Shown in pieces: positions 1 through 64,000 of a DNA stretch of 64,000 nt. Source of the stretch: Blastococcus xanthinilyticus (GTDB lineage: Bacteria > Actinomycetota > Actinomycetes > Mycobacteriales > Geodermatophilaceae). The notes under the pieces are model-generated. The model saw nothing but the letters and a program-made list of their open reading frames with translations, ran no database searches and was not told the DNA's origin. Within the stretch, counting starts at the first letter, position 1; each line of letters starts with the position of its first letter. The position numbers were made by a program, and so were the translations under genes. The stretch lies in NCBI RefSeq assembly GCF_008124835.1, contig NZ_VNHW01000001.1, forward strand, positions 534,563-598,562, in the 5' to 3' direction.

Positions 1-2
1 CC

Positions 3-422
3 GAGGTCCTGCCCGGCATCTGGGCCGGGAACCTCGACGGCGCCCGGTACAGCGACGAGGACTTCGCCGTCATCTCACTGTGCCGGCTGGGCGAGCCGTT
101 CGCGCACCCGGTGCACCGGATGGCCTACATCGCCGACAACGAGCACAACGCCGACCTCGACGTCATGCTCGCCGACGTCCTGGACGACATGGTGGCGCTG
201 CAGGCGGAGGGGCACCGGCTGCTGGTGCACTGCCACGGCGGCGCCTCGCGCACGGGGCTGGTACTGCGGGGCTATCTCATCCGCGAGCAGGGCATGTCGG
301 TCGAGGAGGCGACGGCACACGTCGCCGAGCGCTGGCCGCACCTCGGCCTGTGGAACGACAGCTTCACGACCGCGCTCGAGCGCCTCGCCGGGCGGTCCGA
401 TGACAACGGAGGAAAGCGATGA
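3..422 (+). CDS. Dual-specificity/tyrosine phosphatase-like protein, 5'-partial
   Basis: The gene is cut by the left edge. The frame is open from base 3 and reads EVLPGIWAGNLDGARYS before the first Met codon, so the ATG at 111 is internal. The loop HCHGGASRTG fits the C-x5-R signature of dual-specificity/tyrosine phosphatases, with Cys as nucleophile and Arg as phosphate binder. An acidic helix before it (NEHNADLDVMLADVLDD) may supply the general acid. In actinobacteria this domain occurs alone or at the end of ADP-ribosylglycohydrolase-type proteins (recalled from the family, not testable here because the N-terminus is missing). The stop overlaps an ATG that follows a strong ribosome binding site, so a downstream gene was once coupled to it. 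A gap-free second copy lies 3480 bp downstream. Confidence 0.75.
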   Translation, partial: EVLPGIWAGNLDGARYSDEDFAVISLCRLGEPFAHPVHRMAYIADNEHNADLDVMLADVLDDMVALQAEGHRLLVHCHGGASRTGLVLRGYLIREQGMSVEEATAHVAERWPHLGLWNDSFTTALERLAGRSDDNGGKR

Positions 423-472
423 CTGCCATGGACGTCGACGAGATCCGCCGGCGCGTGACTCGGCGGTCGTGA
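419..472 (+). pseudogene. 17-codon stub of a truncated gene coupled to the phosphatase
   Basis: The ATG at 419 overlaps the phosphatase stop (ATGA) and has an excellent Shine-Dalgarno GGAGGAAA about 4 bases upstream, the arrangement of a translationally coupled second gene. The frame begins MTAMDVDEIRRRV and stops at a TGA after 17 codons. This is best read as the surviving 5' end of a gene whose body was lost at the rearrangement junction. It could also be a real micro-protein, but nothing in it is recognisable. The second phosphatase copy lacks this downstream arrangement. Confidence 0.4.
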
Positions 473-482
473 CGTGTGACGA

Positions 483-612
483 CGAGGATCCGCGGCGGTG
501 AGCTGCGCAGCGTCGGGCTCGTCGGCGGCCGCGACCGCGACGGACGTCATCCCCGCGACCGCGGCCGCCCGGGCGATGCGGAGGGCGATCTCCCCCGATC
601 GCCGATCAGCAG
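483..612 (-). pseudogene. Relic of a biotin carboxylase N-terminus
   Basis: The minus strand reads LLIGDRGEIALRIARAAA followed by VAGMTSVAVAAADE. This matches the start of acyl-CoA/acetyl-CoA/pyruvate carboxylase biotin-carboxylase domains, whose hallmark is (I/L)ANRGEIAxRIxRA followed by a SVAV-type beta strand. No convincing start codon precedes it, the usual ANRGE is GDRGE, and homology fades after about 43 residues as the frame runs into the antisense of the phosphatase gene. Only a fragment is left, so it is non-functional. It marks a recombination boundary together with the stub at 419. The match is by eye. Confidence 0.5.
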
Positions 613-715
613 GCGGTGAGGATCCAGCCGCCCGGCGATGCTCGCACGCGAGCCCGCACGGCCCGCGACGGCTGTCACCCGGCGTCGGGCCGCCGCGGGC
701 CTCGGGCGGGCGGGC

Positions 716-3064
716 CTATCCGAGCCGCAGCCAGCCCGCCCGCGAAGGAACCCCCCCGTCGTCCACAGCGAAGACCATGTACCAGCCGGGTGGCGCCAGG
801 GCGGGGTCGTCCGGGAGGACGACGGCGAGCTGCCCGCCGGCCTGCGCGGTGAACGTGAGATCGACGAGCCGCTGCTCGTTGTCCGACGAGTGGGTGGTGG
901 CGCCCGGGCGCATCAGGCACAGAGAGCCCAGCGCCCGCTCCCCCTCGACGGTGGCGGTCACGGTCGCGCCGTAACCGGCCGTGTCCGTGGCGAGGCTGAG
1001 CACCGGCCGGGCGCCGCGGAACAGGTAGGGCGGCCGGTAGACCTCGATGCGGAGCTCCTCGACCCCGCGCGCCGGGTTGGCCCCCGTGGTGAGCACCGTG
1101 CCGTCGGGGGCGAGCAGCGCCACGGAGTGGTAGAGGCGGGGCACCCGCGACCGGGCGACGACCGTCCAGGTCTCGGTGACCGGGTCGAACACCTCGGCGT
1201 CGAGCGCGGCCATCGCGGCGTCCTCCTCCATGGCCGCTCCGCCGTTCACCAGGACGGTGCGGTCGGGCAGCAGCGTGGCGCACAGGTGCATGCGGGCGGA
1301 GTGCATGGGAGCCACCGGCCGGAAGGCCGGGGCCGCCTCCGTCAGGTCGGCCACCGCGGCGGCCGCCACCGCAGGCGCGTGGCTGTGCACGTCCCATGCG
1401 CCGCCGCCGGCGATCAGCACGCGCTGCGCCTGGGCGGGCGGCAGCAGCACACTGGCCGACTGGTTGCGGCTCTCCGGCGCGTTGAGCCCGGGCACCTCGA
1501 TCGTCGCCCCCGAGGCGATATCCCACACGGTCGGCCGGACGCCGTTGTCGCCGCCATACCGGCCGCCGGTGAAGAAGATCCGGCCGCCGTCGAGCAGGAC
1601 CAGGTGGGCGTACATCGGCCACGGCCCGGGGGACGCCACCACGGTCCAGTCGCCGGTGTCCGGGGACCAGACCTCGGGGACGAGGTTGAGCAGGCCGTCC
1701 TGCCCGAGCCCCGAGACAGCCAGGACCCGGCCGTCGGGGAGCGTCAGGAGGGCGGGGTACCAGCGGCCGCCGGCCATCGGCTGCACCGCCGTCCACGCCG
1801 AGGTTGCCGGATCGAACACCAAGGCGTCGCGCAGGCCGTGGAAGGGGTCGTACTGCTCGGTGCCGCCGGCGATGAGCAAGCGACCGTCGGGCAGGAACGC
1901 CTGCCCGCAGCAGAACAGGTCGATCGGGGTGTCCGGGGCGTCGAGGACGGGCGAGGGGTGGCGCCACACCCGGGTGCGGTAGTCGCGTGCGGTGAAGCGC
2001 ACGTCGTCGTTGCCGGAGCCGGCGAACAGCAGGACGTCCCCGGTGTGCAGGAGAGCGGCGTGCACGGGGTTGACCTCGGCGTCGAAGTCCAGCAGCCGCC
2101 ACGCGCCCTGCTCGGCCGCGGTCTCGAGGCCGGTCTCCAGGTCGGTGACGTGGAGGTAGCCTGCGTTGGGCCCCTCCGGGGCGTCCACGAGGACGACGGC
2201 GAGCCGGGGGGGTCCACCGTCCGCACCGGGCAGAACCGCCACGGAAACTCCCGCGTTCTCCCAGAACGGCCAGTCAGCCAGCCGGGTCCACGGGCCCCAG
2301 CCGTCGACGGCCCGTCCCGATCCGTCGAGGCCCCAGCCGATGGTGCAGAGGCCCGCGTTGTTCCCGGCCGGGTTGTCGACGGAGAAGACGACGAGCTCGG
2401 GGCGGCCGTCGCCGTCCAGGTCGGTGACGGCCAGGCCGGCGCCCTGGTTCTCCCAGACGTTCCACTCCGGGATCGCGATCCACGGCCCCCAGGCGTCCAC
2501 CGCGCCGTCGGCGGCCAGCCCGCGGCCGACACGGTAGTAGCCGATGTTGGGCCCCTCCGGGGCGTCGACCATGATCAGGACCAGGTCGAGGGAGCCGTCG
2601 CCGCCGATGTCGGCCACCGCGACGTCGGCGCCCTGGCTCTCCCAGACGTCCCAGCCCGGCACCTGGACCCACGGGTCCCAGCCGCCGGTCACCGTGCCGT
2701 CGGCACCCAGCCGGTGACCGATCCGGTACCAGCCCGCGTTCGGTCCGGGCGGTGCGTCCACCATGAGGACGACGAGGTCGGGCTGCCCGTCGCCGTCGAC
2801 GTCCGCCACGGCCACCCCGACGTCCGCGGTGGACTCGGAGAACCAGTCCGGAACCTGCTGCCACGGTCCCCAGCCGCCGGTGACCGTGTTGTCGACGAGC
2901 CCGCGGCCGACCCGGTAGAAGCCGGCGTTCAGCCCCGCGGGGGCGTCGACGGTCAGGACCACCAGGTCGGGCACGCCGCTGCCGTCGAGGTCGGCGACCG
3001 CCACCCCCGCGCCGGCGTTCTCCCACCAGGACCAGTCCGGGATGCTGCTGAACCCTTCCGGCAT
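716..3064 (-). CDS. Galactose oxidase/glyoxal oxidase-like radical copper oxidase with N-terminal FG-GAP repeats
   Basis: The protein is 782 aa. Residues about 5-320 hold five repeats of about 60 aa, each with a W-W(E)N stretch, an acidic D-x-D-G-D-G loop (FG-GAP/VCBS type) and a GWGPW-like end. The rest is a kelch propeller with a C-terminal DUF1929-type domain. All copper and radical-cofactor residues of galactose oxidase appear present by motif alignment: Cys385 (LFCCGQ) and Tyr436 (GRWYPALL) for the thioether cofactor, Tyr645-His646 (RLYHSVALL) and His725 (GATTHSSDNEQR). The family oxidises primary alcohols or aldehydes to give H2O2. The start MPEG is chosen because GGGGGAG lies 6-8 bases upstream; a longer frame adds ten residues. 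No signal peptide is visible, which is odd for this usually exported family. It is flanked by two copies of a phosphatase gene. Confidence 0.85.
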   Translation of the reverse strand: MPEGFSSIPDWSWWENAGAGVAVADLDGSGVPDLVVLTVDAPAGLNAGFYRVGRGLVDNTVTGGWGPWQQVPDWFSESTADVGVAVADVDGDGQPDLVVLMVDAPPGPNAGWYRIGHRLGADGTVTGGWDPWVQVPGWDVWESQGADVAVADIGGDGSLDLVLIMVDAPEGPNIGYYRVGRGLAADGAVDAWGPWIAIPEWNVWENQGAGLAVTDLDGDGRPELVVFSVDNPAGNNAGLCTIGWGLDGSGRAVDGWGPWTRLADWPFWENAGVSVAVLPGADGGPPRLAVVLVDAPEGPNAGYLHVTDLETGLETAAEQGAWRLLDFDAEVNPVHAALLHTGDVLLFAGSGNDDVRFTARDYRTRVWRHPSPVLDAPDTPIDLFCCGQAFLPDGRLLIAGGTEQYDPFHGLRDALVFDPATSAWTAVQPMAGGRWYPALLTLPDGRVLAVSGLGQDGLLNLVPEVWSPDTGDWTVVASPGPWPMYAHLVLLDGGRIFFTGGRYGGDNGVRPTVWDIASGATIEVPGLNAPESRNQSASVLLPPAQAQRVLIAGGGAWDVHSHAPAVAAAAVADLTEAAPAFRPVAPMHSARMHLCATLLPDRTVLVNGGAAMEEDAAMAALDAEVFDPVTETWTVVARSRVPRLYHSVALLAPDGTVLTTGANPARGVEELRIEVYRPPYLFRGARPVLSLATDTAGYGATVTATVEGERALGSLCLMRPGATTHSSDNEQRLVDLTFTAQAGGQLAVVLPDDPALAPPGWYMVFAVDDGGVPSRAGWLRLG

Positions 3065-3401
3065 CGCGCGCTCCCCCCGCCGCCGCGGTCGCATTGCGCT
3101 CGCCGGGGCGTGGGCTGGACGTCCGGTCGCCCCCAGCGGGCGCTGTCTGGCGTGCGGAGCGTCCCACCGCGGGCGGGCGGGCGGGAAGGGGCGGCGGCGT
3201 GTCGGAGCCGCGCCTCGCGTACGCCCGGTCGGCTGGCACGGATCGCTGGCCGGGGCTCTCGGTGGGCCGAGGCGAGGCGGCGGTCGCCCCCCTTGGTGCC
3301 GTGCCTGGAAGATCGGGCCGGTGAAGAGCTCCGGGCCCGACGAAGCCTCATGCGCCAGGGGCAGGATTCTTCGGGCTCCGGCGGTCGCGGAGCAGACAGT
3401 C
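3065..3401. other. Gene-free stretch between divergent genes
   Basis: These 337 bases separate the start of the copper oxidase (minus) from the phosphatase copy (plus), so promoters for both should lie here. The phosphatase frame stays open through it, but the translation is Arg/Gly/Pro-rich and lacks domain character before about 3402. I see the oxidase ribosome binding site at its left end and no convincing -10/-35 pair, hairpin or gene relic. Confidence 0.4.
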
Positions 3402-3881
3402 GTGGAGCAGCTCGCCGCTTCGCTCGACGGCGGGGTGTGGCAGAACTACGACCTTGGGGCCATTCCGCGGATCGGCCCCACCGAAGTCCTGCCCGGCATC
3501 TGGGCTGGGAACTTGGATGGCGCCCGCTACAGCGAGGAGGACTTCGCCGTCACCTCGCTGTGCCGGCTGGGCGAGCCGTTCCCGCACCCGGTGCACCGGA
3601 TGGCCTACATCGCCGACAACGAGCACAACGCCGATCTCGACGTGATGCTCGCCGACGTCCTCGACGACATGAAGGCGCTCCAGGACGAGGGCCACCGGCT
3701 GCTGGTGCACTGCCACGGCGGCGCCTCCCGAACCGGGCTGGTGCTGCGCGGCTACCTAATCCGCGAGCACGGGATGTCGGTCGAGGAGGCGACGGCCCAC
3801 GTCGCCGAGCGTTGGCCCCACCTGGGTCTGTGGAACGACAGCTTCGCCGCCGCGCTCGAGCGCCTTGCTCGACGACCGTGA
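3402..3881 (+). CDS. Dual-specificity/tyrosine phosphatase-like protein, second copy
   Basis: The protein is 159 aa and has the same HCHGGASRTG phosphatase loop as the gene at the window edge. Over the shared 125 or so residues only about eight differ, and the two align at DNA level without gaps (base 1 corresponds to 3481). GTG at 3402 is chosen because a GGAG lies about 9 bases upstream and the residues after it (VEQLAASLDGGVWQNYDLG) look like folded protein; the longer frame upstream is Arg/Gly-rich and uncharacteristic. This is either a stand-alone phosphatase or a partial duplicate that keeps only the C-terminal domain of a longer protein. The last residues differ from copy one (LARRP against LAGRSDDNGGKR), so the duplication ends there. 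Confidence 0.65.
   Translation: MEQLAASLDGGVWQNYDLGAIPRIGPTEVLPGIWAGNLDGARYSEEDFAVTSLCRLGEPFPHPVHRMAYIADNEHNADLDVMLADVLDDMKALQDEGHRLLVHCHGGASRTGLVLRGYLIREHGMSVEEATAHVAERWPHLGLWNDSFAAALERLARRP
3481..3875 (+). repeat. Second copy of a duplication of at least 395 bp (first copy 1-395)
   Basis: Bases 1-395 and 3481-3875 align without gaps and with only scattered substitutions, a constant offset of 3480 bp. Both copies encode the phosphatase domain in the same orientation. The left end of the first copy is outside the window. Direct repeats of this length could recombine and delete the copper oxidase between them. Confidence 0.85.
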
Positions 3882-4077
3882 TCCGCCGTCCCGTAGACGT
3901 TTCCGCTGGTGACCATGCAATGGGCCGTGCGCCGCAACACCGGGCGACCCCCACGACAGCAGCCTCCATTGTCTCGGTAGCACGCCTGGCCCCATGTGCC
4001 GACCTACCGGGTTGGTGTCACTGCGTAGTTGCGCTTTGTGACTACCCTCGCCTCGACGCACCTACGGAAGGGGGCTC

Positions 4078-6693
4078 GTGGTGACAGCCGCGGGGGTCAC
4101 GCAAGAGCAGGTAGACGAGCTGTACCAGGTCTTTCAAAAGATCACACAGTCGATGACGCCGCACGAGGCCGTGAAGAACCTGCAGCTGTTCGGGGCGAAC
4201 GACGGGATGATCCGCGCGGTCCGGGCACGTCACGAGACGGAGAGCCTGCGCATCCGGAATCTGGATGAGCCCGCATCGGTGTACCTCGACGGGCGTCAGA
4301 CCTGGTACACGGGCCCCGACATGGAGAACGACCGCAACTGGCCTGCGCTGGTGGCGTCGATGAGGCGTAAGGACTTCGGCGAGGACAACATCACCTCGAT
4401 CGACAAGTCCTCCACCAAGATCGTGTCCTTGCTGGACCATCCGAAGCAGGACCGGTACCGGACCCGGGGCCTCGTCGTGGGCTACGTCCAGTCAGGCAAG
4501 ACGACCAACTTCACGGCCGTCATGGCGAAGGCCGCCGACAAGGGCTTCAAGCTCTTCATCGTTCTCTCCGGCATTCACAACACCCTTCGCCGGCAGACCC
4601 AGATCCGACTGGTCAAGGACCTCGTCGACACGAACCCCAGTCAGTGGCACCAGGTCACCAACGAGGTCCACGACTTCACACCCCCGCCGAACCCGAAGGC
4701 CTTCTTCGCCGCCAAGGACCAGCACCTGCTCCTGGTCGTGAAGAAGAACGCCGCAGTGCTGCGAAAACTGCGCAACTGGCTCGCCTCGGCCGGGGAGTAC
4801 CTGGACCAGTGCCCGACCTTGATCATCGACGATGAGGCCGACCAGTCCACGGTTGCGACCGCGAAGATAAACCCGTTGCTCTTCGAGGTCCTCGACAAGT
4901 TCCCCAAGGTCGGCTACGTGGGATATACGGCGACCCCGTTCGCCAATCTGTTGATCGACCCGTCAGCGGACGAGAACTTCTATCCGCGAGACTTCATCGT
5001 CAACCTTCCGAGACCAACCGGGTATCACGGTACCGAGATTCTCTTCGGCCGCGACCTGTTGGACGGTGAGGATCCGGCGGATCTGCCGGGCGGCTACGAC
5101 ATGGTGCGGCTGGTGCCGGACGACGAGGTCGACGACCTCAAGCCGCGGAACAAGAAGGAGGCCGCCACCTTCCAGCCGGCATTAACCCGATCGCTGCAGG
5201 CAGCGGTGGAGTGGTTCTGGCTGGCGACCGCGGCACGCCGCGCGCGGGGAGGCGGTAACCCCCATTCGACGATGCTCGTCCACACGACGACCGAGACCGC
5301 CGTGCACGAGGCCTTCAAGGAGCCTCTGGAGCACCTGCGGCAGTCACTGCTCGAACGGCTGCACCTTTCGGAGTCCCGCACCGTGGAACGGCTACGGACG
5401 ACGTGGGAACGCGAGACCAACCTGGTGCCGGCTGCCGATCTCGGCGAGGCGAAGGTCCCGTTCGAGACGGTGATGACTCATCTCCCGAAGGTCGTTCGCG
5501 AGACCAGGGTCGTCATCGACAATTACCGCAGCAGCGACCGGCTGAACTATGAGTCGGGGCCCGTCACCGCCATTGCGGTGGGCGGCAACACCCTGTCTCG
5601 CGGGCTGACGCTGGAAGGTTTGGTGTCCAGCCTCTTCGTGAGAGCCGTGTCCGCGTACGACACGTTGCTGCAGATGGGTCGCTGGTTCGGGTACCGCAAC
5701 GGCTACGCCGACCTCCCTCGAATCTGGATGACCGAAGAGCTGGGCATGTGGTTCAGCCACCTGGCGACGGTTGAGGCGGACATGCGTCGCGACATCGATC
5801 GCTACATGCACAACCCTGCAGAGACGCCGCTGACGTTCGCCGTGAGACTCCGGTCTCACCCGCAGATGGCCATCACGTCCAAGGCCAAGATGAAGTCGGC
5901 GGTCCTCGCGCACGCGAAGTATGGGGGAACGCTCGTCGAGTCCCGGTTCTTTGACGTGACCGAGCGCGGCCGCGGCGTCCTCGAGGCGAACGCGAGTGCT
6001 GCGCGGGATTTGATTCGTGCAGCACGTCAGCACGGCATCGTGGGGCCAGCTCCGCGACCAGAGACGGCCCTGTTCACGGCGGTGCCCACCGACGACGTGG
6101 TTGCCTTCCTGCAGACGTATGCGTTCCACGAACGCTCGGAGGAAGGGAACCGAGATCGGCTGGTCGACTACATCACGAAGCGGGCGCGCGATGGCGGGCT
6201 CAACCGGTGGACCGTCGCGGTTATCGGGAACTCGCAGGCAACCTCGGACACTCCTTCTTGCGATCTCGGCTCGGGCGTCGACGTGCGCATGGTCAAGCGC
6301 GCCCGGCTGGGCCAGCCGTCGGAGACCGCTTTCGACGGCGTCGCCGACATCAAGACGCTGTCCAGCCGCAGGGACGAACACGTCGACCTGAACACTGACG
6401 GCGCCGACACCAGCTCCCGGCAGCGCATCCTCGATCTCCGTCAGGAGCAGCGGCCGGGTGAGGGGCTTGTCCTGGTGTATCCGATCGAACCCGAGTCCGA
6501 CACGGGCAAGGGTGGCCGGCTACCGCTGCGCGCACCGACCGAGGACGTCGTAATCGGCGTGGCCCTGCTGTTCCCCACCCCGCCCTCCGGCGGCCGCGAC
6601 TCCGAGGTCGAGTACTACAGCGCCGACCTGTCCAAGGTGAACGTGGAGGTGGAGGACACGTCCATCCTCGACTACGACGACGAGGCCGCGTGA
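4078..6693 (+). CDS. Z1 domain superfamily II helicase/ATPase (defence operon gene 1)
   Basis: The protein is 871 aa. A P-loop GYVQSGKTT (residues 135-143) and Walker B LIIDDEAD (248-255) sit in an SF2 helicase core, followed by GYTATPFAN (282-290) as motif III and later GGNTLSRGLTLEGL, both typical of the Z1 domain family (PF10593). Z1 helicases are known from gene neighbourhoods of restriction-modification-like systems with MORC/MutL-type GHKL ATPases (Iyer, Abhiman and Aravind 2008, recalled), and that is the context here. It should move on or remodel DNA in an ATP-dependent way with the nuclease encoded next. GTG 4078 is the start (GGAAGGGGG upstream; GTG 4081 is an alternative). Its stop overlaps the next start as GTGA. 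Confidence 0.9.
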   Translation: MVTAAGVTQEQVDELYQVFQKITQSMTPHEAVKNLQLFGANDGMIRAVRARHETESLRIRNLDEPASVYLDGRQTWYTGPDMENDRNWPALVASMRRKDFGEDNITSIDKSSTKIVSLLDHPKQDRYRTRGLVVGYVQSGKTTNFTAVMAKAADKGFKLFIVLSGIHNTLRRQTQIRLVKDLVDTNPSQWHQVTNEVHDFTPPPNPKAFFAAKDQHLLLVVKKNAAVLRKLRNWLASAGEYLDQCPTLIIDDEADQSTVATAKINPLLFEVLDKFPKVGYVGYTATPFANLLIDPSADENFYPRDFIVNLPRPTGYHGTEILFGRDLLDGEDPADLPGGYDMVRLVPDDEVDDLKPRNKKEAATFQPALTRSLQAAVEWFWLATAARRARGGGNPHSTMLVHTTTETAVHEAFKEPLEHLRQSLLERLHLSESRTVERLRTTWERETNLVPAADLGEAKVPFETVMTHLPKVVRETRVVIDNYRSSDRLNYESGPVTAIAVGGNTLSRGLTLEGLVSSLFVRAVSAYDTLLQMGRWFGYRNGYADLPRIWMTEELGMWFSHLATVEADMRRDIDRYMHNPAETPLTFAVRLRSHPQMAITSKAKMKSAVLAHAKYGGTLVESRFFDVTERGRGVLEANASAARDLIRAARQHGIVGPAPRPETALFTAVPTDDVVAFLQTYAFHERSEEGNRDRLVDYITKRARDGGLNRWTVAVIGNSQATSDTPSCDLGSGVDVRMVKRARLGQPSETAFDGVADIKTLSSRRDEHVDLNTDGADTSSRQRILDLRQEQRPGEGLVLVYPIEPESDTGKGGRLPLRAPTEDVVIGVALLFPTPPSGGRDSEVEYYSADLSKVNVEVEDTSILDYDDEAA

Positions 6694-7682
6694 CCGTCAG
6701 CACCCGGGACCTCGATCTCATCTGGAACGCCGCAGCCGGTCGCCCAGCGGTCACCAGCTTCCGCACGGCTCCCGTCGGAGTCGAGACGCCGCAGGGGCCG
6801 GTCCAGGCGGGCCTCGACGCCCAGGGGCACCGACACCTGCTCGTGCCCCTTGCGGCGAGGCACACGCTGCAGGAGGTCCTCGACGGTGACGCCGTCGTCC
6901 TCCGACGGCGAGCTCTGGAGGACGAGAACAGGTATCAGCCCTACGCCTCCCTGGAGCTCGTCGACGAGGGACTCGGGGACCTCTTCAAGGCGCTGTGCGT
7001 GGAAGTGGTCGAACGCATCGCCGCGACCCCCGACCGGGCCGTCGCTGCACTTCGCGAGGTGCTGAAGGAGTGGCGTGCGCTGCTTGCCGGCAACAGCCGT
7101 CCTCTCAGCGCGACGGCACTGGCCGGCCTCTTCGGGGAGCTTCATCTACTTCGGACCGCGCTCCGTCGTGACCCCGGCGCCGTCGCCTTCTGGACCGGTC
7201 CCAGTGGTTCCGCCCAGGACTTCCACCACGGCCGCCACGCCGTGGAGGTCAAGACGACGACTGCTCCCGAGGGCCGGTCGATCCGCGTCCACGGGGCGGA
7301 CCAGCTCGACGTGGAGGCACCGGGCCGACTCCTGCTTCGCTGGCTGAGAGTCCGATCCGATCAAGGCACGTCCGTCCCGGACCTGGTGACGGAGATCCTC
7401 GGCCTGACGGACGACAGCACCGCCTTTCGTCTGCTGCTGCACAAGGTCGGCTATCGCGAGGCGGATCGGCAGGTCTACGACCGCACGCGATTCGAGGTGC
7501 TCGAGGAGCGGGTGTACGAGGTGGGCCCCGGTTTCCCACGTATCACGCCGTCGGGGCTCACCGGCGACGCCGCGGCTCCGGGCCTCGGCCCCATCGACTA
7601 CACACTCGACCTGGACGCCCCCTCTGCGGACGCGAAGCGCGTAGATGTGGACCCTGCGGACTTTCTCTTGGCGGGCCCGTGA
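6690..7682 (+). CDS. PD-(D/E)XK motif endonuclease, DUF4420 family (defence operon gene 2)
   Basis: The protein is 330 aa. The nuclease core lies at residues 145-190: Glu150 in GLFGELHLL, Asp177 in GSAQDFHH and Glu186-Val-Lys188 in HAVEVKTTT, the E...D...ExK pattern of a PD-(D/E)XK restriction endonuclease fold. DUF4420 (PF14390) proteins are regular partners of Z1 helicases and MORC-type ATPases. This is therefore the likely DNA-cutting subunit, with helicase and ATPase supplying substrate presentation. The start GTG overlaps the helicase stop by four bases and the end overlaps the next gene the same way, so the subunits are probably made in fixed ratio. Confidence in the family is high; the DNA target cannot be told from sequence. 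Confidence 0.88.
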   Translation: MTVSTRDLDLIWNAAAGRPAVTSFRTAPVGVETPQGPVQAGLDAQGHRHLLVPLAARHTLQEVLDGDAVVLRRRALEDENRYQPYASLELVDEGLGDLFKALCVEVVERIAATPDRAVAALREVLKEWRALLAGNSRPLSATALAGLFGELHLLRTALRRDPGAVAFWTGPSGSAQDFHHGRHAVEVKTTTAPEGRSIRVHGADQLDVEAPGRLLLRWLRVRSDQGTSVPDLVTEILGLTDDSTAFRLLLHKVGYREADRQVYDRTRFEVLEERVYEVGPGFPRITPSGLTGDAAAPGLGPIDYTLDLDAPSADAKRVDVDPADFLLAGP

Positions 7683-9574
7683 TCACACCGCGCTGGTGGT
7701 CCCAGCCGTTCCCTCCCACCGGCGCAATTGCGTCGGAGGGCATTCGTAACCAGCTCGGCCGGCCACCGGTCGATCCCCTGACGGTTTTCGTCCGAGAGAC
7801 CGCACAGAATTCCTGGGACGCCCGACTGCCGGACGTGGAGACGGTTTACCGCCTTGAGTTGACGACGGTCGCGCCTACCCACCGTCCGACATGGGAGCGA
7901 CTGCTCACCCCGCCAGCCGGCGTGCAGGAACACCTGGGCGTCGGACGTGCCGTACGGACGCCCAACCTGCGACTCCTGTCGGTGGTCGACCGGGGCACGA
8001 AGGGGCTTGGTGGCCCGACCAGGGCGGACCAGCTCGCGGACGGGCGACGCGACTGGATCTCGTTCGTGCTCAACGTCGGCGAGAAGCGAGACACCACCCA
8101 GGGCGGCGGCACGTACGGCTACGGCAAGGCCGTCCTCTATCGGCTCTCCCGTGTGGGCACCATCCTCGTCTACACCCGCACGGCAGACGAGCACGGAGGA
8201 CTCTCCTCCCGTCTCATCGGGATCGCGCTCGGCAGCTCCTTCGACAACCGCGGCCGCGTCGACACCGAGAGCCGGCCTTTCACCGGGCGGCACTGGTGGG
8301 GGGACGTCCGTGACGACCACGTGGAACCGCTCCTCGGAGAGGACGCCGACGAGGTCGCCCGGTCGCTGGGACTCACCCCCTTCGGCCCCGGGGAGTCCGG
8401 TACGACCCTGGTCGTCATCGACCCCGACCTGGACGAGTTCGACGACATGGACCACGCGGCACGCCACCTGGCCGACACGATCGCGTGGCAGCTCTGGCCG
8501 ATCATGCTTCCCGAGCGCGGTGCTCAGCGCCTGACCCCGGAGGTCGTGTCCTCCGGGGTTCCTCACCCGGTCCCCGACCCGGCCCGTACCTATCCGCTGC
8601 GAATGTTCGTCGCGGCGTATCGCGGCCTGAAGTCGGACGCCGCGACGACTCTCGAGAGCGGCAACCCCAGGAAGCGCCTCGGCCGCTTCGCGCTCGAGCG
8701 CGCGGTGGTCGTGCCGATGACTGCCGGGGCCGCGTCGATGGCCGCCGGATTCGCCGGGGTGGAGGGCGATCCGCACCACGTGTGCCTGATGCGTTCTCCC
8801 GAGCTCGTCGTCCGCTACTACGAGGGACCGACCACCAGCTCGGTGCACAGCGTCTATGCGGGCGTCTTCCGCGCCGACGACGACCTGGACGAGGTCTACG
8901 CCGCCTCTGAACCCCCAACGCACGACAACTGGGTCTACGAGCAGTTGACCGGCCCCGACCGGACTTTCGTCCGGGTCACCTTCACCCGCCTCCGGGAGCA
9001 GCTCACCGTCTTCCGGGCGCCGGTACAGGCGGCAGTCTCCACCAGGTCGCGCACCGCTCTGGGCGCCGCCAGCAGCTACCTGGGAGGCCTCGTCGCGGCA
9101 GCGTTCGCAGCAGCGCCGGAGAACTCGACCGCTTCGGCTGGCGTCCGCCGTTCCCAGGGCGCTGCGACGGCCGGAGGCACACGGCCCGAGTCCTCCGGTG
9201 CGGTCGACGACCGACGGCCGGCCGCCGCTGGCAGGGCGCGGGTGACGACACTCGTGGAGCCCCACCTCGAAGAAATTGAAGGAGCACTCGTGGTGGTCGC
9301 TCGGTACGGCATCGACGCCCTCGGCTCTGTCCGGTTGGAGGCCCGCCTGGCCGTCGCGACGTGGGAGGGGCGTGAGGACGAGCCCCCGGCAGGAGCCGAG
9401 CGGCCCCGCGTCAGGCACTGGAGCACCCCCGACGGCGTCGTCGCGGGGGACTCGTGCACGCTCGTCGGGCCGGCCGAGGTGGACCTCGTGGTGACTCCCG
9501 TGCCGGACACCGCGACCGAGATCGGTCTGGTCGCGACGCCCGCGACCGAAACCCTTCCTGCGAGTGCCACGTGA
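7679..9574 (+). CDS. MORC/MutL-like GHKL ATPase (defence operon gene 3)
   Basis: The protein is 631 aa. GHKL ATP-binding motifs are clear: the N box with Glu40 and Asn44 (VRETAQNSWDAR), the G1 box D104RGTKGLGG and the G2-like lid GGGTYGYGKA (142-151). There is no histidine-kinase H box or topoisomerase module. The context with a Z1 helicase, DUF4420 nuclease, Vsr and a C5 methylase matches the prokaryotic MORC/paraMORC proteins of restriction-modification-like systems. By analogy it would dimerise on ATP binding and clamp or reshape DNA for the nuclease. The C-terminal third (after about 440) is a low-conservation Ala/Arg linker followed by a beta-rich segment that I do not recognise. It overlaps the genes on both sides by 4 bases (GTGA). 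Confidence 0.85.
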   Translation: MITPRWWSQPFPPTGAIASEGIRNQLGRPPVDPLTVFVRETAQNSWDARLPDVETVYRLELTTVAPTHRPTWERLLTPPAGVQEHLGVGRAVRTPNLRLLSVVDRGTKGLGGPTRADQLADGRRDWISFVLNVGEKRDTTQGGGTYGYGKAVLYRLSRVGTILVYTRTADEHGGLSSRLIGIALGSSFDNRGRVDTESRPFTGRHWWGDVRDDHVEPLLGEDADEVARSLGLTPFGPGESGTTLVVIDPDLDEFDDMDHAARHLADTIAWQLWPIMLPERGAQRLTPEVVSSGVPHPVPDPARTYPLRMFVAAYRGLKSDAATTLESGNPRKRLGRFALERAVVVPMTAGAASMAAGFAGVEGDPHHVCLMRSPELVVRYYEGPTTSSVHSVYAGVFRADDDLDEVYAASEPPTHDNWVYEQLTGPDRTFVRVTFTRLREQLTVFRAPVQAAVSTRSRTALGAASSYLGGLVAAAFAAAPENSTASAGVRRSQGAATAGGTRPESSGAVDDRRPAAAGRARVTTLVEPHLEEIEGALVVVARYGIDALGSVRLEARLAVATWEGREDEPPAGAERPRVRHWSTPDGVVAGDSCTLVGPAEVDLVVTPVPDTATEIGLVATPATETLPASAT

Positions 9575-10464
9575 CGCGCGTCTTCCCGTTCCTGCGTCCG
9601 CCCGGCGACGTCGTGACCGTGGGCCCGTGGTCACGCCTCACCCCCGACGGAGGGGAACCGCTGCCCGAAACGCTCACCGACTGGGACTACAGCACCACCC
9701 TGTCCCTGCACCGACCGCTGAAGGTCGACGGTCTTCGCCTGCGCCGGCTCAGCGGCCTGCCGGAGGACGCGGCCGTCGACCTGAGCGTCCAGTGGTTGGC
9801 CACCAGCTCGGCGCTGCGCGGGCGGGCCTGGCACGCGGAGCTTCCTGCCGATGACGGCTCGGACGTCACCATCGACTTCTCGCTCCCCGGGGACGACCTC
9901 GGGGGGACCCTCGAACTCATCACCAGCATCACGCTCCGGCGTCCAACTCCAGGGGCATCCATGGCGGCGGCAACGCGGCCGGGCAGTGTGCTCTGGGCGG
10001 ACCGGCAGCGCGTGCTCCTCGAAGGCGAGAACACCCTCTTCCCCATTGCGACCGCCGACTTCCACGACCTGCCGTATCCCACCGGCGCAGGCTGGTACCT
10101 CCACATCGAGGAGGACCTCGAGGCAGCCGCCCTCGGTTCGATCCTGCTGGTGGTGAACGAGCGTCACGAAGTCGTCATCCGCGCGGTGGAGGCGGCCTCC
10201 TCGCCCACGGAGGCCGATATGAGGGTTCTGTCCGCGCTGCGTTCCGACGTCCTCCGAGTCCTCGTCGAACGTGCCCTCACGAGCGAGGACCTGACCGAGG
10301 AGAGCGACTACCCGATCGGCTCGCTCGGCGCCCTGCTCGTCACCGTGGTCCGTAACGCCTTCCCCGCCTTCTCCATGGAGGCACTACGGCGAGAGCGACA
10401 GGCAGCGCCCGCGCTGTTCAGCAGCCGGATCCAGGAGACCTCCCAGGTGATGGTGGGCCCGTGA
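9571..10464 (+). CDS. Unrecognised protein of the MORC-Z1 defence operon (gene 4)
   Basis: The protein is 297 aa. I do not recognise the family. GTG 9571 is chosen because it overlaps the ATPase stop as GTGA, like every other junction in this operon; an upstream extension would overlap the ATPase by 120 bases. The N-terminal two thirds look beta-rich with few charged motifs (TRVFPFLRPPGD, LHRPLKVDGLRLRRL), while the last 100 residues look helical with alternating Glu/Arg (EADMRVLSALRSDVLRV). No catalytic signature, membrane segment or signal peptide is visible. A structural or specificity subunit for the helicase-nuclease-ATPase complex would fit its fixed position; this is inference from context only. 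Confidence 0.8.
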   Translation: MTRVFPFLRPPGDVVTVGPWSRLTPDGGEPLPETLTDWDYSTTLSLHRPLKVDGLRLRRLSGLPEDAAVDLSVQWLATSSALRGRAWHAELPADDGSDVTIDFSLPGDDLGGTLELITSITLRRPTPGASMAAATRPGSVLWADRQRVLLEGENTLFPIATADFHDLPYPTGAGWYLHIEEDLEAAALGSILLVVNERHEVVIRAVEAASSPTEADMRVLSALRSDVLRVLVERALTSEDLTEESDYPIGSLGALLVTVVRNAFPAFSMEALRRERQAAPALFSSRIQETSQVMVGP

Positions 10465-11249
10465 GCGTCCTGTACCCCCGGCTCCTGGGCGATGCCGCGA
10501 AGAGGCTCCACCAGGAACACCTGCAGTCCTCGATATCCGCGCTGAGCGCCCGACACGCGCTCCGCCATCCTGCGGCCGTCTTCGCTGCCACGGGCGGCCG
10601 ACGCATCACCCAGGACGAGCTTCAGCAGCTGCGCGACGACGTCCTCGAGGTCGCCCGCCGCGCCGGCTTCCCCGACGAAGGCCGGCGGCAGGACAGGGTG
10701 TCGTTCGACCTCGAGATCGCCCGACTCCTGCACGAGAGGTGCGGCCTCGTCGCCGGCGAGGCCGCCGTGCGACCGATCTGGGCGTTCCTGGCCCTTGTAC
10801 TGCTGCCCGACGTCTCCTACTGGCGCTACCCGCGGCCTCCCGGGGACCGCGTCCTCGGCACGGACATCACGCGCCACGTCTGGGGACGACTGTGGTGGCG
10901 CGCCCACCTACTGGCCCTTCCACGGGAGTACGACCGGTATCAACTGCTCGAAACCTTCGGCGAGGCCGCCTTCGACCAGATCTTCGCCCGCCGGCGTTCG
11001 ATCGGCGGCAGCCGAGCACTCGTCCGCACGATCGCCGAGATCTGGCCTGCGGTGGACCACGGTCGAGTGCCCGAGCGAGAGGTGCTCATCGACGTGCTGA
11101 AGCGCCTGTCCCGTTGGGGGGCCGTCGTGGAGTTCGAGTCGCTGGACGACGACGAACTGCGACGTCAGGTACTGGACGCCGCGATCGAGTCGGCCGCGCG
11201 CCTGCGCGCACAAGCACCAGACGCAGGCCCACGGCACGCCGGCGTCTGA
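10461..11249 (+). CDS. Hypothetical protein, possibly DUF6339-like, of the MORC-Z1 defence operon (gene 5)
   Basis: The protein is 262 aa, largely alpha-helical and charged, with a Trp-rich middle (RPIWAFLALVLLPDVSYWRY and GRLWWRAHLL) and no enzyme motif. I recall similar proteins annotated DUF6339 beside Z1/DUF4420 genes, but have not verified this. It starts at a GTG overlapping the previous stop by four bases and is the last gene of the operon. Its TGA abuts the reverse-complement stop of vsr (TGATCA at the junction), so the two transcripts converge with no spacer. The function is unknown; a DNA-binding or adaptor role for the defence complex is a guess from position. Confidence 0.8.
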   Translation: MSVLYPRLLGDAAKRLHQEHLQSSISALSARHALRHPAAVFAATGGRRITQDELQQLRDDVLEVARRAGFPDEGRRQDRVSFDLEIARLLHERCGLVAGEAAVRPIWAFLALVLLPDVSYWRYPRPPGDRVLGTDITRHVWGRLWWRAHLLALPREYDRYQLLETFGEAAFDQIFARRRSIGGSRALVRTIAEIWPAVDHGRVPEREVLIDVLKRLSRWGAVVEFESLDDDELRRQVLDAAIESAARLRAQAPDAGPRHAGV

Positions 11250-11684
11250 TCAGCGGCACGGGGCTCTCCGCACCGCGAGTTCGATGACGTCGACTGCAGC
11301 ACCTGGGTCCTCGTGTTCCCAGAAGCGGAGCACAGTCCACCCCAGGGCTCCGAGGTGCTCGTCGGTGTGCCGATCGCGCTGCTCGTTCCGCTGCAGCTTG
11401 GCGACCCACCATTCGCGGTTGGCGGTCGGAGTAGTGGCGTGCACCGGACAGGAGTGCCAGAAGCACCCGTCGACGAACACGGCGACCTTCCGGCCGAGGA
11501 AGACCATGTCGGCCCGCCGTCGTGGCAGTCCGGGAAGCGCGGCATCGACCCGGTACCGCAGGCCCCGCCGGTAGGCCTCACGACGGATGGCGACCTCGGG
11601 AGCCGTGTCCCGACGTCGGGCCCTACTCATGCGGGCGGCCACCTCAGGGCTGGATGCCGGCGGCCTATCGGTCACGCTGCCCAC
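11250..11684 (-). CDS. vsr: Very short patch repair (Vsr) endonuclease
   Basis: The protein is 144 aa, the normal size for Vsr. Family motifs are present: SRARRRDTAPEVAIRRE at the N-terminus, RRADMVFLGRKVAVFVDG with the catalytic Asp, the zinc/active-site stretch GCFWHSCPVH, and GWTVLRFWEHEDP near the end. Vsr nicks 5' of a T in T:G mismatches left by deamination of 5-methylcytosine and so protects sites methylated by the adjacent C5 methylase. It is transcribed towards the defence operon and divergently from the methylase. The first codon is GTG 11684, with GTG 11675 as an alternative. Confidence 0.93.
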   Translation of the reverse strand: MGSVTDRPPASSPEVAARMSRARRRDTAPEVAIRREAYRRGLRYRVDAALPGLPRRRADMVFLGRKVAVFVDGCFWHSCPVHATTPTANREWWVAKLQRNEQRDRHTDEHLGALGWTVLRFWEHEDPGAAVDVIELAVRRAPCR

Positions 11685-11876
11685 CCCCGTCCCGGCTCAC
11701 CGCTCGATCTTCCGCCAGCTTGGTGCCGCGAAGCACGCGTGAACGTATGTTCGACGCAGGAACTGTCAGTCGGCGCGCTTAACGTCACCTCCGAGTTGCG
11801 ATCGATAGGGTCGAGCGAAGGTACGCGGGCGCCATGGCACGGCGGTCGCGCCGGCTGAACGGTGGGGGCAACGTCG

Positions 11877-12989
11877 GTGCACGAAGCTGATCGCGGAGCA
11901 GGTCCCGAACCCTCAGAGGCTCGACCGTTACGGGTGATCGACCTCTTCGCCGGCTGCGGAGGCCTCACGGCCGGTTTCGCGTCGACGGGTCGATACACCC
12001 CCGTGGCCGCTGTCGAACACGACCTCGCAGCAGCGTCCACGTACGCCGCCAACTTCGGCGAGGACCACGTGTACTGGGGCAAGATCGAGGACTGGGTGAC
12101 GGGTGACCTGCCCGAGGCGGACGTCGTCGTCGGCGGGCCTCCATGTCAGGGTTTCTCAAACCTCGGCAAGCGAAGCCCTTTGGATCCGCGCAACGAACTG
12201 TGGCGCCACTACATGGAGACGCTAATCGCCGTCCGCCCGAAGGCGTTCCTTATTGAGAATGTCGATCGCTTCGGTGCGAGCGATCAGTTCCAGATGCTTC
12301 GGCAGGAGACCCTCTCTGGGGGCCTGCTCGAGGACTATCAGATCGACGCGCGAGTCGTTCGCGCCACCGACTTTGGGGCTGCACAGCTCCGACGCCGGTT
12401 CATTGTTATCGGAACCCATCGGGATCTCACCAAGATCCCAGTTCCCACCGGATCGGTGCCGAAGGACGAGTGGAAGACGGTGCGACGGGCCCTGGAAGGG
12501 CTCGCGCCGGACGTGGACCCTAGGGATCAGCTGCTGCCGTCAGCGACGACGCAATACTTTGGGAGAATCGTTCCGGGCGTCTTCAAGTCGCCCGACCTGC
12601 ACATCACCCGCAACTACACGGACAAGTCGCTGGAGCGCTTTGGGCACATCCGCCCTGGGGGTAACCGGCTCGATCTACCGGACCGCCTCAAGGCACCCTG
12701 TTGGATCACCCACGACAAGGGCTCGATGGACGTCATGGGCCGAATGCACTGGGACCGCCCCTCGGTCACCATCCGCACGGAGTTCTTCAAGCCCGAGAAA
12801 GGCCGCTACCTGCACCCCGATAGGCACCGTGCGATCACGCACCATGAAGCGGCACGCCTTCAAGGGTTTCCTGACGAGTTCCAATGGTGCGGCTCAAAAC
12901 TCGACATCGCACGACAGATCGGTAATGCCGTACCGGTCGAGCTTGCGCGCGAGCTGGGAGCACATTTCGCGGCAGCGCTGGGGCGATAA
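11877..12989 (+). CDS. DNA (cytosine-5) methyltransferase
   Basis: The protein is about 370 aa with the ordered C5-methylase motifs: I (DLFAGCGGLTAGF, residues about 22-34), IV with the catalytic Cys90 (GGPPCQGFSNLG), VI (IENV), VIII (QLRRRFIVIG), a region of about 110 residues between VIII and IX that should carry target recognition, then IX/X (ARLQGFP and QIGNAVP). It uses SAM to methylate cytosine and should mark self DNA for the MORC-Z1-nuclease operon; Vsr repairs the resulting deamination products. GTG 11877 is preferred over GTG 11862 because GGTGGGGG lies 8 bases before it and overlaps the upstream GTG. The recognition sequence cannot be read from the protein. Confidence 0.93.
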   Translation: MHEADRGAGPEPSEARPLRVIDLFAGCGGLTAGFASTGRYTPVAAVEHDLAAASTYAANFGEDHVYWGKIEDWVTGDLPEADVVVGGPPCQGFSNLGKRSPLDPRNELWRHYMETLIAVRPKAFLIENVDRFGASDQFQMLRQETLSGGLLEDYQIDARVVRATDFGAAQLRRRFIVIGTHRDLTKIPVPTGSVPKDEWKTVRRALEGLAPDVDPRDQLLPSATTQYFGRIVPGVFKSPDLHITRNYTDKSLERFGHIRPGGNRLDLPDRLKAPCWITHDKGSMDVMGRMHWDRPSVTIRTEFFKPEKGRYLHPDRHRAITHHEAARLQGFPDEFQWCGSKLDIARQIGNAVPVELARELGAHFAAALGR

Positions 12990-13050
12990 CAAACCTACTC
13001 CGGATACGACCTTATCCCCGAGCATTTTCAACCGCGACGCACTCCCCCTA

Positions 13051-13380
13051 TTTCACAGCGGCGAACGAGTCATGGCCTGGGTGCACGGAGCTGTCCGAAC
13101 CGGAAAGGGAGGCGTAGATCTTGCCTTCGTTGGCAGGGGGCGCCGCCGGGCCCTTGCCGGCCGAGATCAGCGTCGAGACGTCGCCGCCCGCGCAGACTTG
13201 CAGACGCCGCGAACGACGAGCGCTCCGACTCCCGGCTTGGCGTCCACCTCGTCGAAGGTGGCGATCAGCTCCTCTGCCATCCCTAAGGTCAGCGCGTTGC
13301 GCCGGGCCGGCGCGTTGAGCGTCAACGATCGCCACGCCACCGGCCACCTCGAGCAGAACCGCACCGGAGCCAGCCACCAG
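13051..13380 (-). pseudogene. Frameshifted N-terminal fragment of an enoyl-CoA hydratase/isomerase gene
   Basis: Pieces in different minus-strand frames line up with one crotonase N-terminus: VLLEVAGGVAIV, then after a frame change TLNAPARRNALTLGMAEELI with TFDEVDAKPGVGALVVRG, then after another change CAGGDVSTLISAG. The last piece holds the oxyanion-hole segment. At least two frameshifts separate these blocks and the catalytic C-terminal half is missing, so it is dead. It is a metabolic gene relic inside the defence island, probably scrap from integration or deletion. The alignment is by eye. Confidence 0.6.
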
Positions 13381-13488
13381 CCCACCTTCCTGCCGAACGG
13401 GCCGACTCCGATGACAGCCACGACCACCTGACAGGCATCAGGCCACGACCGACTCCAGGTTGAGCCGGCACCCTGATGAGGCGAGCGC

Positions 13489-14354
13489 TCAGTCCAGCCA
13501 CCCGCAGAATGAGTTGTGCTCCGCGAGCGCCTCGCGCAGCGGCACATGCCCCGCATCGATCGGCCGTCTGATCTGCCGCTCGTCGAACTCCTCGTACTCA
13601 CTCCCGCGGAGATCCGGCGCGACCCGCACCGTCCCGTAAGGCAACACAGTGACCAGGCCCAGGTCGAACAGCGTGTGCAGATCCGCCCGCAGCAGCACCC
13701 GTTCCCGGCCACTTGCGAGCCGGTCCCCCGGTACGGGCGGATGTGCGCCGCCTCCAAGGTCGCCTCCACCCGGGACCCGGAGATGCAGCAGGTCCGGTCG
13801 AAAGCCCGCAGCAGGCCCTGCCGGAATGCCTGCTGCCCGCGACGGACCGCGATCAGCCGCTGGGCGTAGTCGCGTTCATCGCCCGTCGGCGGCACGTCGA
13901 TGCCCGCGGCGCGCAGGAAGTCGGCGAGCGCCTGCTCCACAGTGCTGGCCGGCGGGCCGAAGACATCAGCGACCGCCGCCGTCGACACGTCGTCCAGAGC
14001 CGGGAACTGCCCGAGCCGGATGGTCGACCGCCGTCCAAGACCGGCCAGCTCTGCAGCGTCCGCTCCAGCCATCACGACGGGCGTGGGCGGCTCGTTCAGC
14101 ACGGCGACTGCGAAGAGATAGCGGTACCGCTCTGGATCCGGCCACGGCACCTCGTCGACACTGCGCGGCGCCCACGCGTCTGTCGTCGCCCGGCAGTGCG
14201 CCAGCCAGCCTTCGCCGCTCTTCCAGAGGAACAGGTCGTCGCCGCGCCGCACTCGGGCGCCGCTACCGGACGGCGTGCCCCACAGCGCATTCGCCTTGGC
14301 GATGTCCCAGTTCGATTCCGTACCCACGGCGATAGCGCCGATCCAGCCCGTCAA
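13489..14354 (-). pseudogene. EVE-like/HNH endonuclease gene with a -1 frameshift
   Basis: The gene reads from TTG 14354 (the only start codon after an in-frame stop; GGGTGAGG lies upstream). The N-terminus (residues 1-95) looks like an EVE/PUA-like modified-base reader, with RVRRGDDLFLWKSGEGWLAH. An HNH nuclease follows, with AFDRTCCISG and EAAHIRPYRGTGSQVAGNG in frame one, but its continuation LLRADLHTLFDLGLV lies in another frame. The break falls at a GGG run (13698-13700) where one G seems missing between Asn-Gly and Val-Leu-Leu. His, Asn and His of the HNH centre are all present if the base is restored. It may be a true inactivation, a phase-variable homopolymer or a sequencing error. 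A modification-dependent nuclease beside a C5 methylase would be self-toxic, so loss would be selected. Confidence 0.75.
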
Positions 14355-14464
14355 CGGTCATGACCTCACCCGTGATCACCGGGGTGAAGGCATGTCCTGG
14401 CCGGAAGCCTGTTGGGCCGCGGTTCGCTACCGCCGAACGGCGGCCCAGCCATAGTGCGGAACGG

Positions 14465-14809
14465 TCACCGCCGATCAGGCGCGACACCCCGATGGCCATC
14501 AACAGGGAAGCGGGACTCGTTCGTCGCGAGCTTCTTCGTCGCCTCGGCGCCGAGGTCGACTCCGACAACGTCCGCCAGCCGCACGAGATACAGCAGGACG
14601 TCGGCCAACTCGTCCCCCAGCCGCTCGCGCAGCCGGGCATCGATGTCCCCCTCCGCGGCCGAAGCTGGCAGCCACTGCACCAGCTCCGCCACCTCCCCGA
14701 CCTCCCCGGTCAACGCCAGGGTCAGCGACTTGAGGTCGTGAAATCGTCGCCAGTCACGCTCCTCGGTGAAGGTCCGCATGCGCGCCGTCAGCTCCGCCAG
14801 GTCGTTCAC
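14465..14809 (-). CDS. MazG-like NTP pyrophosphohydrolase
   Basis: The protein is 114 aa, the size of single-domain MazG/RS21-C6-like all-alpha NTP pyrophosphatases. The metal-binding pattern is visible: GEVGEVAELVQW followed by GDELADVLLYLVRLAD, together giving the EExxE...ExxD-type acidic cluster. These enzymes hydrolyse (d)NTPs to monophosphates and PPi and either clean the nucleotide pool or serve in phage defence by dNTP depletion. It is divergent from the DUF2075 nuclease-helicase and lies downstream of nothing obvious on its own strand. The start is GTG 14809. A defence role is inferred only from the neighbourhood. Confidence 0.85.
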   Translation of the reverse strand: MNDLAELTARMRTFTEERDWRRFHDLKSLTLALTGEVGEVAELVQWLPASAAEGDIDARLRERLGDELADVLLYLVRLADVVGVDLGAEATKKLATNESRFPVDGHRGVAPDRR

Positions 14810-14937
14810 CGGTCGAGTATCGATGTCGGGATATCGAGCCTGCCCCGGCTAGGGTGACCGGAAAGCGGACCGACTGGCTTCCGGACCTTGGACATGCCCC
14901 CACCGCACGTTGATTCGTGCTGCCCGGGGACAGGTTC

Positions 14938-16803
14938 GTGCCACTCCTTCGTACGTCCGGCAAGGGTCTCGCCGACTTCGCGCGAGCCGGCCGCATCGGC
15001 TCCACACTGGCCACCCAGATGGCACACCGGATGAGCCGCTCGCCGTCTGCCGCCGAGGTTCGCTCCTGGGACGCCAGCCTCGCCGCGCTCGCCGCCGATC
15101 TCGAGCAGGCCGGCCTCCACGGTGTCGAAGTGCTTGCCGAGTACCAGCTGCCGCTGTCCAGCAAGCGCATCGACGTCGTCCTGGCCGGCGAGCACCCCCG
15201 CCGCGGTGGCCCCTCGTACGTCGTCGTCGAGCTGAAGCAGTGGACGAAGGCCTCGTTGTTCGAGGACGAGCCGGAACTCGTGCTCCAGCCCAGCTACGGC
15301 AACCGGCCGGTGCTGCACCCGGTGGCCCAGGTTCGCGGCTACGGCGAGTACCTGCTCGACTTCCTCGGCGTCCTCGAAGGAGCGCAGGACGTCCTCGCCG
15401 GCGCCGCCTACCTGCACAACGCCACCGACGATGGCGTCGCCGCCCTACGCGGCTACCCGCAGGACGAGCTCGGCCGCTTCTTCACCGCCCAGGACCGCGG
15501 AGACTTCCACGCCTTCCTCCGCAGCCGCCTCTCCCCCACCAACGCGTCCGTCCACGCCGACCGACTGCTGCGGTCCTCCGTCGCTCCCAGCAAGCAGCTG
15601 CTCGCGGTCGCCGCCGAGGAGCTGCGTACCCGGGAGCAGTTCGTGCTCCTCGACGAGCAGCGCGTCGCCTTCGACCTGGTGCTACACGAGGTGGAGAAGG
15701 CCCGCAGGGGCGACCACAAGAGCGTCGTCATCGTCTCCGGCGGGCCCGGGAGCGGTAAGAGCGTCATCGCGCTGTCCCTTCTCGGTGAACTCGGGCGCCG
15801 CGGAATCCGCGCCGCGCACGCCACCGGGTCCCGGTCATTCACCCAGACACTGCGTCGGGTGGCCGGCCATCGCGCGCCTCGCACGGCCGCGCTGTTCCGC
15901 TACTTCAACCAGTTCATGGACGCCGACCGCAACGGCCTCGACGTCCTCATCGCTGACGAGGCGCACCGACTGCGCGAGACGTCGGCCAACCGGTGGACCA
16001 AGACCGAGCACCGCACCGGCAAGCGTCAGATCGACGAACTGATCGACGCCGCACGGGTGCCGGTCTTCCTGCTCGACCAGAACCAGGTCGTGCGCCCGGG
16101 CGAGATGGGCACCGTCGAGGACATCGAGAAGCACGCCCGCGGACGCGGCCTCGACGTCCACCAGATCGACCTATCGACCCAGTACCGCAGTGGCGGCAGC
16201 GGCCAGTACATCGAGTGGGTCGAGCGGCTCCTCGGCCTGACACCCGGCGGCCCGGCCTCCTGGACCGGTGACGAACGGTTCGAGGTCCGCACGGCACCCT
16301 CACCGTCCGCCATGGAGACCCTGCTGGCCGAGAAGCTCGCCGATCACCAGAACGCACGTATGGCGGCGGGCTACTGCTGGACCTGGAGCGACCCCCGCGC
16401 CGACGGCTCACTCGTGCCCGACGTACGGATCGGCGACTGGTCGCGCCCGTGGAACCTCAAGGGCGATCGCTCCGTCGGCGGTGCGCCACCCGCCGCACTG
16501 TGGGCCAGCGACGACCGCGGCTTCGGCCAGGTCGGGTGCGTCTACACCGCGCAGGGGTTCGAGTACGAGTGGAACGGTGTCCTGATCGGCCCCGACCTGG
16601 TGTGGCGCGGCGACCGGTGGGTCGCCGTCCGTAGCGCCAACCGCGACCCCGACTTCCGCAACACCAAGAAGGTCAGCGACGCCGACTTCGACCTGCTGGT
16701 GCGCAACGTCTACAAGGTGCTACTCACCCGCGGGCTGCGCGGCGTGTACCTGCATTCAACTGATCCGGAGACGCAGCGGTTTCTGGAGCGCCTCGTCGGC
16801 TGA
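14938..16803 (+). CDS. DUF2075 nuclease-helicase (PD-(D/E)XK plus Schlafen-group-3-like helicase)
   Basis: The protein is 621 aa. The N-terminal part looks like a PD-(D/E)XK nuclease (Asp79 in SKRIDVVLAG, Glu98-x-Lys100 in VVVELKQW). It is followed by a superfamily-1-like motor: P-loop GGPGSGKS at 268-275, DEAHR at 340-344, QYRSGGSGQYI, the late motif YTAQGFEYEWNGV and VLLTRGLRGVYLH. This layout is that of DUF2075 proteins, common in defence islands and related to the Schlafen helicase group. GTG 14938 (VPLLRTSGKG) is preferred because homologues as I recall them begin just before such a segment and GGGGACAGG precedes it; GTG 14917 is possible. A terminator hairpin follows 48 bases after the stop. 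Confidence 0.85.
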   Translation: MPLLRTSGKGLADFARAGRIGSTLATQMAHRMSRSPSAAEVRSWDASLAALAADLEQAGLHGVEVLAEYQLPLSSKRIDVVLAGEHPRRGGPSYVVVELKQWTKASLFEDEPELVLQPSYGNRPVLHPVAQVRGYGEYLLDFLGVLEGAQDVLAGAAYLHNATDDGVAALRGYPQDELGRFFTAQDRGDFHAFLRSRLSPTNASVHADRLLRSSVAPSKQLLAVAAEELRTREQFVLLDEQRVAFDLVLHEVEKARRGDHKSVVIVSGGPGSGKSVIALSLLGELGRRGIRAAHATGSRSFTQTLRRVAGHRAPRTAALFRYFNQFMDADRNGLDVLIADEAHRLRETSANRWTKTEHRTGKRQIDELIDAARVPVFLLDQNQVVRPGEMGTVEDIEKHARGRGLDVHQIDLSTQYRSGGSGQYIEWVERLLGLTPGGPASWTGDERFEVRTAPSPSAMETLLAEKLADHQNARMAAGYCWTWSDPRADGSLVPDVRIGDWSRPWNLKGDRSVGGAPPAALWASDDRGFGQVGCVYTAQGFEYEWNGVLIGPDLVWRGDRWVAVRSANRDPDFRNTKKVSDADFDLLVRNVYKVLLTRGLRGVYLHSTDPETQRFLERLVG

Positions 16804-16850
16804 CACAGTCGGCCGCGCTTGTCCTCAGCACGAGGCCACATGAGGACATG

Positions 16851-16893
16851 CATCGGCCCGGCGCTCGTTCACTGAACGACCTCCGGGCCGATG
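16851..16893. terminator. Bidirectional terminator hairpin between convergent genes
   Basis: CATCGGCCCGG (16851-16861) and CCGGGCCGATG (16883-16893) form a perfect 11-bp stem. The 21-base loop itself contains CGTTC-act-GAACG, giving a second inner hairpin. It lies between the ends of the convergent DUF2075 and excalibur genes. There is no long T tract, as usual in GC-rich actinobacteria. Confidence 0.7.
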
Positions 16894-16915
16894 GAGCAAA
16901 CGCCTGGTCTACCGG

Positions 16916-17488
16916 CTACTCGCAGCCGACGCCGTCCCCATCCCGGTCGAGGTGACCGGCGTAGCCCGGGTCTCCCGTGCGCACCGGAGCTGCACCGGCG
17001 GCTCGCGCGGCGTCACAGTTCTTGTAGTAAGTACTCGTTGCCTGCGGCGCCGGTGCTACCGGCGCGGGTGCGGGCGCCGTCGACCGCGGGGCAGCCTGGG
17101 GAGCGGGCGCGGCCGGGACAGCCGCCGACTCACGGGCCACCAGGGCGCGCTCCCGCTCATCGAGCTGCGTGGTGCGCTGGGCCAACTCGGCCGCCTGTGC
17201 GGCGAGGCGCGACTCACCCTCGGCCGTGGCCTGCCGGATCCTGTTCTCGGCGTCCGCGACTTCGGCCTCGAGGTCGGCCGCCTCCTCCTGGGTGTCCGTC
17301 AGCTCGCTCTTGAGCGTCATGTACGCGGGAGAGGCCTGGACATCGGTGTCCTTGCCGGCACCCCCAACACCGACGCCGATCAGGAAGGCCAGGAGCGGGA
17401 TCGCCCACTTCAGCCAACGCTTCGGGCTCTTGCCGGACTCGGCCGGCACAGCAGCGGAAGCACCAGACAGGACAGCGGTATCAGACAC
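16916..17488 (-). CDS. Membrane-anchored excalibur calcium-binding domain protein
   Basis: The protein is 190 aa. One transmembrane helix (about 27-44, WAIPLLAFLIGVGVGG) is followed by an extracytoplasmic Glu/Ala-rich coiled coil (about 58-115), a Pro/Ala linker (125-150) and a C-terminal excalibur domain (YYKNCDAARAAG...GYAGHLDRDGDGVGCE). The DRDGDGVGCE loop is a calcium-binding DxDxDG motif bracketed by two Cys. Such proteins sit at the outer face of the membrane in Gram-positive bacteria. GTG 17488 is the start, with GGAG 7 bases before it. It is monocistronic and convergent with the defence island, so it may be the first chromosomal gene outside it. Confidence 0.88.
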   Translation of the reverse strand: MSDTAVLSGASAAVPAESGKSPKRWLKWAIPLLAFLIGVGVGGAGKDTDVQASPAYMTLKSELTDTQEEAADLEAEVADAENRIRQATAEGESRLAAQAAELAQRTTQLDERERALVARESAAVPAAPAPQAAPRSTAPAPAPVAPAPQATSTYYKNCDAARAAGAAPVRTGDPGYAGHLDRDGDGVGCE

Positions 17489-17892
17489 GATCGTTCTCCA
17501 TTCCCCGTAGTGGCACGGGACGGTATCGCTACCTCTGCCGAGCCGGTGGGGAAAGGGAGCACGCTGCTTCCTGGGTGATCGCTGTTACGAACGAGGCGCA
17601 GAAATGCGCAAGGTCCCGCATGACGAGCATTCGGAAGCCGAGTAGCGACGAGTTCCGCCGCCAGCACCACAGGTCAGCCACCGAGGTTGCAGCGCCGGGC
17701 AACCGACAGCCCGGCGCGTGAGCGTCGCGGTGGCGACGCCGTCGACCCCGCGCTCGTGGTCGCCGCCGCCGTGGCGTACACGGTCTCCGCCCGCGCCACG
17801 GCAGCACGCGAGGTCCAGACGAACGCCCCCCTGGAGCTCGCCGCGCCCTGAGGCGGTTTCGCTCCCCTGCGCACCAGGGCAGTGCCACACCC
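17489..17892. other. 404-base gene-free stretch at the right flank of the defence island
   Basis: It holds the upstream region of the excalibur gene (left end) and of the phytoene-dehydrogenase-like gene (right end). Inside, GCGCCGGGC (17692-17700) and GCCCGGCGC (17709-17717) make a perfect 9-bp hairpin with an 8-base loop. From about 17719 to the TGA at 17849-17851 the plus strand has an open frame with nearly all G/C third positions (segment VVAAAVAYTVSARATA, ending LELAAP), but no start codon is evident. That segment may be the 3' remnant of a lost gene. No tRNA or attachment site was seen. Confidence 0.4.
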
Positions 17893-19530
17893 ATGGCCGC
17901 ACATGACGTCGTGATCATCGGCAGCGGGATCAACTCCCTCGTCGCCGGCGCCACCCTCGCCAAGGCCGGCCGGGACGTCGGCATCTACGAGCGCGCACCC
18001 CGCCTGGGTGGCGCGATCCGCACCGAGGCCGACACCCCGGCGCCCGGCTTCACCACCGACCTCTTCTCCTGCTGGCACCCGCTGTTCGTCGGCGGCCCCG
18101 CCTACCCCTCGCTCGCCGACGACCTCGCCGCCCGCGGCGTCGTCTACCGCAACACCGACCTCCCCGCCGCCGCCGCGCTGCGCGACGGGTCGACGGCGGT
18201 GCTCTCCACCGACGCCGACGTCACCGCCGCCGACTTCGACCGGCTCTCCCCCGGCGACGGCGAGGCCTGGCGCACCTTCCTCGAGGAGTTCGGCAGCAGG
18301 GCCGGCATCGCGTTCGGCGCGCTGGGCACCGAGCTGCTGTCGCTGGACGGGCTGAAGCTCGCCGGCCAGGCCTTCCGGCAGCTCGGCCCCCGCGGGCTGC
18401 AGCAGTTCGGCGCCGAGGGGCTGGAGTCCGCCCGCAGCTGGCTGTCGGGCACGTTCACCTCCCCCACCGTGCACGGCCTGCTCTCCCCGTGGGTCGGGCA
18501 CGAGGGGCTGGGGCCGGACGACGCGTTCAGCGGCTTCATCAACAAGGTGATCGCGCTGGCGCTGGCCCAGGGCGGCTGCCCGGTGCCCGAGGGCGGCGGC
18601 GTGCGGCTCGTCGAGGCGCTGGCCGGCATCGTCACCGACGCCAGCGGCACCACCCGCACCGATGCCGACGTCGTCGCCGTCGAGACCTCCGGCGGGCGGG
18701 CCACCGGCGTCCGGCTGGCCGACGGCGAGGTGGTCACCGCCCGCGAGGCGGTGCTGGCCAGCGTCACCCCGCAGCAGCTGTACCTGGACCTGCTCGACGG
18801 CGTCGCGACGGTGCCCGACCGGGTGCGGCAGGCGGCCCGCGGCTACCGCTACGGCCGCGGCGACATGCAGATCCACCTGGCGCTCTCCGAGCCACCTCGC
18901 TGGGCCGAGGACCACGACCGGATGTCCCAGGCGGCGATCGTGCACGTCAGCGACGGGCTGGACGGCGTCAGCCGCGCGGTCAACGAGGCCCAGCGGCACC
19001 TGCTGCCGGTGCACCCGACGATCGTCGCGGGGCAGCCCGCGGCGCTGGACCCCACCCGGGTGCCGGACGGCGCCGGGGTGCTCTGGCTGCAGCTGCAGGA
19101 GACCCCGGGCCGACCGCAGGGGGACGCCGCCGGGAGCATCGACGTCGGCGACGGCACCTGGACCGAGGATCTCCGCGAGCGGTACGCCGACCGGGTGGTG
19201 CACGAGCTCTCCCGGCACGTGACCAACCTGGACTCCGCGCTGACCGCGCGCCGGGTGCTCTCCCCGGCCGACCTGCAGTCCTGGAACCGCAACCTGGTCG
19301 GCGGCGACCCCTACGCCGGCGCCTGCACCATCGACCAGTTCCTGCTCTGGCGGCCCACCCCGCAGACCCGCGGGCACCGCACCGCCGTCGACGGGCTGTG
19401 GCACATCGGCGCCTCCACCCACCCCGGCCCCGGCCTGGGCGGGGCGAGCGGGCTGCTGGCCGCGCAGCAGGTGATCCGGGCGGCGCAGCCCGGCCTGCTC
19501 GCGGCCGGCCGGCGGGCGCTGGGCGGCTGA
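17893..19530 (+). CDS. Phytoene dehydrogenase-like FAD-dependent oxidoreductase
   Basis: The protein is 545 aa. The dinucleotide-binding motif GSGINSLVAGATLAKAG lies at residues 11-27 with the acidic end of beta-2 at YERAPRLGGAIRTE, and the family C-terminal FAD motif is HIGASTHPGPGLGGASG. This matches the phytoene dehydrogenase-related (COG1233/PYROXD2-like) proteins of actinobacteria rather than a dedicated carotenoid desaturase. No crtB, crtE or other carotenoid genes flank it, so the substrate is unknown. It begins ATG 17893 and stands alone, convergent with a small secreted protein. Confidence 0.85.
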   Translation: MAAHDVVIIGSGINSLVAGATLAKAGRDVGIYERAPRLGGAIRTEADTPAPGFTTDLFSCWHPLFVGGPAYPSLADDLAARGVVYRNTDLPAAAALRDGSTAVLSTDADVTAADFDRLSPGDGEAWRTFLEEFGSRAGIAFGALGTELLSLDGLKLAGQAFRQLGPRGLQQFGAEGLESARSWLSGTFTSPTVHGLLSPWVGHEGLGPDDAFSGFINKVIALALAQGGCPVPEGGGVRLVEALAGIVTDASGTTRTDADVVAVETSGGRATGVRLADGEVVTAREAVLASVTPQQLYLDLLDGVATVPDRVRQAARGYRYGRGDMQIHLALSEPPRWAEDHDRMSQAAIVHVSDGLDGVSRAVNEAQRHLLPVHPTIVAGQPAALDPTRVPDGAGVLWLQLQETPGRPQGDAAGSIDVGDGTWTEDLRERYADRVVHELSRHVTNLDSALTARRVLSPADLQSWNRNLVGGDPYAGACTIDQFLLWRPTPQTRGHRTAVDGLWHIGASTHPGPGLGGASGLLAAQQVIRAAQPGLLAAGRRALGG

Positions 19531-19554
19531 GCGGCGGCCCCGACGACGGCGACC

Positions 19555-20037
19555 TCAGGCCCGCACGGAGCCCCGGTACGTGCCGCCCGCGCCGGCGCTC
19601 GCCTCGACCCGCAGCAGCCCGTGCGCGTCGCCGTGCAGCGCCATCAGCCCGCGCACCTGCCCGCCGGCCCGCGTGACGCCGCTGTAGACCAGCCGCGCGC
19701 CGGCCTCCTCCCCCGCCACGGTGCCGGTGAACGTCCCGGTGAAGAGGAAGGCGTCGGCGTAGGTGCCGGGCGGAACGGCGAACGCGACGTCGCACGCCGC
19801 ATCGACGGCGACCCGGATCGTGCCGGGGGCCGTCCCCTCGAGCGTGCCCGCGAAGCCGAGGGTGACCGGAAGGGTCGCCAGGCACCGGCCGCCCGGCAGC
19901 GGCTGGAGCGCCGGTGCCCCGGTGACGGCGACCGTGAACGTCCCGTCCGCGGCGACCCGGGCGGACGCGGCGGCCGGAGTGGCCCCGACCCCGACGAGCC
20001 CGGCACAGAGCAGCACGGCGAGCAGCAACCTGCGCAT
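19555..20037 (-). CDS. Small secreted protein of unknown function
   Basis: The protein is 160 aa. A clear Sec signal peptide is present (MRRLLLAVLLCAGLVGVGATPAAASA, cleavage likely after AAA/ASA near residue 25). The mature part is Gly/Ala/Thr-rich and probably all-beta, with two Cys (LPGGRCLATLP and AACDVAF) that could form a disulfide. It shows distant resemblance to secreted single-domain beta-barrel proteins, but I do not recognise a family. It is convergent with the oxidoreductase on its left and divergent from the tautomerase on its right. Confidence 0.7.
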   Translation of the reverse strand: MRRLLLAVLLCAGLVGVGATPAAASARVAADGTFTVAVTGAPALQPLPGGRCLATLPVTLGFAGTLEGTAPGTIRVAVDAACDVAFAVPPGTYADAFLFTGTFTGTVAGEEAGARLVYSGVTRAGGQVRGLMALHGDAHGLLRVEASAGAGGTYRGSVRA

Positions 20038-20135
20038 GGCGGAACGGTAGGAGCGGTTCGCTCCGCACCCCAGGGGCCTTGGACCCGCCGGTGTCCGCCG
20101 GGCCCTTCCGGCGGACGGCTGCTAGGCATACCGGC

Positions 20136-20342
20136 ATGCCCTTCATCCAGATCACCATGATCGCCGGCCGCACCGAGCAGCAGAAGCGCGACCTGCTCGC
20201 CGCCGTCAGCCAGGCCACCACCGACAGCATCGGTGCGCCGCCGGAGACGGTCCGGGCGTGGATCGTCGAGGTGCCGCCGACCGAGATCTCGGTCGCCGGC
20301 GAGACCGTCGCCGACCGTCGCGCGAAGGCCGACCAGGGCTGA
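20136..20342 (+). CDS. 4-oxalocrotonate tautomerase family protein
   Basis: The protein is 68 aa, the standard length for the family. After Met removal Pro1 becomes the catalytic base (MPFIQITMIAGRTEQQKRDL), and the rest (AVSQATTDSIGAPPETVRAWIVEVPP) follows the beta-alpha-beta pattern of 4-OT-like enzymes. These are small hexamers that isomerise enol/keto acids, often in aromatic degradation. The ATG at 20136 is chosen so that the essential Pro is residue 2; the longer frame from 20079 is not credible. No aromatic-pathway gene is adjacent, so the substrate is open. Confidence 0.9.
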   Translation: MPFIQITMIAGRTEQQKRDLLAAVSQATTDSIGAPPETVRAWIVEVPPTEISVAGETVADRRAKADQG

Positions 20343-20412
20343 GCCGCGGCGGGCTGCCCGCATCCGCCCGACGACGTACCGTTCCCAGTGACCGTCGTCA
20401 CACGGGGGCGCC

Positions 20413-24930
<4,518 letters not shown>

Positions 24931-24947
24931 GCGGCACCCGGCGCGGC

Positions 24948-25175
24948 TCAGCTCCCGGTGCGCAGGGCGGCGAGGCCCGGCCAGTCGGCCCCCGGCCGGA
25001 ACGTCCCGCGGCGCAGCGGCGCGGGCCGGGGCACCTCGACCGGAGCGGGCACGACGCGCAGCGCGGTCCGCACCGGGCGGCGGGGCAGGGTGTCCCGGCA
25101 CCAGCGCTCGCAGTCGGCCAGCAGGTTGCCCGTCGACATCGGACGCAAGATGGCATCGGGCGACATGCCGGACAA
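24948..25175 (-). CDS. Small hypothetical protein
   Basis: The frame encodes 75 aa from 25175, or 63 aa from the ATG at 25139, which I favour (MSTGNLLADCERWCRDTLPR). Nearly every codon ends in G or C, which in this genome marks real coding, and the two Cys are three residues apart (CERWC). The C-terminal half is Pro/Arg-rich. I do not recognise it. It is convergent with the P-type ATPase, 17 bases beyond its stop. Confidence 0.5.
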   Translation of the reverse strand: MSGMSPDAILRPMSTGNLLADCERWCRDTLPRRPVRTALRVVPAPVEVPRPAPLRRGTFRPGADWPGLAALRTGS

Positions 25176-25488
25176 CGCTGCTGAGCTCCCTGGATCGGAC
25201 CGGATGGACGCCTTCCCCAGGGCTCACGGGCGCGGACAGCAAGGCCCACGACGGCCGGGGAACGACCGTGGAACCAGTGCGCCGGGAGCCGGGGAAGCGC
25301 GCGATGCCGACCGTAGGCGACGCCCGCGCCGCGGTCCGCGAGCGGCACGCCCGCCGACCGGCCGGGGTAACGGAGAACACCGCGACCGCATCGTGATGAG
25401 CCGCCGCGTGCTCCGGTCGGCGGCTGCGGTTACCTTCCAGTGGAGTGACGCCGGTCACTCCCCCGCCGACTCTGCGACAGGCAGGCCG
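25176..25488. other. 313-base upstream region of the PHA depolymerase gene
   Basis: No gene is supported here; the depolymerase frame is open upstream but its translation is Arg/Gly-rich without homology. The right part carries the perfect inverted repeat at 25442-25461. I see no clear -35/-10 pair. Confidence 0.4.
25442..25461. promoter_or_regulatory. Perfect inverted repeat, candidate operator of the PHA depolymerase gene
   Basis: GGAGTGAC and GTCACTCC are perfect 8-base arms around GCCG, ending 27 bases before the ATG of the depolymerase gene. The size and position suit a dimeric repressor site; a transcriptional attenuator is less likely so close to the start. No regulator gene is adjacent. 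Confidence 0.45.
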
Positions 25489-26733
25489 ATGCTCTACACC
25501 GCCTACGAGATCAACCGCCGAGCCGGTGCACCCGTCGTCGCGGCGTCCGAGCTGACCGCGCGAGCACTGCACGCCCTCCCCGCCCCGTTGGCGAGGACGC
25601 CCGGCGTCCGGCACGTGCGGGCCGCCTGCGACATCCTCGCCAGGGCCCGGCCCACGCACCACCGCCCGGCGTACGACATCGACGTCGTCCCGGTCGACGG
25701 CCGGGACGCCGAGGTCGTCGAGCACCCGACGCTGCGCACGCCGTTCGCCACCCTGCTGCACTTCGCCAAGCCGTCGGCCCCGCCCCAGCCCCGGGTGCTC
25801 GTCGTCGGCCCGATGTCCGGCCACTTCACCACGCTCATCCAGCCGACGATCCGCACCCTGCTGTCCGACCACGACGTACACGTCGTCGACTGGCACAACG
25901 CCCGCGACATCCCGGCCGAGCACGGCCCCTTCGGGCTCGACGAGTACATCGAGCACGTGATGCAGGCGCTGCGCTTCCTCGGCCCGGACACCCACGTCGT
26001 CGCCGTCTGCCAGCCCGCCGTCCCGGTGCTCTCCGCCGTGGCGCTGCTCGCGGAGGCCGACGACCCCGCGCAGCCGCGCAGCGTCACGCTCATGGCCGGC
26101 CCGGTCGACACCCGCGTCAACCCGAACCGGGTCAACACCTCGGCCGCCACCAGGTCGATCTCCTGGTTCGAGCGCCGCGTCGTCGACACCGTGCCGAGGT
26201 GGTACCCCGGCCACGGGCGGCGGGTGTACCCCGGCGTCGTCCAGCTCACCGCCTTCATGTCGATGAACCCGACCCGCCACCTCACCGCCCACGCCCGGCT
26301 CTACCGCGACCTGGTGGCCGGCAACACGGCCGCGGCCGCCACCACCCGCGCCTTCTACGACGAGTACGGCGCGGTGATGGACGTCCCCGCCGAGTTCTAC
26401 CTGGAGACGGTGGCCCGCATCTTCCAGCAGCACGACTTCGCCCGCGGCCGCTTCACCTGGCGCGGCCGGCGGGTCGACCCCGGCGCCATCCGGAACACCG
26501 CGCTGCTCACCGTGGAGGGCGCGAACGACGACATCTGCTCCCCCGGCCAGACCGAGGCGGCGCACGCGCTGTGCACCGGTATCCCGGCGGAGCACAAGCG
26601 GCACCACCTGCAGGCGGGCGTGGGCCACTACGGCGTCTTCAGCGGCTCCCGCTGGGAGGCCGAGGTCCACCCCGTGCTGCGCGACTTCATCGCGTCGGCC
26701 GGCTCCGGCGAGCGGACGGCGTCGACCGGCTGA
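25489..26733 (+). CDS. phaZ: Intracellular polyhydroxyalkanoate depolymerase
   Basis: The protein is 414 aa with the intracellular PhaZ alpha/beta-hydrolase layout: N-terminal MLYTAYEINRRAGAP, oxyanion region VVGPMSGHFTTLI, DVHVVDWHNARD, nucleophile elbow VCQPAVPVLSAV with Cys instead of Ser, then Asp in NDDICSPGQT and His in GVGHYGVFSGSRW. It degrades stored PHB granules to hydroxyacid oligomers. No signal peptide is present, consistent with a cytosolic granule enzyme. The ATG at 25489 is chosen because homology starts there. A perfect inverted repeat lies just upstream and a duplicated leader/promoter follows its stop. Confidence 0.9.
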   Translation: MLYTAYEINRRAGAPVVAASELTARALHALPAPLARTPGVRHVRAACDILARARPTHHRPAYDIDVVPVDGRDAEVVEHPTLRTPFATLLHFAKPSAPPQPRVLVVGPMSGHFTTLIQPTIRTLLSDHDVHVVDWHNARDIPAEHGPFGLDEYIEHVMQALRFLGPDTHVVAVCQPAVPVLSAVALLAEADDPAQPRSVTLMAGPVDTRVNPNRVNTSAATRSISWFERRVVDTVPRWYPGHGRRVYPGVVQLTAFMSMNPTRHLTAHARLYRDLVAGNTAAAATTRAFYDEYGAVMDVPAEFYLETVARIFQQHDFARGRFTWRGRRVDPGAIRNTALLTVEGANDDICSPGQTEAAHALCTGIPAEHKRHHLQAGVGHYGVFSGSRWEAEVHPVLRDFIASAGSGERTASTG

Positions 26734-26751
26734 TCCACGGGTGGCCGCGGC

Positions 26752-26893
26752 CGTCGGACCGCGCCGCGCGCGCAGCCGTTGACACCGGACGGCAGCCGGG
26801 AACCATGACGTCCGTCGGCGACGCCGCAGGGGCGCCGCGCGCCTGTCCCCCGGAAGGGAGGGCGTCATGCACGCCCGCAGCACCACTCTGATG
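26752..26893 (+). repeat. Duplicated promoter/leader module, copy A
   Basis: About 140 bases are nearly identical to 31489-31625. The module contains a perfect TTGACA (26779-26784), a GC-rich leader, a strong ribosome binding site (GGAAGGGAGG) and the first ten codons (MHARSTT) of the gene at 26867. Here the module drives an intact gene; in copy B the gene is broken after those codons. Confidence 0.8.
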
Positions 26894-27490
26894 GCCGATC
26901 CCGACCACCTGGACGCCGGGATCACCGACGTCCGCGACTCCGTGCTGCCCGCCGTGAGCGAGATGGACGGCTGCGTCGGCCTGTCCATGCTGTGCGACCG
27001 CGACTCCGGCCGCTGCATCGTCACCACCGCCTGGGAGTCCGAGGCGGCGATGGCCGCGACCTCCGAGGCGATCCGCCGGATGCGCGAGCGCGCGGCGGAG
27101 GAGTTCGGCGCGACCGCACCCGAGGTGCGGGAGTGGGAGATCGCCGCCATGCACCGGCTGCACGCCCCGGGCGACGCCGCCTGCGCCCGGGTCACCTGGT
27201 CCCGCGTCGACCCGGCCACCATCGACCGCGTCCTCGACGTCTTCCGCACCGACCTCATCCCGCGGATGGACGAGATGCCCGGCTTCCGCAGCCTCAGCCT
27301 GCTGCTCGACCGGCAGACCGGCGACAACTCCCTCACCGCCGTCTACGCCGACCGCCGGGCCATGGAGGCCTCCCGCCAGCGGGCCATGTACATCCGCGAC
27401 GAGTTCCGCCGGCGGCTGCACATGTCGGCCACCGAGGTGGCCGAGTTCGACGTCGCCCTGCACCACCTGCGGGTGCCCGAACTGGTCTGA
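26867..27490 (+). CDS. Tandem ABM/dimeric alpha-beta barrel-like protein
   Basis: The protein is 207 aa with two repeats of a ferredoxin-like ABM/Dabb-type domain: residues 1-95 (MHARSTTLMADPDHLDAGI, VLPAVSEMDGCVGLSML, GRCIVTTAWESEAAM) and 105-200 (ACARVTWSRVDP, IPRMDEMPGFRSLSLLLD, NSLTAVYADRRAM). The pattern xGFxxxSxLxD...TxWxSxxAM is that of small monooxygenase/heme-degrading-like folds; the exact reaction is unknown. ATG 26867 has GGAAGGGAGG upstream. A homologue with the same domain pair is at 52945, and its first codons recur at 31603 as a remnant. It is convergent with the two-component genes. Confidence 0.8.
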   Translation: MHARSTTLMADPDHLDAGITDVRDSVLPAVSEMDGCVGLSMLCDRDSGRCIVTTAWESEAAMAATSEAIRRMRERAAEEFGATAPEVREWEIAAMHRLHAPGDAACARVTWSRVDPATIDRVLDVFRTDLIPRMDEMPGFRSLSLLLDRQTGDNSLTAVYADRRAMEASRQRAMYIRDEFRRRLHMSATEVAEFDVALHHLRVPELV

Positions 27491-27497
27491 CCACCGG

Positions 27498-28181
27498 TCA
27501 GCCGCCGGGCCGCACCAGGCCCGTCTCGTAGGCCAGCACCACCGCCTGCGCCCGGTCGCGCAGACCGAGCTTGGCGAACACCCGGCTGACGTGCGTCTTC
27601 GCCGTCTGCTCGACCACGAACAGCGCATCGGCGATCTCCCGGTTGGACAGGCCCCGGCCCACCAGCGTCAGCACCTCGGTCTCCCGTGGGGTGAGCGCGG
27701 CCAGCTTCGCCGGGCGCCGCTCGTCGGCCGGCGTGGGGCCGGTGGCCAGGTAGTGCGCGATCAGCCGCCGGGTGACCTCCGGCGCGAGCAGCGAGTCTCC
27801 CGCCGCCACCACCCGCACCGCGTGCAGCAGCTCCGCCGCCGGCGCGTGCTTGAGCAGGAAGCCGCTCGCCCCCGCGCGCAGCGCCGCGTGGACGTGGTCG
27901 TCCAGGTCGAAGGTGGTCAGCACCAGCACGCGCGGCGCCGGCTCCACCCCACCGCCGAGCAGCGCCCGGGTCGCCTCGATGCCGTCCAGCCGCGGCATGC
28001 GCACGTCCATCAGCACGACGTCCGGTCCGCGGCCCTCCGCGGCCAGCGCCGCGGCCAGCTCCACGCCGGCCTGCCCGTCACCGGCCGTTCCCAGCACCTC
28101 GATGTCCGGCTGCGCGGACAGGAGTGCGGCGAACCCCTCGCGCACCATCGACTGGTCGTCGACGACGAGGACGCCGATCAC
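27498..28181 (-). CDS. NarL/LuxR-family response regulator
   Basis: The protein is 227 aa. A receiver domain (residues 1-120: VLVVDDQSMVREGF, phospho-acceptor Asp in VVLMDVRMPRLDG, LVLTTF, conserved Lys in GFLLKHAP) is followed by a C-terminal LuxR HTH (LTPRETEVLTLVGRGLSNREIADAL). It is phosphorylated by the adjacent kinase and regulates unknown targets. GTG 28181 overlaps the kinase stop (GTGA), so the start is set by the coupling. Confidence 0.93.
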   Translation of the reverse strand: MIGVLVVDDQSMVREGFAALLSAQPDIEVLGTAGDGQAGVELAAALAAEGRGPDVVLMDVRMPRLDGIEATRALLGGGVEPAPRVLVLTTFDLDDHVHAALRAGASGFLLKHAPAAELLHAVRVVAAGDSLLAPEVTRRLIAHYLATGPTPADERRPAKLAALTPRETEVLTLVGRGLSNREIADALFVVEQTAKTHVSRVFAKLGLRDRAQAVVLAYETGLVRPGG

Positions 28182-29434
28182 CGGCCGGCCACCGGCAGCT
28201 CGGCGGCCAGGCGGAAACTCCCGTCGGGCAGCGGGCCGGCGTCGACCGTTCCGCCGTGCAGCGCCGCGCGTTCCCGCATGCCGGGCAGCCCGTTCCCGCC
28301 GCCCGAGGCGGCGGAGGGCGCCGTGCCCGGACCGTTGACCACCTCGATCCGCAGCACCCCGTCCTCCCCGGTGACCCGCACCTCCACCGGCGCGCCCGGC
28401 GCGTGCTGGGCGGCGTTGGCGAGCCCCTGCTGGACGATCCGGTATGCCGACAGTCCCAGCGCCGCCGGGGCCTCGGGCAGGTCCAGCTCCCACTCCAGCG
28501 GGGCACCGGCGGCCCGCGCCGAACGCAGCAGCTCCTCCAGGTCGCCGAGACCCGGCTGCGGAGCCCGGTCGGCGCCGTCCTCGGAGCGCAGCACGCCCAG
28601 GAGGCCCTGCATCTCCGCCAGCGACCGGCGGGCCGCCGTCGCCACCTCGGCGAACTCGGTCCGCACCGGCGGCGGCACGTCCGGGAGCCGGTAGGGCGCG
28701 GTCTCCGCACGGACGGCGATCATCGACATGTGGTGCGCGACGACGTCGTGCATCTCCCGGGCGATCCGCGCCCGCTCCGCCAGCGCACCCTGCCGGGCCA
28801 GCGCCTCCTCGGCCCGCTCCTGCTCGTCGACCAGCGCGGAGCGGGCCCGCTGCCGGGCGCCGAGCGCGCTCCCGAGCACCAGGGGGGCGCCGAGCCACAC
28901 CAGCGCGGTCGACCAGGAGCCGGCGTCGACGGCCAGGGGGTCGACGATCGCGCACGCGATCAGGGCGGCCAGCGAGATCAGGGCGACGCCGAGCAGGGCC
29001 CGGCCACGGGCGGCCCAGGCGGCGAGCAGCAGGACCGGCAGCCAGAGCAGCCAGTGCCAGGTCTCCATCACCGGGAGCTGCTCGGGCGCCGCGGGGACGA
29101 GCAGCCGCAGCACGACGAGCCAGCAGGTGACGGCGAGCCAGCCGTCGAGCGGACGACGCGGCGCGACGGCGAGGCCGAGGACCGCCGGTAGCAGGTAGAG
29201 GAACGCCACCCCGCCGAGCAGCCCGCCGCGCCCGTTGAGCACCGCGCTCGCGGTCGCGATCGCCACCACCAGCCCGTACAGCCCGAACAGCGCCGGGACG
29301 ACCGTCGAGGCCCGCGGCAGCCTCGACCATGGCGCCGACCACGCCTGGTGCTCCGGCCGGACCGCCGCGAGCACCGCCGACCACGCACCGGAGGCGCCGG
29401 TGGCGGACATGCTGCGCAGGGTGGTCGGCTTCAT
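28178..29434 (-). CDS. NarL-type sensor histidine kinase
   Basis: The protein is 418 aa. About five to six transmembrane helices fill residues 45-185 with only short loops, so the signal is probably sensed in the membrane. The HisKA_3 H box is REMHDVVAHHMSMI with the phospho-His, and the HATPase domain has QQGLANAAQHA (N box) and GNGLPGMRERA (G box). It pairs with the response regulator encoded downstream and overlapping by four bases. The layout resembles DesK/LiaS-like kinases of actinobacteria. The start ATG gives MKPTTLRSMS. Confidence 0.92.
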   Translation of the reverse strand: MKPTTLRSMSATGASGAWSAVLAAVRPEHQAWSAPWSRLPRASTVVPALFGLYGLVVAIATASAVLNGRGGLLGGVAFLYLLPAVLGLAVAPRRPLDGWLAVTCWLVVLRLLVPAAPEQLPVMETWHWLLWLPVLLLAAWAARGRALLGVALISLAALIACAIVDPLAVDAGSWSTALVWLGAPLVLGSALGARQRARSALVDEQERAEEALARQGALAERARIAREMHDVVAHHMSMIAVRAETAPYRLPDVPPPVRTEFAEVATAARRSLAEMQGLLGVLRSEDGADRAPQPGLGDLEELLRSARAAGAPLEWELDLPEAPAALGLSAYRIVQQGLANAAQHAPGAPVEVRVTGEDGVLRIEVVNGPGTAPSAASGGGNGLPGMRERAALHGGTVDAGPLPDGSFRLAAELPVAGR

Positions 29435-29600
29435 GGCGGAGCGAGCCTAGCCACGCGGGACGACGACCGGCGTCCCTCCGGAAGGGCAGATCCGCCCCCT
29501 ACCGCAGTAGCACGGCGCCCGACGGACGACGCCGGTAGCGCCCGAGAACGGCTCCGCGGCGTGACGACCGGCGGGCGGCTCCGGGCTTCGATCGATCGGC

Positions 29601-30464
29601 ATGCGCACCCCGCAGTTCGCCTTCCTCGTCGGCCTGTTGTCCCTGGCCGGCAGCCTGACCCTGGCCGCCCAGCCGCAGGTCTCCTCCCCCGCACCGCCGC
29701 TTCCGTTCGATGCCGGTTGCGCCGCCGAGCTCGTCGCCCGGCTGACGCACGGTTCCGACGACGCCGTCCACGTGCTCGGCTGCGACCCGGCCGGACGGGG
29801 CCGTGCGGTGGTGGCGGTCGGCGATCCGGCCACCGCCGACCACGTCGCGGTCCTGGTGCCGGGCTCCGGCATCGACCTGACCACCCTCGACGACGCCCCC
29901 GACCCGCAGCACCGGCCGTGGGTCTGGGCCCGGTCGCTGGCGTCCGCGGCGGGGCCGGCGACCTCCGTCGTGCTGTGGGTCGGCTACGAGACGCCGCACG
30001 GTCCGGGCGTCGACGTGGCCACCGGCCGGCTCGCGCGGGCGGCCGCGCCCGCCCTCGTCGACACCGTCGCCGGGCTCCGCTCCCGGCCGGGGACGCCGCC
30101 GCACCTCACGGTGATCGGGCACAGCTACGGCGCCGTCGTCGTCTCGCTGGCGGCACCGGAGCTGGCTGCCGAGGACCTGGTGCTGCTGGCCAGCCCCGGC
30201 GCGCGGGCCTCCGACGTCACCGACCTGCGCACCTCGGCACGGGTGTTCGCGGCCCGCGGCCCCGGGGACTGGATCCGGTTCGTCCCGCACCTCGCGGTCG
30301 GCGACCTGGGGCACGGCGCCGATCCGGCGTCGCCCGGCTTCGGGGCGCGGCTGCTGCCCGGCGACGACGTCCGGGGGCACGACGGCTACTTCCGCCCCGG
30401 CTCGGCGGCGCTGGCGGGGCTCGCCGGCGTGGTCACCGGCGCACCGTCCGGGGGAACGGCGTGA
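29601..30464 (+). CDS. Secreted or anchored alpha/beta hydrolase, DUF1023-like
   Basis: The protein is 287 aa. The N-terminus (MRTPQFAFLVGLLSLAGSLTLAAQ) looks like a signal peptide or anchor. The nucleophile elbow is VIGHSYGAVV with Ser, an acidic residue lies in GPGDWIRFVPH, and a late His in RGHDGYF completes a likely triad. The DUF1023 family has this order. It overlaps the next gene by four bases (GTGA), and both are hydrolase-like, so they may act on the same cell-surface substrate. Regulation is not visible; the divergent kinase operon shares the 166-base upstream region. Confidence 0.8.
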   Translation: MRTPQFAFLVGLLSLAGSLTLAAQPQVSSPAPPLPFDAGCAAELVARLTHGSDDAVHVLGCDPAGRGRAVVAVGDPATADHVAVLVPGSGIDLTTLDDAPDPQHRPWVWARSLASAAGPATSVVLWVGYETPHGPGVDVATGRLARAAAPALVDTVAGLRSRPGTPPHLTVIGHSYGAVVVSLAAPELAAEDLVLLASPGARASDVTDLRTSARVFAARGPGDWIRFVPHLAVGDLGHGADPASPGFGARLLPGDDVRGHDGYFRPGSAALAGLAGVVTGAPSGGTA

Positions 30465-31519
30465 GGCGGCACCCGGTGGCGGCGGTGCTCGCGACGTCCG
30501 CCGCCGTCGTCTGCGTGGTCACGCCGTGGCTGGTCGAGCCGCCGCTGGAGGTGCGGCTGCTCGCCGGGCTGCTCACCGGCCTCACCTGGTGGGCCGCCGC
30601 GCGGCTGGCCGGCGCCGCGGCCGCCGGCGTGCGGGAGGTGCTGCGCGGGCGGGCCCGGCCGGCCGGGCTGGCGGCCGGGATGGCGGCGGTGCTGGTGCTG
30701 GCCGGATGCGGCGGGGCGCCCGCGAGCCCACCGGCCGCGGCGCCCGCATGGCGGCCGGTCGTCGGCGCGGCGCCCGAGCTGCCGGGCGGCACGCCCGTCC
30801 GGGTGCGGATCGGCCTGGGCGACGCGCCGACCGACGAGGCGCGGGCCCGGCGAGCCGTCGAGGAGCTGGTGCGCGGCGGTGGGCTCACCCGCTCGACGCT
30901 GCTGATCGCCGTGCCCACCGGCTCCGGCTGGCTGGACGACGACGCCGTCGCGGCGCTGGAGGAGCTCACCGGCGGCGACCTGGCCACGGTGACGGTGCAG
31001 TACGCGCAGCACCCGAGCTGGGTGGAGTACCTGCGCGGCACCGACCGGGCGGCGCGGTCGGCGACCACCCTCCTGGGGGCGGTCCGCGCCCAGCTGGCGA
31101 CCCTGCCGGCCGCGGAGCGCCCCCGGCTGCTGATCTTCGGCGAGAGCCTGGGGGCGACGGCGGCAGCGGCCGCGGTGACCGCGGTCGGCGACGTCGACGG
31201 CTGCCTGCTGGCCGGACGGCCGGGCTCGGCCGGCGCGGCGCCCGTCCCGGGGTGCACCGACGTCGGCAACGACGACGACCCCGTCACCCGGTGGCGGCCC
31301 GGGCTGGTGGTCGCGCCGCGCGGCGGCCTGCCCTGGCTGCCGGCGGTCACGTTCTGGCAGGTGACCGGAGCGCTCGTCGGCGCCCTCGACCAGCCGGAGG
31401 GTTCAGGACACCGCTACGGCGCGACCCTGGCCGACGACTGGGCGCGGCTCGGTGCGGAACCGCCCGGAGGCGGGCCCGCACCCGGGCCCGTGGGACCGCT
31501 CCGCGCGCACAGCCGTTGA
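30461..31519 (+). CDS. Membrane-anchored alpha/beta-hydrolase-like protein
   Basis: The protein is 352 aa from GTG 30461, which overlaps the previous stop. Two or three hydrophobic segments occupy residues 6-90, the last (GMAAVLVLAGCGG) ending in a lipobox-like Cys. The rest carries a nucleophile elbow LLIFGESLGATAAAAA and WQVTGALVGALDQPEGSGHRYG, like the Abhydrolase_9-type membrane proteins of actinobacteria. The last codons (PVGPLRAHSR and the TGA) lie inside the duplicated module at 31489, so the natural C-terminus may have been replaced when that module arrived. Confidence 0.75.
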   Translation: MRRHPVAAVLATSAAVVCVVTPWLVEPPLEVRLLAGLLTGLTWWAAARLAGAAAAGVREVLRGRARPAGLAAGMAAVLVLAGCGGAPASPPAAAPAWRPVVGAAPELPGGTPVRVRIGLGDAPTDEARARRAVEELVRGGGLTRSTLLIAVPTGSGWLDDDAVAALEELTGGDLATVTVQYAQHPSWVEYLRGTDRAARSATTLLGAVRAQLATLPAAERPRLLIFGESLGATAAAAAVTAVGDVDGCLLAGRPGSAGAAPVPGCTDVGNDDDPVTRWRPGLVVAPRGGLPWLPAVTFWQVTGALVGALDQPEGSGHRYGATLADDWARLGAEPPGGGPAPGPVGPLRAHSR

Positions 31520-31625
31520 CACCGGACGGCAGCCGGGAACCATGACGTCCGCCGGCGACGCCGCCCGGGCGCCGCGCGCCTGTCCCCGGAGGGGAGGGCG
31601 TCATGCACGCCCGCAGCACCACTCC
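31489..31625 (+). repeat. Duplicated promoter/leader module, copy B
   Basis: This is the near-identical partner of 26752-26893, including TTGACA at 31516-31521 and the first ten codons from the ATG at 31603. TTGACA contains the stop codon of the preceding gene. Downstream, similarity to the intact copy ends abruptly. Confidence 0.8.
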
Positions 31626-31755
31626 GATGGCCGCGGCCGGCGGGCCGTCGCCGGTGCCGTGGGAGGCTCGACCCACCTGGCCGGCGTCCTCGACGGCGAG
31701 GCGCACGAGACCGCGTTGCTCGTGTGCGGAGACGACGGAAGAACGAGGACCTGTG
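31603..31755 (+). pseudogene. Truncated 5' end of an ABM-like gene
   Basis: The ATG with its ribosome binding site (GGAGGGGAGGG) begins MHARSTTPMA, matching the intact gene at 26867, and then becomes unrelated Pro/Arg-rich sequence. The promoter and start of a gene were copied without its body. Transcription from this module could now serve the zinc-ribbon gene at 31756. Confidence 0.6.
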
Positions 31756-32589
31756 ATGGCGCTGATCGCCTGCCCGAACTGCTCGAGTGAAGACATCAAC
31801 GGCACGCCTCAGGCCGACAGCCGGCTGCTCATCCACTGCAACGACTGCGGCACCGAATGGCTGCGCGGCGATGCCCGCCGCGACCCCGGTCGCCCCGCCC
31901 TGCAGACGATCGACTCGCTGCACGCCGATTTCCCCACGCCGGCCGCCGTCCGCCACGAGATCCGCGAACGGGTCGCCGCGCTGCAGGCCGAGTTCCTGCT
32001 CGACCGGCCCGAGCCCGACCCCGAGGTCGCGGGGTACCGCGCCCGCTACCAGGAGCTGTTCACCCGGGACGGTCTCGCGACCGCGCCGGCCGAGGACCTC
32101 CTGCACTTCGCCACCTCGAGCACCCTCGCCTCGCCCGGCAACATGTCCGGCCTCAACCGGGCCTGGAAGACCCTGGGCGCGGACGAGGCGGCGGACAAGG
32201 TCCGCGAGTCCATCGGCCACCTGCTGCACGGCCCGGAGACCCTGCGCCTGGAGGACCGGCTCACCCAGCTGATCGGTGGCCGGGCCATCGGCCTCCCGTC
32301 GTTCAACAAGGAGCCGCTGCTGACCAAGGTGCTCTGCGTCGTCGAGCCCGACCGCTGGCTGCCGCTGCTGACGTACTCGGCCGCGACCGACGGCAAGAAG
32401 GAGATCGCCAAGCTGGTCTTCGACCTCGACCTGCCCCCGGTCGCGAAGACCACGTGGACGATCGGCCGCCTGGCCACCTGGAGCAACGACCTGCTCCGCT
32501 CCCTCGTCGGCAACGACATCCCCGACCTGCAGGAGGCGGCGAGGTTCCTGCTGTGGGCCCGGAGCCAGCCGGCCGCATCCCGGACCTGA
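31756..32589 (+). CDS. Zinc-ribbon protein of unknown function
   Basis: The protein is 277 aa. An N-terminal C4 zinc ribbon (CPNCSSEDI...CNDCG, residues 6-36) precedes a mostly helical domain with EDLLHFATSSTLASPGNMSG, IGLPSFNKEPLLTKVLCVVEPDRWLPLL and WTIGRLATWSNDLL. The last part, on correct parameters for a stored case (SFNKEPLLTK, PDRWLPL), is reminiscent of proteins with restriction-enzyme-like N-terminal domains, but I cannot name a family. It sits directly behind the truncated duplicated promoter. The start ATG 31756 is the first after GAGGACC; a longer frame runs through the remnant. Confidence 0.7.
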   Translation: MALIACPNCSSEDINGTPQADSRLLIHCNDCGTEWLRGDARRDPGRPALQTIDSLHADFPTPAAVRHEIRERVAALQAEFLLDRPEPDPEVAGYRARYQELFTRDGLATAPAEDLLHFATSSTLASPGNMSGLNRAWKTLGADEAADKVRESIGHLLHGPETLRLEDRLTQLIGGRAIGLPSFNKEPLLTKVLCVVEPDRWLPLLTYSAATDGKKEIAKLVFDLDLPPVAKTTWTIGRLATWSNDLLRSLVGNDIPDLQEAARFLLWARSQPAASRT

Positions 32590-32593
32590 TCGC

Positions 32594-32614
32594 CGGTCCG
32601 CCGCCGGCGGACCG
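32594..32614. terminator. Bidirectional terminator hairpin
   Basis: CGGTCCGCC and GGCGGACCG are perfect 9-base arms around GCC, filling the 25 bases between the convergent zinc-ribbon gene and the GGDEF-EAL gene. Confidence 0.7.
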
Positions 32615-34372
32615 CTACGCCCGGACGGCGGCCGTCGTCCGGGCGAGCTCGGCGACCAGCTCCGCCACCGGCGCCGGCCGGCCGTACAGGTAGCCCTGCG
32701 CCAGCGGGCAGCCCAGCTCCCGCAGCGCCCGGGCCTGCTCCGGCGTCTCGACGCCCTCGGCGACCAGCACCAGCTCCAGGGCGTCGGCCAGCGCGACGAC
32801 GCTGCGCAGCAGCCGGGCCCGCCGGCTGGACGTGGTGATGGTGGCGACGAAGGAGTTGTCCAGCTTCAGGTAGTCGGTGGGGAGGGTGTCCAGCCGGGAC
32901 AGCGCCGAGTAGCCGGTGCCGAAGTCGTCGATCGCCACCCGCAGCCCGTGCTCGCGCAGCACGTGCAGCGCCGCCACCGACCGGGCGGTCTCGGCCTCGA
33001 CCAGGCTCTCGGTCACCTCGACCACGGTCCGCGCGGCCGGCCAGCCGGCGGCCTCCAGGGCGGCGAGCACCCGGTCGGGGAAGCCGGGGTCGTACAGCTC
33101 GAGGCCGGAGACGTTGACCGTGAGGAACAGCGCCCGGCCGGTCGCCTCGGACAGGGTCCGGGCGTCCCGGCAGGCCGTCGCCCACACGAATGCACCGAGG
33201 GCGCCGACCAGCCCCTCCTGCTCGGCGACCGGCACGAACTCCGCCGGTGGCACGGCACCGCGCCCGGGGGAGGTCCAGCGCACCAGCGCCTCCACGCCCG
33301 CGAGCCCGCCGTCGTGCGTGGTCACGATCGGCTGCAGGTGCACCGCGAGGCCACCACCGGGGCCGGCAGCGAGCGCGGCGGCCAGGTCACGGGCGAGCGG
33401 GCTCTGCCCTCCGGCGTCCAGCTCACTGCGCCCCCGGCCGAGGGTCTTGCCCCGGTACAGCGCCGCGTCGGCCCGCCGCATGAGGTCCGAGGGCGCGTCA
33501 CCGACCTCGAGCTGGGTGACGCCGACCGACGTGCCGATGCCCGGCAGCGCCGCGCGGAGCTCCTCGGCGCAGCGCAGCGCCCGGTCCCCGTCGAACCCGG
33601 GCAGCAGCAGGGAGAACTCGTCCCCGCCGTGCCGCGCGAGGACGGCGCCCCGTGGCAGCCGCGGCCGCCAGGCGTCGGCGACCGAGCGCAGCAGCTGGTC
33701 GCCGGCGGCGTGGCCCGAGGTGTCGTTGACGGCCTTGAAGTGGTCGAGGTCGAACAGCGCAGCCGACAGCGGCTCCCCGCGGTACAGCGCCGTCCGGACG
33801 GCGGCGTCCAGCGCCTCGTCGAAGCCGCGCCGGTTCACCAGGCCGGTCAGCGCGTCCTCCTCGGCGCTGGCCGCTCGCCGGCCGAGCACCCCGATGGCGC
33901 CCGCGGACCCCAGGACGAGCACCGCGAGCACTCCGGCGGTACCGGCCGCGATGTCGCCGCGGAGGACGACCACGACCGCGCCGATGACCAGCAGCTCGGC
34001 GAGGAACCCCAGCCCCCAGGCGAGGGAGAAGAACAGGAACGCGGCCATGGCGGCGAACACCGCCAGCGCCAGCACCGCCACCGCGCCGCTCACCGTGGGC
34101 GAGTGGTGGGCGAAGACCCCGATGCCCATGACGCCGACGGCGAGCAGCACCTGGAAGAACCCGCGCGGCACGAGGTGCCCCCAGCGGATCACCGCCAGGC
34201 CCAGCAGCGTGGTGAGCGGCCCGAGGACGGCGACGCCCGGGTGCACGTGGTCCAGCCCGCCCGGCGTCCCGAGCACCAGCGCGACGGCGGCCAGTCCGCC
34301 CATCGCGGTGAGCAGACCGGTGATCCGGGCGACGACCCGGGGGGTGGCCAGGTCCGGGGCCGTCCGACTCAT
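32615..34372 (-). CDS. Membrane GGDEF-EAL cyclic-di-GMP protein
   Basis: The protein is 585 aa from ATG 34372. Six or so transmembrane helices (about 15-165) precede a GGDEF domain (ALTGLVNRRGF, DLDHFKAVND, RHGGDEF) and an EAL domain (GVEALVRW, VNVSGLELYDPGF, VTESL, AIDDFGTGYSALSRL, EGVETPEQ). Catalytic signatures of both domains look complete, so it may make and degrade c-di-GMP; no RxxD inhibitory site is seen before GGDEF. It lies 55 bases downstream of, and co-directional with, a second GGDEF-EAL gene. Confidence 0.92.
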   Translation of the reverse strand: MSRTAPDLATPRVVARITGLLTAMGGLAAVALVLGTPGGLDHVHPGVAVLGPLTTLLGLAVIRWGHLVPRGFFQVLLAVGVMGIGVFAHHSPTVSGAVAVLALAVFAAMAAFLFFSLAWGLGFLAELLVIGAVVVVLRGDIAAGTAGVLAVLVLGSAGAIGVLGRRAASAEEDALTGLVNRRGFDEALDAAVRTALYRGEPLSAALFDLDHFKAVNDTSGHAAGDQLLRSVADAWRPRLPRGAVLARHGGDEFSLLLPGFDGDRALRCAEELRAALPGIGTSVGVTQLEVGDAPSDLMRRADAALYRGKTLGRGRSELDAGGQSPLARDLAAALAAGPGGGLAVHLQPIVTTHDGGLAGVEALVRWTSPGRGAVPPAEFVPVAEQEGLVGALGAFVWATACRDARTLSEATGRALFLTVNVSGLELYDPGFPDRVLAALEAAGWPAARTVVEVTESLVEAETARSVAALHVLREHGLRVAIDDFGTGYSALSRLDTLPTDYLKLDNSFVATITTSSRRARLLRSVVALADALELVLVAEGVETPEQARALRELGCPLAQGYLYGRPAPVAELVAELARTTAAVRA

Positions 34373-34427
34373 CCGCACCCACAGGTGATCGGTTGCGCGC
34401 GATCGGTTCTGGAGCCCACCTCACCCG

Positions 34428-36224
34428 TCAGGACGGGAAACGCGTCCGCAGCTCGCTCAGCGCCGACGGCCGGGAGAACAGCCAGCCCTGCGCGTACCGG
34501 CAGCCGATGGCCCGCAGCGCCTCCCGGTGCTCGTCGGTCTCGACGCCCTCCGCGGTGACCACCAGGCCGGCGCCCTCGGCGAAGTCGACCAGCAGCTGCA
34601 CCAGCGCGCGGTCCCGGTCGTCGGTGAGGATGCCCTGGACGTAGGAGCGGTCGATCTTCAGCCCGTCGGCGCGTACCTCGCGCAGGTGGCGCAGCGACGT
34701 GCCACCGGCGCCGACGTCGTCGAAGGTGACCTTGTAGCCCGCGGCGCGCAGCTCCTCCAGCGGCTCGGTGGCGGCGTGCAGCTGGTCGACGAGCAGCGAC
34801 TCCGGCACCTCCACCCGCACCAGCGCCGGGTCGAGGCCGGCCGCGCGGGTGGCCTCGACCAGCACGGCGCCCAGGCCCGGCGTGAGCAGCCGGTCGGTGC
34901 TGACGTTGACGTTCAGCGCGACGTCCGCCGCCTCCGGTCCGCCCGCGCGCTGCCAGGCGGCGAACTCCCGGGTCGCCGCGCGCAGTACCCAGTCGTCGAG
35001 CTCGCTGAGCTGGCCGGCCCGGGCGGCGGAGGCCAGGAAGGTGTCGGGGGTCAGCAGGCCCAGCCGCGGGTGCTGCCAGCGGACCAGCGCCTCCACGCTG
35101 CCGAGCCGGCCGTCGGCCAGCCGCACGATGGGCTGGTACAGCAGCTGGAACTCCCCGCGCGCCACCGCCTCGCCCACGCTGGTGCCGACCAGCGGGTCGG
35201 CGTCCACCGCCGTCGTCACCAGCACGGGGCCGGTCACCTGGTCCCCGCCGTCCCGCTTGCCGGTGTACATCGCCAGGTCCGCCGCCCGCACCAGCTCGCC
35301 GGGGTCGACGCAGCCTCCCACGCTGACGGCGATCCCGGCGCTCACCCGCACCCGCTGGGCCACCCCGTCGGTCCGGCTGATCGTGGCCACCGCCTCGTGC
35401 ATGCGGGCGGCGATGGAGCGGGCGATGTCGGTGTCGGGCGCCCCGTCGCGGCGGGCCAGGGCGGCGTCGATGTCGAGGCACACGGCGAACTCGTCGCCGC
35501 CGAGCCGCGCGACCAGGTCGGCCGGCCGCGCCGCCTCGGTCAGCGCGGCCGCGACCTCGCGCAGCAGGGCGTCGCCGCGGTCGTGCCCGAGGTCGTCGTT
35601 GACCAGCTTGAAGCCGTCGAGGTCGAAGTAGACGACGGCGGTCTGGTGGCCCGGCTGGGTCGCGCTGCGCCGGCAGGACTCCTCGACCCGACCGAAGAAC
35701 GCGTGCCGGTTGGCCAGCCCCGTGAGCGGGTCGCGCAGCGCCTGGCCGGCGAGCGCGCGGGCCAGCGCGGAGAGCAGGACCGGCATCGGGACGGCGCGGA
35801 AGCCGCCGGCACCGTGCACCAGCACGTGGTCCTGCACGTGCTCCGGTGCGCGGGTGATCGCCCGGCTGGCGGCCTCGACCACCGTCGTCCCCGAGGGCAG
35901 CGTCAGCGCGTCCCACTGGGCGACGTCGGCCAGCCCGCGCCGCCCGTACAGCGAGCGGCCGTAGCCGTAGGGCCCGCTCATCAGCGCCTCGAAGCGGCCG
36001 CGCTCGACCAGCCCCACGAGGCCCTCGACGTCGGGGTGGGTGACGACGGCGCAGCCCGTGTCGTGCGAACGTCCGAAGACGCGGTCGAGGTCCTCGCAGC
36101 TGCTGCTGCCCGACAGCACCGGCACCGACCGGGCGAGGCCGTCGAGCGTGAACGCCGCGCCCGCCTCGCCGTCGGGGTGCAGGGCGCCCAGCTTGTCCTC
36201 GACCGTCGTCAGGTCAGTGATCAC
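34428..36224 (-). CDS. Cytosolic GGDEF-EAL protein with N-terminal sensor region
   Basis: The protein is 598 aa. No membrane segment is seen. The N-terminal 160 residues (FGRSHDTGCAVVTHPDVEGLVGLV) look like a paired CBS-type ligand-binding module. The GGDEF domain has DPLTGLANRHAF, DLDGFKLVNDDLGH, an RPAD inhibitory (I) site five residues before LGGDEF and a full active loop. In the EAL domain EALVRW and EGVET are present, but the loop-6 motif is FDDVGAGGTSL instead of DDFGTGYSS, which usually lowers phosphodiesterase activity. It is thus probably the cyclase of the pair. Stop to start spacing to the next gene is about 55 bases. Confidence 0.9.
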   Translation of the reverse strand: MITDLTTVEDKLGALHPDGEAGAAFTLDGLARSVPVLSGSSSCEDLDRVFGRSHDTGCAVVTHPDVEGLVGLVERGRFEALMSGPYGYGRSLYGRRGLADVAQWDALTLPSGTTVVEAASRAITRAPEHVQDHVLVHGAGGFRAVPMPVLLSALARALAGQALRDPLTGLANRHAFFGRVEESCRRSATQPGHQTAVVYFDLDGFKLVNDDLGHDRGDALLREVAAALTEAARPADLVARLGGDEFAVCLDIDAALARRDGAPDTDIARSIAARMHEAVATISRTDGVAQRVRVSAGIAVSVGGCVDPGELVRAADLAMYTGKRDGGDQVTGPVLVTTAVDADPLVGTSVGEAVARGEFQLLYQPIVRLADGRLGSVEALVRWQHPRLGLLTPDTFLASAARAGQLSELDDWVLRAATREFAAWQRAGGPEAADVALNVNVSTDRLLTPGLGAVLVEATRAAGLDPALVRVEVPESLLVDQLHAATEPLEELRAAGYKVTFDDVGAGGTSLRHLREVRADGLKIDRSYVQGILTDDRDRALVQLLVDFAEGAGLVVTAEGVETDEHREALRAIGCRYAQGWLFSRPSALSELRTRFPS

Positions 36225-36332
36225 GGGATCACGTTCGGCACCGGCCGGGCCGGACCCGAGTTCCGACCGCCCGGACTCACCCCGCCGGGTGGGCTGACCT
36301 GCGCATTTCCCCCGCGAACCGAAGTCCGGCGG

Positions 36333-36866
36333 TCAGACGCCCAGGTGCGCCAGCGCCTGCAGCAGCAGCGTGCTCTGCCCGTTCATCAGCTCGGCCAGCA
36401 CGGCCGGGTCCCGCGCCTCGAGCGGGGAGAACCAGGTGAGCTCCAGCGCGTCCTGCTGCGGCTCGCAGTCGCCCTCGACGGGGACGACGTAGGCCAGGGA
36501 CACCGCGTGCTGGCGCGGGTCGTGGAACGGCGTCACCCCGGGGGTCGGGAAGTACTCCGCCACGGTGAACGGCTGCGGCGCCGGGGGGATCCGCGGCAGC
36601 GCGAGCGGGCCGAGGTCCTTCTCCACGTGCCGCAGCAGCGCCGCGCGCACCCGCTCGTGGTACAGCACCCGCCCCGACACGAGCGCCCGCTTGATCTGCC
36701 CGTCCTCACCGGCCCGGAGCAGCAGCCCGACCGAGGTCACCGTGCCGGTGTCGTCGACCCGCACGGGCACCACGTCGACGTACAGGATCGGCAGCCGCTC
36801 GCGCGCGGCGTCCATGTCCTCGCGGGAGAGCCAGCCGGCACCGGTCGCCGTCGTCACGTCCGTCAT
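36333..36866 (-). CDS. NUDIX-fold protein, DUF4916 family
   Basis: The protein is 177 aa from ATG 36866 (MTDVTTATG). It belongs, from memory, to the DUF4916 branch of NUDIX hydrolases of actinobacteria. The Nudix box is degenerate: GRVLYHERVRAALLRHVEKD keeps G-x5-E and R, but the catalytic REuxEE reads R-H-V-E-K-D. Nucleotide hydrolysis is therefore doubtful and a binding role is possible. It is monocistronic and follows the c-di-GMP genes on the same strand with no shared overlap. Confidence 0.75.
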   Translation of the reverse strand: MTDVTTATGAGWLSREDMDAARERLPILYVDVVPVRVDDTGTVTSVGLLLRAGEDGQIKRALVSGRVLYHERVRAALLRHVEKDLGPLALPRIPPAPQPFTVAEYFPTPGVTPFHDPRQHAVSLAYVVPVEGDCEPQQDALELTWFSPLEARDPAVLAELMNGQSTLLLQALAHLGV

Positions 36867-36951
36867 GGGCACTGTCTATCCGACGCACCTCGCGAACACG
36901 ACGCGAGCCCCACTTCCGGGGTGGATGCGAGGCTCGCGGCGGACCGGGAGA

Positions 36952-37413
36952 TCAGTCGCCGACGTAGGCGCCGATGCCGAACTGCTGCTCGCCGTCCTCG
37001 TCCACCTGGACCAGCACGGTGTAGGCCTGGCCGCCGATGATCGCCGCGCAGGTGTCGCCGTCGCACTCGACGCTCTGCACCTCGCCGCCCTGCCCCGCGA
37101 TCGCCTCGACCACCGCCGCCTCGGTGGCGCGGTTGTCGTCGTCGATGCCGCCGCGCCACAGGATGAGCCCGGCGATCGCGATCGCCACCACCACGACCGC
37201 GATCATCGCCGCGACCAGCAGCCCGCTGTTCTGCTTCGCCCAGCCCGGGTCGCCGCTCGGCGCGCCGGCGACCACACCCGGCTGCATCCCGTAGCCCACG
37301 CCGTCGGTCGGCGTGGCGGCCGGGAACACCGGGGGGACGACGGGCTGCCCGGGGGCCGGCTCGCCGGAGCCGCTCGCGCTGCTGCCGGCCGGGTTCGGGC
37401 TGTCGGTGCTCAT
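36952..37413 (-). CDS. Single-pass membrane protein of unknown function
   Basis: The protein is 153 aa. A Ser/Pro/Gly-rich cytosolic N-terminus (1-60) is followed by one transmembrane helix (GLLVAAMIAVVVVAIAIAGLI, about 64-84) and a small extracytoplasmic domain with two Cys five residues apart (VECDGDTCAAII) and an acidic end. The layout resembles secreted-domain membrane proteins of actinobacteria; no family is recognised. It lies directly downstream of the DUF4407 gene in the same direction, separated by the 15-bp tandem array. Confidence 0.75.
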   Translation of the reverse strand: MSTDSPNPAGSSASGSGEPAPGQPVVPPVFPAATPTDGVGYGMQPGVVAGAPSGDPGWAKQNSGLLVAAMIAVVVVAIAIAGLILWRGGIDDDNRATEAAVVEAIAGQGGEVQSVECDGDTCAAIIGGQAYTVLVQVDEDGEQQFGIGAYVGD

Positions 37414-37504
37414 GACGGTGCGTCCTTCGGTTCGGTTCGGGCGGTCGTTCGCGCAGCGGGCGGGGCCCGGCGGTCAGCGCGACAGTGCCACAGCGCCGGC
37501 GGGC

Positions 37505-37630
37505 CCCGGACCGGCAAGCCTCGGGCCGGCAAGCCTCGGGCCGGGCAAGCCTCGGTCCGGCAAGGCCCGGTCCGGCAAGGCCCGGTCCGGCAAGGCCCGG
37601 TCCGGCAAGGCCCGGTCCGGCAAGCCTCAG
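37505..37630. repeat. 15-bp tandem repeat array
   Basis: The unit CAAGGCCCGGTCCGG is repeated four times almost exactly at 37561-37620, flanked by diverged units (CAAGCCTCGGGCCGG type), about eight units in all. The array lies between the DUF4407 gene and the membrane-protein gene and runs into the last codons of DUF4407. Each unit is self-complementary over CCGG, so the transcript could fold. It looks like slippage-prone repeat DNA without spacers, not a CRISPR array. Confidence 0.8.
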
Positions 37631-39033
37631 ACCGGGGTGGGTTCCCGGTCGGTCGGCCGGCGGCGCACCGAGCGCACCGTGCGGACGGCGGCGCTGCGGG
37701 CCAGCTCGCGGATCGGGCCGGTGTCCCACATCTGCCGGGCCTGCTCCGCCTGCACCTCGGCCGCCACCTCCGGCTCGGCCCGGAGGGCCTCCGCGCGGGC
37801 GGCGACCTCGGCCAGCGCCGCCCGGCGCCGGGCCAGGATGGCCTCCTTCTGCCGGTCGACCCGCTCGCGCTCGGCGAGCACCAGCAGCTCCTCCCGGGCC
37901 TGGGCCACGGTGCGCCGCGACTCCTGCGCCATCTCCTCGAGGTCCACGTCGCCGGAGTCGCGCAGCGCGGCCAGCCGGTCGTAGGCGGTCGGGGGGCTGA
38001 AGTTCAGCAGCAGCTTCATGAGCACGGGCAGCACCTCGACGCACATGAACAGCAGCGAGAGCATGAACTGCGCGGCGGCCAGGGTGGCGTTCCCGTCCCC
38101 CAGCCGGTCCAGCGCCTCCAGGCGCAGCAGGATGCCGCCGGAGCCCTCGTTCTGCTCGTCGAAGGCGGCCTGCAGCCGGTCCTGCTCGGCGGTGAGGCGG
38201 GCCAGCTCCGCGCGGTCGCCGTCCAGCGACGACGCGGCCAGCGAGGCGCTGCGCCCTTCGGCGGCGCCGACCGCGGCGACGGCGGCGGCGAGGTCGGCCC
38301 GCGCCGTCTCCACCACCGCGGCCTGGGCGTCGGCCGCGGCCCGGGCCTGGGCGTAGGCCTCCCCGGTTCCGGCGTCACCGGTGCCGCAGGTGCCGTCCAG
38401 CTCGCACTGCGCCTTGGCCTCCAGCTCGCGGGCGGTGGCGACGGCGGCGTCGAAGGTCACCTGCTTCCCGGCGACCGCGTCGCGCACGACGGCGAGGCCG
38501 GCGTCGGCCGCTCCCCCGCTGGCGATGATCGCCTCCTGGGCGGCGATCTCCTCGGTCAGCTCCGGCAGGTGGGCGAACCGCGAGTCGGTGGCGAGCGTGG
38601 CCTGGTAGGCGTCGGCGGCCTCGGCCTGCATGGTCACGATCTCGGCGTCGATCTCCTTGTGGAAGACCTGCAGCGTCAGGGGCGTCGCGACGACGACGCC
38701 CAGCACCAGCGCCAGCCCGACCCGCGGCACCGCCATCACCAGGTTCCGCTTCAGCGAGGCGTCGTGCGCCATGCCGACCAGCAGCATCCGGTCCAGGTTC
38801 ACCACGACCGTGCCCCAGCCCAGCCCGACCAGCACCGCCAGCGGCCACCAGACGCCCAGGGCCATGGCGACGGCGAAGGCCGCCGAGACGGCGGCCAGCG
38901 CGCCGGTGCTCAGCAGCACACCGCCCAGCGCGACGAACCGCTGCCGGGCTCCCGGTGCGGCCGCCAGCACGTCCGGACGGGCGCCGGCCAGGACCGTCAG
39001 CGCGTCGCCGATCCGCCGTCGTCGCTCGCTCAT
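37627..39033 (-). CDS. DUF4407 family membrane protein
   Basis: The protein is 468 aa from ATG 39033. It has transmembrane helices near 35-75 and 95-120, a long periplasmic coiled coil (about 125-290, EEIAAQEAIIAS, DRAELARLTAEQDRLQAAFDE), then a hydrophobic segment LAAAQFMLSLLFMCVEVLPVLMK and a cytosolic coiled coil ending in a basic tail. This arrangement is typical of DUF4407, whose function is unknown. The 3' end borders the tandem array, so the last residues (PTDREPTPV) may vary with repeat number. Confidence 0.85.
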   Translation of the reverse strand: MSERRRRIGDALTVLAGARPDVLAAAPGARQRFVALGGVLLSTGALAAVSAAFAVAMALGVWWPLAVLVGLGWGTVVVNLDRMLLVGMAHDASLKRNLVMAVPRVGLALVLGVVVATPLTLQVFHKEIDAEIVTMQAEAADAYQATLATDSRFAHLPELTEEIAAQEAIIASGGAADAGLAVVRDAVAGKQVTFDAAVATARELEAKAQCELDGTCGTGDAGTGEAYAQARAAADAQAAVVETARADLAAAVAAVGAAEGRSASLAASSLDGDRAELARLTAEQDRLQAAFDEQNEGSGGILLRLEALDRLGDGNATLAAAQFMLSLLFMCVEVLPVLMKLLLNFSPPTAYDRLAALRDSGDVDLEEMAQESRRTVAQAREELLVLAERERVDRQKEAILARRRAALAEVAARAEALRAEPEVAAEVQAEQARQMWDTGPIRELARSAAVRTVRSVRRRPTDREPTPV

Positions 39034-39153
39034 GCAGTGCACCCCCGGGCGACGGGGATCGCGAAGGACCGTCACCCACGAGTGCTCATCGGCAGCTGGC
39101 GGCCACCCCGGCACCGTGACCGATCTCGCGGACTACGCCGGGGTGTCGGCGCG

Positions 39154-39426
39154 TCAGTCGACGGCGCCGTCCTGGTCGACGTCGTCCGCGTCGCTGCCGC
39201 CGACGACGTCGTCGTCGTCGTCGATGCCACCGGTGCCCGGGTCGACGCCGTCCGCGTCCTCGTCGCCGCCGTCGACGCGGTCGGGGCCGCCGACCTCCTC
39301 GCTCTGGAAGACCTCCGGGACACCGGTGCCGTCGAGGTCGGCCTCGTCGCTGCCGAAGGCGCAGCCGCCGAGGCCCAGGCCGGCGGCGAGCAGCGCGCCG
39401 GCGAACGTCCGTGTGGTCGTGCGCAT
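39154..39426 (-). CDS. Small acidic lipoprotein
   Basis: The protein is 90 aa with a type II signal peptide: MRTTTRTFAGALLAAGLGLGGC, lipobox LGGC with Cys22. The mature part is almost only Asp, Glu, Gly and Val (DGGDEDADGVDPGTGGIDDD), an acidic, probably disordered or metal-binding tail. No family is known. ATG 39426 is chosen because it gives the complete signal peptide. Confidence 0.75.
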   Translation of the reverse strand: MRTTTRTFAGALLAAGLGLGGCAFGSDEADLDGTGVPEVFQSEEVGGPDRVDGGDEDADGVDPGTGGIDDDDDVVGGSDADDVDQDGAVD

Positions 39427-39578
39427 GACTCTCCTCGGGTCGTCGCGATGTCCTGTTCCGCGTGCCCGGCGGGGTCGCCGGGCACGCGGTGCGGGCCGGA
39501 GTTGACACGGCTTCGACATCTGCCCGCCGGGTGGTGCGGACCGTCCCGCCTGCCGGCGAGCGCGGCTACCGTGCGAGG

Positions 39579-40352
39579 GTGGCCACCGCGCGCGACGCCG
39601 AGCTGGTCCTGGACAGCGCCGGGCCCGGGCCCATCGCCGTCGGCACCGCGCTGGCCGCCGTCGTCGGGTACGCGCGGGGCCGGCGGCCGCTGCACTTCCG
39701 CGCCCCCAACGCCCGGACCGGCCGGTGGGTGGAGATCCCCGCGTTCGGCTACGAGCGGTTCGACGCCCGGCTCCCGGCGACCGGCCCGCTCGGCGAGGCG
39801 GACATCCTCACCGCCGAAGGTCTGCACGGCCGGCTCGACCCGGCCGCGTGGTCGGCGATGAAGGCGGTGCTGGCCGACGTCGAGCCGCTCGCCGCGGCCG
39901 CGGTCGGCCGCGCGGCGGGCCGCCCGCTCTGGGAGCTGCCGGAGGAGGAGTTCTCGGTGCTCGCCGAGCCGGGCACCGTCGGCGCCGCCCTCCGGCGGAT
40001 CGACGAGCTCACCGCCGGGACGGTCCCCGCCGCGCACGTCACCGCCGCCCTGCACCACCGCCACCCCGAGCTGGTCCCGCTGCTGGTGCGCGTCACCCGC
40101 TGGCAGCTGCTGCCGCACGTCCGCGAGGGCGACAGCGGCGTCGAGGCCGTGGTGCACCGCGAGCTGCGCGCGAACGCGGCGGCCTTCTCGGAGCTGGGGG
40201 CCGGGCTGGCGCGGCACGGCTTCGCGCTCACCCGGCTACGCGTGCACGACGTCCTGCTGTGGCTCAGCAGCACGCTGCGGCTGAGCCACGCCGTCGTCCT
40301 GGGTCAGGCCCTCCTGGAGACGGCGGCCCACTCGGGATCCCGGCCGGTCTGA
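39579..40352 (+). CDS. Hypothetical protein (possibly DUF6308-like)
   Basis: The protein is 257 aa from GTG 39579, which has GCGAGG upstream. It is helical and rich in Ala/Leu, with WSAMKAVLADVEPLA, LWELPEEEFSVLAEPG, HHRHPELVPLLVRVTRWQLL and a Leu-rich C-terminus. The pattern of a helical domain ending in HPELxPLLxRVTRWQLLPH recalls DUF6308-type proteins, but that is from memory. No membrane segment is seen. Its 3' end overlaps the convergent gene at 40304 by 49 bases. Confidence 0.7.
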   Translation: MATARDAELVLDSAGPGPIAVGTALAAVVGYARGRRPLHFRAPNARTGRWVEIPAFGYERFDARLPATGPLGEADILTAEGLHGRLDPAAWSAMKAVLADVEPLAAAAVGRAAGRPLWELPEEEFSVLAEPGTVGAALRRIDELTAGTVPAAHVTAALHHRHPELVPLLVRVTRWQLLPHVREGDSGVEAVVHRELRANAAAFSELGAGLARHGFALTRLRVHDVLLWLSSTLRLSHAVVLGQALLETAAHSGSRPV

Positions 40353-40897
40353 CCGAGCAGCCGGTCCAGCTCCGGGGCGTCGCCCCGTACCGGCACCACC
40401 GGACCGAACAGGCCGTCGGGTTCGGCGGAGGTATCGGCGCGCTCGCCGACGAACTCCCGGCAGGCCCGCACGGCGGCGGGATCGGGGCGGTAGGGCTGCC
40501 CGGTGGCGACGGCGAGGTCCCAGCCGTGGACCAGCACCTCGTCGAGCGCGACCAGCGCCATCGCCGACGCCGGCATCCGGACGTCGGCGACCTCCGCCAC
40601 GCCCTCGTGGGCGGCCGGGTTCCGCCAGGCGGCGGCCAGGGCCGCCAGCCGCTCGGGCAGCAGGGTCCGCCAGTCCGCCGGCAGGTTCGCCGCGTCCGCC
40701 GACGGGCCGCCGGCGAACGGCGTCTTCTCCGCGCCGTGCCGGAAGGCCAGGGCCAGCCCGGCGAGGTGGTCGAGCAGGGCTGCCACCGGCATCCCGTCGC
40801 AGGGGGCCGGATCGCCCAGCTGGTCGTCCCGCACGCCGGCCACCACCCGCGCCGTCTCCGCGGTCGTGGGGCCCAGATCCACAGCAGTCGTCTCCAT
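40304..40897 (-). CDS. TIGR03086-like DinB/maleylpyruvate isomerase-fold protein
   Basis: The protein is 197 aa. It has the mycothiol-dependent maleylpyruvate isomerase N-terminal fold: PCDGMPVAALLDHLAGLALAF with a metal-ligand His, and VALDEVLVHGWDLAVATGQP with a second His and Asp/Glu ligand. The TIGR03086 family of actinobacteria has this order and is thought to bind a metal for thiol-dependent chemistry; the substrate is unknown. It overlaps the convergent gene on the left by 49 bases at its 3' end, which is real coding in both by codon bias. Confidence 0.82.
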   Translation of the reverse strand: METTAVDLGPTTAETARVVAGVRDDQLGDPAPCDGMPVAALLDHLAGLALAFRHGAEKTPFAGGPSADAANLPADWRTLLPERLAALAAAWRNPAAHEGVAEVADVRMPASAMALVALDEVLVHGWDLAVATGQPYRPDPAAVRACREFVGERADTSAEPDGLFGPVVPVRGDAPELDRLLGQTGRDPEWAAVSRRA

Positions 40898-40952
40898 GCA
40901 TCTGGAGACGGGTTCGCGGTGTGGAACTCATCGCCTGGGGCAGGCTGCGGGG

Positions 40953-41372
40953 GTGAGCGATCCCCATGACCTCCGCCGGTTCGTCGATGCCCAGGCCCAC
41001 ACCTACGACCAGGCGCTGGCCGAGCTGCGCGCCGGCGCCAAGCGCACCCACTGGATGTGGTTCGTGTTCCCGCAGATCGCGGGGCTGGGCCGCAGCGGCA
41101 TGGCGCAGCGCTTCGCCATCGCCGACCTCGACGAGGCCCGCGCGTACCTGGCCCACCCGGTGCTCGGCCGGCGGCTGGTCGAGTGCGCCCGCGCGCTCAC
41201 CGCGCTGGACACCGACGACGCCGGCGCCGTGATGGGCGGCATCGACGCGCAGAAGCTGCGCTCGTCGATGACGCTGTTCGCCCACGCCGACCCGGCCCAG
41301 CCGGTGTTCCGCGAGGTGCTCGAGCACTACTTCGGCGGGGCCGAGGACGAGGCGACGACGAGCCGGCTCTGA
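40953..41372 (+). CDS. DUF1810 family protein
   Basis: The protein is 139 aa with the complete DUF1810 pattern: DPHDLRRFVDAQAHTYDQAL, GAKRTHWMWFVFPQIAGLG, FAIADLDEARAYLAHPVLG and SSMTLFAHADP. The function of the family is unknown; homologues in Gram-negative bacteria are about 140 aa and cytosolic. GTG 40953 follows GCGGGGG directly. It stands alone between two oppositely directed genes and the next plus-strand gene. Confidence 0.92.
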   Translation: MSDPHDLRRFVDAQAHTYDQALAELRAGAKRTHWMWFVFPQIAGLGRSGMAQRFAIADLDEARAYLAHPVLGRRLVECARALTALDTDDAGAVMGGIDAQKLRSSMTLFAHADPAQPVFREVLEHYFGGAEDEATTSRL

Positions 41373-41428
41373 GGCGGCCCCCGTGACGCCATCTCGCGCG
41401 CCCGCCCCAGGTCCGGGAAAGTTGAGAG

Positions 41429-42466
41429 GTGAGTGAGAACAAGAGCGGCAGCGGCTACGTCGAAGCAGAATTCACGCGCGACTCCAAGTACATCTCCGAC
41501 CGGATCACCTCCGACGGCTCCGGCCGCTGGCCGGTCGAGCGGGGGCGGTACCGGCTGGTGGTCGCCCGCGCCTGCCCGTGGGCCAACCGCTCGGTGATCG
41601 TGCGCCGGCTGCTGGGGCTGGAGCCGGTGATCTCGATGGGGATGACCGGGCCGACCCACGACGAGCGCAGCTGGACCTTCGACCTCGACCCCGGCGGCCG
41701 CGACCCGGTGCTCGGCTACGAGCGGCTGCAGGAGGCCTTCTTCGCCCGCGACCCGGACTACTCCCGCGGCATCACCGTACCGGCGATGGTCGACGTCCCG
41801 AGCGGCGCCGTCGTCACCAACGACTTCCCGCAGATGACGCTGGACTTCTCCACCCAGTGGACCGCCCACCACCGGGCCGGTGCGCCCGAGCTCTACCCCG
41901 AGCACCTGCGGGACGAGATGGACGAGGTGATGGAGCGGGTCTACACCGAGGTCAACAACGGCGTGTACCGGTGCGGGTTCTCCGGCTCGCAGCGGGCCTA
42001 CGACAAGGCCTACGACCGGCTGTTCGGCACGCTGGACTGGCTCAGCGAGCGGCTGGAGAGCCAGCGCTTCCTGATGGGCGGGCAGATCACCGAGGCCGAC
42101 GTCCGGCTGTTCACGACGCTGGCCCGGTTCGACACCGTCTACCACGGCCACTTCAAGTGCAACCGGCAGAAGCTCGCCGAGATGCCGGTGCTGTGGGCCT
42201 ACGCGCGCGACCTGTTCCAGACCCCCGGGTTCGGCGACACGATCGACTTCCCGCAGATCAAGGAGCACTACTACGTGGTGCACGCCGACATCAACCCGAC
42301 GCAGATCATCCCGAAGGGCCCTGACACCTCCGGCTGGCTGCTCCCCCACTTCCGCGAGCAGCTCGGCGAGCGGCCGTTCGGCGACGGGACGCCGCCCGGG
42401 CCGCCGCCGGCCGGCGAGCAGGTGCCGGCCGACCACGGCCCCGGGGGCATCGGCCACCGCCTCTGA
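41429..42466 (+). CDS. Glutathionyl-hydroquinone reductase-like (ECM4/YqjG family) protein
   Basis: The protein is 345 aa. A thioredoxin-fold N-terminal domain with RACPWANRSVIVRRLLGL carries the active Cys of the CPWA motif, followed by WTFDLDPGG and TVPAMVD, then an all-helical GST C-domain with the family signature NNGVYRCGFSGSQ and LFTTLARFDTVYHGHFKCN. In proteobacteria these Xi-class enzymes reduce glutathionyl-hydroquinones; actinobacteria have mycothiol instead of glutathione, so a mycothiol conjugate is the likely substrate. The last 35 residues are a Gly/Pro-rich tail absent from E. coli YqjG. GTG 41429 is the start. Confidence 0.9.
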   Translation: MSENKSGSGYVEAEFTRDSKYISDRITSDGSGRWPVERGRYRLVVARACPWANRSVIVRRLLGLEPVISMGMTGPTHDERSWTFDLDPGGRDPVLGYERLQEAFFARDPDYSRGITVPAMVDVPSGAVVTNDFPQMTLDFSTQWTAHHRAGAPELYPEHLRDEMDEVMERVYTEVNNGVYRCGFSGSQRAYDKAYDRLFGTLDWLSERLESQRFLMGGQITEADVRLFTTLARFDTVYHGHFKCNRQKLAEMPVLWAYARDLFQTPGFGDTIDFPQIKEHYYVVHADINPTQIIPKGPDTSGWLLPHFREQLGERPFGDGTPPGPPPAGEQVPADHGPGGIGHRL

Positions 42467-42565
42467 CCAGCCGTCGGCCGGACGGCGGGCGCACCAGACC
42501 TGGCACGGAGCGCGGGAGTGACGGGATGCTCCTCCCCTCGACTCCCCCTCCCCCAGGAGCGCGCC

Positions 42566-44122
42566 ATGCCGGTCGCCCGTCCGTCCGCCGCCGATCTGTC
42601 CCGGATCGCCGAGCAGTTCCACTTCACGCTCGACGCCGACCAGCTGCAAGCCTTCGGCGACCTCCTGGAGGCCGGGCCGTGGGTCGGCTACGACGCGCTC
42701 GACGAGATGGAGACCCCGGCCCCGGAGGTGCGCTACGCGCGCGGCCCGGCCGAGCGGCCCGACGACGCCGACAACCCCTACGGCGCCTGGTACGTGAAGA
42801 GCCGGATCGAGGGCGCCGCCGAGGGCCCGCTCGCCGGGCGGACGCTCGCGATCAAGGACAACGTCTGCGTCGCCGGCGTCCCGATGATGAACGGCACCGT
42901 GACGCTCGAGGGGTACGTGCCCGAGCTCGACGCCACCGTGGTCGAGCGGGTGCTCGCCGCCGGCGGCACGATCCTGGGCAAGTCGGTCTGCGAGGCGCTG
43001 TGCTTCTCCGGCGGCAGCCACACCTCCGACACCGGGCCGGTGCGCAACCCCTACGACCTGACCCGCTCCGCCGGGGGCTCCTCCAGCGGCTCGGCCGCGT
43101 TGGTGGCCGCCGGGGAGGTCGACATGGCCATCGGCGGCGACCAGGGCGGCTCGGTGCGCATGCCCGCCGGCTGGACCGGCATCTACGGGCTCAAGCCCAC
43201 CTGGGGCCTGGTGCCCTACACCGGCGCGATGCCGATCGAGCCGACCGTCGACCACCTCGGCCCGATGGCCCGCACCACCGCCGACGTCGCCCTGCTCCTG
43301 GAGGTGATCGCCGGCCCCGACGGGATGGACCCGCGGCAGGGCGGCCCGCAGTCGGCGCCGCCCCGGCAGGCCTCGTACGCCGACGCGCTGACCGGGGACG
43401 TCGCGGGCCTGCGGCTCGCCGTCGTCCGCGAGGGGTTCGCCATCGAGGGCCTCTCCGAGCCGGAGGTCGACGCCCTCGTGCGGGCGGCGGTCGCCCGGTT
43501 CACCGAGCTCGGCGCCGTCGTGGAGGAGGTCTCCATCCCGTGGCACGAGGCCGCCATGCCGGTGTGGAGCGCGGTCGCCAGCGAAGGCATGGCGAACACG
43601 ATGATCCGGGGCAACGGCATGGGCACCGGGTGGCGCGGCCGGTACACGACCGGCCTGCTGGAGCACTTCGCCCAGGGCCGGCGGGAGAAGGCCGACCAGC
43701 TCTCCGCCACCGTGAAGCTGACCCTGCTCGCCGGCCAGTGGATGCTCGAGACCTACGGCGGCGCCTACTACGCCAAGGCGATGAACCTGGTACCCGTGGC
43801 GACCGCCGCCTACGACGCGGTCCTCGCCGACGTCGACCTGCTGGTGATGCCGACCCTGCCGATGGTGGCCACCGCGCTCCCCCCGGCGGACGCGCCCGCT
43901 GCCGACGTCGTCGCCCGCGCGCTGGAGATGATCGTCAACACCGCGCCGTTCGACGTCACCGGGCACCCGGCCATGAACGTGCCCTGTGCGATGTCCGAGG
44001 CCGGTCTCCCGGTCGGGATGATGCTCGTCGGCCGGCACGGGGACGAGCGGACCATCCTGCGCGCCTCGCACGCGTTCGAGCAGCAGGTCTTCGCCCCGCC
44101 GCCGCCGCCCGCGCGGGGCTGA
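42566..44122 (+). CDS. Amidase signature family enzyme
   Basis: The protein is 518 aa. The Ser-cisSer-Lys triad is visible: Lys in TLAIKDNVCVAG, Ser residues in SAGGSSSGSAALV and GGDQGGSVRMPAGWTG. It should hydrolyse a carboxamide to acid and ammonia; the N-terminal 90 residues before the core are longer than in GatA and are seen in nitrilase-associated amidases. The substrate is unknown, and no GatB/GatC partner is near, so it is not the tRNA amidotransferase. ATG 42566 has AGGAGCG upstream; the longer frame lacks homology. Confidence 0.92.
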   Translation: MPVARPSAADLSRIAEQFHFTLDADQLQAFGDLLEAGPWVGYDALDEMETPAPEVRYARGPAERPDDADNPYGAWYVKSRIEGAAEGPLAGRTLAIKDNVCVAGVPMMNGTVTLEGYVPELDATVVERVLAAGGTILGKSVCEALCFSGGSHTSDTGPVRNPYDLTRSAGGSSSGSAALVAAGEVDMAIGGDQGGSVRMPAGWTGIYGLKPTWGLVPYTGAMPIEPTVDHLGPMARTTADVALLLEVIAGPDGMDPRQGGPQSAPPRQASYADALTGDVAGLRLAVVREGFAIEGLSEPEVDALVRAAVARFTELGAVVEEVSIPWHEAAMPVWSAVASEGMANTMIRGNGMGTGWRGRYTTGLLEHFAQGRREKADQLSATVKLTLLAGQWMLETYGGAYYAKAMNLVPVATAAYDAVLADVDLLVMPTLPMVATALPPADAPAADVVARALEMIVNTAPFDVTGHPAMNVPCAMSEAGLPVGMMLVGRHGDERTILRASHAFEQQVFAPPPPPARG

Positions 44123-44125
44123 CCG

Positions 44126-44161
44126 GGCGGCGGACGGGCCACGCCGGTCCCGTCCGCCGCC
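44126..44161 (+). terminator. Terminator hairpin after the amidase gene
   Basis: GGCGGCGGACGGG (44126-44138) and CCCGTCCGCCGCC (44149-44161) are perfect 13-base arms around a 10-base loop, starting 3 bases after the amidase stop. Confidence 0.75.
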
Positions 44162-44209
44162 TGTGGACAGCGCGCCGGCCGACCGGCCGGAGCTGCCACG
44201 GTGTCGGGC

Positions 44210-44617
44210 ATGACGACGCCGCTCGACGCCGCCCCGATCCGGTCCGCCGCCGACCTCGCCGACCGATGGCGGTCGCTGCTCCATCCGCTCGCGTTCGCCG
44301 GGCGCAGCCTGTGGCTGACCTGGATCGGGCGCGACGGCCGCCGGCTGCCGGTGGTGGTGCCGGTCGACGACCTCCCCCGCACGCCGGATCCGGTGCTGCT
44401 GGTCAGGCTGTGCGACGTGCACGCCGGGGTGCTGCACGGCCAGCTCGGGGGCGCCGGCCACCTCGCGCTGGCGCTGTGCCGGCCGGGGCCGGCGGAGGTC
44501 ACCGGGGACGACGACGCGTGGACCGAGGCGCTGCGGTCGGTGCTGGACGGCGACGCGTGGAGCCTGCACCTGGCCGCGGCCGGCCGGGTGCTGCCCGTGG
44601 TGGACGGGCGGTGGTGA
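44210..44617 (+). CDS. Hypothetical protein
   Basis: The protein is 135 aa from ATG 44210 (an in-frame GTG at 44201 is an alternative). It is soluble, with ADLADRWRSLLHPLAFAG, LWLTWIGRDGRRLPVVVPV and a predicted alpha/beta fold of alternating strands; no catalytic motif is seen. The form resembles actinobacterial proteins of unknown function. It converges on the F420 oxidoreductase gene with 12 bases between stops. Confidence 0.7.
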   Translation: MTTPLDAAPIRSAADLADRWRSLLHPLAFAGRSLWLTWIGRDGRRLPVVVPVDDLPRTPDPVLLVRLCDVHAGVLHGQLGGAGHLALALCRPGPAEVTGDDDAWTEALRSVLDGDAWSLHLAAAGRVLPVVDGRW

Positions 44618-44629
44618 CGACGCCCGGGA

Positions 44630-45679
44630 TCAGTCCATGCCCTTGAGGTCCTCGATGGCGCGCACCCGGTCGGCGTGCTCGGCGGCCAGCGGCACCACGT
44701 TGAGCGTGGTCACCCCGGCGTCGCGGAAGGCGGCCAGCCGTTCGGCCACGTGCCCGCGCGGCCCGACCAGCGCGACGCCGCGCACGAAGTCCTCGGGCAG
44801 CGCCGCGGCGGCCTCGTCCTTCTTCCCGTCGAGGTAGAGGTCCTGCACCCGGGCGGCGTCCTCGGCGTAGCCGTAGCGCACCGCCAGGTCGTTGTAGAAG
44901 TTCTTGCCGCGGGCGCCCATGCCGCCGATGTAGAGCGCGAGCTTGGCCCGCACCTGGTCCAGCGCCGCGGCCTGCTCGGCGGCGTCCTCGGTGATCAGCA
45001 GCTGGGTGTCGGCGGAGATGTCCAGCGGCCCGAGCTCCGGGTCGCGGCGGGCCTTCCCCTCGGCGAGGGCGTCGCCGAAGGCCGCGTCACTGCCCTCGGG
45101 CAGGAAGAACGCCGGCTGCCACGCCTCGAACAGCTCCGCGGCGAGGGCGACGTTCTTCGGCCCGATCGCGGCCAGCAGCATCGGGATCCGCGGCCGCACC
45201 GGCTGGTTGATCAGCTTCAGCGGCTTGCCGAGGCCGGTTCCGCCGCGCTCGGGGGTGAGCGGGACGTCGACGTGCTTCCCGTGGTGGTCGACCTTCTCCC
45301 GGCGCCACACCGCGCGGCAGACCTCGACGACTTCGCGGGTGGTGGCCAGCGGGGCGGTGTAGGGCACGCCGTGGAAGCCCTCGACCACCTGCGGGCCGGA
45401 GGCGCCGATGCCCAGGGTGAACCGGCCGCCGGAGAGGAAGTCCAGGCCGGCGGCGGTCATGGCCAGCAGCGTCGGCGTCCGGGAGTAGATGTTGAGGATG
45501 CCGGAGGCGATCTCGACCGTCGTCGTCCGCGCGGCCAGGAAGCCCAGGTGGCTGACCGCGTCGAAGGAGTAGGCCTCGGCGACGTAGACGGTGTCCAGCC
45601 CCGCGCGCTCGTAGTCGGCGATGACCGCCGTGGTGCGGTCGAAGCCGCCGCTGTACGAGATGGGCATGCCGATGCGCAC
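44630..45679 (-). CDS. LLM-class F420-dependent oxidoreductase
   Basis: The protein is 349 aa. Luciferase-like TIM-barrel motifs: AVIADYERAGLDTVYVAEAYS, IASGILNIYSRTPTLLAMTAAGLDFLSGGRF with the conserved SGGRFTLGIGASGPQV, and IPMLLAAIGPKNVALAAE. These are the pattern of mycobacterial-type F420-dependent enzymes that act on acyl-CoA or related substrates. GTG 45679 (VRIGMPISYSGG) is chosen because AGGAG lies 5 bases before it; the frame extends 12 codons further without a ribosome binding site. It is 43 bases downstream of the acyl-CoA ligase on the same strand and probably co-transcribed. Confidence 0.9.
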   Translation of the reverse strand: MRIGMPISYSGGFDRTTAVIADYERAGLDTVYVAEAYSFDAVSHLGFLAARTTTVEIASGILNIYSRTPTLLAMTAAGLDFLSGGRFTLGIGASGPQVVEGFHGVPYTAPLATTREVVEVCRAVWRREKVDHHGKHVDVPLTPERGGTGLGKPLKLINQPVRPRIPMLLAAIGPKNVALAAELFEAWQPAFFLPEGSDAAFGDALAEGKARRDPELGPLDISADTQLLITEDAAEQAAALDQVRAKLALYIGGMGARGKNFYNDLAVRYGYAEDAARVQDLYLDGKKDEAAAALPEDFVRGVALVGPRGHVAERLAAFRDAGVTTLNVVPLAAEHADRVRAIEDLKGMD

Positions 45680-45722
45680 GGGGGCTCCTGTCGCCGGGGA
45701 CGCGGTCACCGGCAACGTAGCC

Positions 45723-47255
45723 CTACCGCGGGACGGCGACCCAGCCCTCGGCGTCCCGGAGCGGGGCCTTCAGCACCTTGCCCCCGGCGTTGCGCGGCAG
45801 CGGCCCGTCGATGACCCGGACGAACTGCGGGCACTTGAAGTCGGCCAGCCGCTCGCGGGCGAAGCCGCACAGCGCCGGCACCAGCTGCTCGGCGGTCACG
45901 CCCGGCCGCGGCAGGACGACCGCGCCGACCTTCTCCCCCATCACCGGGTCGGGCACGCCGACGACCGCGACCTCGAGCACGTCGGGGTGCTCGGCCAGGG
46001 CGTTCTCCACCTCGACGCTGTACACGTTCTCGCCGCCGCGGTTGATCATGTCCTTGGCCCGGTCGACGATCCGGACGATGCCGTCGGTGATGGTCGCGAG
46101 GTCACCGGTGTGCAGCCAGCCGTCGACGAACGTCCCCGCCGTCCGCGCGGGGTCGCCCCAGTACCCGGCGACGACGTTGGGGCCGCGCACCAGCAGCTCG
46201 CCGACGCCGGTGACCGGATCGGGCCGGTCGAGCCGGACGTCGTTCACCGGCGTCGGGAAGCCGACGGCGTCGGCGTGTGTCCCGGCGTACTCGTGCGGGA
46301 GGAAGGTGGCCAGCGCGGAGGTCTCGCTCAGGCCGAAGCCGTTGCCGAGCCGGGCGTTGGGGAAGGCGGGGCCCAGCCGCTGCACGAGCTCGGGGGCGAT
46401 GGGCGCGCCGCCGTAGCTGAGCGTGCGGACGGTGCTGACGTCGGTGGTGGCCAGTGCCGAGTGGCGCAGCACCAGCTCGTAGATGGTCGGGACGCTGGTG
46501 AGCAGCGTGATGCCGTGCTCGGGGATGGCGGCCAGGAAGGCCGTGGCGTCGAAGCGCGGCATGAGCACTGACGTGCCGCCGAGGGCGACCTGGGTGAGGA
46601 ACTGGGAGTTGCAGCCGGTGACGTGGAACAGCGGCACCGAGATGAGGGTGGCGTGGCGGACGGCCCGGTCGCGGCTGAGCTCGCGGCAGCGGAGCACCGA
46701 CTCGATGTTGCTGAGGAAGTTCTCGTGCGTGGTCATCGCGCCCTTGGGGCGGCCGGTCGTGCCGCTCGTGTAGAACAGCGCGGCGACGTCGGTGTGCGCC
46801 GGGTCGGGCAGCTCGCCGGGCTCGCCGTCGGGCAGCGGCTCCCCCGGGCGGACGACGTGGGCGGCGCCGCAGTCGGCGAGGATGAAGTCCGCCTCCGCGG
46901 GGGCCAGCCGGGTGTTCATCGGGACGACGATCGCTCCGGCGAGCTGGGCGCCCCAGAAGGCGAGCACCCAGTCGACGCCGTTGGGCAGCTGCACGGCGAC
47001 CCGGTCGCCGGTGCCGACTCCGGCGTCCCGCAGACCGCCGGCGACGCGCATGGCGCGCTCCCACAGCTGGCCGTAGGTCAGCTCACCGCCGCCGAGCTCC
47101 ACGATCGCGGTGCTCTCGGCGCGCGTGGCTGCCTGGGCGAGGAGGACGCGGACGAGGTTGACCGGGAGGTCGGTGTAGCGCCGGATTCCGTCCGCGCCGG
47201 CCGCGATGCCACTGGTGTCGAAGGGGTACTGCTCTGCCGTTGTCTGCGTGCCCAT
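45723..47255 (-). CDS. Fatty-acyl-CoA ligase (AMP-forming)
   Basis: The protein is 510 aa. ANL superfamily motifs: the P-loop-like YTSGTTGRPKGAMTTH (A3), LGNGFGLSETSALATF (A5), GWLHTGDLATI (A7), IVDRAKDMINRGGENVYSVEVE (A8) and the C-terminal Lys in PRNAGGKVLKAPL (A10). It activates a fatty or aromatic acid to the acyl-AMP and then the CoA ester. ATG 47255 (MGTQTTAEQYP) is chosen because GGGGGAG precedes it closely; ATG 47267 is an alternative. The F420 oxidoreductase downstream may oxidise its product. Confidence 0.92.
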   Translation of the reverse strand: MGTQTTAEQYPFDTSGIAAGADGIRRYTDLPVNLVRVLLAQAATRAESTAIVELGGGELTYGQLWERAMRVAGGLRDAGVGTGDRVAVQLPNGVDWVLAFWGAQLAGAIVVPMNTRLAPAEADFILADCGAAHVVRPGEPLPDGEPGELPDPAHTDVAALFYTSGTTGRPKGAMTTHENFLSNIESVLRCRELSRDRAVRHATLISVPLFHVTGCNSQFLTQVALGGTSVLMPRFDATAFLAAIPEHGITLLTSVPTIYELVLRHSALATTDVSTVRTLSYGGAPIAPELVQRLGPAFPNARLGNGFGLSETSALATFLPHEYAGTHADAVGFPTPVNDVRLDRPDPVTGVGELLVRGPNVVAGYWGDPARTAGTFVDGWLHTGDLATITDGIVRIVDRAKDMINRGGENVYSVEVENALAEHPDVLEVAVVGVPDPVMGEKVGAVVLPRPGVTAEQLVPALCGFARERLADFKCPQFVRVIDGPLPRNAGGKVLKAPLRDAEGWVAVPR

Positions 47256-47320
47256 GCGCTCCCCCATCTCCGGTGCTGCCGGGTCCGGATTCTGCGCTCG
47301 TGAGCCAGGTCTCGGTGGCG

Positions 47321-47551
47321 GTGGGCGGTCACCCGATCCGTGGCTGTCCACAGTTACGGAACCGGATACGTCCCCACCCTGCGTAGTCTCCCGCTGTGCG
47401 TGATCTCCGTGGGGGCCTGGTCCGGACGTCGCTGGCTCTCGCACTGGGGGCGCTCGCGCTCACCGGCTGCTCGGAGAAGCAGGAGGCCAGCACCTCGCTG
47501 CCCACCCCCTCGGCCAGCGAGACCACGCCGGAGCTGCCGCCGCTCGGGCCC
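47321..47551 (+). repeat. Direct repeat of promoter, signal peptide and start of a lipoprotein gene, copy 1 (copy 2 at 49575-49818)
   Basis: Bases 47321-47551 and 49575-49818 are almost identical: 60-75 bases upstream of the GTG, the ribosome binding region, the signal peptide and the first 50 codons of a DUF6318 lipoprotein gene. Copy 2 has about 12 extra bases in the upstream part. The duplicated promoter shows that the whole cassette was amplified and not just its coding part. Confidence 0.85.
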
Positions 47552-47980
47552 GAGGACATGCCCATGCCCGACGAGGCCCGCACCCAGGACGCAGCGGGGG
47601 CGGAGGCCTTTGTTCGGTACTACGTCGATCTCATCAACCGGACGTCCAGGGTCATGGACGCCGAACCGCTCCGCCAGTTCAGCGATGGCTGCCGCGACTG
47701 CAATCGCATTGCCGACAACACCGAAGAAGCAAGCGCGGCCGGTCGCGCCTACCGCGACGGCCAGATCACAATCACCGAGTTCGCACCACCACTTCTCAAC
47801 GGAACAGTCGCGTCAGTGGCGATCACCTTTGACCAGGCAGAACTGACAGTCGTCGACTCAGCCAGCAATCGCGTTGAAGATGGCAGCTCGGAAGCTTATC
47901 CCGGTCTACCAGGCGGTATCGGGCTGCGGTGGGATGACCGCCTTCAATCATGGCTGATCACTGACTTCACCGTCGGATGA
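47396..47980 (+). CDS. DUF6318 lipoprotein, copy 1
   Basis: The protein is 194 aa with a lipoprotein signal peptide (SLALALGALALTGC, lipobox LTGC, Cys25). A Ser/Thr/Pro/Glu-rich linker leads to the family core GAEAFVRYYVDLINRTSRVM with the paired Cys in SDGCRDCNRIADN. This matches DUF6318 of actinobacteria, function unknown. The start is GTG 47396. Its stop overlaps the ATG of the secreted protein gene downstream (ATGA), so the two are translationally coupled. Codons in the middle are less G/C-rich at third positions than in neighbouring genes, pointing to faster divergence or foreign origin. Confidence 0.85.
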   Translation: MRDLRGGLVRTSLALALGALALTGCSEKQEASTSLPTPSASETTPELPPLGPEDMPMPDEARTQDAAGAEAFVRYYVDLINRTSRVMDAEPLRQFSDGCRDCNRIADNTEEASAAGRAYRDGQITITEFAPPLLNGTVASVAITFDQAELTVVDSASNRVEDGSSEAYPGLPGGIGLRWDDRLQSWLITDFTVG

Positions 47981-48897
47981 ACGTGATGAGAGCGTTTGGG
48001 CTGCTTGCTCCGGTCAGCCTCATTGCCTTGGTGTCAGCAGCGTCTCCAGCTGCGGCTGCCGATTGCGGCGCCCGGTTCTGTCCAGATGTCACCACGGGCG
48101 AGGGAAACCTGACTGCTACGTACCTGGAGCAGGCGCCGGGTGGGTCCGGGCTCGCCTCCAACAACGCTCCGATCCATCACCCCTATACCTACCGCCTGTC
48201 GCACCCGTGCGTCATAGACGACCGGGAGAACGGCGGTTGCCGGCCCAGCGACTTCCGCGAGTGCCCCGCACCACCGGGCCGCGTCGTCGAAGACCTGGTT
48301 CCCGAGCAGCGACGTCTTGTTATTCCTGGCCCTGACAACACGACCACCACCATCGACGGGTACCCCCCAAGGGATGCTCCGGTAGGCGCTCCCGTCGGCG
48401 AGTGGATCGTTGGCGAACGCGGGTGCATCGACATCACGGCACTCAACCCACCGCCGTCGCCGGCCGAGGTGTTCCGCTACTTCGAGACGCTCCCCCTGCC
48501 GGAGCTGACCACCCGGCACCAACCCCCCGGCGATGGCCTGACCGGTCTGCCGGTCATCTTCTACACCGACTCCCTCACCACCCAGACCTTCACCGTCGAC
48601 ATCCGCGGCTTCCAGGTCGTCATCCAAGCCACCGCCGAACAGTTCACCTGGCACACCGGCGACCCCACCGGTCAGATCACCACCACTGACCCCGGCCGGC
48701 CGTACCCCGACCAGACCATCGAGCACGACTACCGAACTGGCACCTACACGGCGTCCTTGACCGTCACCTGGAGCGCCACCTTCACCGTCAACGGCAGCAC
48801 CCCAGCCGACGTCCCCGGCACCACCACCACCGACGGACCACCCGTCACCTTCGACGTCCGCCAAGCCCGCATCGTCCTCACCAACCCCTACGACTGA
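47977..48897 (+). CDS. Secreted PKD-like domain protein, copy 1
   Basis: The protein is 306 aa. A Sec signal peptide (LLAPVSLIALVSAASPAAAA) precedes a Cys-containing N-domain (CGARFCPDV, CVIDDRENGGCRPSDFREC), then a C-terminal Ig/PKD-like beta domain with DIRGFQVVIQATAEQFTWH, DYRTGTYTASLTVTWSATF and DVRQARIVLTNPYD. It is probably a surface or secreted protein working with the lipoprotein encoded just before it. Homologues in this genus are often found in tandem (copy 2 at 50252). The family has no known function that I can name. Confidence 0.82.
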   Translation: MNVMRAFGLLAPVSLIALVSAASPAAAADCGARFCPDVTTGEGNLTATYLEQAPGGSGLASNNAPIHHPYTYRLSHPCVIDDRENGGCRPSDFRECPAPPGRVVEDLVPEQRRLVIPGPDNTTTTIDGYPPRDAPVGAPVGEWIVGERGCIDITALNPPPSPAEVFRYFETLPLPELTTRHQPPGDGLTGLPVIFYTDSLTTQTFTVDIRGFQVVIQATAEQFTWHTGDPTGQITTTDPGRPYPDQTIEHDYRTGTYTASLTVTWSATFTVNGSTPADVPGTTTTDGPPVTFDVRQARIVLTNPYD

Positions 48898-48901
48898 GGC
48901 C

Positions 48902-49489
48902 ATGCGTGACCATCGGAACGGCCTGATCCATGCAGCACTCGGCTGCATCCTCCTCGCGACGGTGACCCTCACCGGGTGCTCGGAGCAACACGAGACCCGC
49001 ATCACCAGCCCGACGTCATCAGCCGGCGAGACGCCGCCGGAGCTGCCGCCGATCGGGCCCGAGGACATTCTGATGCCCGAGGAAGCCCGCGAGAAGACCC
49101 CCGACGGTGCGGAGAGCTTCGTCCGCTACTACTTCGATCTGGTCAACCGCATGTCGACGACGTTGGACGCTCGGCCGCTCCGTCAACTGAGCGCCGACTG
49201 CCAGGGCTGCGACCGCATCGCGTCCAACGCGGAGCTGAGCGCCCGATCGGGATACCGGTACGAGGGCGGCGAGATCACGCTCACCGAGGTGGCACCGCCA
49301 CTGGTTACCGGCGACCAGGCGGAAGTGACCCTCCGCCTCGACCAGACAGCCCTGGCGGTGCTGGATGCCTCGGGTGCTCGCCTGGAGAGGGGGAGTTCCG
49401 ACGCGTTCGTCGGCGTCCCAGCCGACGTCACCCTCGCCTGGGATCCCACCTCCACGTCGTGGCGGATGACCTCCCTGACGTTCGGCTGA
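48902..49489 (+). CDS. DUF6318 lipoprotein, copy 2
   Basis: The protein is 195 aa with a lipobox VTLTGC and the same core (GAESFVRYYFDLVNRMSTTL and CQGCDRIA) as copies 1 and 3, but only about half identical overall. It begins 4 bases after the secreted-protein stop, so copy 1, secreted protein and this gene form one transcript. It has no secreted partner of its own behind it, unlike copies 1 and 3. Either the partner was lost or copy 2 arose from a partial duplication. Confidence 0.82.
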   Translation: MRDHRNGLIHAALGCILLATVTLTGCSEQHETRITSPTSSAGETPPELPPIGPEDILMPEEAREKTPDGAESFVRYYFDLVNRMSTTLDARPLRQLSADCQGCDRIASNAELSARSGYRYEGGEITLTEVAPPLVTGDQAEVTLRLDQTALAVLDASGARLERGSSDAFVGVPADVTLAWDPTSTSWRMTSLTFG

Positions 49490-49574
49490 TGCAGCACCGC
49501 CATCTCGCGATCCAGCGTTGACGTTCGACGCGCTCCGGGCCGGGCGCGGTCTTCGCCATCTGGCCGGCGAGAAC

Positions 49575-49818
49575 GTGGGCCGGTCACCCGATCCGGCGGC
49601 GAATCGCTGTCTGTCCACAGTTACGGAACCGGATACGTCCCCACCGTGCGTAGTCTCCCGCTGTGCGTGATCTCCGTGGGGGCCTGGTCCGGACGTCGCT
49701 CGCCCTGGCCGTGGGGGCGCTCGCGCTCACCGGCTGCTCGGAGAAGCAGGAGGCCAGCACCACCCTCCCGACGCCTTCGGCAACCGAGACCACGCCGGAG
49801 CTCCCGCCGCTCGGGCCG
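49575..49818 (+). repeat. Direct repeat, copy 2 of the lipoprotein promoter and signal peptide block
   Basis: Near-identical to 47321-47551 (see there). It supplies a separate promoter for the second cassette, so copies 3 and the second secreted gene are transcribed independently of copies 1 and 2. Confidence 0.85.
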
Positions 49819-50250
49819 GCTGACTTCCCGGTTCCTCAAGAAGCGCGTGCGGAGACGCCCGATGGTGCTGTTGAGTTCGTTCGTTACTACGTCGCTCTCA
49901 CCAAGCACCTGGCACTCAACTCCGCAGATCCGACGCCCCTGGTGGATTTGAGCCAGGACTGTCGCACGTGCATCCGTATCGCTCAGTCGTTCGAAGCGGA
50001 CCTCGCTGCCCAGTACAGCTACCGGGACTACGAGTACGAGTTCGACGAGTACGGCCCGGCCCTGATCAACGGCGATACGGCCGAAGTTGGGTTCGCGTAC
50101 GTGCAAGGCCCGATCACCGCGGTGGACCCTGCCGGGCAGGTCGTCCCGGACCGATCAGCGGCGACACCCCAAGAGCTGCGGTCGGGAGCGACCCTTCTCT
50201 GGAAGGACGACGTCCAGAGCTGGGTGATGACCGGTCTGACGGTGGGCTGA
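49663..50250 (+). CDS. DUF6318 lipoprotein, copy 3
   Basis: The protein is 195 aa. The first 55 residues are almost identical to copy 1 (same lipobox LTGC, same KQEAS linker), while the core (GAVEFVRYYVALTKHLALN, CRTCIRIAQ) diverges. Sharp change from identity to divergence at about codon 50 suggests gene conversion or selection for variable exposed parts. GTG 49663 is the start. It is followed by the second secreted-protein gene with one base between. Confidence 0.85.
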   Translation: MRDLRGGLVRTSLALAVGALALTGCSEKQEASTTLPTPSATETTPELPPLGPADFPVPQEARAETPDGAVEFVRYYVALTKHLALNSADPTPLVDLSQDCRTCIRIAQSFEADLAAQYSYRDYEYEFDEYGPALINGDTAEVGFAYVQGPITAVDPAGQVVPDRSAATPQELRSGATLLWKDDVQSWVMTGLTVG

Positions 50251-50251
50251 G

Positions 50252-51187
50252 ATGCGAAGGCTGGCCATCACCCTGTGTGTCTTGGCAGCGTGGATCGTGG
50301 TCAATGCATCGGTCGCTCAGGCCTGCGTAGGACTCGACTGCGACGACCCCGTCGTGACGACGGGCCAGGGCGCGCTCACGGCGGCCTACCTGGAGCAGGG
50401 GCCGGGCGGATCCGGGGTTGCCTCGAACAGCCCTCCGCCCAACCACCCCTACACCTACCGGCTGTCGCACCCGTGTGTCGTCGATGACCGGGAAAACGGC
50501 GGTTGCCGGGCCAGCGACTTCCGCGAATGCCCCGCGCCACCGGACCGCGTCGTCGAGGATCTCGTTCCCGAGCAGCGACGCCTGGCGCTACCTGGCCCGG
50601 ACGTCGACGGCGACGGAAACCCGGACGGCGGCACCGTGACGACCGACGGCTTCCCCACCGACGGCGCGCCGGTGGGGACGCCCGTCGGACCGTGGATCGT
50701 CGGAGCGCGAGGGTGCATCGACATCACGGCACTGAACCCACCGCCGTCACCGGCCGAGGTGTTCCGCTACTTCCAGACCCTGCCGCTACCTGAACTGGTC
50801 ACCCAGCACCAGCCACCCGGCGACGGGCTGACCGGCCTGCCGGTCATCTTCTACACCGACTCCCCCACCACCCAGACCTTCACCGTCGACATCCGCGGCT
50901 TCCAAGTCGTCATCCAGGCCACCGCCGAACAGTTCACCTGGCACACCGGCGACCCCACCGGCCAGATCGTGACCACCGACCCCGGCCAGCCCTATCCGGA
51001 TCAGACGATCGAGCACGACTACCGAACCGGCACCTACACGGCTCACCTCACGGTCACCTGGGGCGCCACCTTCACCGTCAACGGCAGCACCGCAGCCGAC
51101 GTCCCCGGAACCACCACCACCGACGGACCGCCCGTCACCTTCGACGTCCGCCAAGCCCGCACCGTCCTCACCAACCCTTACGACTGA
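50252..51187 (+). CDS. Secreted PKD-like domain protein, copy 2
   Basis: The protein is 311 aa. The signal peptide differs from copy 1 (ITLCVLAAWIVVNASVAQA), but from GCIDITALNPPPSPAEVFRYF to the end the two are almost identical, and at DNA level 48421-48897 and 50711-51187 align with few changes. The middle carries a small acidic insert (DVDGDGNPDGG) absent from copy 1. It has the same Cys pattern (CVGLDCDD, CVVDDRENGGC). It is coupled to DUF6318 copy 3. Confidence 0.82.
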   Translation: MRRLAITLCVLAAWIVVNASVAQACVGLDCDDPVVTTGQGALTAAYLEQGPGGSGVASNSPPPNHPYTYRLSHPCVVDDRENGGCRASDFRECPAPPDRVVEDLVPEQRRLALPGPDVDGDGNPDGGTVTTDGFPTDGAPVGTPVGPWIVGARGCIDITALNPPPSPAEVFRYFQTLPLPELVTQHQPPGDGLTGLPVIFYTDSPTTQTFTVDIRGFQVVIQATAEQFTWHTGDPTGQIVTTDPGQPYPDQTIEHDYRTGTYTAHLTVTWGATFTVNGSTAADVPGTTTTDGPPVTFDVRQARTVLTNPYD

Positions 51188-51226
51188 CCTGCGAAAACTG
51201 TCAGAGGTCGGTCCTACGGTGCAGGT

Positions 51227-52771
51227 GTGTTGGACCTGGGGCCCCCTCGCGAGCCGGATGACGGCGACCGCATCCAGGTCGTGCCCGACCCGGCTCCGAT
51301 GTCGAGCGACCTGGAGCTCGTCGCCGACATCTGGGCCGCCGACGCCCGCGAGTCGCGGCACGCGGCCCAGCGCGCGGAGGCCATCGCGGCCCTCGCCCGA
51401 CGCCGCTCGATCGAACGTGACCGCGAGTTCGGTCGGGTCGGCGGCCCCGGCCTGGACAGCCGCCTCCGGCAGAACCCGGTGCTGACCCAGGTCAGCGACA
51501 CCTTCGTCTCCGAGCTCGCGCTCATCCGCGGCTGCACCGAGACGGAGGCCGAGTTCCTGGCCGTCGAGTCGATCCTGCTCACCACCACTCTCGTCGGCAC
51601 GTGGAACGCCTTGTACGCCGGCGAGATCGACGTGCGGAAGATGCGGGCCCTGGTCGACCTCCTCGGCAGGGTCAAGCCCGCGGTGGTGGAGGAGGTGGAG
51701 CGGCGAGTACTTCCGGACGCCGGCCGGCTCACCGTGCCGCAGCTCCGCTACCGCATCCGCCGCGCGCTCACCGAACTCGACGCCGAGGCGCTCGAGCGGC
51801 GCCGGCGCGAGGCGGCCCGCCGGGCCAACGTCACGGCGCGTCCCACGGGCGACGGCATGAGCCAGGTCGTCGTCGACCTCCCGGTCCCGCAGGCCGCCGC
51901 CTGCGTCGACGCCATCGACCAGTACGCCCAGCTGCTGCGTGCCGACGGCGACCAGCGGCCCATCGGCGTCATCCGCGCAGCCGTTGCCGCCGACCTCATC
52001 CTGCGGCCCTGGGACACCTCCCGGCCACCGGTCACCGCCCAGCTCACGATCCATGCGCCGCTAGCCGCGCTGGCCGACCAGGAGCCGGCCGACCCCTCGC
52101 CTCAGCCGGCCGCCGAGATCGCCGGGGAGGTCGTCACCGCGGCGCAGTGCCGGGAACTCCTCCGGGAGCTCGGCATGCTCGGGATCGGGGCCGCGCCCGC
52201 CGGCGGCTGCGTCCGGGTGGCCGTTGAGGACCCGGTCACCGGCCGGCTCGTCGCCGTGGCCACCCGCAGAGAGCTGCAGCGGGCCGGCGGAAGCCGGCGT
52301 CGGCGCAGGCGTCGCGGCGGGCCCGGCGAACCGGCCACCGACGGCCCGCCGACCGACGACGCGACCACCGACGGACCGACCACCGACGGCCCCGGCATTC
52401 GCCCACCCCCGGGCGTCTCTGCCTACCGGCCCGCCGCCGGCCAACAACGGTTCGTCCGCACGCGTGACCGGCACTGCCGGATGCCGGGATGCCGTCGCCG
52501 GGCCGGTCGCTGCGACATCGACCACGGCATCGCACACGCCGATGGTGGGCCGACGGACTGCTGGAACCTCTGCTGCCTTTGCCGCCGGCACCACCGCATC
52601 AAGACCTTCGCCCGCGGCTGGCACTTCGAGCTGCTCGACGACGGGCGGCTGGTCGTCCGCACGCCGAGCGGCGTCTCCCGGGTCACCCGGCCACCGGGCT
52701 GGTGCCACGATCCGGAGCCCGACCCACCCTGGCTCGACGAGCAGCACCCGCCCGACCCGCAGTACTGCTGA
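51227..52771 (+). CDS. DUF222/HNH (13E12-type) endonuclease-like protein
   Basis: The protein is 514 aa. DUF222 fills residues 60-300 (SELALIRGCTETEAEFLAVE, LVDLLGRVKPAVVEEVE, LTVPQLRYRIRRALTELD), and after an Asp/Thr/Pro linker with DGP repeats (about 365-395) comes an HNH domain with zinc Cys pairs: CRMPGCRRRAGRCDIDH, HADGGPTDCWNLCCLCRRHH. This is the 13E12-repeat architecture found in many copies in actinobacteria and thought to be mobile-element linked. Its role is not established. GTG 51227 is the start, 39 bases behind the secreted-protein gene. Confidence 0.9.
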   Translation: MLDLGPPREPDDGDRIQVVPDPAPMSSDLELVADIWAADARESRHAAQRAEAIAALARRRSIERDREFGRVGGPGLDSRLRQNPVLTQVSDTFVSELALIRGCTETEAEFLAVESILLTTTLVGTWNALYAGEIDVRKMRALVDLLGRVKPAVVEEVERRVLPDAGRLTVPQLRYRIRRALTELDAEALERRRREAARRANVTARPTGDGMSQVVVDLPVPQAAACVDAIDQYAQLLRADGDQRPIGVIRAAVAADLILRPWDTSRPPVTAQLTIHAPLAALADQEPADPSPQPAAEIAGEVVTAAQCRELLRELGMLGIGAAPAGGCVRVAVEDPVTGRLVAVATRRELQRAGGSRRRRRRRGGPGEPATDGPPTDDATTDGPTTDGPGIRPPPGVSAYRPAAGQQRFVRTRDRHCRMPGCRRRAGRCDIDHGIAHADGGPTDCWNLCCLCRRHHRIKTFARGWHFELLDDGRLVVRTPSGVSRVTRPPGWCHDPEPDPPWLDEQHPPDPQYC

Positions 52772-52944
52772 CCGAGGGAACGGCTGAGCCACGGCCTGCT
52801 GAGTGACGGACCTGCCGAGTGACGGCGCTCCCGAGCGACGGAACCAGCGCGTCCGGAACCGGTGACAACGAGTGGCCGAGCGAGGAGAGTGAGCGGGGCG
52901 GCGATGCCGTCCGGGGCTCGCCTGCTCGCGAGAGGAACCGTCGC

Positions 52945-53565
52945 ATGTACGCGCGCTCCACCACCATCACCGGCGACCCGGCGAACGTCGACCGCGGCAT
53001 CGTCTTCGTCCGGGACAAGGTCCTGCCCGCCGTCATGGGCATGGACGGATTCGTCGGCCTAAGCATGCTCGCCGACCGGCACTCGGGCAGATGCGTCACC
53101 ACCAGCGCCTGGGAGGACCGCGCCGCCCTGCACCGCAGCGCCAACGAGGTGAAGGGCATGCGCGCCCGGGCCGCCGACATCCTGGCCGGCACCGCCGTGC
53201 ACGAGGAGTGGACCATCGCCGTGCTGCACCGGCTGCACCCGGCACCGGAGGGGGCCTGCACCCGAGTCACGTGGACGCGCGGCCGCCCCGACCGCCTGGA
53301 CCACATGGTCGACGCGTTCGGGGTGAGCATGGTGCCCCGCCTCCAGGACATTCCTGGCTTCTGCTCGGTCAGCATGCTCGTCGACCCGCCCCAGGGCCGC
53401 AGCTCCACCGCCGTCACCTACGACAGCCGGGAATCCATGCAGGCCGCCCTCGACCGCGCCACCGAGCTGCGCCAGGAGTTCAGCCGGCTCATGGGCGCCC
53501 AGCTGGTCGAGGTCGCCACCTTCGAGCTGGTCGTCGCCCACCTGCACGTCCCCGAGACCGTCTGA
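52945..53565 (+). CDS. Tandem ABM/dimeric alpha-beta barrel-like protein, paralogue
   Basis: The protein is 206 aa and a paralogue of the gene at 26867 with the same two-domain layout: MYARSTTITGDPANVDRGI, VLPAVMGMDGFVGLSML and GRCVTTSAWEDRAAL, then CTRVTWTRGRP, DIPGFCSVSMLVD and VAHLHVPETV. ATG 52945 is chosen by homology to the paralogue (GAGAGGAACC upstream); the frame extends 42 unlikely codons further. Only the protein sequence is similar, the leaders are not, so this is an older duplication than the leader copy at 31489. It is convergent with the UGSC operon. Confidence 0.8.
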   Translation: MYARSTTITGDPANVDRGIVFVRDKVLPAVMGMDGFVGLSMLADRHSGRCVTTSAWEDRAALHRSANEVKGMRARAADILAGTAVHEEWTIAVLHRLHPAPEGACTRVTWTRGRPDRLDHMVDAFGVSMVPRLQDIPGFCSVSMLVDPPQGRSSTAVTYDSRESMQAALDRATELRQEFSRLMGAQLVEVATFELVVAHLHVPETV

Positions 53566-53574
53566 CGGCAAAGC

Positions 53575-54621
53575 TCAGCTCCCGAGCTGCAGCACCGGCG
53601 CGGTCACCGACCGGGAGCCACCCATCCACGTCGGCAGCAGCAGCATCTTCACGCCCGCTCCCCCGGTCACGACCACGTGCACGTCCGCCGCCGACGCGGC
53701 CACCCGCAGCCCGGGCGCCGCGTACGCCGGCACCCCGGCCCGGAAGGCCAGCGACGACGACGCCACCTCCAGCAACGCGCTGGCCTGCTCGAACAGGAAC
53801 GCAGCGATCCGCTCGTGGCCCCAGCCGTGCATCGCCAGCAGCTCCGCCGGCTCCGGCGGAAGCAGCAGGAACTGCTCACCGAGCGCGCCGCGCGCGGGAT
53901 CACCCATCGCCAGCACCACCCCGGCCATCGCCGCCGCGGCCGGGCCCAGCACCGACGGCGGCTCCCGGTAGCCCTCCCCCGGCAGCACCTCCACGGTGGC
54001 TCCCGCCCCGAGCACCGTCACCGCGTCGACGTCCACCCCCAGCCCCCGGCGCTGCGCCAGCGACGGCAGCGGGCGCGAGTGCTCCGCCGTGCAGCAGGTG
54101 TACTTCGCCGGCTGGCCGATCGTCGCCATGTCGGTGAGCCCCGTGGTCGCGCCGCCGATCCCGGCCAGCGCCATCGACACCGCCCGCCCGATGCAGGCGT
54201 TCGCCCGGTTCCCCGTGCCGAGCCCGCCCGCGCCCGCCGTCATGCCCAGCCGGCGCGCGACCGGCCCGTGCACCAGCACCGCCACCGCCGGCGCACCGGT
54301 CGTCGTCGAGAGCCCCAGCAGGTTGACCGAGTCGTCCAGCGCCGCCCGGCACGCCGCCACCACCACCGGCAGCTCCGCGGGCACGCACCCGGCCAGCACC
54401 GCGTACCAGCCCACCGCCCGCACGGTGAGTGCCCCGAACAGCGGCGGCACCTGCCCCAGCTCCACGTCCGGCGCCGCCACCCCGGCCAGCATCGCCTCGA
54501 GCCGGCCGGGCGTCGGCGGCACCACCGGCAGCCCGTCCCCGTGCCCGGCCGCCAGCAGCTCGCCCAGCACCGCTGCCGGGTCGGCGTCGTCGGGGACGAG
54601 CGGCAGCTCTGCCGCGGTCAC
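53575..54621 (-). CDS. UGSC-associated protein B (paralogue of the next gene)
   Basis: The protein is 348 aa. It shares a backbone with the gene at 54618: GDGLPVVPPTPGRLEAML, ALTVRAVGWYAVLAGC, TGNRANACIGRAVSMAL and a C-terminal HVVVTGGAGVKMLLLPTW. The shared DGLP(T/V)VPPTP motif and (R)ANACIGRAV helix point to one fold, but I know no function. It is the last gene of the operon, coupled by GTGA (GTG 54621). The constant company of a UGSC selenoprotein suggests that both proteins are partners or substrates of its redox centre; this is inference. Confidence 0.72.
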   Translation of the reverse strand: MTAAELPLVPDDADPAAVLGELLAAGHGDGLPVVPPTPGRLEAMLAGVAAPDVELGQVPPLFGALTVRAVGWYAVLAGCVPAELPVVVAACRAALDDSVNLLGLSTTTGAPAVAVLVHGPVARRLGMTAGAGGLGTGNRANACIGRAVSMALAGIGGATTGLTDMATIGQPAKYTCCTAEHSRPLPSLAQRRGLGVDVDAVTVLGAGATVEVLPGEGYREPPSVLGPAAAAMAGVVLAMGDPARGALGEQFLLLPPEPAELLAMHGWGHERIAAFLFEQASALLEVASSSLAFRAGVPAYAAPGLRVAASAADVHVVVTGGAGVKMLLLPTWMGGSRSVTAPVLQLGS

Positions 54622-55646
54622 CGGCCGACCGGCACCGCGCGCGACACCGCCGCCGTCGCCCCGAACGACGGGATCCACGCCGAGTGCTTCCCCGCTCCGC
54701 CGGCCACGAGCACGTGCAGCATCTCCGACCCGGTGCTCACCGTGTACTGGTCCCCGTCGGGCTTCACGCCCCAGTCCTCGAACTGCCGGCGGTTCTCCTC
54801 GGAGAACTGCGCCACCGGGATCCGCGCCCGCTCCCACAGCCAGTCGCGGATCGCCTCGACCGTCCACCCGTCGCGGTGCAGCGTCGCCGCGTGCTCCGGC
54901 CCCAGCACGAGGAAGTGCGGGCCCTTCACGTACACGTTGTTCGACCCGGCGGCGGTCATCGTCCCGGCGATGGTCATGAGCAGGCCGAGCCCCGTCGTCG
55001 ACCCGTGGTCGTTGATGTTGTGCGGCCCCTCGCACGCCGCCACCGTCACCGCCGACTCCCCCGGCGCGAACCCGCGGCGCACCGAGAACGGCTCGAACGG
55101 GCTCTCCTCCTCGTTCTCCCCGAAGCACCACGAGTACTTCGCCGGCGTCCCCTGGGTCGACCGGTCCATCGAACCCGGCCGGGCGCCACCGATGTGCGTG
55201 GTGACCAGCTGCACCGCCCGGCCGATGACGGCGTTGGCCCGCGTCCCCTGCCCGAAGCAGTTGCCCCCGGAGTTCAGCCCGACGGCCGCCCGCACCGGTC
55301 CACCGACGACCACCAGCGGCGCGCACGGGTGCGTCGTCGCCAGCACGCCGTGCAGGTTGTACTCCGGCGCGAGCAGCGCCCGCACCGCCGCCAGCACCAC
55401 CGGCAGGTCGCCCGGCCGGCACCCGGCCATCACCGCGTTCGCCGCGAAGCTCTCCGGGGTCGGCACCAGCCCCGAAGGCGGCACCGGCCCCAGCTCCAGG
55501 TCGATCCCCTCGAGCGCCGCCAGCGCCGCCGCCACCCGCGCCGGCGTGGGCGGCACCGTCGGCAGCCCGTCGCCCCAGCCACGCTCCCAGGCCAGCTCGT
55601 GCCAGTTCTCCTCGGTGACGCCCGGGAGCTCGATCACCTCGCTCAT
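54618..55646 (-). CDS. UGSC-associated protein A
   Basis: The protein is 342 aa. The N-terminus WERGWGDGLPTVPPTPARV and the segments CFGQGTRANAVIGRAVQL, GTPAKYSWCFGENEEESPF and HVLVAGGAGKHSAWIPS define the family shared with the gene at 53575. Several Cys are conserved between the two (one in the GTRANA region), which may take part in thiol/selenol chemistry. The ATG at 55646 overlaps the stop of the thioredoxin-reductase-UGSC gene as ATGA. That coupling only makes sense if ribosomes read through the TAG of that gene. The function is unknown. Confidence 0.75.
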   Translation of the reverse strand: MSEVIELPGVTEENWHELAWERGWGDGLPTVPPTPARVAAALAALEGIDLELGPVPPSGLVPTPESFAANAVMAGCRPGDLPVVLAAVRALLAPEYNLHGVLATTHPCAPLVVVGGPVRAAVGLNSGGNCFGQGTRANAVIGRAVQLVTTHIGGARPGSMDRSTQGTPAKYSWCFGENEEESPFEPFSVRRGFAPGESAVTVAACEGPHNINDHGSTTGLGLLMTIAGTMTAAGSNNVYVKGPHFLVLGPEHAATLHRDGWTVEAIRDWLWERARIPVAQFSEENRRQFEDWGVKPDGDQYTVSTGSEMLHVLVAGGAGKHSAWIPSFGATAAVSRAVPVGR

Positions 55647-57091
55647 GCGCTCCCCCGCGCCTCGTCGGCCAGCGGCAGCAGCGCACCGGCCGCGGCCTCG
55701 ATCCGCTCCGCCAGCTCCGCCTCGTTCAGCCCGCCGACCGGATGCGGCACGACGACGACCCGCGGCGTCACCCGCCGGGCCTTCGCCTGCGCCTCCACCA
55801 GGGGCAGGAAGGTCGAGGTCACCAGCAGCGGTGCCACGACGCCACGCTTCTCCAGTTCCACCGAGTCGTGGAGACTCCACGACGAGCACGAGCCCTAATC
55901 ACCGACCGCCACCAGCACCATCTTGTAGCGCTGCGAGAGCCAGTCGATGACGTCCTTGTCGGCCGCCGCCGACGCGTTCGGCTTGCTGGCGAACCCGATC
56001 TCCGGCAGCTCCCAGTGCGCCTGCAACCGCTCCCCCACCCCGCGCAGCAGCTCGGTGGCGTTGGGCTTGGAGTTGGAGAACAGCGCGACCTCGGTCCACT
56101 CCGCCGTCCCCCCGGACAGGATCTCGGCCGCGGAGCCGGCCGGCTGCACACCGAACGTCGGGTCGACGATCCGCAGTCCGCGGCCGGCCGCCGGACGCAG
56201 CGCCGCCACCGCCGCCGCACCGGCGGCCGCCCCGTCGGCCTCCGCCGACGGCACCGAGTCGGGAGCGCCGGAGCGCGCGTCGCCCGCCACGAACACCGTC
56301 GGGACGGCGGTGCGCACGCCGTCGTCGGTGCGCACCCGGCCCGACTCGTCCGTCGCCACCCCGTCGACCAGCGCGCCCGGCCCCCGCCGCCCGACATAGG
56401 GGAACAGCCCGTCGACGGCCAGCTCCCGCTCCCCTCCCGACGTCGCGACGACGACGCCGGAGAGCACCCCCTCGCCGCGCAGCGCCGTCACCGTCGCACC
56501 GGTCAGCACCTCGATCCGCCCGGAAGCCGCCAGCCGCGCGGCCCGCTCAGCCGACCAGCCCGGCCGCCCCGGCACCAGCACCGTCACCGCGGCGGCCACC
56601 TCGGCCAGCTCCAGCGCCTCCTCGGCGGTCCAGTCGTCGTCGCCGACGACCGCCACCGCCCGCCCGCGGAACAGCGGCCCGTCGCAGCCGGCGCAGGTGG
56701 AGATCCCCCGGCCGACCAGCAGCTCCTCGCCGGGCAGCCCCAGCCGCCCGGCGCTCAGCCCGGTCGCCACCACCACGGCACCGGCGCCGACCTCCCCCTC
56801 GGAGGTCTCCAGCCGCGGTGAGGCCCCGGCGTGCACCCGGGTGACCTCGGCGAACGACATCGTCACCCCGGCCGCCTCGGCCGCGGCCACCAGCCGGCCC
56901 AGCAGCTCGGCCGACGGCGTGACCTCCCCCGGACCCGGCACGTCGTGCAGCGCGGTCAGGTTGACCAGCTGCCCGCCCGGCGCCATCCGGTCGTAGGCCA
57001 CCACCCGCAGCCCGGCCTGCGCCGCCACCCGCGCCGCGGTCAGCCCCGCCACACCGGCGCCGACGACGGCCACGTCCCAGTCGCTGCTCAT
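55643..57091 (-). CDS. Thioredoxin reductase-like/UGSC selenoprotein with in-frame UAG as selenocysteine codon
   Basis: Read through the TAG at 55895-55897, the gene encodes 482 aa with residue 399 at the TAG. Residues 1-300 form a thioredoxin-reductase-like flavoprotein (VVGAGVAGLTAARVAA, STCAGCDGPLFRG with Cys133 and Cys136, VFVAGDARSG). Residues 305-482 form a UGSC domain: FSNSKPNATELLRG, then YKMVLVAVGD-TAG-GSCSSWSLHDSVELEKRG, then VVVVPHPVGGL. The family has selenocysteine or Cys as the first residue of U-G-S-C, exactly where the TAG stands. Homology runs in frame on both sides, and both ends overlap neighbour genes by ATGA. UAG-encoded Sec is reported for Blastococcus and Geodermatophilus (Mukai et al. 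2016). Ordinary gene calling yields two pieces, 55895-57091 and 55643-55861. A nonsense mutation is the alternative. Confidence 0.85.
55865..55883 (-). promoter_or_regulatory. Candidate bacterial SECIS element for the UAG codon
   Basis: In the mRNA, GTCGTGGAGTCTCCACGAC is a perfect palindrome around a central T: an 8-bp stem with a GUC triloop, or 7 bp with AGUCU. It lies 11 nt after the TAG, the same distance as the minimal stem from the UGA in E. coli fdhF as I recall it, and the apex resembles the AGGUCU loop read by SelB. It is inside the coding region (codons SWSLHDS), where bacterial SECIS elements must be. Confidence 0.75.
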
Positions 57092-58182
57092 GTCTCTCCC
57101 AGTCCCGTCGAGATCCGCGGCCACAGCCGGTCGGGGCCGTCGGCGGCCAGCCGCCGGCCGAGCTGCCGGTTCCAGTACCGCTCGCTGCCGAACTCGTCCC
57201 GCCACGACCACAGCCGACGGGTGAGCTGGCCCAGCTCGTACTCCTTCGTCATGCCGATCGCGCCGTGCGCCTGGTGCGACGCCCGGGCGGCGACGGTCGC
57301 CGCCTCGCCGGTCACCGCCTTGGCCGCCGCGACGTCGAAGAACCCGGGCTCCGGCCGCGCGTTGCCCGCGGCCACCTGCACGGCGAGGCCTGCCAGCTGG
57401 GCCTCCTCGGCGATGGTCACCAGGTGCGCCTGCACCGCCTGGAAGCGGGCGATCGGCCGGCCGAACTGCTCCCGCTCCCCGGTGTAGCGCACGGTCAGCT
57501 CGGCCACCCGGGCCAGCGCGCCCGAGATCAGCGCCGCCCGGCCGAGCGCGCCGCGCAGCCGCAGCGCCAGGTCGTCCACGCCCGCCGGTGCCGGCGCGAC
57601 GGTGCCGGCGGCCAGCGGCACGTCGTCCCAGGCGAGGTCGTCCCGCGGCTCCGCGGCGAGGTTGCGGCCGGGAGTCACCCGGGCCGCGGCGGTCGGCGCC
57701 GAGACGACGTAGGACGTCCCGCCGCCGGTGGCCAGCAGCGCCACCCGGGTGCTGCGGCCGCCCCACGGCACCCGCGTCAGCCGCCCGGTCAGCCGCCACG
57801 CCCCGGGGCCGCCGGAGAGCGCCGCCACGTCGCCGGGCCGACCGGCCGGCACCGTCAGCGGGCCGTCCGGGAGCTCCAGGCCGGCCGACGCCAGCAGCCA
57901 CCCGCCGGTCAGCCCCGCCTCGGCGAGCGGCACCGGCGCGGCGAACCGGCCGGCCACGGCGAGCAGGGCGCAGGCGTCGGCGACGTCGCCACCCGAGCCG
58001 CCGGCCGCCTCGGGCACCGAGACGTACGGGAAGCCCGAGGCCTCCAGCGCGCCCCACAGCCGGTCGCTCCAGCCGGTCGCCTCGGCGGCGACGACGTCCT
58101 CGGGGGTGCACAGGTCGCGCAGGATCCCGGTGGCGACCTCGGTGAGCATGGCGCGGTCGGTGCCGGCGTCGGTGGCGCTCAC
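57088..58182 (-). CDS. Acyl-CoA dehydrogenase-like protein (second subunit)
   Basis: The protein is 364 aa. It has the acyl-CoA dehydrogenase fold (ASGFPYVSVPEAAGGSGGD near the N-terminus, ALISGALARVAELTVRYTGEREQFGRPIARFQAVQAHL, AHGAIGMTKEYELGQLTRRLW), with GEREQFGxPI as the family signature. The FAD/substrate loop in the middle is degenerate (GGTSYVVSAPTAA) as in the partner subunits of heteromeric actinobacterial FadE pairs that oxidise steroid or bulky acyl-CoAs. GTG 58182 overlaps the previous gene's stop and the end overlaps the selenoprotein ATG (ATGA), so all three are coupled. Confidence 0.88.
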   Translation of the reverse strand: MSATDAGTDRAMLTEVATGILRDLCTPEDVVAAEATGWSDRLWGALEASGFPYVSVPEAAGGSGGDVADACALLAVAGRFAAPVPLAEAGLTGGWLLASAGLELPDGPLTVPAGRPGDVAALSGGPGAWRLTGRLTRVPWGGRSTRVALLATGGGTSYVVSAPTAAARVTPGRNLAAEPRDDLAWDDVPLAAGTVAPAPAGVDDLALRLRGALGRAALISGALARVAELTVRYTGEREQFGRPIARFQAVQAHLVTIAEEAQLAGLAVQVAAGNARPEPGFFDVAAAKAVTGEAATVAARASHQAHGAIGMTKEYELGQLTRRLWSWRDEFGSERYWNRQLGRRLAADGPDRLWPRISTGLGET

Positions 58183-59318
58183 GAGCCCAGTCCCTTCGCG
58201 GCCACGGACCGCAGGATCTCCGTCGTCCCGCCCTGCAGCGTGACCTTGGGCGAGGTCAGCACCGCCTCGGCGAGCAGTCGCTGGAACAGCGTGCCGGTGC
58301 CCTGGTCCAGTTCGGTCTCGGCGGCGACCCGCAGCGCCTCGACGAGGTCCTGCTCGAACCGGGTGCCGACCTCCTTGACCAGCGCTGCCTCGACCGCCGG
58401 CGCCTGCCCGGCGTCCAGGGCGCGGGCCACCGACAGCGACATCTGCCGGATCGCCCAGAACCGCGCGGCGAACCGGCCGATCACGGCGGCCGCGTCGTCG
58501 CGCACCGCCGGGCCGGCGTGCTCGCGGACGAACTCGCGCAGCACCGGGAACGTCGACAGCCAGCGGTCGGGGCCGCTGCGCTCGTAGGCCAGCTCGCTGG
58601 TCACCTGCTGCCAGCCCGAGCCGATCTCGCCGAGCACCATGTCGTCGGGCACGAAGACGTCCTCCAGCGCCACCTCGTTGAAGTGGTGCGAGCCGTCCAG
58701 GAACGGGATCGGCGAGACGGTGACGCCCTCGGCGTGCAGGTCGACGATCAGCTGGGAGAGCCCGGCGTGCTTGCGCCCCTCCTCCATCGGGGAGGTGCGG
58801 CAGAGGACGGCGAACCAGTGGTTGCGGTGCGCCTCGCTGGTCCACACCTTGGTGCCGGTGACCGTCCAGCCGCCGTCGACCTTCGTCGCCCGGGTGCGCA
58901 CCGACGCCAGGTCGGAGCCGGAGTCGGGCTCGCTCATGCCGAGGGAGAAGTAGACCTCCCCGGCCGCGATACCTGGCAGGAACCGGCGCCGCTGCTCTTC
59001 CGTGCCGTAGTGCAGCAGGGCCGGCCCGGTCTGCCGGTCGGCGACGAAGTGCGCGCCGATCGGTGCGCCGGCGGCCAGCAGCTCCTCGGCGACGACGAAC
59101 CGGTCCACCGCGCTGCGGCCGTGGCCGCCGTACTCGGGCGGGATCGCCATGCCCACCCAGCCGCGGGCGGCCAGCGTGCGGGAGAAGGCCGGGTCGTGCC
59201 GACCGGCGAACCCGAGCGCGGGCCGGTGGTCCGGCGGCAGCTGCTCGGCGAGGAAGTCGCGCACCTCGGCGCGCAACTTCTCCTCGGCGGGGCTGAGCGT
59301 GGTGGCGCTGAACTGCAT
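58179..59318 (-). CDS. Acyl-CoA dehydrogenase (first subunit)
   Basis: The protein is 379 aa. ACAD motifs: ARGWVGMAIPPEYGGHGRS, FSLGMSEPDSGSDLASVRT (FAD/substrate binding), WTVTGTKVWTSEAHRNHW and the C-terminal TLQGGTTEILRSVAAKGLG. The Gln-Gly-Gly-Thr region places it with FadE-type enzymes whose catalytic base may come from the partner subunit. ATG 59318 has a perfect GGAGG 7 bases before it. It is 65 bases from the enoyl-CoA hydratase and coupled to the second dehydrogenase by GTGA. The operon would take an acyl-CoA through oxidation and hydration. Confidence 0.92.
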   Translation of the reverse strand: MQFSATTLSPAEEKLRAEVRDFLAEQLPPDHRPALGFAGRHDPAFSRTLAARGWVGMAIPPEYGGHGRSAVDRFVVAEELLAAGAPIGAHFVADRQTGPALLHYGTEEQRRRFLPGIAAGEVYFSLGMSEPDSGSDLASVRTRATKVDGGWTVTGTKVWTSEAHRNHWFAVLCRTSPMEEGRKHAGLSQLIVDLHAEGVTVSPIPFLDGSHHFNEVALEDVFVPDDMVLGEIGSGWQQVTSELAYERSGPDRWLSTFPVLREFVREHAGPAVRDDAAAVIGRFAARFWAIRQMSLSVARALDAGQAPAVEAALVKEVGTRFEQDLVEALRVAAETELDQGTGTLFQRLLAEAVLTSPKVTLQGGTTEILRSVAAKGLGS

Positions 59319-59383
59319 CGCCGGACCTCCTTCGGTCGGGAGCCCGCCGGGCCGCCGGGACTCGGCGACCCGGCGGGGGCTCG

Positions 59384-60121
59384 TCAGGCGGTCTCGCGCC
59401 GCCGCTGGGACCACATCTGGGTGGCCCGCTCGAAGTGCAGCGCGGCCTCCCAGCCGATCCCGGGCGGACCGGCCTCCGTGCGGAAGGAGCGGGCGGCCTC
59501 GCGGGCCAGCTCCGGGTCCTTCGCGGCCCGGCCGGCCAGCTCGAACGCGAGCTCCTCGACCTGGTCGTCCGGCACGGCCTTCCACGCCATGCCGATCTCC
59601 GCGGCGCGCACGCCGTCGATCTCCTCGCCGAACAGCCCCATCGCGGCGGTGGCCTCGCGGCCCGCCGTCCGGGAGCTGATCGTGAAGTACCCGCCACCGG
59701 GGTGCAGGCCGATGCGCAGGAAGCCGGCCATCAGCCGCGCCGTCTCCGAGACGATCCGCAGGTCGGTGGAGAGCGCCAGGTTGATGCCGGCGCCCACCGC
59801 CGCGCCGCGGACGGCGGCGATCGTCGGCACCTGCAGCAGGCCGACCCGGCGGAACGCCTGGTAGACCGCGCCGAGCTCCTTGTAGGTCTTGTCCTCGGCC
59901 TGGTCGGCGCCGGCCGTCCAGCGCCGGCGGTCGGCGCCGGAGCAGAACGTGCCGCCCTTGCCCAGGACGACGGCGGCGCCCATGGCCGGGTCGCGGTCGA
60001 TGTCGTCGCACAGCTCCGACAGCTGCATCCCCATCTCGGGCGTCAGCCCGTTCTTCACCTCGACGTTGTCGACGGTGAGGACGGCGACGCCGCCCCTCTT
60101 CTCCAGCTGTACCTGTCCCAC
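59384..60121 (-). CDS. Enoyl-CoA hydratase/isomerase family protein
   Basis: The protein is 245 aa. Crotonase motifs: AVLTVDNVEVKNGLTPEM, the oxyanion-hole segment GKGGTFCSGADRRRW and AAVRGAAVGAGINLALSTDLRI. The first catalytic Glu of classical hydratases is not evident at GLHPGGGYFTISS, so an isomerase or lyase activity is possible. GTG 60121 is the start (GTGGGACAGGTACAG). The gene is second in the seven-gene minus-strand operon and supplies the step after the dehydrogenases. Confidence 0.9.
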   Translation of the reverse strand: MGQVQLEKRGGVAVLTVDNVEVKNGLTPEMGMQLSELCDDIDRDPAMGAAVVLGKGGTFCSGADRRRWTAGADQAEDKTYKELGAVYQAFRRVGLLQVPTIAAVRGAAVGAGINLALSTDLRIVSETARLMAGFLRIGLHPGGGYFTISSRTAGREATAAMGLFGEEIDGVRAAEIGMAWKAVPDDQVEELAFELAGRAAKDPELAREAARSFRTEAGPPGIGWEAALHFERATQMWSQRRRETA

Positions 60122-60169
60122 GGGGGAAGCCCTGCCTCTCTGTTGTCGGACGTGCTGTGCCCGGTCCTG

Positions 60170-62314
60170 CTACTCACCGAGCGGGGCGCGGTGCCCGGTC
60201 GTGCGTACCAGTACGTCGACAGCGGTCGCCCCACCGCCCCTGGCCCCGACGATCAGGGGGTTGATCTCGAACTCGGCGAGCCGCTCGCCACCGGCGACGG
60301 CGGCCTGCGACAGCCGCACCACCGCGTCGACGGCAGCGGCGACGTCGGCCGGCGGGGCACCGCGGAAGCCGGCCAGCAGCGGCCAGGCGCGCAGGCCACG
60401 CAGCATCGACCAGGCGCGCTCCGGGGTCACCGGGGCCAGCCCGGAGGCGATGTCGCGGTACAGCTCGGTGGTGATCCCCCCGAGGCCGACGGTGATCACC
60501 GGTGGGAAGCCGTCCCGGCCGGCGGTCGCGGCCAGGATCAGTTCGGTGCCCGGCGGGATGAGTTCCTGCACCAGCACGCCCTCGACGTCCGGGACGTGGT
60601 GCCGGCGGGCCGCCTCGACCAGCTCGGTGAAGACCGCCGCGGCGTCGTCGGCCGGCACGCCGACCCGCACGCCGCCGACCTCGCTCTTGTGCGCCAGGTC
60701 GCCGGCGGCCAGCTTGAGCACCCCCGGCCCCGGCAGCGCCGCCACCGCGTCGCGGGCAGCCTCCGGTGTGGTGACCAGCGTCGACGACGGCTGCGCGATG
60801 CCGATCGCGCGCAGCAGCTCCGGCCCGTCGACGACATCGGCGGCCAGCAGCTCGCGGACCCGGCCGGCCGGCACCTCGGGCGGCGACGGCAGGGCCGGCG
60901 CGCTGCCCCGGTGGGCCGGTGGTGCCATGCGGGCGGCGGCCCGGGCGACGTCGCCGACCGAGCCGAACACCGGGATGCCCGCCTCGCGGAACACCCGCCG
61001 GCCCTCGACGGTCAGCTCCTGGCCGGCGATCCAGCCGACCAGCAGCGGCACCGGCAGCTTGGCCGCCGTCACCACCAGGTCCTCGGCCAGCCGGGCGCCC
61101 GCGTCGCCGACCACCATCGTCACGAAGACCGCGATCGCGTCCACCGACGGGTCGTCGGCGACGATCCGGCAGACGTCGCCGAACGCGTGCGCACCCCGGT
61201 TGAACAGCTGGGCGGTGACGTCGACAGGGTTGGCGAGCGCGCCGAACGCCGGGATCAGCGGGCGCAGCCGGTCCTGGGTGTCGGCCGACAGCTCGGGCAT
61301 CTCCAGGCCGAGGTCCTCGCACTGGTCGGCCGCCAGGCTGCCGGCGCCCCCGGAGGTGGTGACGACGGCGACCCGCCGCCCCTCCGACCGCCGGCCGGTG
61401 GACAGCAGCGCGGCCACCGACAGCAGCTCGTCGATGTCGTTCACCAGCACCACGCCGGAGTCCTCGGACGTCAGCACGAAGGCGACGTCGTCGCCCAGCA
61501 TGGAGCCGGTGTGGCTGGCCACCGCGCGGCGACCGGCGCTCGACCGCCCGGAGCGGAGCACCACCAGCTGGGTGCCGGTCTCGCGCGCCCGGCGGGTGAG
61601 CGCGGCGTAGGCCTGCCCGTCGTCGGTGGCCTCGACGTAGAGCATGAGCACCCGGACGGCCGGGTCGTCGAGCAGCTCCGAAGAGACGGCCACCAGGTCG
61701 AGGTCGGCCTGGTTGCCGGTGCTAGCCCAGAACGAGAGGCCCAGGCCCATGTCGGTGGCCAGGTCGAGCACCGAGCCACCGACGGCGCCGCTCTGGCCGA
61801 CGTAGGCGACTCCGCTGTCGGAGGTGAGCGGCCGGTCGGCCGCCGCGGTGAAGGTGGCCACCACCCCGGTCGGCGCGTAGAGGAAGCCCTGGCAGTTGGG
61901 GCCGAGCACCCGGACGCCGGTCTCCCGGGCCACCGCCGCCAGGCGGTGCTGCAGGGCCAGCCCCTCCGGGCCCACCTCGGCGAAGCCGGAGGCGTAGACG
62001 ACCGCGGCCGACGCCCCGACCGCGGCCGCCTGCCGGATCGCGTCCTCGACGCGGTCGGCGGCCACCAGCACGAGCACCAGGTCGACCGGCCCGGGGACGT
62101 CGGCCAGCGTCGGGTAGCAGCGCTGCCCGACCAGCTCCTCGTAGTTCGGGTTCACCGGGTAGATGCCACCGGTGTAGCCGTGCTCGACCAGGTAGCGCAG
62201 CGGCCGCGACATGAGGTTCTCGGCGCGGCCGGAGATGCCCAGCAGCGCGATCCCCCGCGGACGCAGCAGCGCGCCGAGCCCCTCGGGGCGGGCACCGGGC
62301 GGCCCGCTCACCAC
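60170..62314 (-). CDS. Acyl-CoA synthetase (ADP-forming) family protein
   Basis: The protein is 714 aa. Order: CoA-binding domain (ALLGISGRAENLMSRPL, GIYPVNPNYEELVG), succinyl-CoA-ligase-like alpha domain with the phospho-His in SHTGSMLGDD and GLLGPNCQG-like VRVLGPNCQGF, then a C-terminal ATP-grasp domain (VLKLAAGDLAHKSEVGGVRVGV, LVQELIPPGTELILA, EFEINPLIV). This is the one-chain acetate-CoA ligase (NDP-forming) architecture. It should feed an acid into the operon's acyl-CoA steps. The first codon is GTG 62314 with no clear ribosome binding site, so the transcript may be leaderless. Confidence 0.9.
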   Translation of the reverse strand: MVSGPPGARPEGLGALLRPRGIALLGISGRAENLMSRPLRYLVEHGYTGGIYPVNPNYEELVGQRCYPTLADVPGPVDLVLVLVAADRVEDAIRQAAAVGASAAVVYASGFAEVGPEGLALQHRLAAVARETGVRVLGPNCQGFLYAPTGVVATFTAAADRPLTSDSGVAYVGQSGAVGGSVLDLATDMGLGLSFWASTGNQADLDLVAVSSELLDDPAVRVLMLYVEATDDGQAYAALTRRARETGTQLVVLRSGRSSAGRRAVASHTGSMLGDDVAFVLTSEDSGVVLVNDIDELLSVAALLSTGRRSEGRRVAVVTTSGGAGSLAADQCEDLGLEMPELSADTQDRLRPLIPAFGALANPVDVTAQLFNRGAHAFGDVCRIVADDPSVDAIAVFVTMVVGDAGARLAEDLVVTAAKLPVPLLVGWIAGQELTVEGRRVFREAGIPVFGSVGDVARAAARMAPPAHRGSAPALPSPPEVPAGRVRELLAADVVDGPELLRAIGIAQPSSTLVTTPEAARDAVAALPGPGVLKLAAGDLAHKSEVGGVRVGVPADDAAAVFTELVEAARRHHVPDVEGVLVQELIPPGTELILAATAGRDGFPPVITVGLGGITTELYRDIASGLAPVTPERAWSMLRGLRAWPLLAGFRGAPPADVAAAVDAVVRLSQAAVAGGERLAEFEINPLIVGARGGGATAVDVLVRTTGHRAPLGE

Positions 62315-62374
62315 GACGGCACGGTCACGGGGAACCGCCTTCCGGGCGGGCGACGGGTGGACACCAGCAGCTAA

Positions 62375-62398
62375 GTTGACGTCGATGTCAGTGTCAAC
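62375..62398. promoter_or_regulatory. Candidate TetR operator between divergent transcripts
   Basis: GTTGAC and GTCAAC are perfect 6-base arms 12 bases apart, with TGAC and GTCA (62377-62390) nested inside. The site sits in the 113 bases between the acyl-CoA operon and the TetR gene, where a TetR dimer would regulate both. TTGACG (62376-62381) may double as a -35 element. Confidence 0.6.
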
Positions 62399-62427
62399 AG
62401 CGACCCGGCGACCGAGGAGGCGTACCC

Positions 62428-63096
62428 GTGGTCCAGCAGCCGCGCACGACTGACCCGGCGGCCCCGGCCGTCGAGGGCGCGTCCACCGAGCGGGCCCGCG
62501 CGATGCGCGCCCGGCTGCTCGCCGCCGCCCGCGAGGTGTTCGAGCGGGACGGCTTCCTCGACGCCCGGGTCACCGACATCTCCGCGGCCGCCGGGGTCGC
62601 CCACGGCAGCTTCTACACCTACTACCGGTCCAAGACCGACGTCTTCCGGGCGCTCGTCGCGGCGACCATGGACGAGCTCTACGCCTCCCTGGGCAGCGCT
62701 GCGGAGACCGATCGCGGCGTCCGCGACCGGCCCGCGGACCCCCTTCCCGCCATCGAACGGGCCAACCGCCGGTTCGTGGCGATGTACCGGGAGAACACCG
62801 CGCTCATGGCCCTGTTCGAGCAGGTGACCACCTTCGACGCCGAGGTGCGCGCCCTCCGGCAGGCGGCCCGCGAGCGCATGGTCGGCCGGGTGCGGCACAG
62901 CATCGAGGGGTTCCAGGCCGCCGGGCTGGTCGCCGCCGACCTGGACGCCGAGTACAGCGCGCACGCGCTGGTCGCCATGGTCAACGCCCTGGTGCACTAC
63001 TGGCTGGTGCTCGGCGGGAACTTCGACGAGGAGCGCCTGGTGCGGGCGATGACCCGGCTCTGGGCGCAGTCGCTGGGGCTGCCGGCTCCTCGCTGA
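62428..63096 (+). CDS. TetR/AcrR family transcriptional regulator
   Basis: The protein is 222 aa. An N-terminal helix-turn-helix (ARLLAAAREVFERDGFLDAR, VTDISAAAGVAHGSFYTYYR with the TetR-typical FYTYYRSK, residues 30-75) precedes a ligand-binding helical domain. It lies divergent from the acyl-CoA/selenoprotein operon and is its probable repressor, relieved by an acyl-CoA; that ligand is inferred. GTG 62428 is the start. The stop lies inside a 16-bp terminator stem. Confidence 0.92.
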   Translation: MVQQPRTTDPAAPAVEGASTERARAMRARLLAAAREVFERDGFLDARVTDISAAAGVAHGSFYTYYRSKTDVFRALVAATMDELYASLGSAAETDRGVRDRPADPLPAIERANRRFVAMYRENTALMALFEQVTTFDAEVRALRQAARERMVGRVRHSIEGFQAAGLVAADLDAEYSAHALVAMVNALVHYWLVLGGNFDEERLVRAMTRLWAQSLGLPAPR

Positions 63097-63125
63097 CCCG
63101 GCCGCAGCCGGCCGGGTCAGCGAGG
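63088..63125. terminator. Bidirectional terminator overlapping the TetR stop codon
   Basis: CCTCGCTGACCCGGCC (63088-63103) and GGCCGGGTCAGCGAGG (63110-63125) form a perfect 16-bp stem with a GCAGCC loop. The TetR stop TGA (63094-63096) is inside the left arm. It ends 8 bases before the convergent hydrolase stop. Confidence 0.85.
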
Positions 63126-63132
63126 GTGCGGC

Positions 63133-63906
63133 TCAGCCGGTGATGCGGGTGCTCAGCGTGCCGATGCCCTCGATCGTCACCGCGATCTCGTCGCCGCGCT
63201 GCAGCGAGCCCACCCCGGCCGGGGTACCGGTCAGCACCACGTCGCCGGGCAGCAGCGTCATCGCCTGGCTGACCCAGGAGACGCACGCCGCGACGTCGCG
63301 GAGCATGTCGGCGGTCGTGCCGTCCTGCCGCAGCTCGCCGTTGACGGTCGACTTCAGCGACAGCGCCGAGGGGTCGATCTCGGTCTCCACCCACGGGCCG
63401 AGCGGGCACGAGCCGTCGAAGCCCTTGCCGCGGGTCCACTGCCCCTCGGACTTCTGGATGTCCCGCATGGTCAGGTCGTTGGCCACCGTGTAGCCGAGGA
63501 CGACGCCGGTGACGTCCTCCTCCGCGACGGCGACGCACCGCTTCCCGATGACGACGGCCAGCTCGCCCTCGTAGTGCAGGTCGGAGGTGAGCGCCGGGTA
63601 CGGGACGTCGGCGTCCGGCCCGACCACGGCGGTGGAGGGCTTGAGGAACACGATCGGGATCGCGGGCACCTCGTTGCCGAGCTCCTTGGCGTGCTCGGCG
63701 TAGTTCCGCCCGAGGGCGACGACCTTGCTCGGCTCGACCGGCGCCAGCAGGGTGACCTCGGCCAGCGGCGTGCGCTCGCCGGTGCGCCGGGCACCGTCGA
63801 AGGGCGTCCCCTCGAGCCGGTCGACGGTGGCGGCGTCACCCTCGCCCTCGACCGCGCCGTAGGCGGGCGTGCTGTTGTCCGGAGTGGTGTATCGGACGAT
63901 GCGCAT
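63133..63906 (-). CDS. Fumarylacetoacetate hydrolase family protein
   Basis: The protein is 257 aa. FAH-fold metal ligands are present: Glu-x-Glu in LHYEGELAVVIG and Asp in GYTVANDLTMRDIQ, with the family segments VVALGRNYAEHAKE, GKGFDGSCPLGPWV and GDVVLTGTPAGVG. It hydrolyses a C-C bond in a beta-diketo or hydroxy-keto acid, typically at the end of aromatic degradation; the substrate is unknown. The ATG at 63906 overlaps the TGA of the SDR gene by one base (TGATG), so the two are coupled. Confidence 0.92.
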   Translation of the reverse strand: MRIVRYTTPDNSTPAYGAVEGEGDAATVDRLEGTPFDGARRTGERTPLAEVTLLAPVEPSKVVALGRNYAEHAKELGNEVPAIPIVFLKPSTAVVGPDADVPYPALTSDLHYEGELAVVIGKRCVAVAEEDVTGVVLGYTVANDLTMRDIQKSEGQWTRGKGFDGSCPLGPWVETEIDPSALSLKSTVNGELRQDGTTADMLRDVAACVSWVSQAMTLLPGDVVLTGTPAGVGSLQRGDEIAVTIEGIGTLSTRITG

Positions 63907-64000
63907 CAGATGGCCCGAACCAGTCCGCCGTCGACGAGCAGGTTCTGCCCGGTGAGGTAGGTGTTGGCGCCGGAGACGAGGAAGGCGGCGACCCGGCCGA
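63906..64000 (-). CDS. SDR family oxidoreductase, C-terminal part (5' end outside the window)
   Basis: Only the last 30 codons are inside the window. They read GRVAAFLVSGANTYLTGQNLLVDGG and end LVRAI. The AAFLxSxxxxYLTGQxLxVDGG pattern is the conserved C-terminal end of short-chain dehydrogenases/reductases. The stop overlaps the start of the hydrolase gene by one base, so the pair likely acts in one pathway. Confidence 0.8.
   Translation of the reverse strand, partial: GRVAAFLVSGANTYLTGQNLLVDGGLVRAI

Follow-up and report, generated by a model that had tools for sequence, protein, structure and literature searches.

A predicted UAG-encoded selenocysteine in a thioredoxin reductase-like/UGSC fusion protein of Blastococcus xanthinilyticus and its UGA-encoded orthologues

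In the genome of Blastococcus xanthinilyticus (Geodermatophilaceae) one gene codes for a thioredoxin reductase (TrxR)-like flavoprotein fused to a UGSC selenoprotein domain, and its frame is interrupted by a single TAG that is very likely read as selenocysteine (Sec). The gene lies in a window of 64,000 nucleotides (assembly GCF_008124835.1, contig NZ_VNHW01000001.1, positions 534,563 to 598,562); all positions below are those of the window, and all its features discussed here are on the minus strand. We think it probable that in this one chain UAG is decoded by a tRNA-Sec with CUA anticodon, SelA, SelB and SelD together with a hairpin behind the codon, and that the selenol carries electrons between the flavin domain of the protein and the products of two adjacent genes, partner proteins B and C. 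Insertion of Sec at UAG, taken alone, we regard as highly probable from the sequence evidence. The unit of interest is larger than the fusion gene and comprises the TrxR-like flavoprotein, UGSC, partner B and partner C.

The TAG-interrupted gene and its conservation

The original prediction described a minus-strand frame from 57091 to 55643 with one internal stop, and such a frame is indeed present. The fusion (55643..57091) has 482 aa when the TAG at 55895..55897 is counted as Sec399. The residues after the TAG are GSCSSWSLHD..., and the frame ends at TGA. Its two outer junctions are ATGA overlaps, as had also been predicted: at 57088..57091 the stop of the upstream acyl-CoA dehydrogenase overlaps the fusion start, and at 55643..55646 the fusion stop overlaps the start of partner B.

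Searching 112 Geodermatophilaceae genomes with the Pfam UGSC model yielded 95 matches, spread over 54 genomes. A single in-frame TAG interrupts 72 of them and 23 contain no stop; TGA occurs in none. Twenty of the 95 were fetched, chosen by score, so additional fusions may have been missed. Eighteen of them are fusions with TrxR in the same frame; the other two, L051 (a Cys form of different architecture) and L060 (a partial match with no stop), were dropped from the family counts. The resulting set of 19 copies (the window plus L041-L059 without L051, from 18 other family genomes) is uniform. Every copy has TAG at the same codon, exactly 83 codons after it and then TGA, and the junction 3′ of this tail is [A/G]TGA in 19/19.

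The tail also evolves as a coding sequence. Over 171 pairs its pN/pS is 0.46 when read in frame, whereas the two shifted frames yield 1.30 and 1.68; the 60 codons before the TAG give 0.41, with shifted frames at 1.23-1.68 overall. Judged from this uniformity and these substitution patterns, the 83-codon tail is under protein-level selection and the position of the TAG is not due to chance. Decay into a pseudogene was rejected because of the in-frame pN/pS and the constant tail length. Nor do relatives carry a sense codon amid signs of decay: TAG and an unbroken tail are preserved in all 18 other family copies, and outside Geodermatophilaceae the codon is TGA, not a sense codon, in 66/66 readable relatives. 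Gene callers had been expected to split such a gene and call it a pseudogene. The database entries of relatives are not pseudogenes but mostly proteins of ~386-414 aa, named 'thioredoxin reductase' or FAD oxidoreductase and cut at the selenium site (120 of 124 hits listed).

Selenocysteine machinery and the status of UAG

It had been proposed to look in the rest of the genome (4.6 Mb, 38 contigs) for selA, selB, selD and a tRNA-Sec with CUA anticodon, and all of them are there. The genes selA, selB and selD score 413, 287 and 387 bits, respectively, each above its cut-off. The tRNA-Sec (selC) scores 64.2 bits on the tRNA-Sec model at full length and has the anticodon CUA, so that the genome neither lacks selB or selC nor depends on a UCA form, and the tRNA matches the codon. 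It is the one tRNA-Sec well over the cut-off, a weaker match above it (L002) being a tRNA-Ser. Its gene lies between selA and selD, and selB adjoins selA. TAG also occupies the Sec site of two further genes of the genome, one a second UGSC gene and the other formate dehydrogenase-like.

Across the family, tRNA-Sec was detected in 109 of 112 genomes and in 96/96 of good quality, and the exact CUA anticodon arm was found in 101/112. The 11 genomes without this arm are nine of the genera g5-g7 and two incomplete g9 genomes; a UCA copy of tRNA-Sec was read in seven of the nine. Among the 31 tRNA-Sec loci read (L001 of the own genome and L061-L090) 23 have CUA and eight UCA, seven of the latter belonging to g5-g7 and one to G058, which has a CUA copy too.

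Release factor 1 (RF1) is present in the genome (476 bits). TAG serves as terminator in 17/105 operon-gene homologues of the 18 family fusion loci and in 12/85 homologues of the 13 Geodermatophilaceae loci from the partner B scan, two sets that share genomes. UAG therefore still looks like an ordinary stop elsewhere, and decoding it as Sec would depend on the hairpin.

RF1, these TAG terminators and the cut form of the relatives in databases would all fit a real stop at UAG, with a 398-aa TrxR-like flavoprotein that ends in half a UGSC domain and a tail that is untranslated or decaying. We find this very improbable, as the tail keeps its exact length in all 19 copies and its in-frame constraint, the TAG coincides exactly with the U of UGSC, where outside orthologues have TGA, and the CUA tRNA-Sec is present together with the sel genes. 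Read-through with another amino acid, by ordinary amber suppression or with pyrrolysine, is hardly credible. It is suggested by ARAGORN, which labels the CUA tRNA 'tRNA-Pyl'. Pyrrolysine was rejected because this tRNA is the tRNA-Sec, by its score and full length on that model and by its place between selA and selD; in addition, UCA versions of the same tRNA occur in sister genera, and the outside orthologues have TGA and mostly the same hairpin.

A potential hairpin behind the TAG codon

A SECIS-like hairpin (55865..55883) starts 11 nt after the TAG, with the 7-bp stem GTCGTGG/CCACGAC and the loop AGTCT. The second UGSC gene has GTCGTGC-AGTGT-GCACGAC and the formate dehydrogenase-like gene GGTGCCC-GGTCT-GGGTGCC, both 11 nt past their TAG, and the three UAG genes of the genome thus have the spacing and stem length in common. 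The canonical bacterial SECIS of the E. coli fdhF type is similar in that its hairpin also stands 11 nt after the codon, and the formate dehydrogenase copy shares its loop GGTCT. The elements described here differ from it in following UAG and in the main UGSC loops, which are AGTCT, AGTTT or AGTGT.

Among 15 distinct TAG sites all seven pairs can form in ten and only five in the other five. For 28 distinct TGA sites the corresponding numbers are 7/7 in 11, 6/7 in 14 and 3-4 in three, the last three belonging to a diverged paralogue. Sites coding for Cys (37 sites) reach on average 3.8/7 pairs and at best six. Third codon positions show 1.29 states over the 14 codons that directly follow the TAG, fewer than the 1.94 further downstream. 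The same spacing, the pairing through alternative stem sequences and the weaker pairing at Cys sites indicate that the potential hairpin is conserved as RNA, although the single-sequence fold is only mildly better than shuffles, with a weak z of -1.71 and 13/200 shuffles as stable.

Domains of the fusion protein

The joined protein had been assigned to the UGSC family, and the assignment holds: with the TAG read as Cys, PF24696 scores 120.5 bits against a cut-off of 25 over residues 308-470 (55682..56170), which include the motif U399-G-S-C402. On the equivalog model NF041046 the score is 109.6 bits, just under the cut-off of 125 (TAG again read as Cys), and the protein is therefore filed as a UGSC-domain protein and not as that equivalog. 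In an alignment of 12 UGSC sequences, a comparison also suggested with the original prediction, the TAG followed by GSC falls on the motif site; two of the sequences read G-A-C. The window domain shares with the UGSC family (PF24696; NF041046) the U/C-G-S-C motif and downstream D, G, F and P, and differs in being fused behind a flavin domain. UGSC has long been counted among the major selenoprotein families of ocean-survey data, where a single fusion joins it to an unknown domain (PMC2398784), and the functions of such families are largely uncharacterised according to a 2026 review (PMC13188914).

The N-terminal part, residues 1-295 (56207..57091), is a TrxR-like FAD domain with CAGC at 133-136. 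A Pfam scan with the TAG read as Cys places Pyr_redox_2 at residues 6-287 (113.2 bits), and both structure and sequence group the domain with low-molecular-weight thioredoxin reductases. CAxC and the FAD motif are both kept in 39/39 TrxR rows that cover the region. NADPH-dependent TrxRs typically have two more motifs, GxGxxA and HRRxxxR. In the same 39 rows, from the family and from outside orthologues, HRRxxxR is missing throughout and GxGxxA is missing in 38, with L173 keeping it; the window protein has GDDDWTA and PGRPGWS at these sites. By comparison, the aligned PDB TrxRs have GGGxSA in 5/5 and HRR in 4/5, the Thermosipho one being without HRR. On the low-molecular-weight thioredoxin reductase model TIGR01292 the domain scores 198.6 bits (200.2 in the genome search), short of the cut-off of 343.45, while a TrxR above it (394.7 bits) is encoded elsewhere in the same genome. 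The label of thioredoxin reductase given originally is a loose one: the FAD and CxxC motifs agree with it, TIGR01292 and the usual NADPH motifs do not. As these motifs are mostly missing, the name, NADPH as the electron donor and even the direction of electron flow are doubtful on sequence grounds. Ferredoxin- or flavin-linked variants exist in this flavoprotein superfamily. Between the two domains, residues 302-324 (56120..56188) form a low-confidence and presumably flexible linker (AF2 pLDDT <50).

Partner proteins B and C

Partner B (54618..55646) has 342 aa, and partner C (53575..54621), which scores with the profile of partner B, ~348 aa. Neither matched any Pfam or NCBIfam model, and a fold comparison of the two gave no confident match. 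Partner B nevertheless has at least 5,877 relatives. In 20 aligned members Cys 76, 108, 130 and 174 and a PHN.ND.H block are invariant; with 86 members Cys108 and Cys130 are still so and Cys76 and Cys174 nearly so.

A partner-family gene accompanies UGSC in 97 of the 99 UGSC stretches fetched (the exceptions are L138 and L142), some of which cover the same place; in ten of the 99 the codon at the Sec site was left unread, and the genome searches show no stop there. Seen from the other side, 79 of 80 B loci (the best 80 of 573) have UGSC directly upstream; in L203 a second B copy lies between. At the second UGSC locus of the genome the partner has an N-terminal thioredoxin-like domain, a weak match of 21.3 bits with a cut-off of 27. 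The near-constant linkage of UGSC and partner in the loci examined offers a handle on the possible function of UGSC.

The same linkage bears on the idea that Sec is inserted into a chain that works by itself as a peroxide or thiol reductase and has B and C as chance neighbours. CxxC and UGSC could make a closed relay within one chain, and most selenoprotein families of the ocean survey are thiol-oxidoreductase-like (PMC2398784). The constancy of the partner gene seen from both sides and the possible thioredoxin-like domain of the second-locus partner speak against it, and we hold it to be rather unlikely.

Proposed electron relay

We favour instead a relay through the fusion to its partners. 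Electrons would pass from a donor to FAD and to Cys133/Cys136 of the flavin domain, and from this CAGC across the flexible linker to a putative redox pair of Sec399 and Cys402; the selenol would then act on a substrate held by B and C, most likely in a reduction, with B and C carrying the substrate chemistry. The first half of this relay is proposed because of the conserved motifs and the second half, from selenol to B and C, because of gene linkage only. Our best guess is a selenol-dependent reductase complex.

In the operon, by annotation, the fusion is preceded by two acyl-CoA dehydrogenases (57088..58182 and 58179..59318), an enoyl-CoA hydratase/isomerase (59384..60121) and an ATP-grasp acyl-CoA ligase (60170..62314). 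The ligase and hydratase genes occur in the family loci, most of which also have both dehydrogenases; L059 and its twin L149 have neither dehydrogenase, and L041 shows only a partial match to one. Parts of this neighbourhood also occur in Pseudonocardiaceae. In the Pseudomonadota loci fetched the acyl-CoA dehydrogenases found no match, the other hits being weak hydratase matches (L194, L221) and one FAH match (L206); one alphaproteobacterial locus has a branched-chain-type ABC transporter, an amidase and a DHDPS-like gene nearby. As far as gene content can tell, the neighbours point to no single substrate.

The dehydrogenases matter for a reading with the flow reversed, in which a substrate is oxidised by B and C and its electrons are handed on by the flavin domain, for instance to the acyl-CoA dehydrogenase pathway of the operon. 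The mostly missing NADPH motifs would suit it, as would the two dehydrogenases in the operon of most family loci. However, no dehydrogenase matched in the Pseudomonadota loci, and selenols of low potential commonly serve in reductions; reversed flow is a fairly improbable alternative, and reduction remains our preferred reading.

Relatives with UGA and a proposed codon switch

A genome collection was scanned with partner B, and from 573 confirmed places the best 80 served as a sample of the near subfamily. Here the Sec codon is TAG in 13/13 Geodermatophilaceae and TGA in all 66 other readable loci, Cys being found in none; in the one cut locus, L159, a contig end reduces UGSC to a remnant. In the 13 TAG loci TrxR is fused to UGSC. 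Among the 66 TGA loci it is a separate gene at most 400 nt upstream in 54 and is not adjacent in 12. The hairpin is mostly the same at the TGA orthologues outside the family. Long upstream frames in Actinomycetospora suggested a fusion there as well, but the TrxR and UGSC frames differ and were therefore counted as separate genes, by a mechanical test that does not weigh sequencing errors.

A tree built from 38 partner B proteins and rooted at the midpoint unites the eight TAG rows in a single group (100/100), which shares its fork with Pseudonocardiaceae rows (100/99). This topology requires a single codon switch, and both RF1 and TAG stops are still there. A class-wide sample of 394 genomes has UGSC in 22. 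Among these only the own genome shows TAG; G197 has TGA, and the remaining ones lack a stop. Recoding of UAG, UAA and even sense codons to Sec in some species is noted in a review (PMC10778597).

Known systems and implications

Decoding of UAG as Sec in this family was reportedly described by Mukai et al. 2016, as the original prediction noted, and our data agree, the tRNA-Sec of the genome having CUA. A published account likewise gives Geodermatophilaceae tRNA-Sec with CUA, refers to an earlier report, presumably that of Mukai et al. 2016, for formate dehydrogenase and UGSC-motif selenoproteins that use it, and names in addition an AhpC in B. saxobsidens DD2 (PMC5330540). Its UGSC set may include the present gene, and B. 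saxobsidens DD2 very likely carries this fusion, database entry P0006 being the cut form. The part of that account considered here makes no mention of a TrxR fusion, partners or TGA orthologues (PMC5330540). No paper describing the TrxR-UGSC fusion or the partner family was recognised in the literature searched; Mukai et al. 2016 may already list the gene. What is new here is the TrxR-like/UGSC/B/C unit, in which TrxR is usually encoded by its own upstream gene in hosts other than this family, partners without models, a flavin domain mostly without NADPH motifs, and a tree that calls for a single codon switch.

The glycine and D-proline reductase complexes of clostridia are similar in logic only: a flavoprotein disulfide reductase feeds a small selenoprotein that acts with partner subunits. 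They differ in hosts, which for the present system are actinomycetes and mostly alphaproteobacteria among the best 80 of 573 loci. As to kinship with GrdB/PrdB, PF07355, the accession given for PrdB in the ocean survey (PMC2398784), found no match in the fusion in a Pfam sequence scan at E 0.001.

A wider reading is tentative, and we put it at somewhat less than an even chance. The TrxR-like protein, UGSC, B and C might form an undescribed selenium-dependent redox system across Actinomycetota and Pseudomonadota, working like glycine reductase outside clostridia; in Geodermatophilaceae its first two parts would have become fused and its Sec codon would have moved from UGA to UAG with the tRNA, leaving a natural before-and-after record of codon reassignment.

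If UAG is read as Sec, selenium becomes part of a flavin fusion protein whose likely partners in electron exchange are B and C. The use of UAG for Sec is itself already known, and the added interest lies in the pair of UAG and UGA orthologues with the anticodon difference. With UGA or UAG at one site of orthologous enzymes, hairpins of a like kind and, inside a single bacterial family, a tRNA with differing anticodons, the course of a codon switch can be put to the test. Since outside relatives have UGA at the same site, this enzyme system would record a change of the genetic code.

Other UGSC genes and UAG codons

The genome of B. xanthinilyticus has a second UGSC gene with an in-frame TAG (contig C3, locus L009, positions 7658-9585), whose UGSC domain scores 144 bits. 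It is immediately preceded by the gene of a partner-family protein, which gave a weak thioredoxin-like match in its N-terminal part. Outside the Geodermatophilaceae, we detected this second UGSC type with TGA in genome G197 (locus L127, VVIEALAD-U-GSCTSCSVHDI), where the gene adjoins its partner gene; this locus is a possible outgroup for the codon switch of the second type as well. Another in-frame TAG of the B. xanthinilyticus genome lies in a formate dehydrogenase-like molybdopterin gene on the minus strand (locus L096, contig C7, 181000-189000, ENQARI-TAG-HSATV), with 11 nt between the TAG and a hairpin with the loop GGTCT.

In several Pseudonocardia and Actinomycetospora loci, for example L158 (4862-5281) and L160 (4963-5448), there is an additional UGSC-like gene that has diverged and has TGA at the Sec site (GA-U-GSCMPAVMR), together with a second partner gene located about 2.5 kb upstream. 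The Cys-coded (TGT) UGSC of genome G108 (locus L051, around 6978, minus strand), which lies in a long open frame with 464 codons past the site, is another, different architecture.

Among the 120 listed database relatives of the main protein (P0002-P0121), most have about 386-414 aa and are forms cut at the TAG; those that are named bear annotations as thioredoxin reductase or as FAD/pyridine nucleotide oxidoreductase.

tRNA-Sec in the family

One family genome, G058, has two tRNA-Sec genes, CUA and UCA (loci L097 and L098). The contig of the UCA copy has frames that by eye resemble transposases, and a single selB match in this genome exceeded the cut-off; the UCA copy may have been acquired recently, or it may stem from contamination.

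Genome searches found tRNA-Sec in all 96 good-quality family genomes, whereas UGSC is present in only 53 of them. Therefore, tRNA-Sec is likely maintained in the family by other Sec genes.
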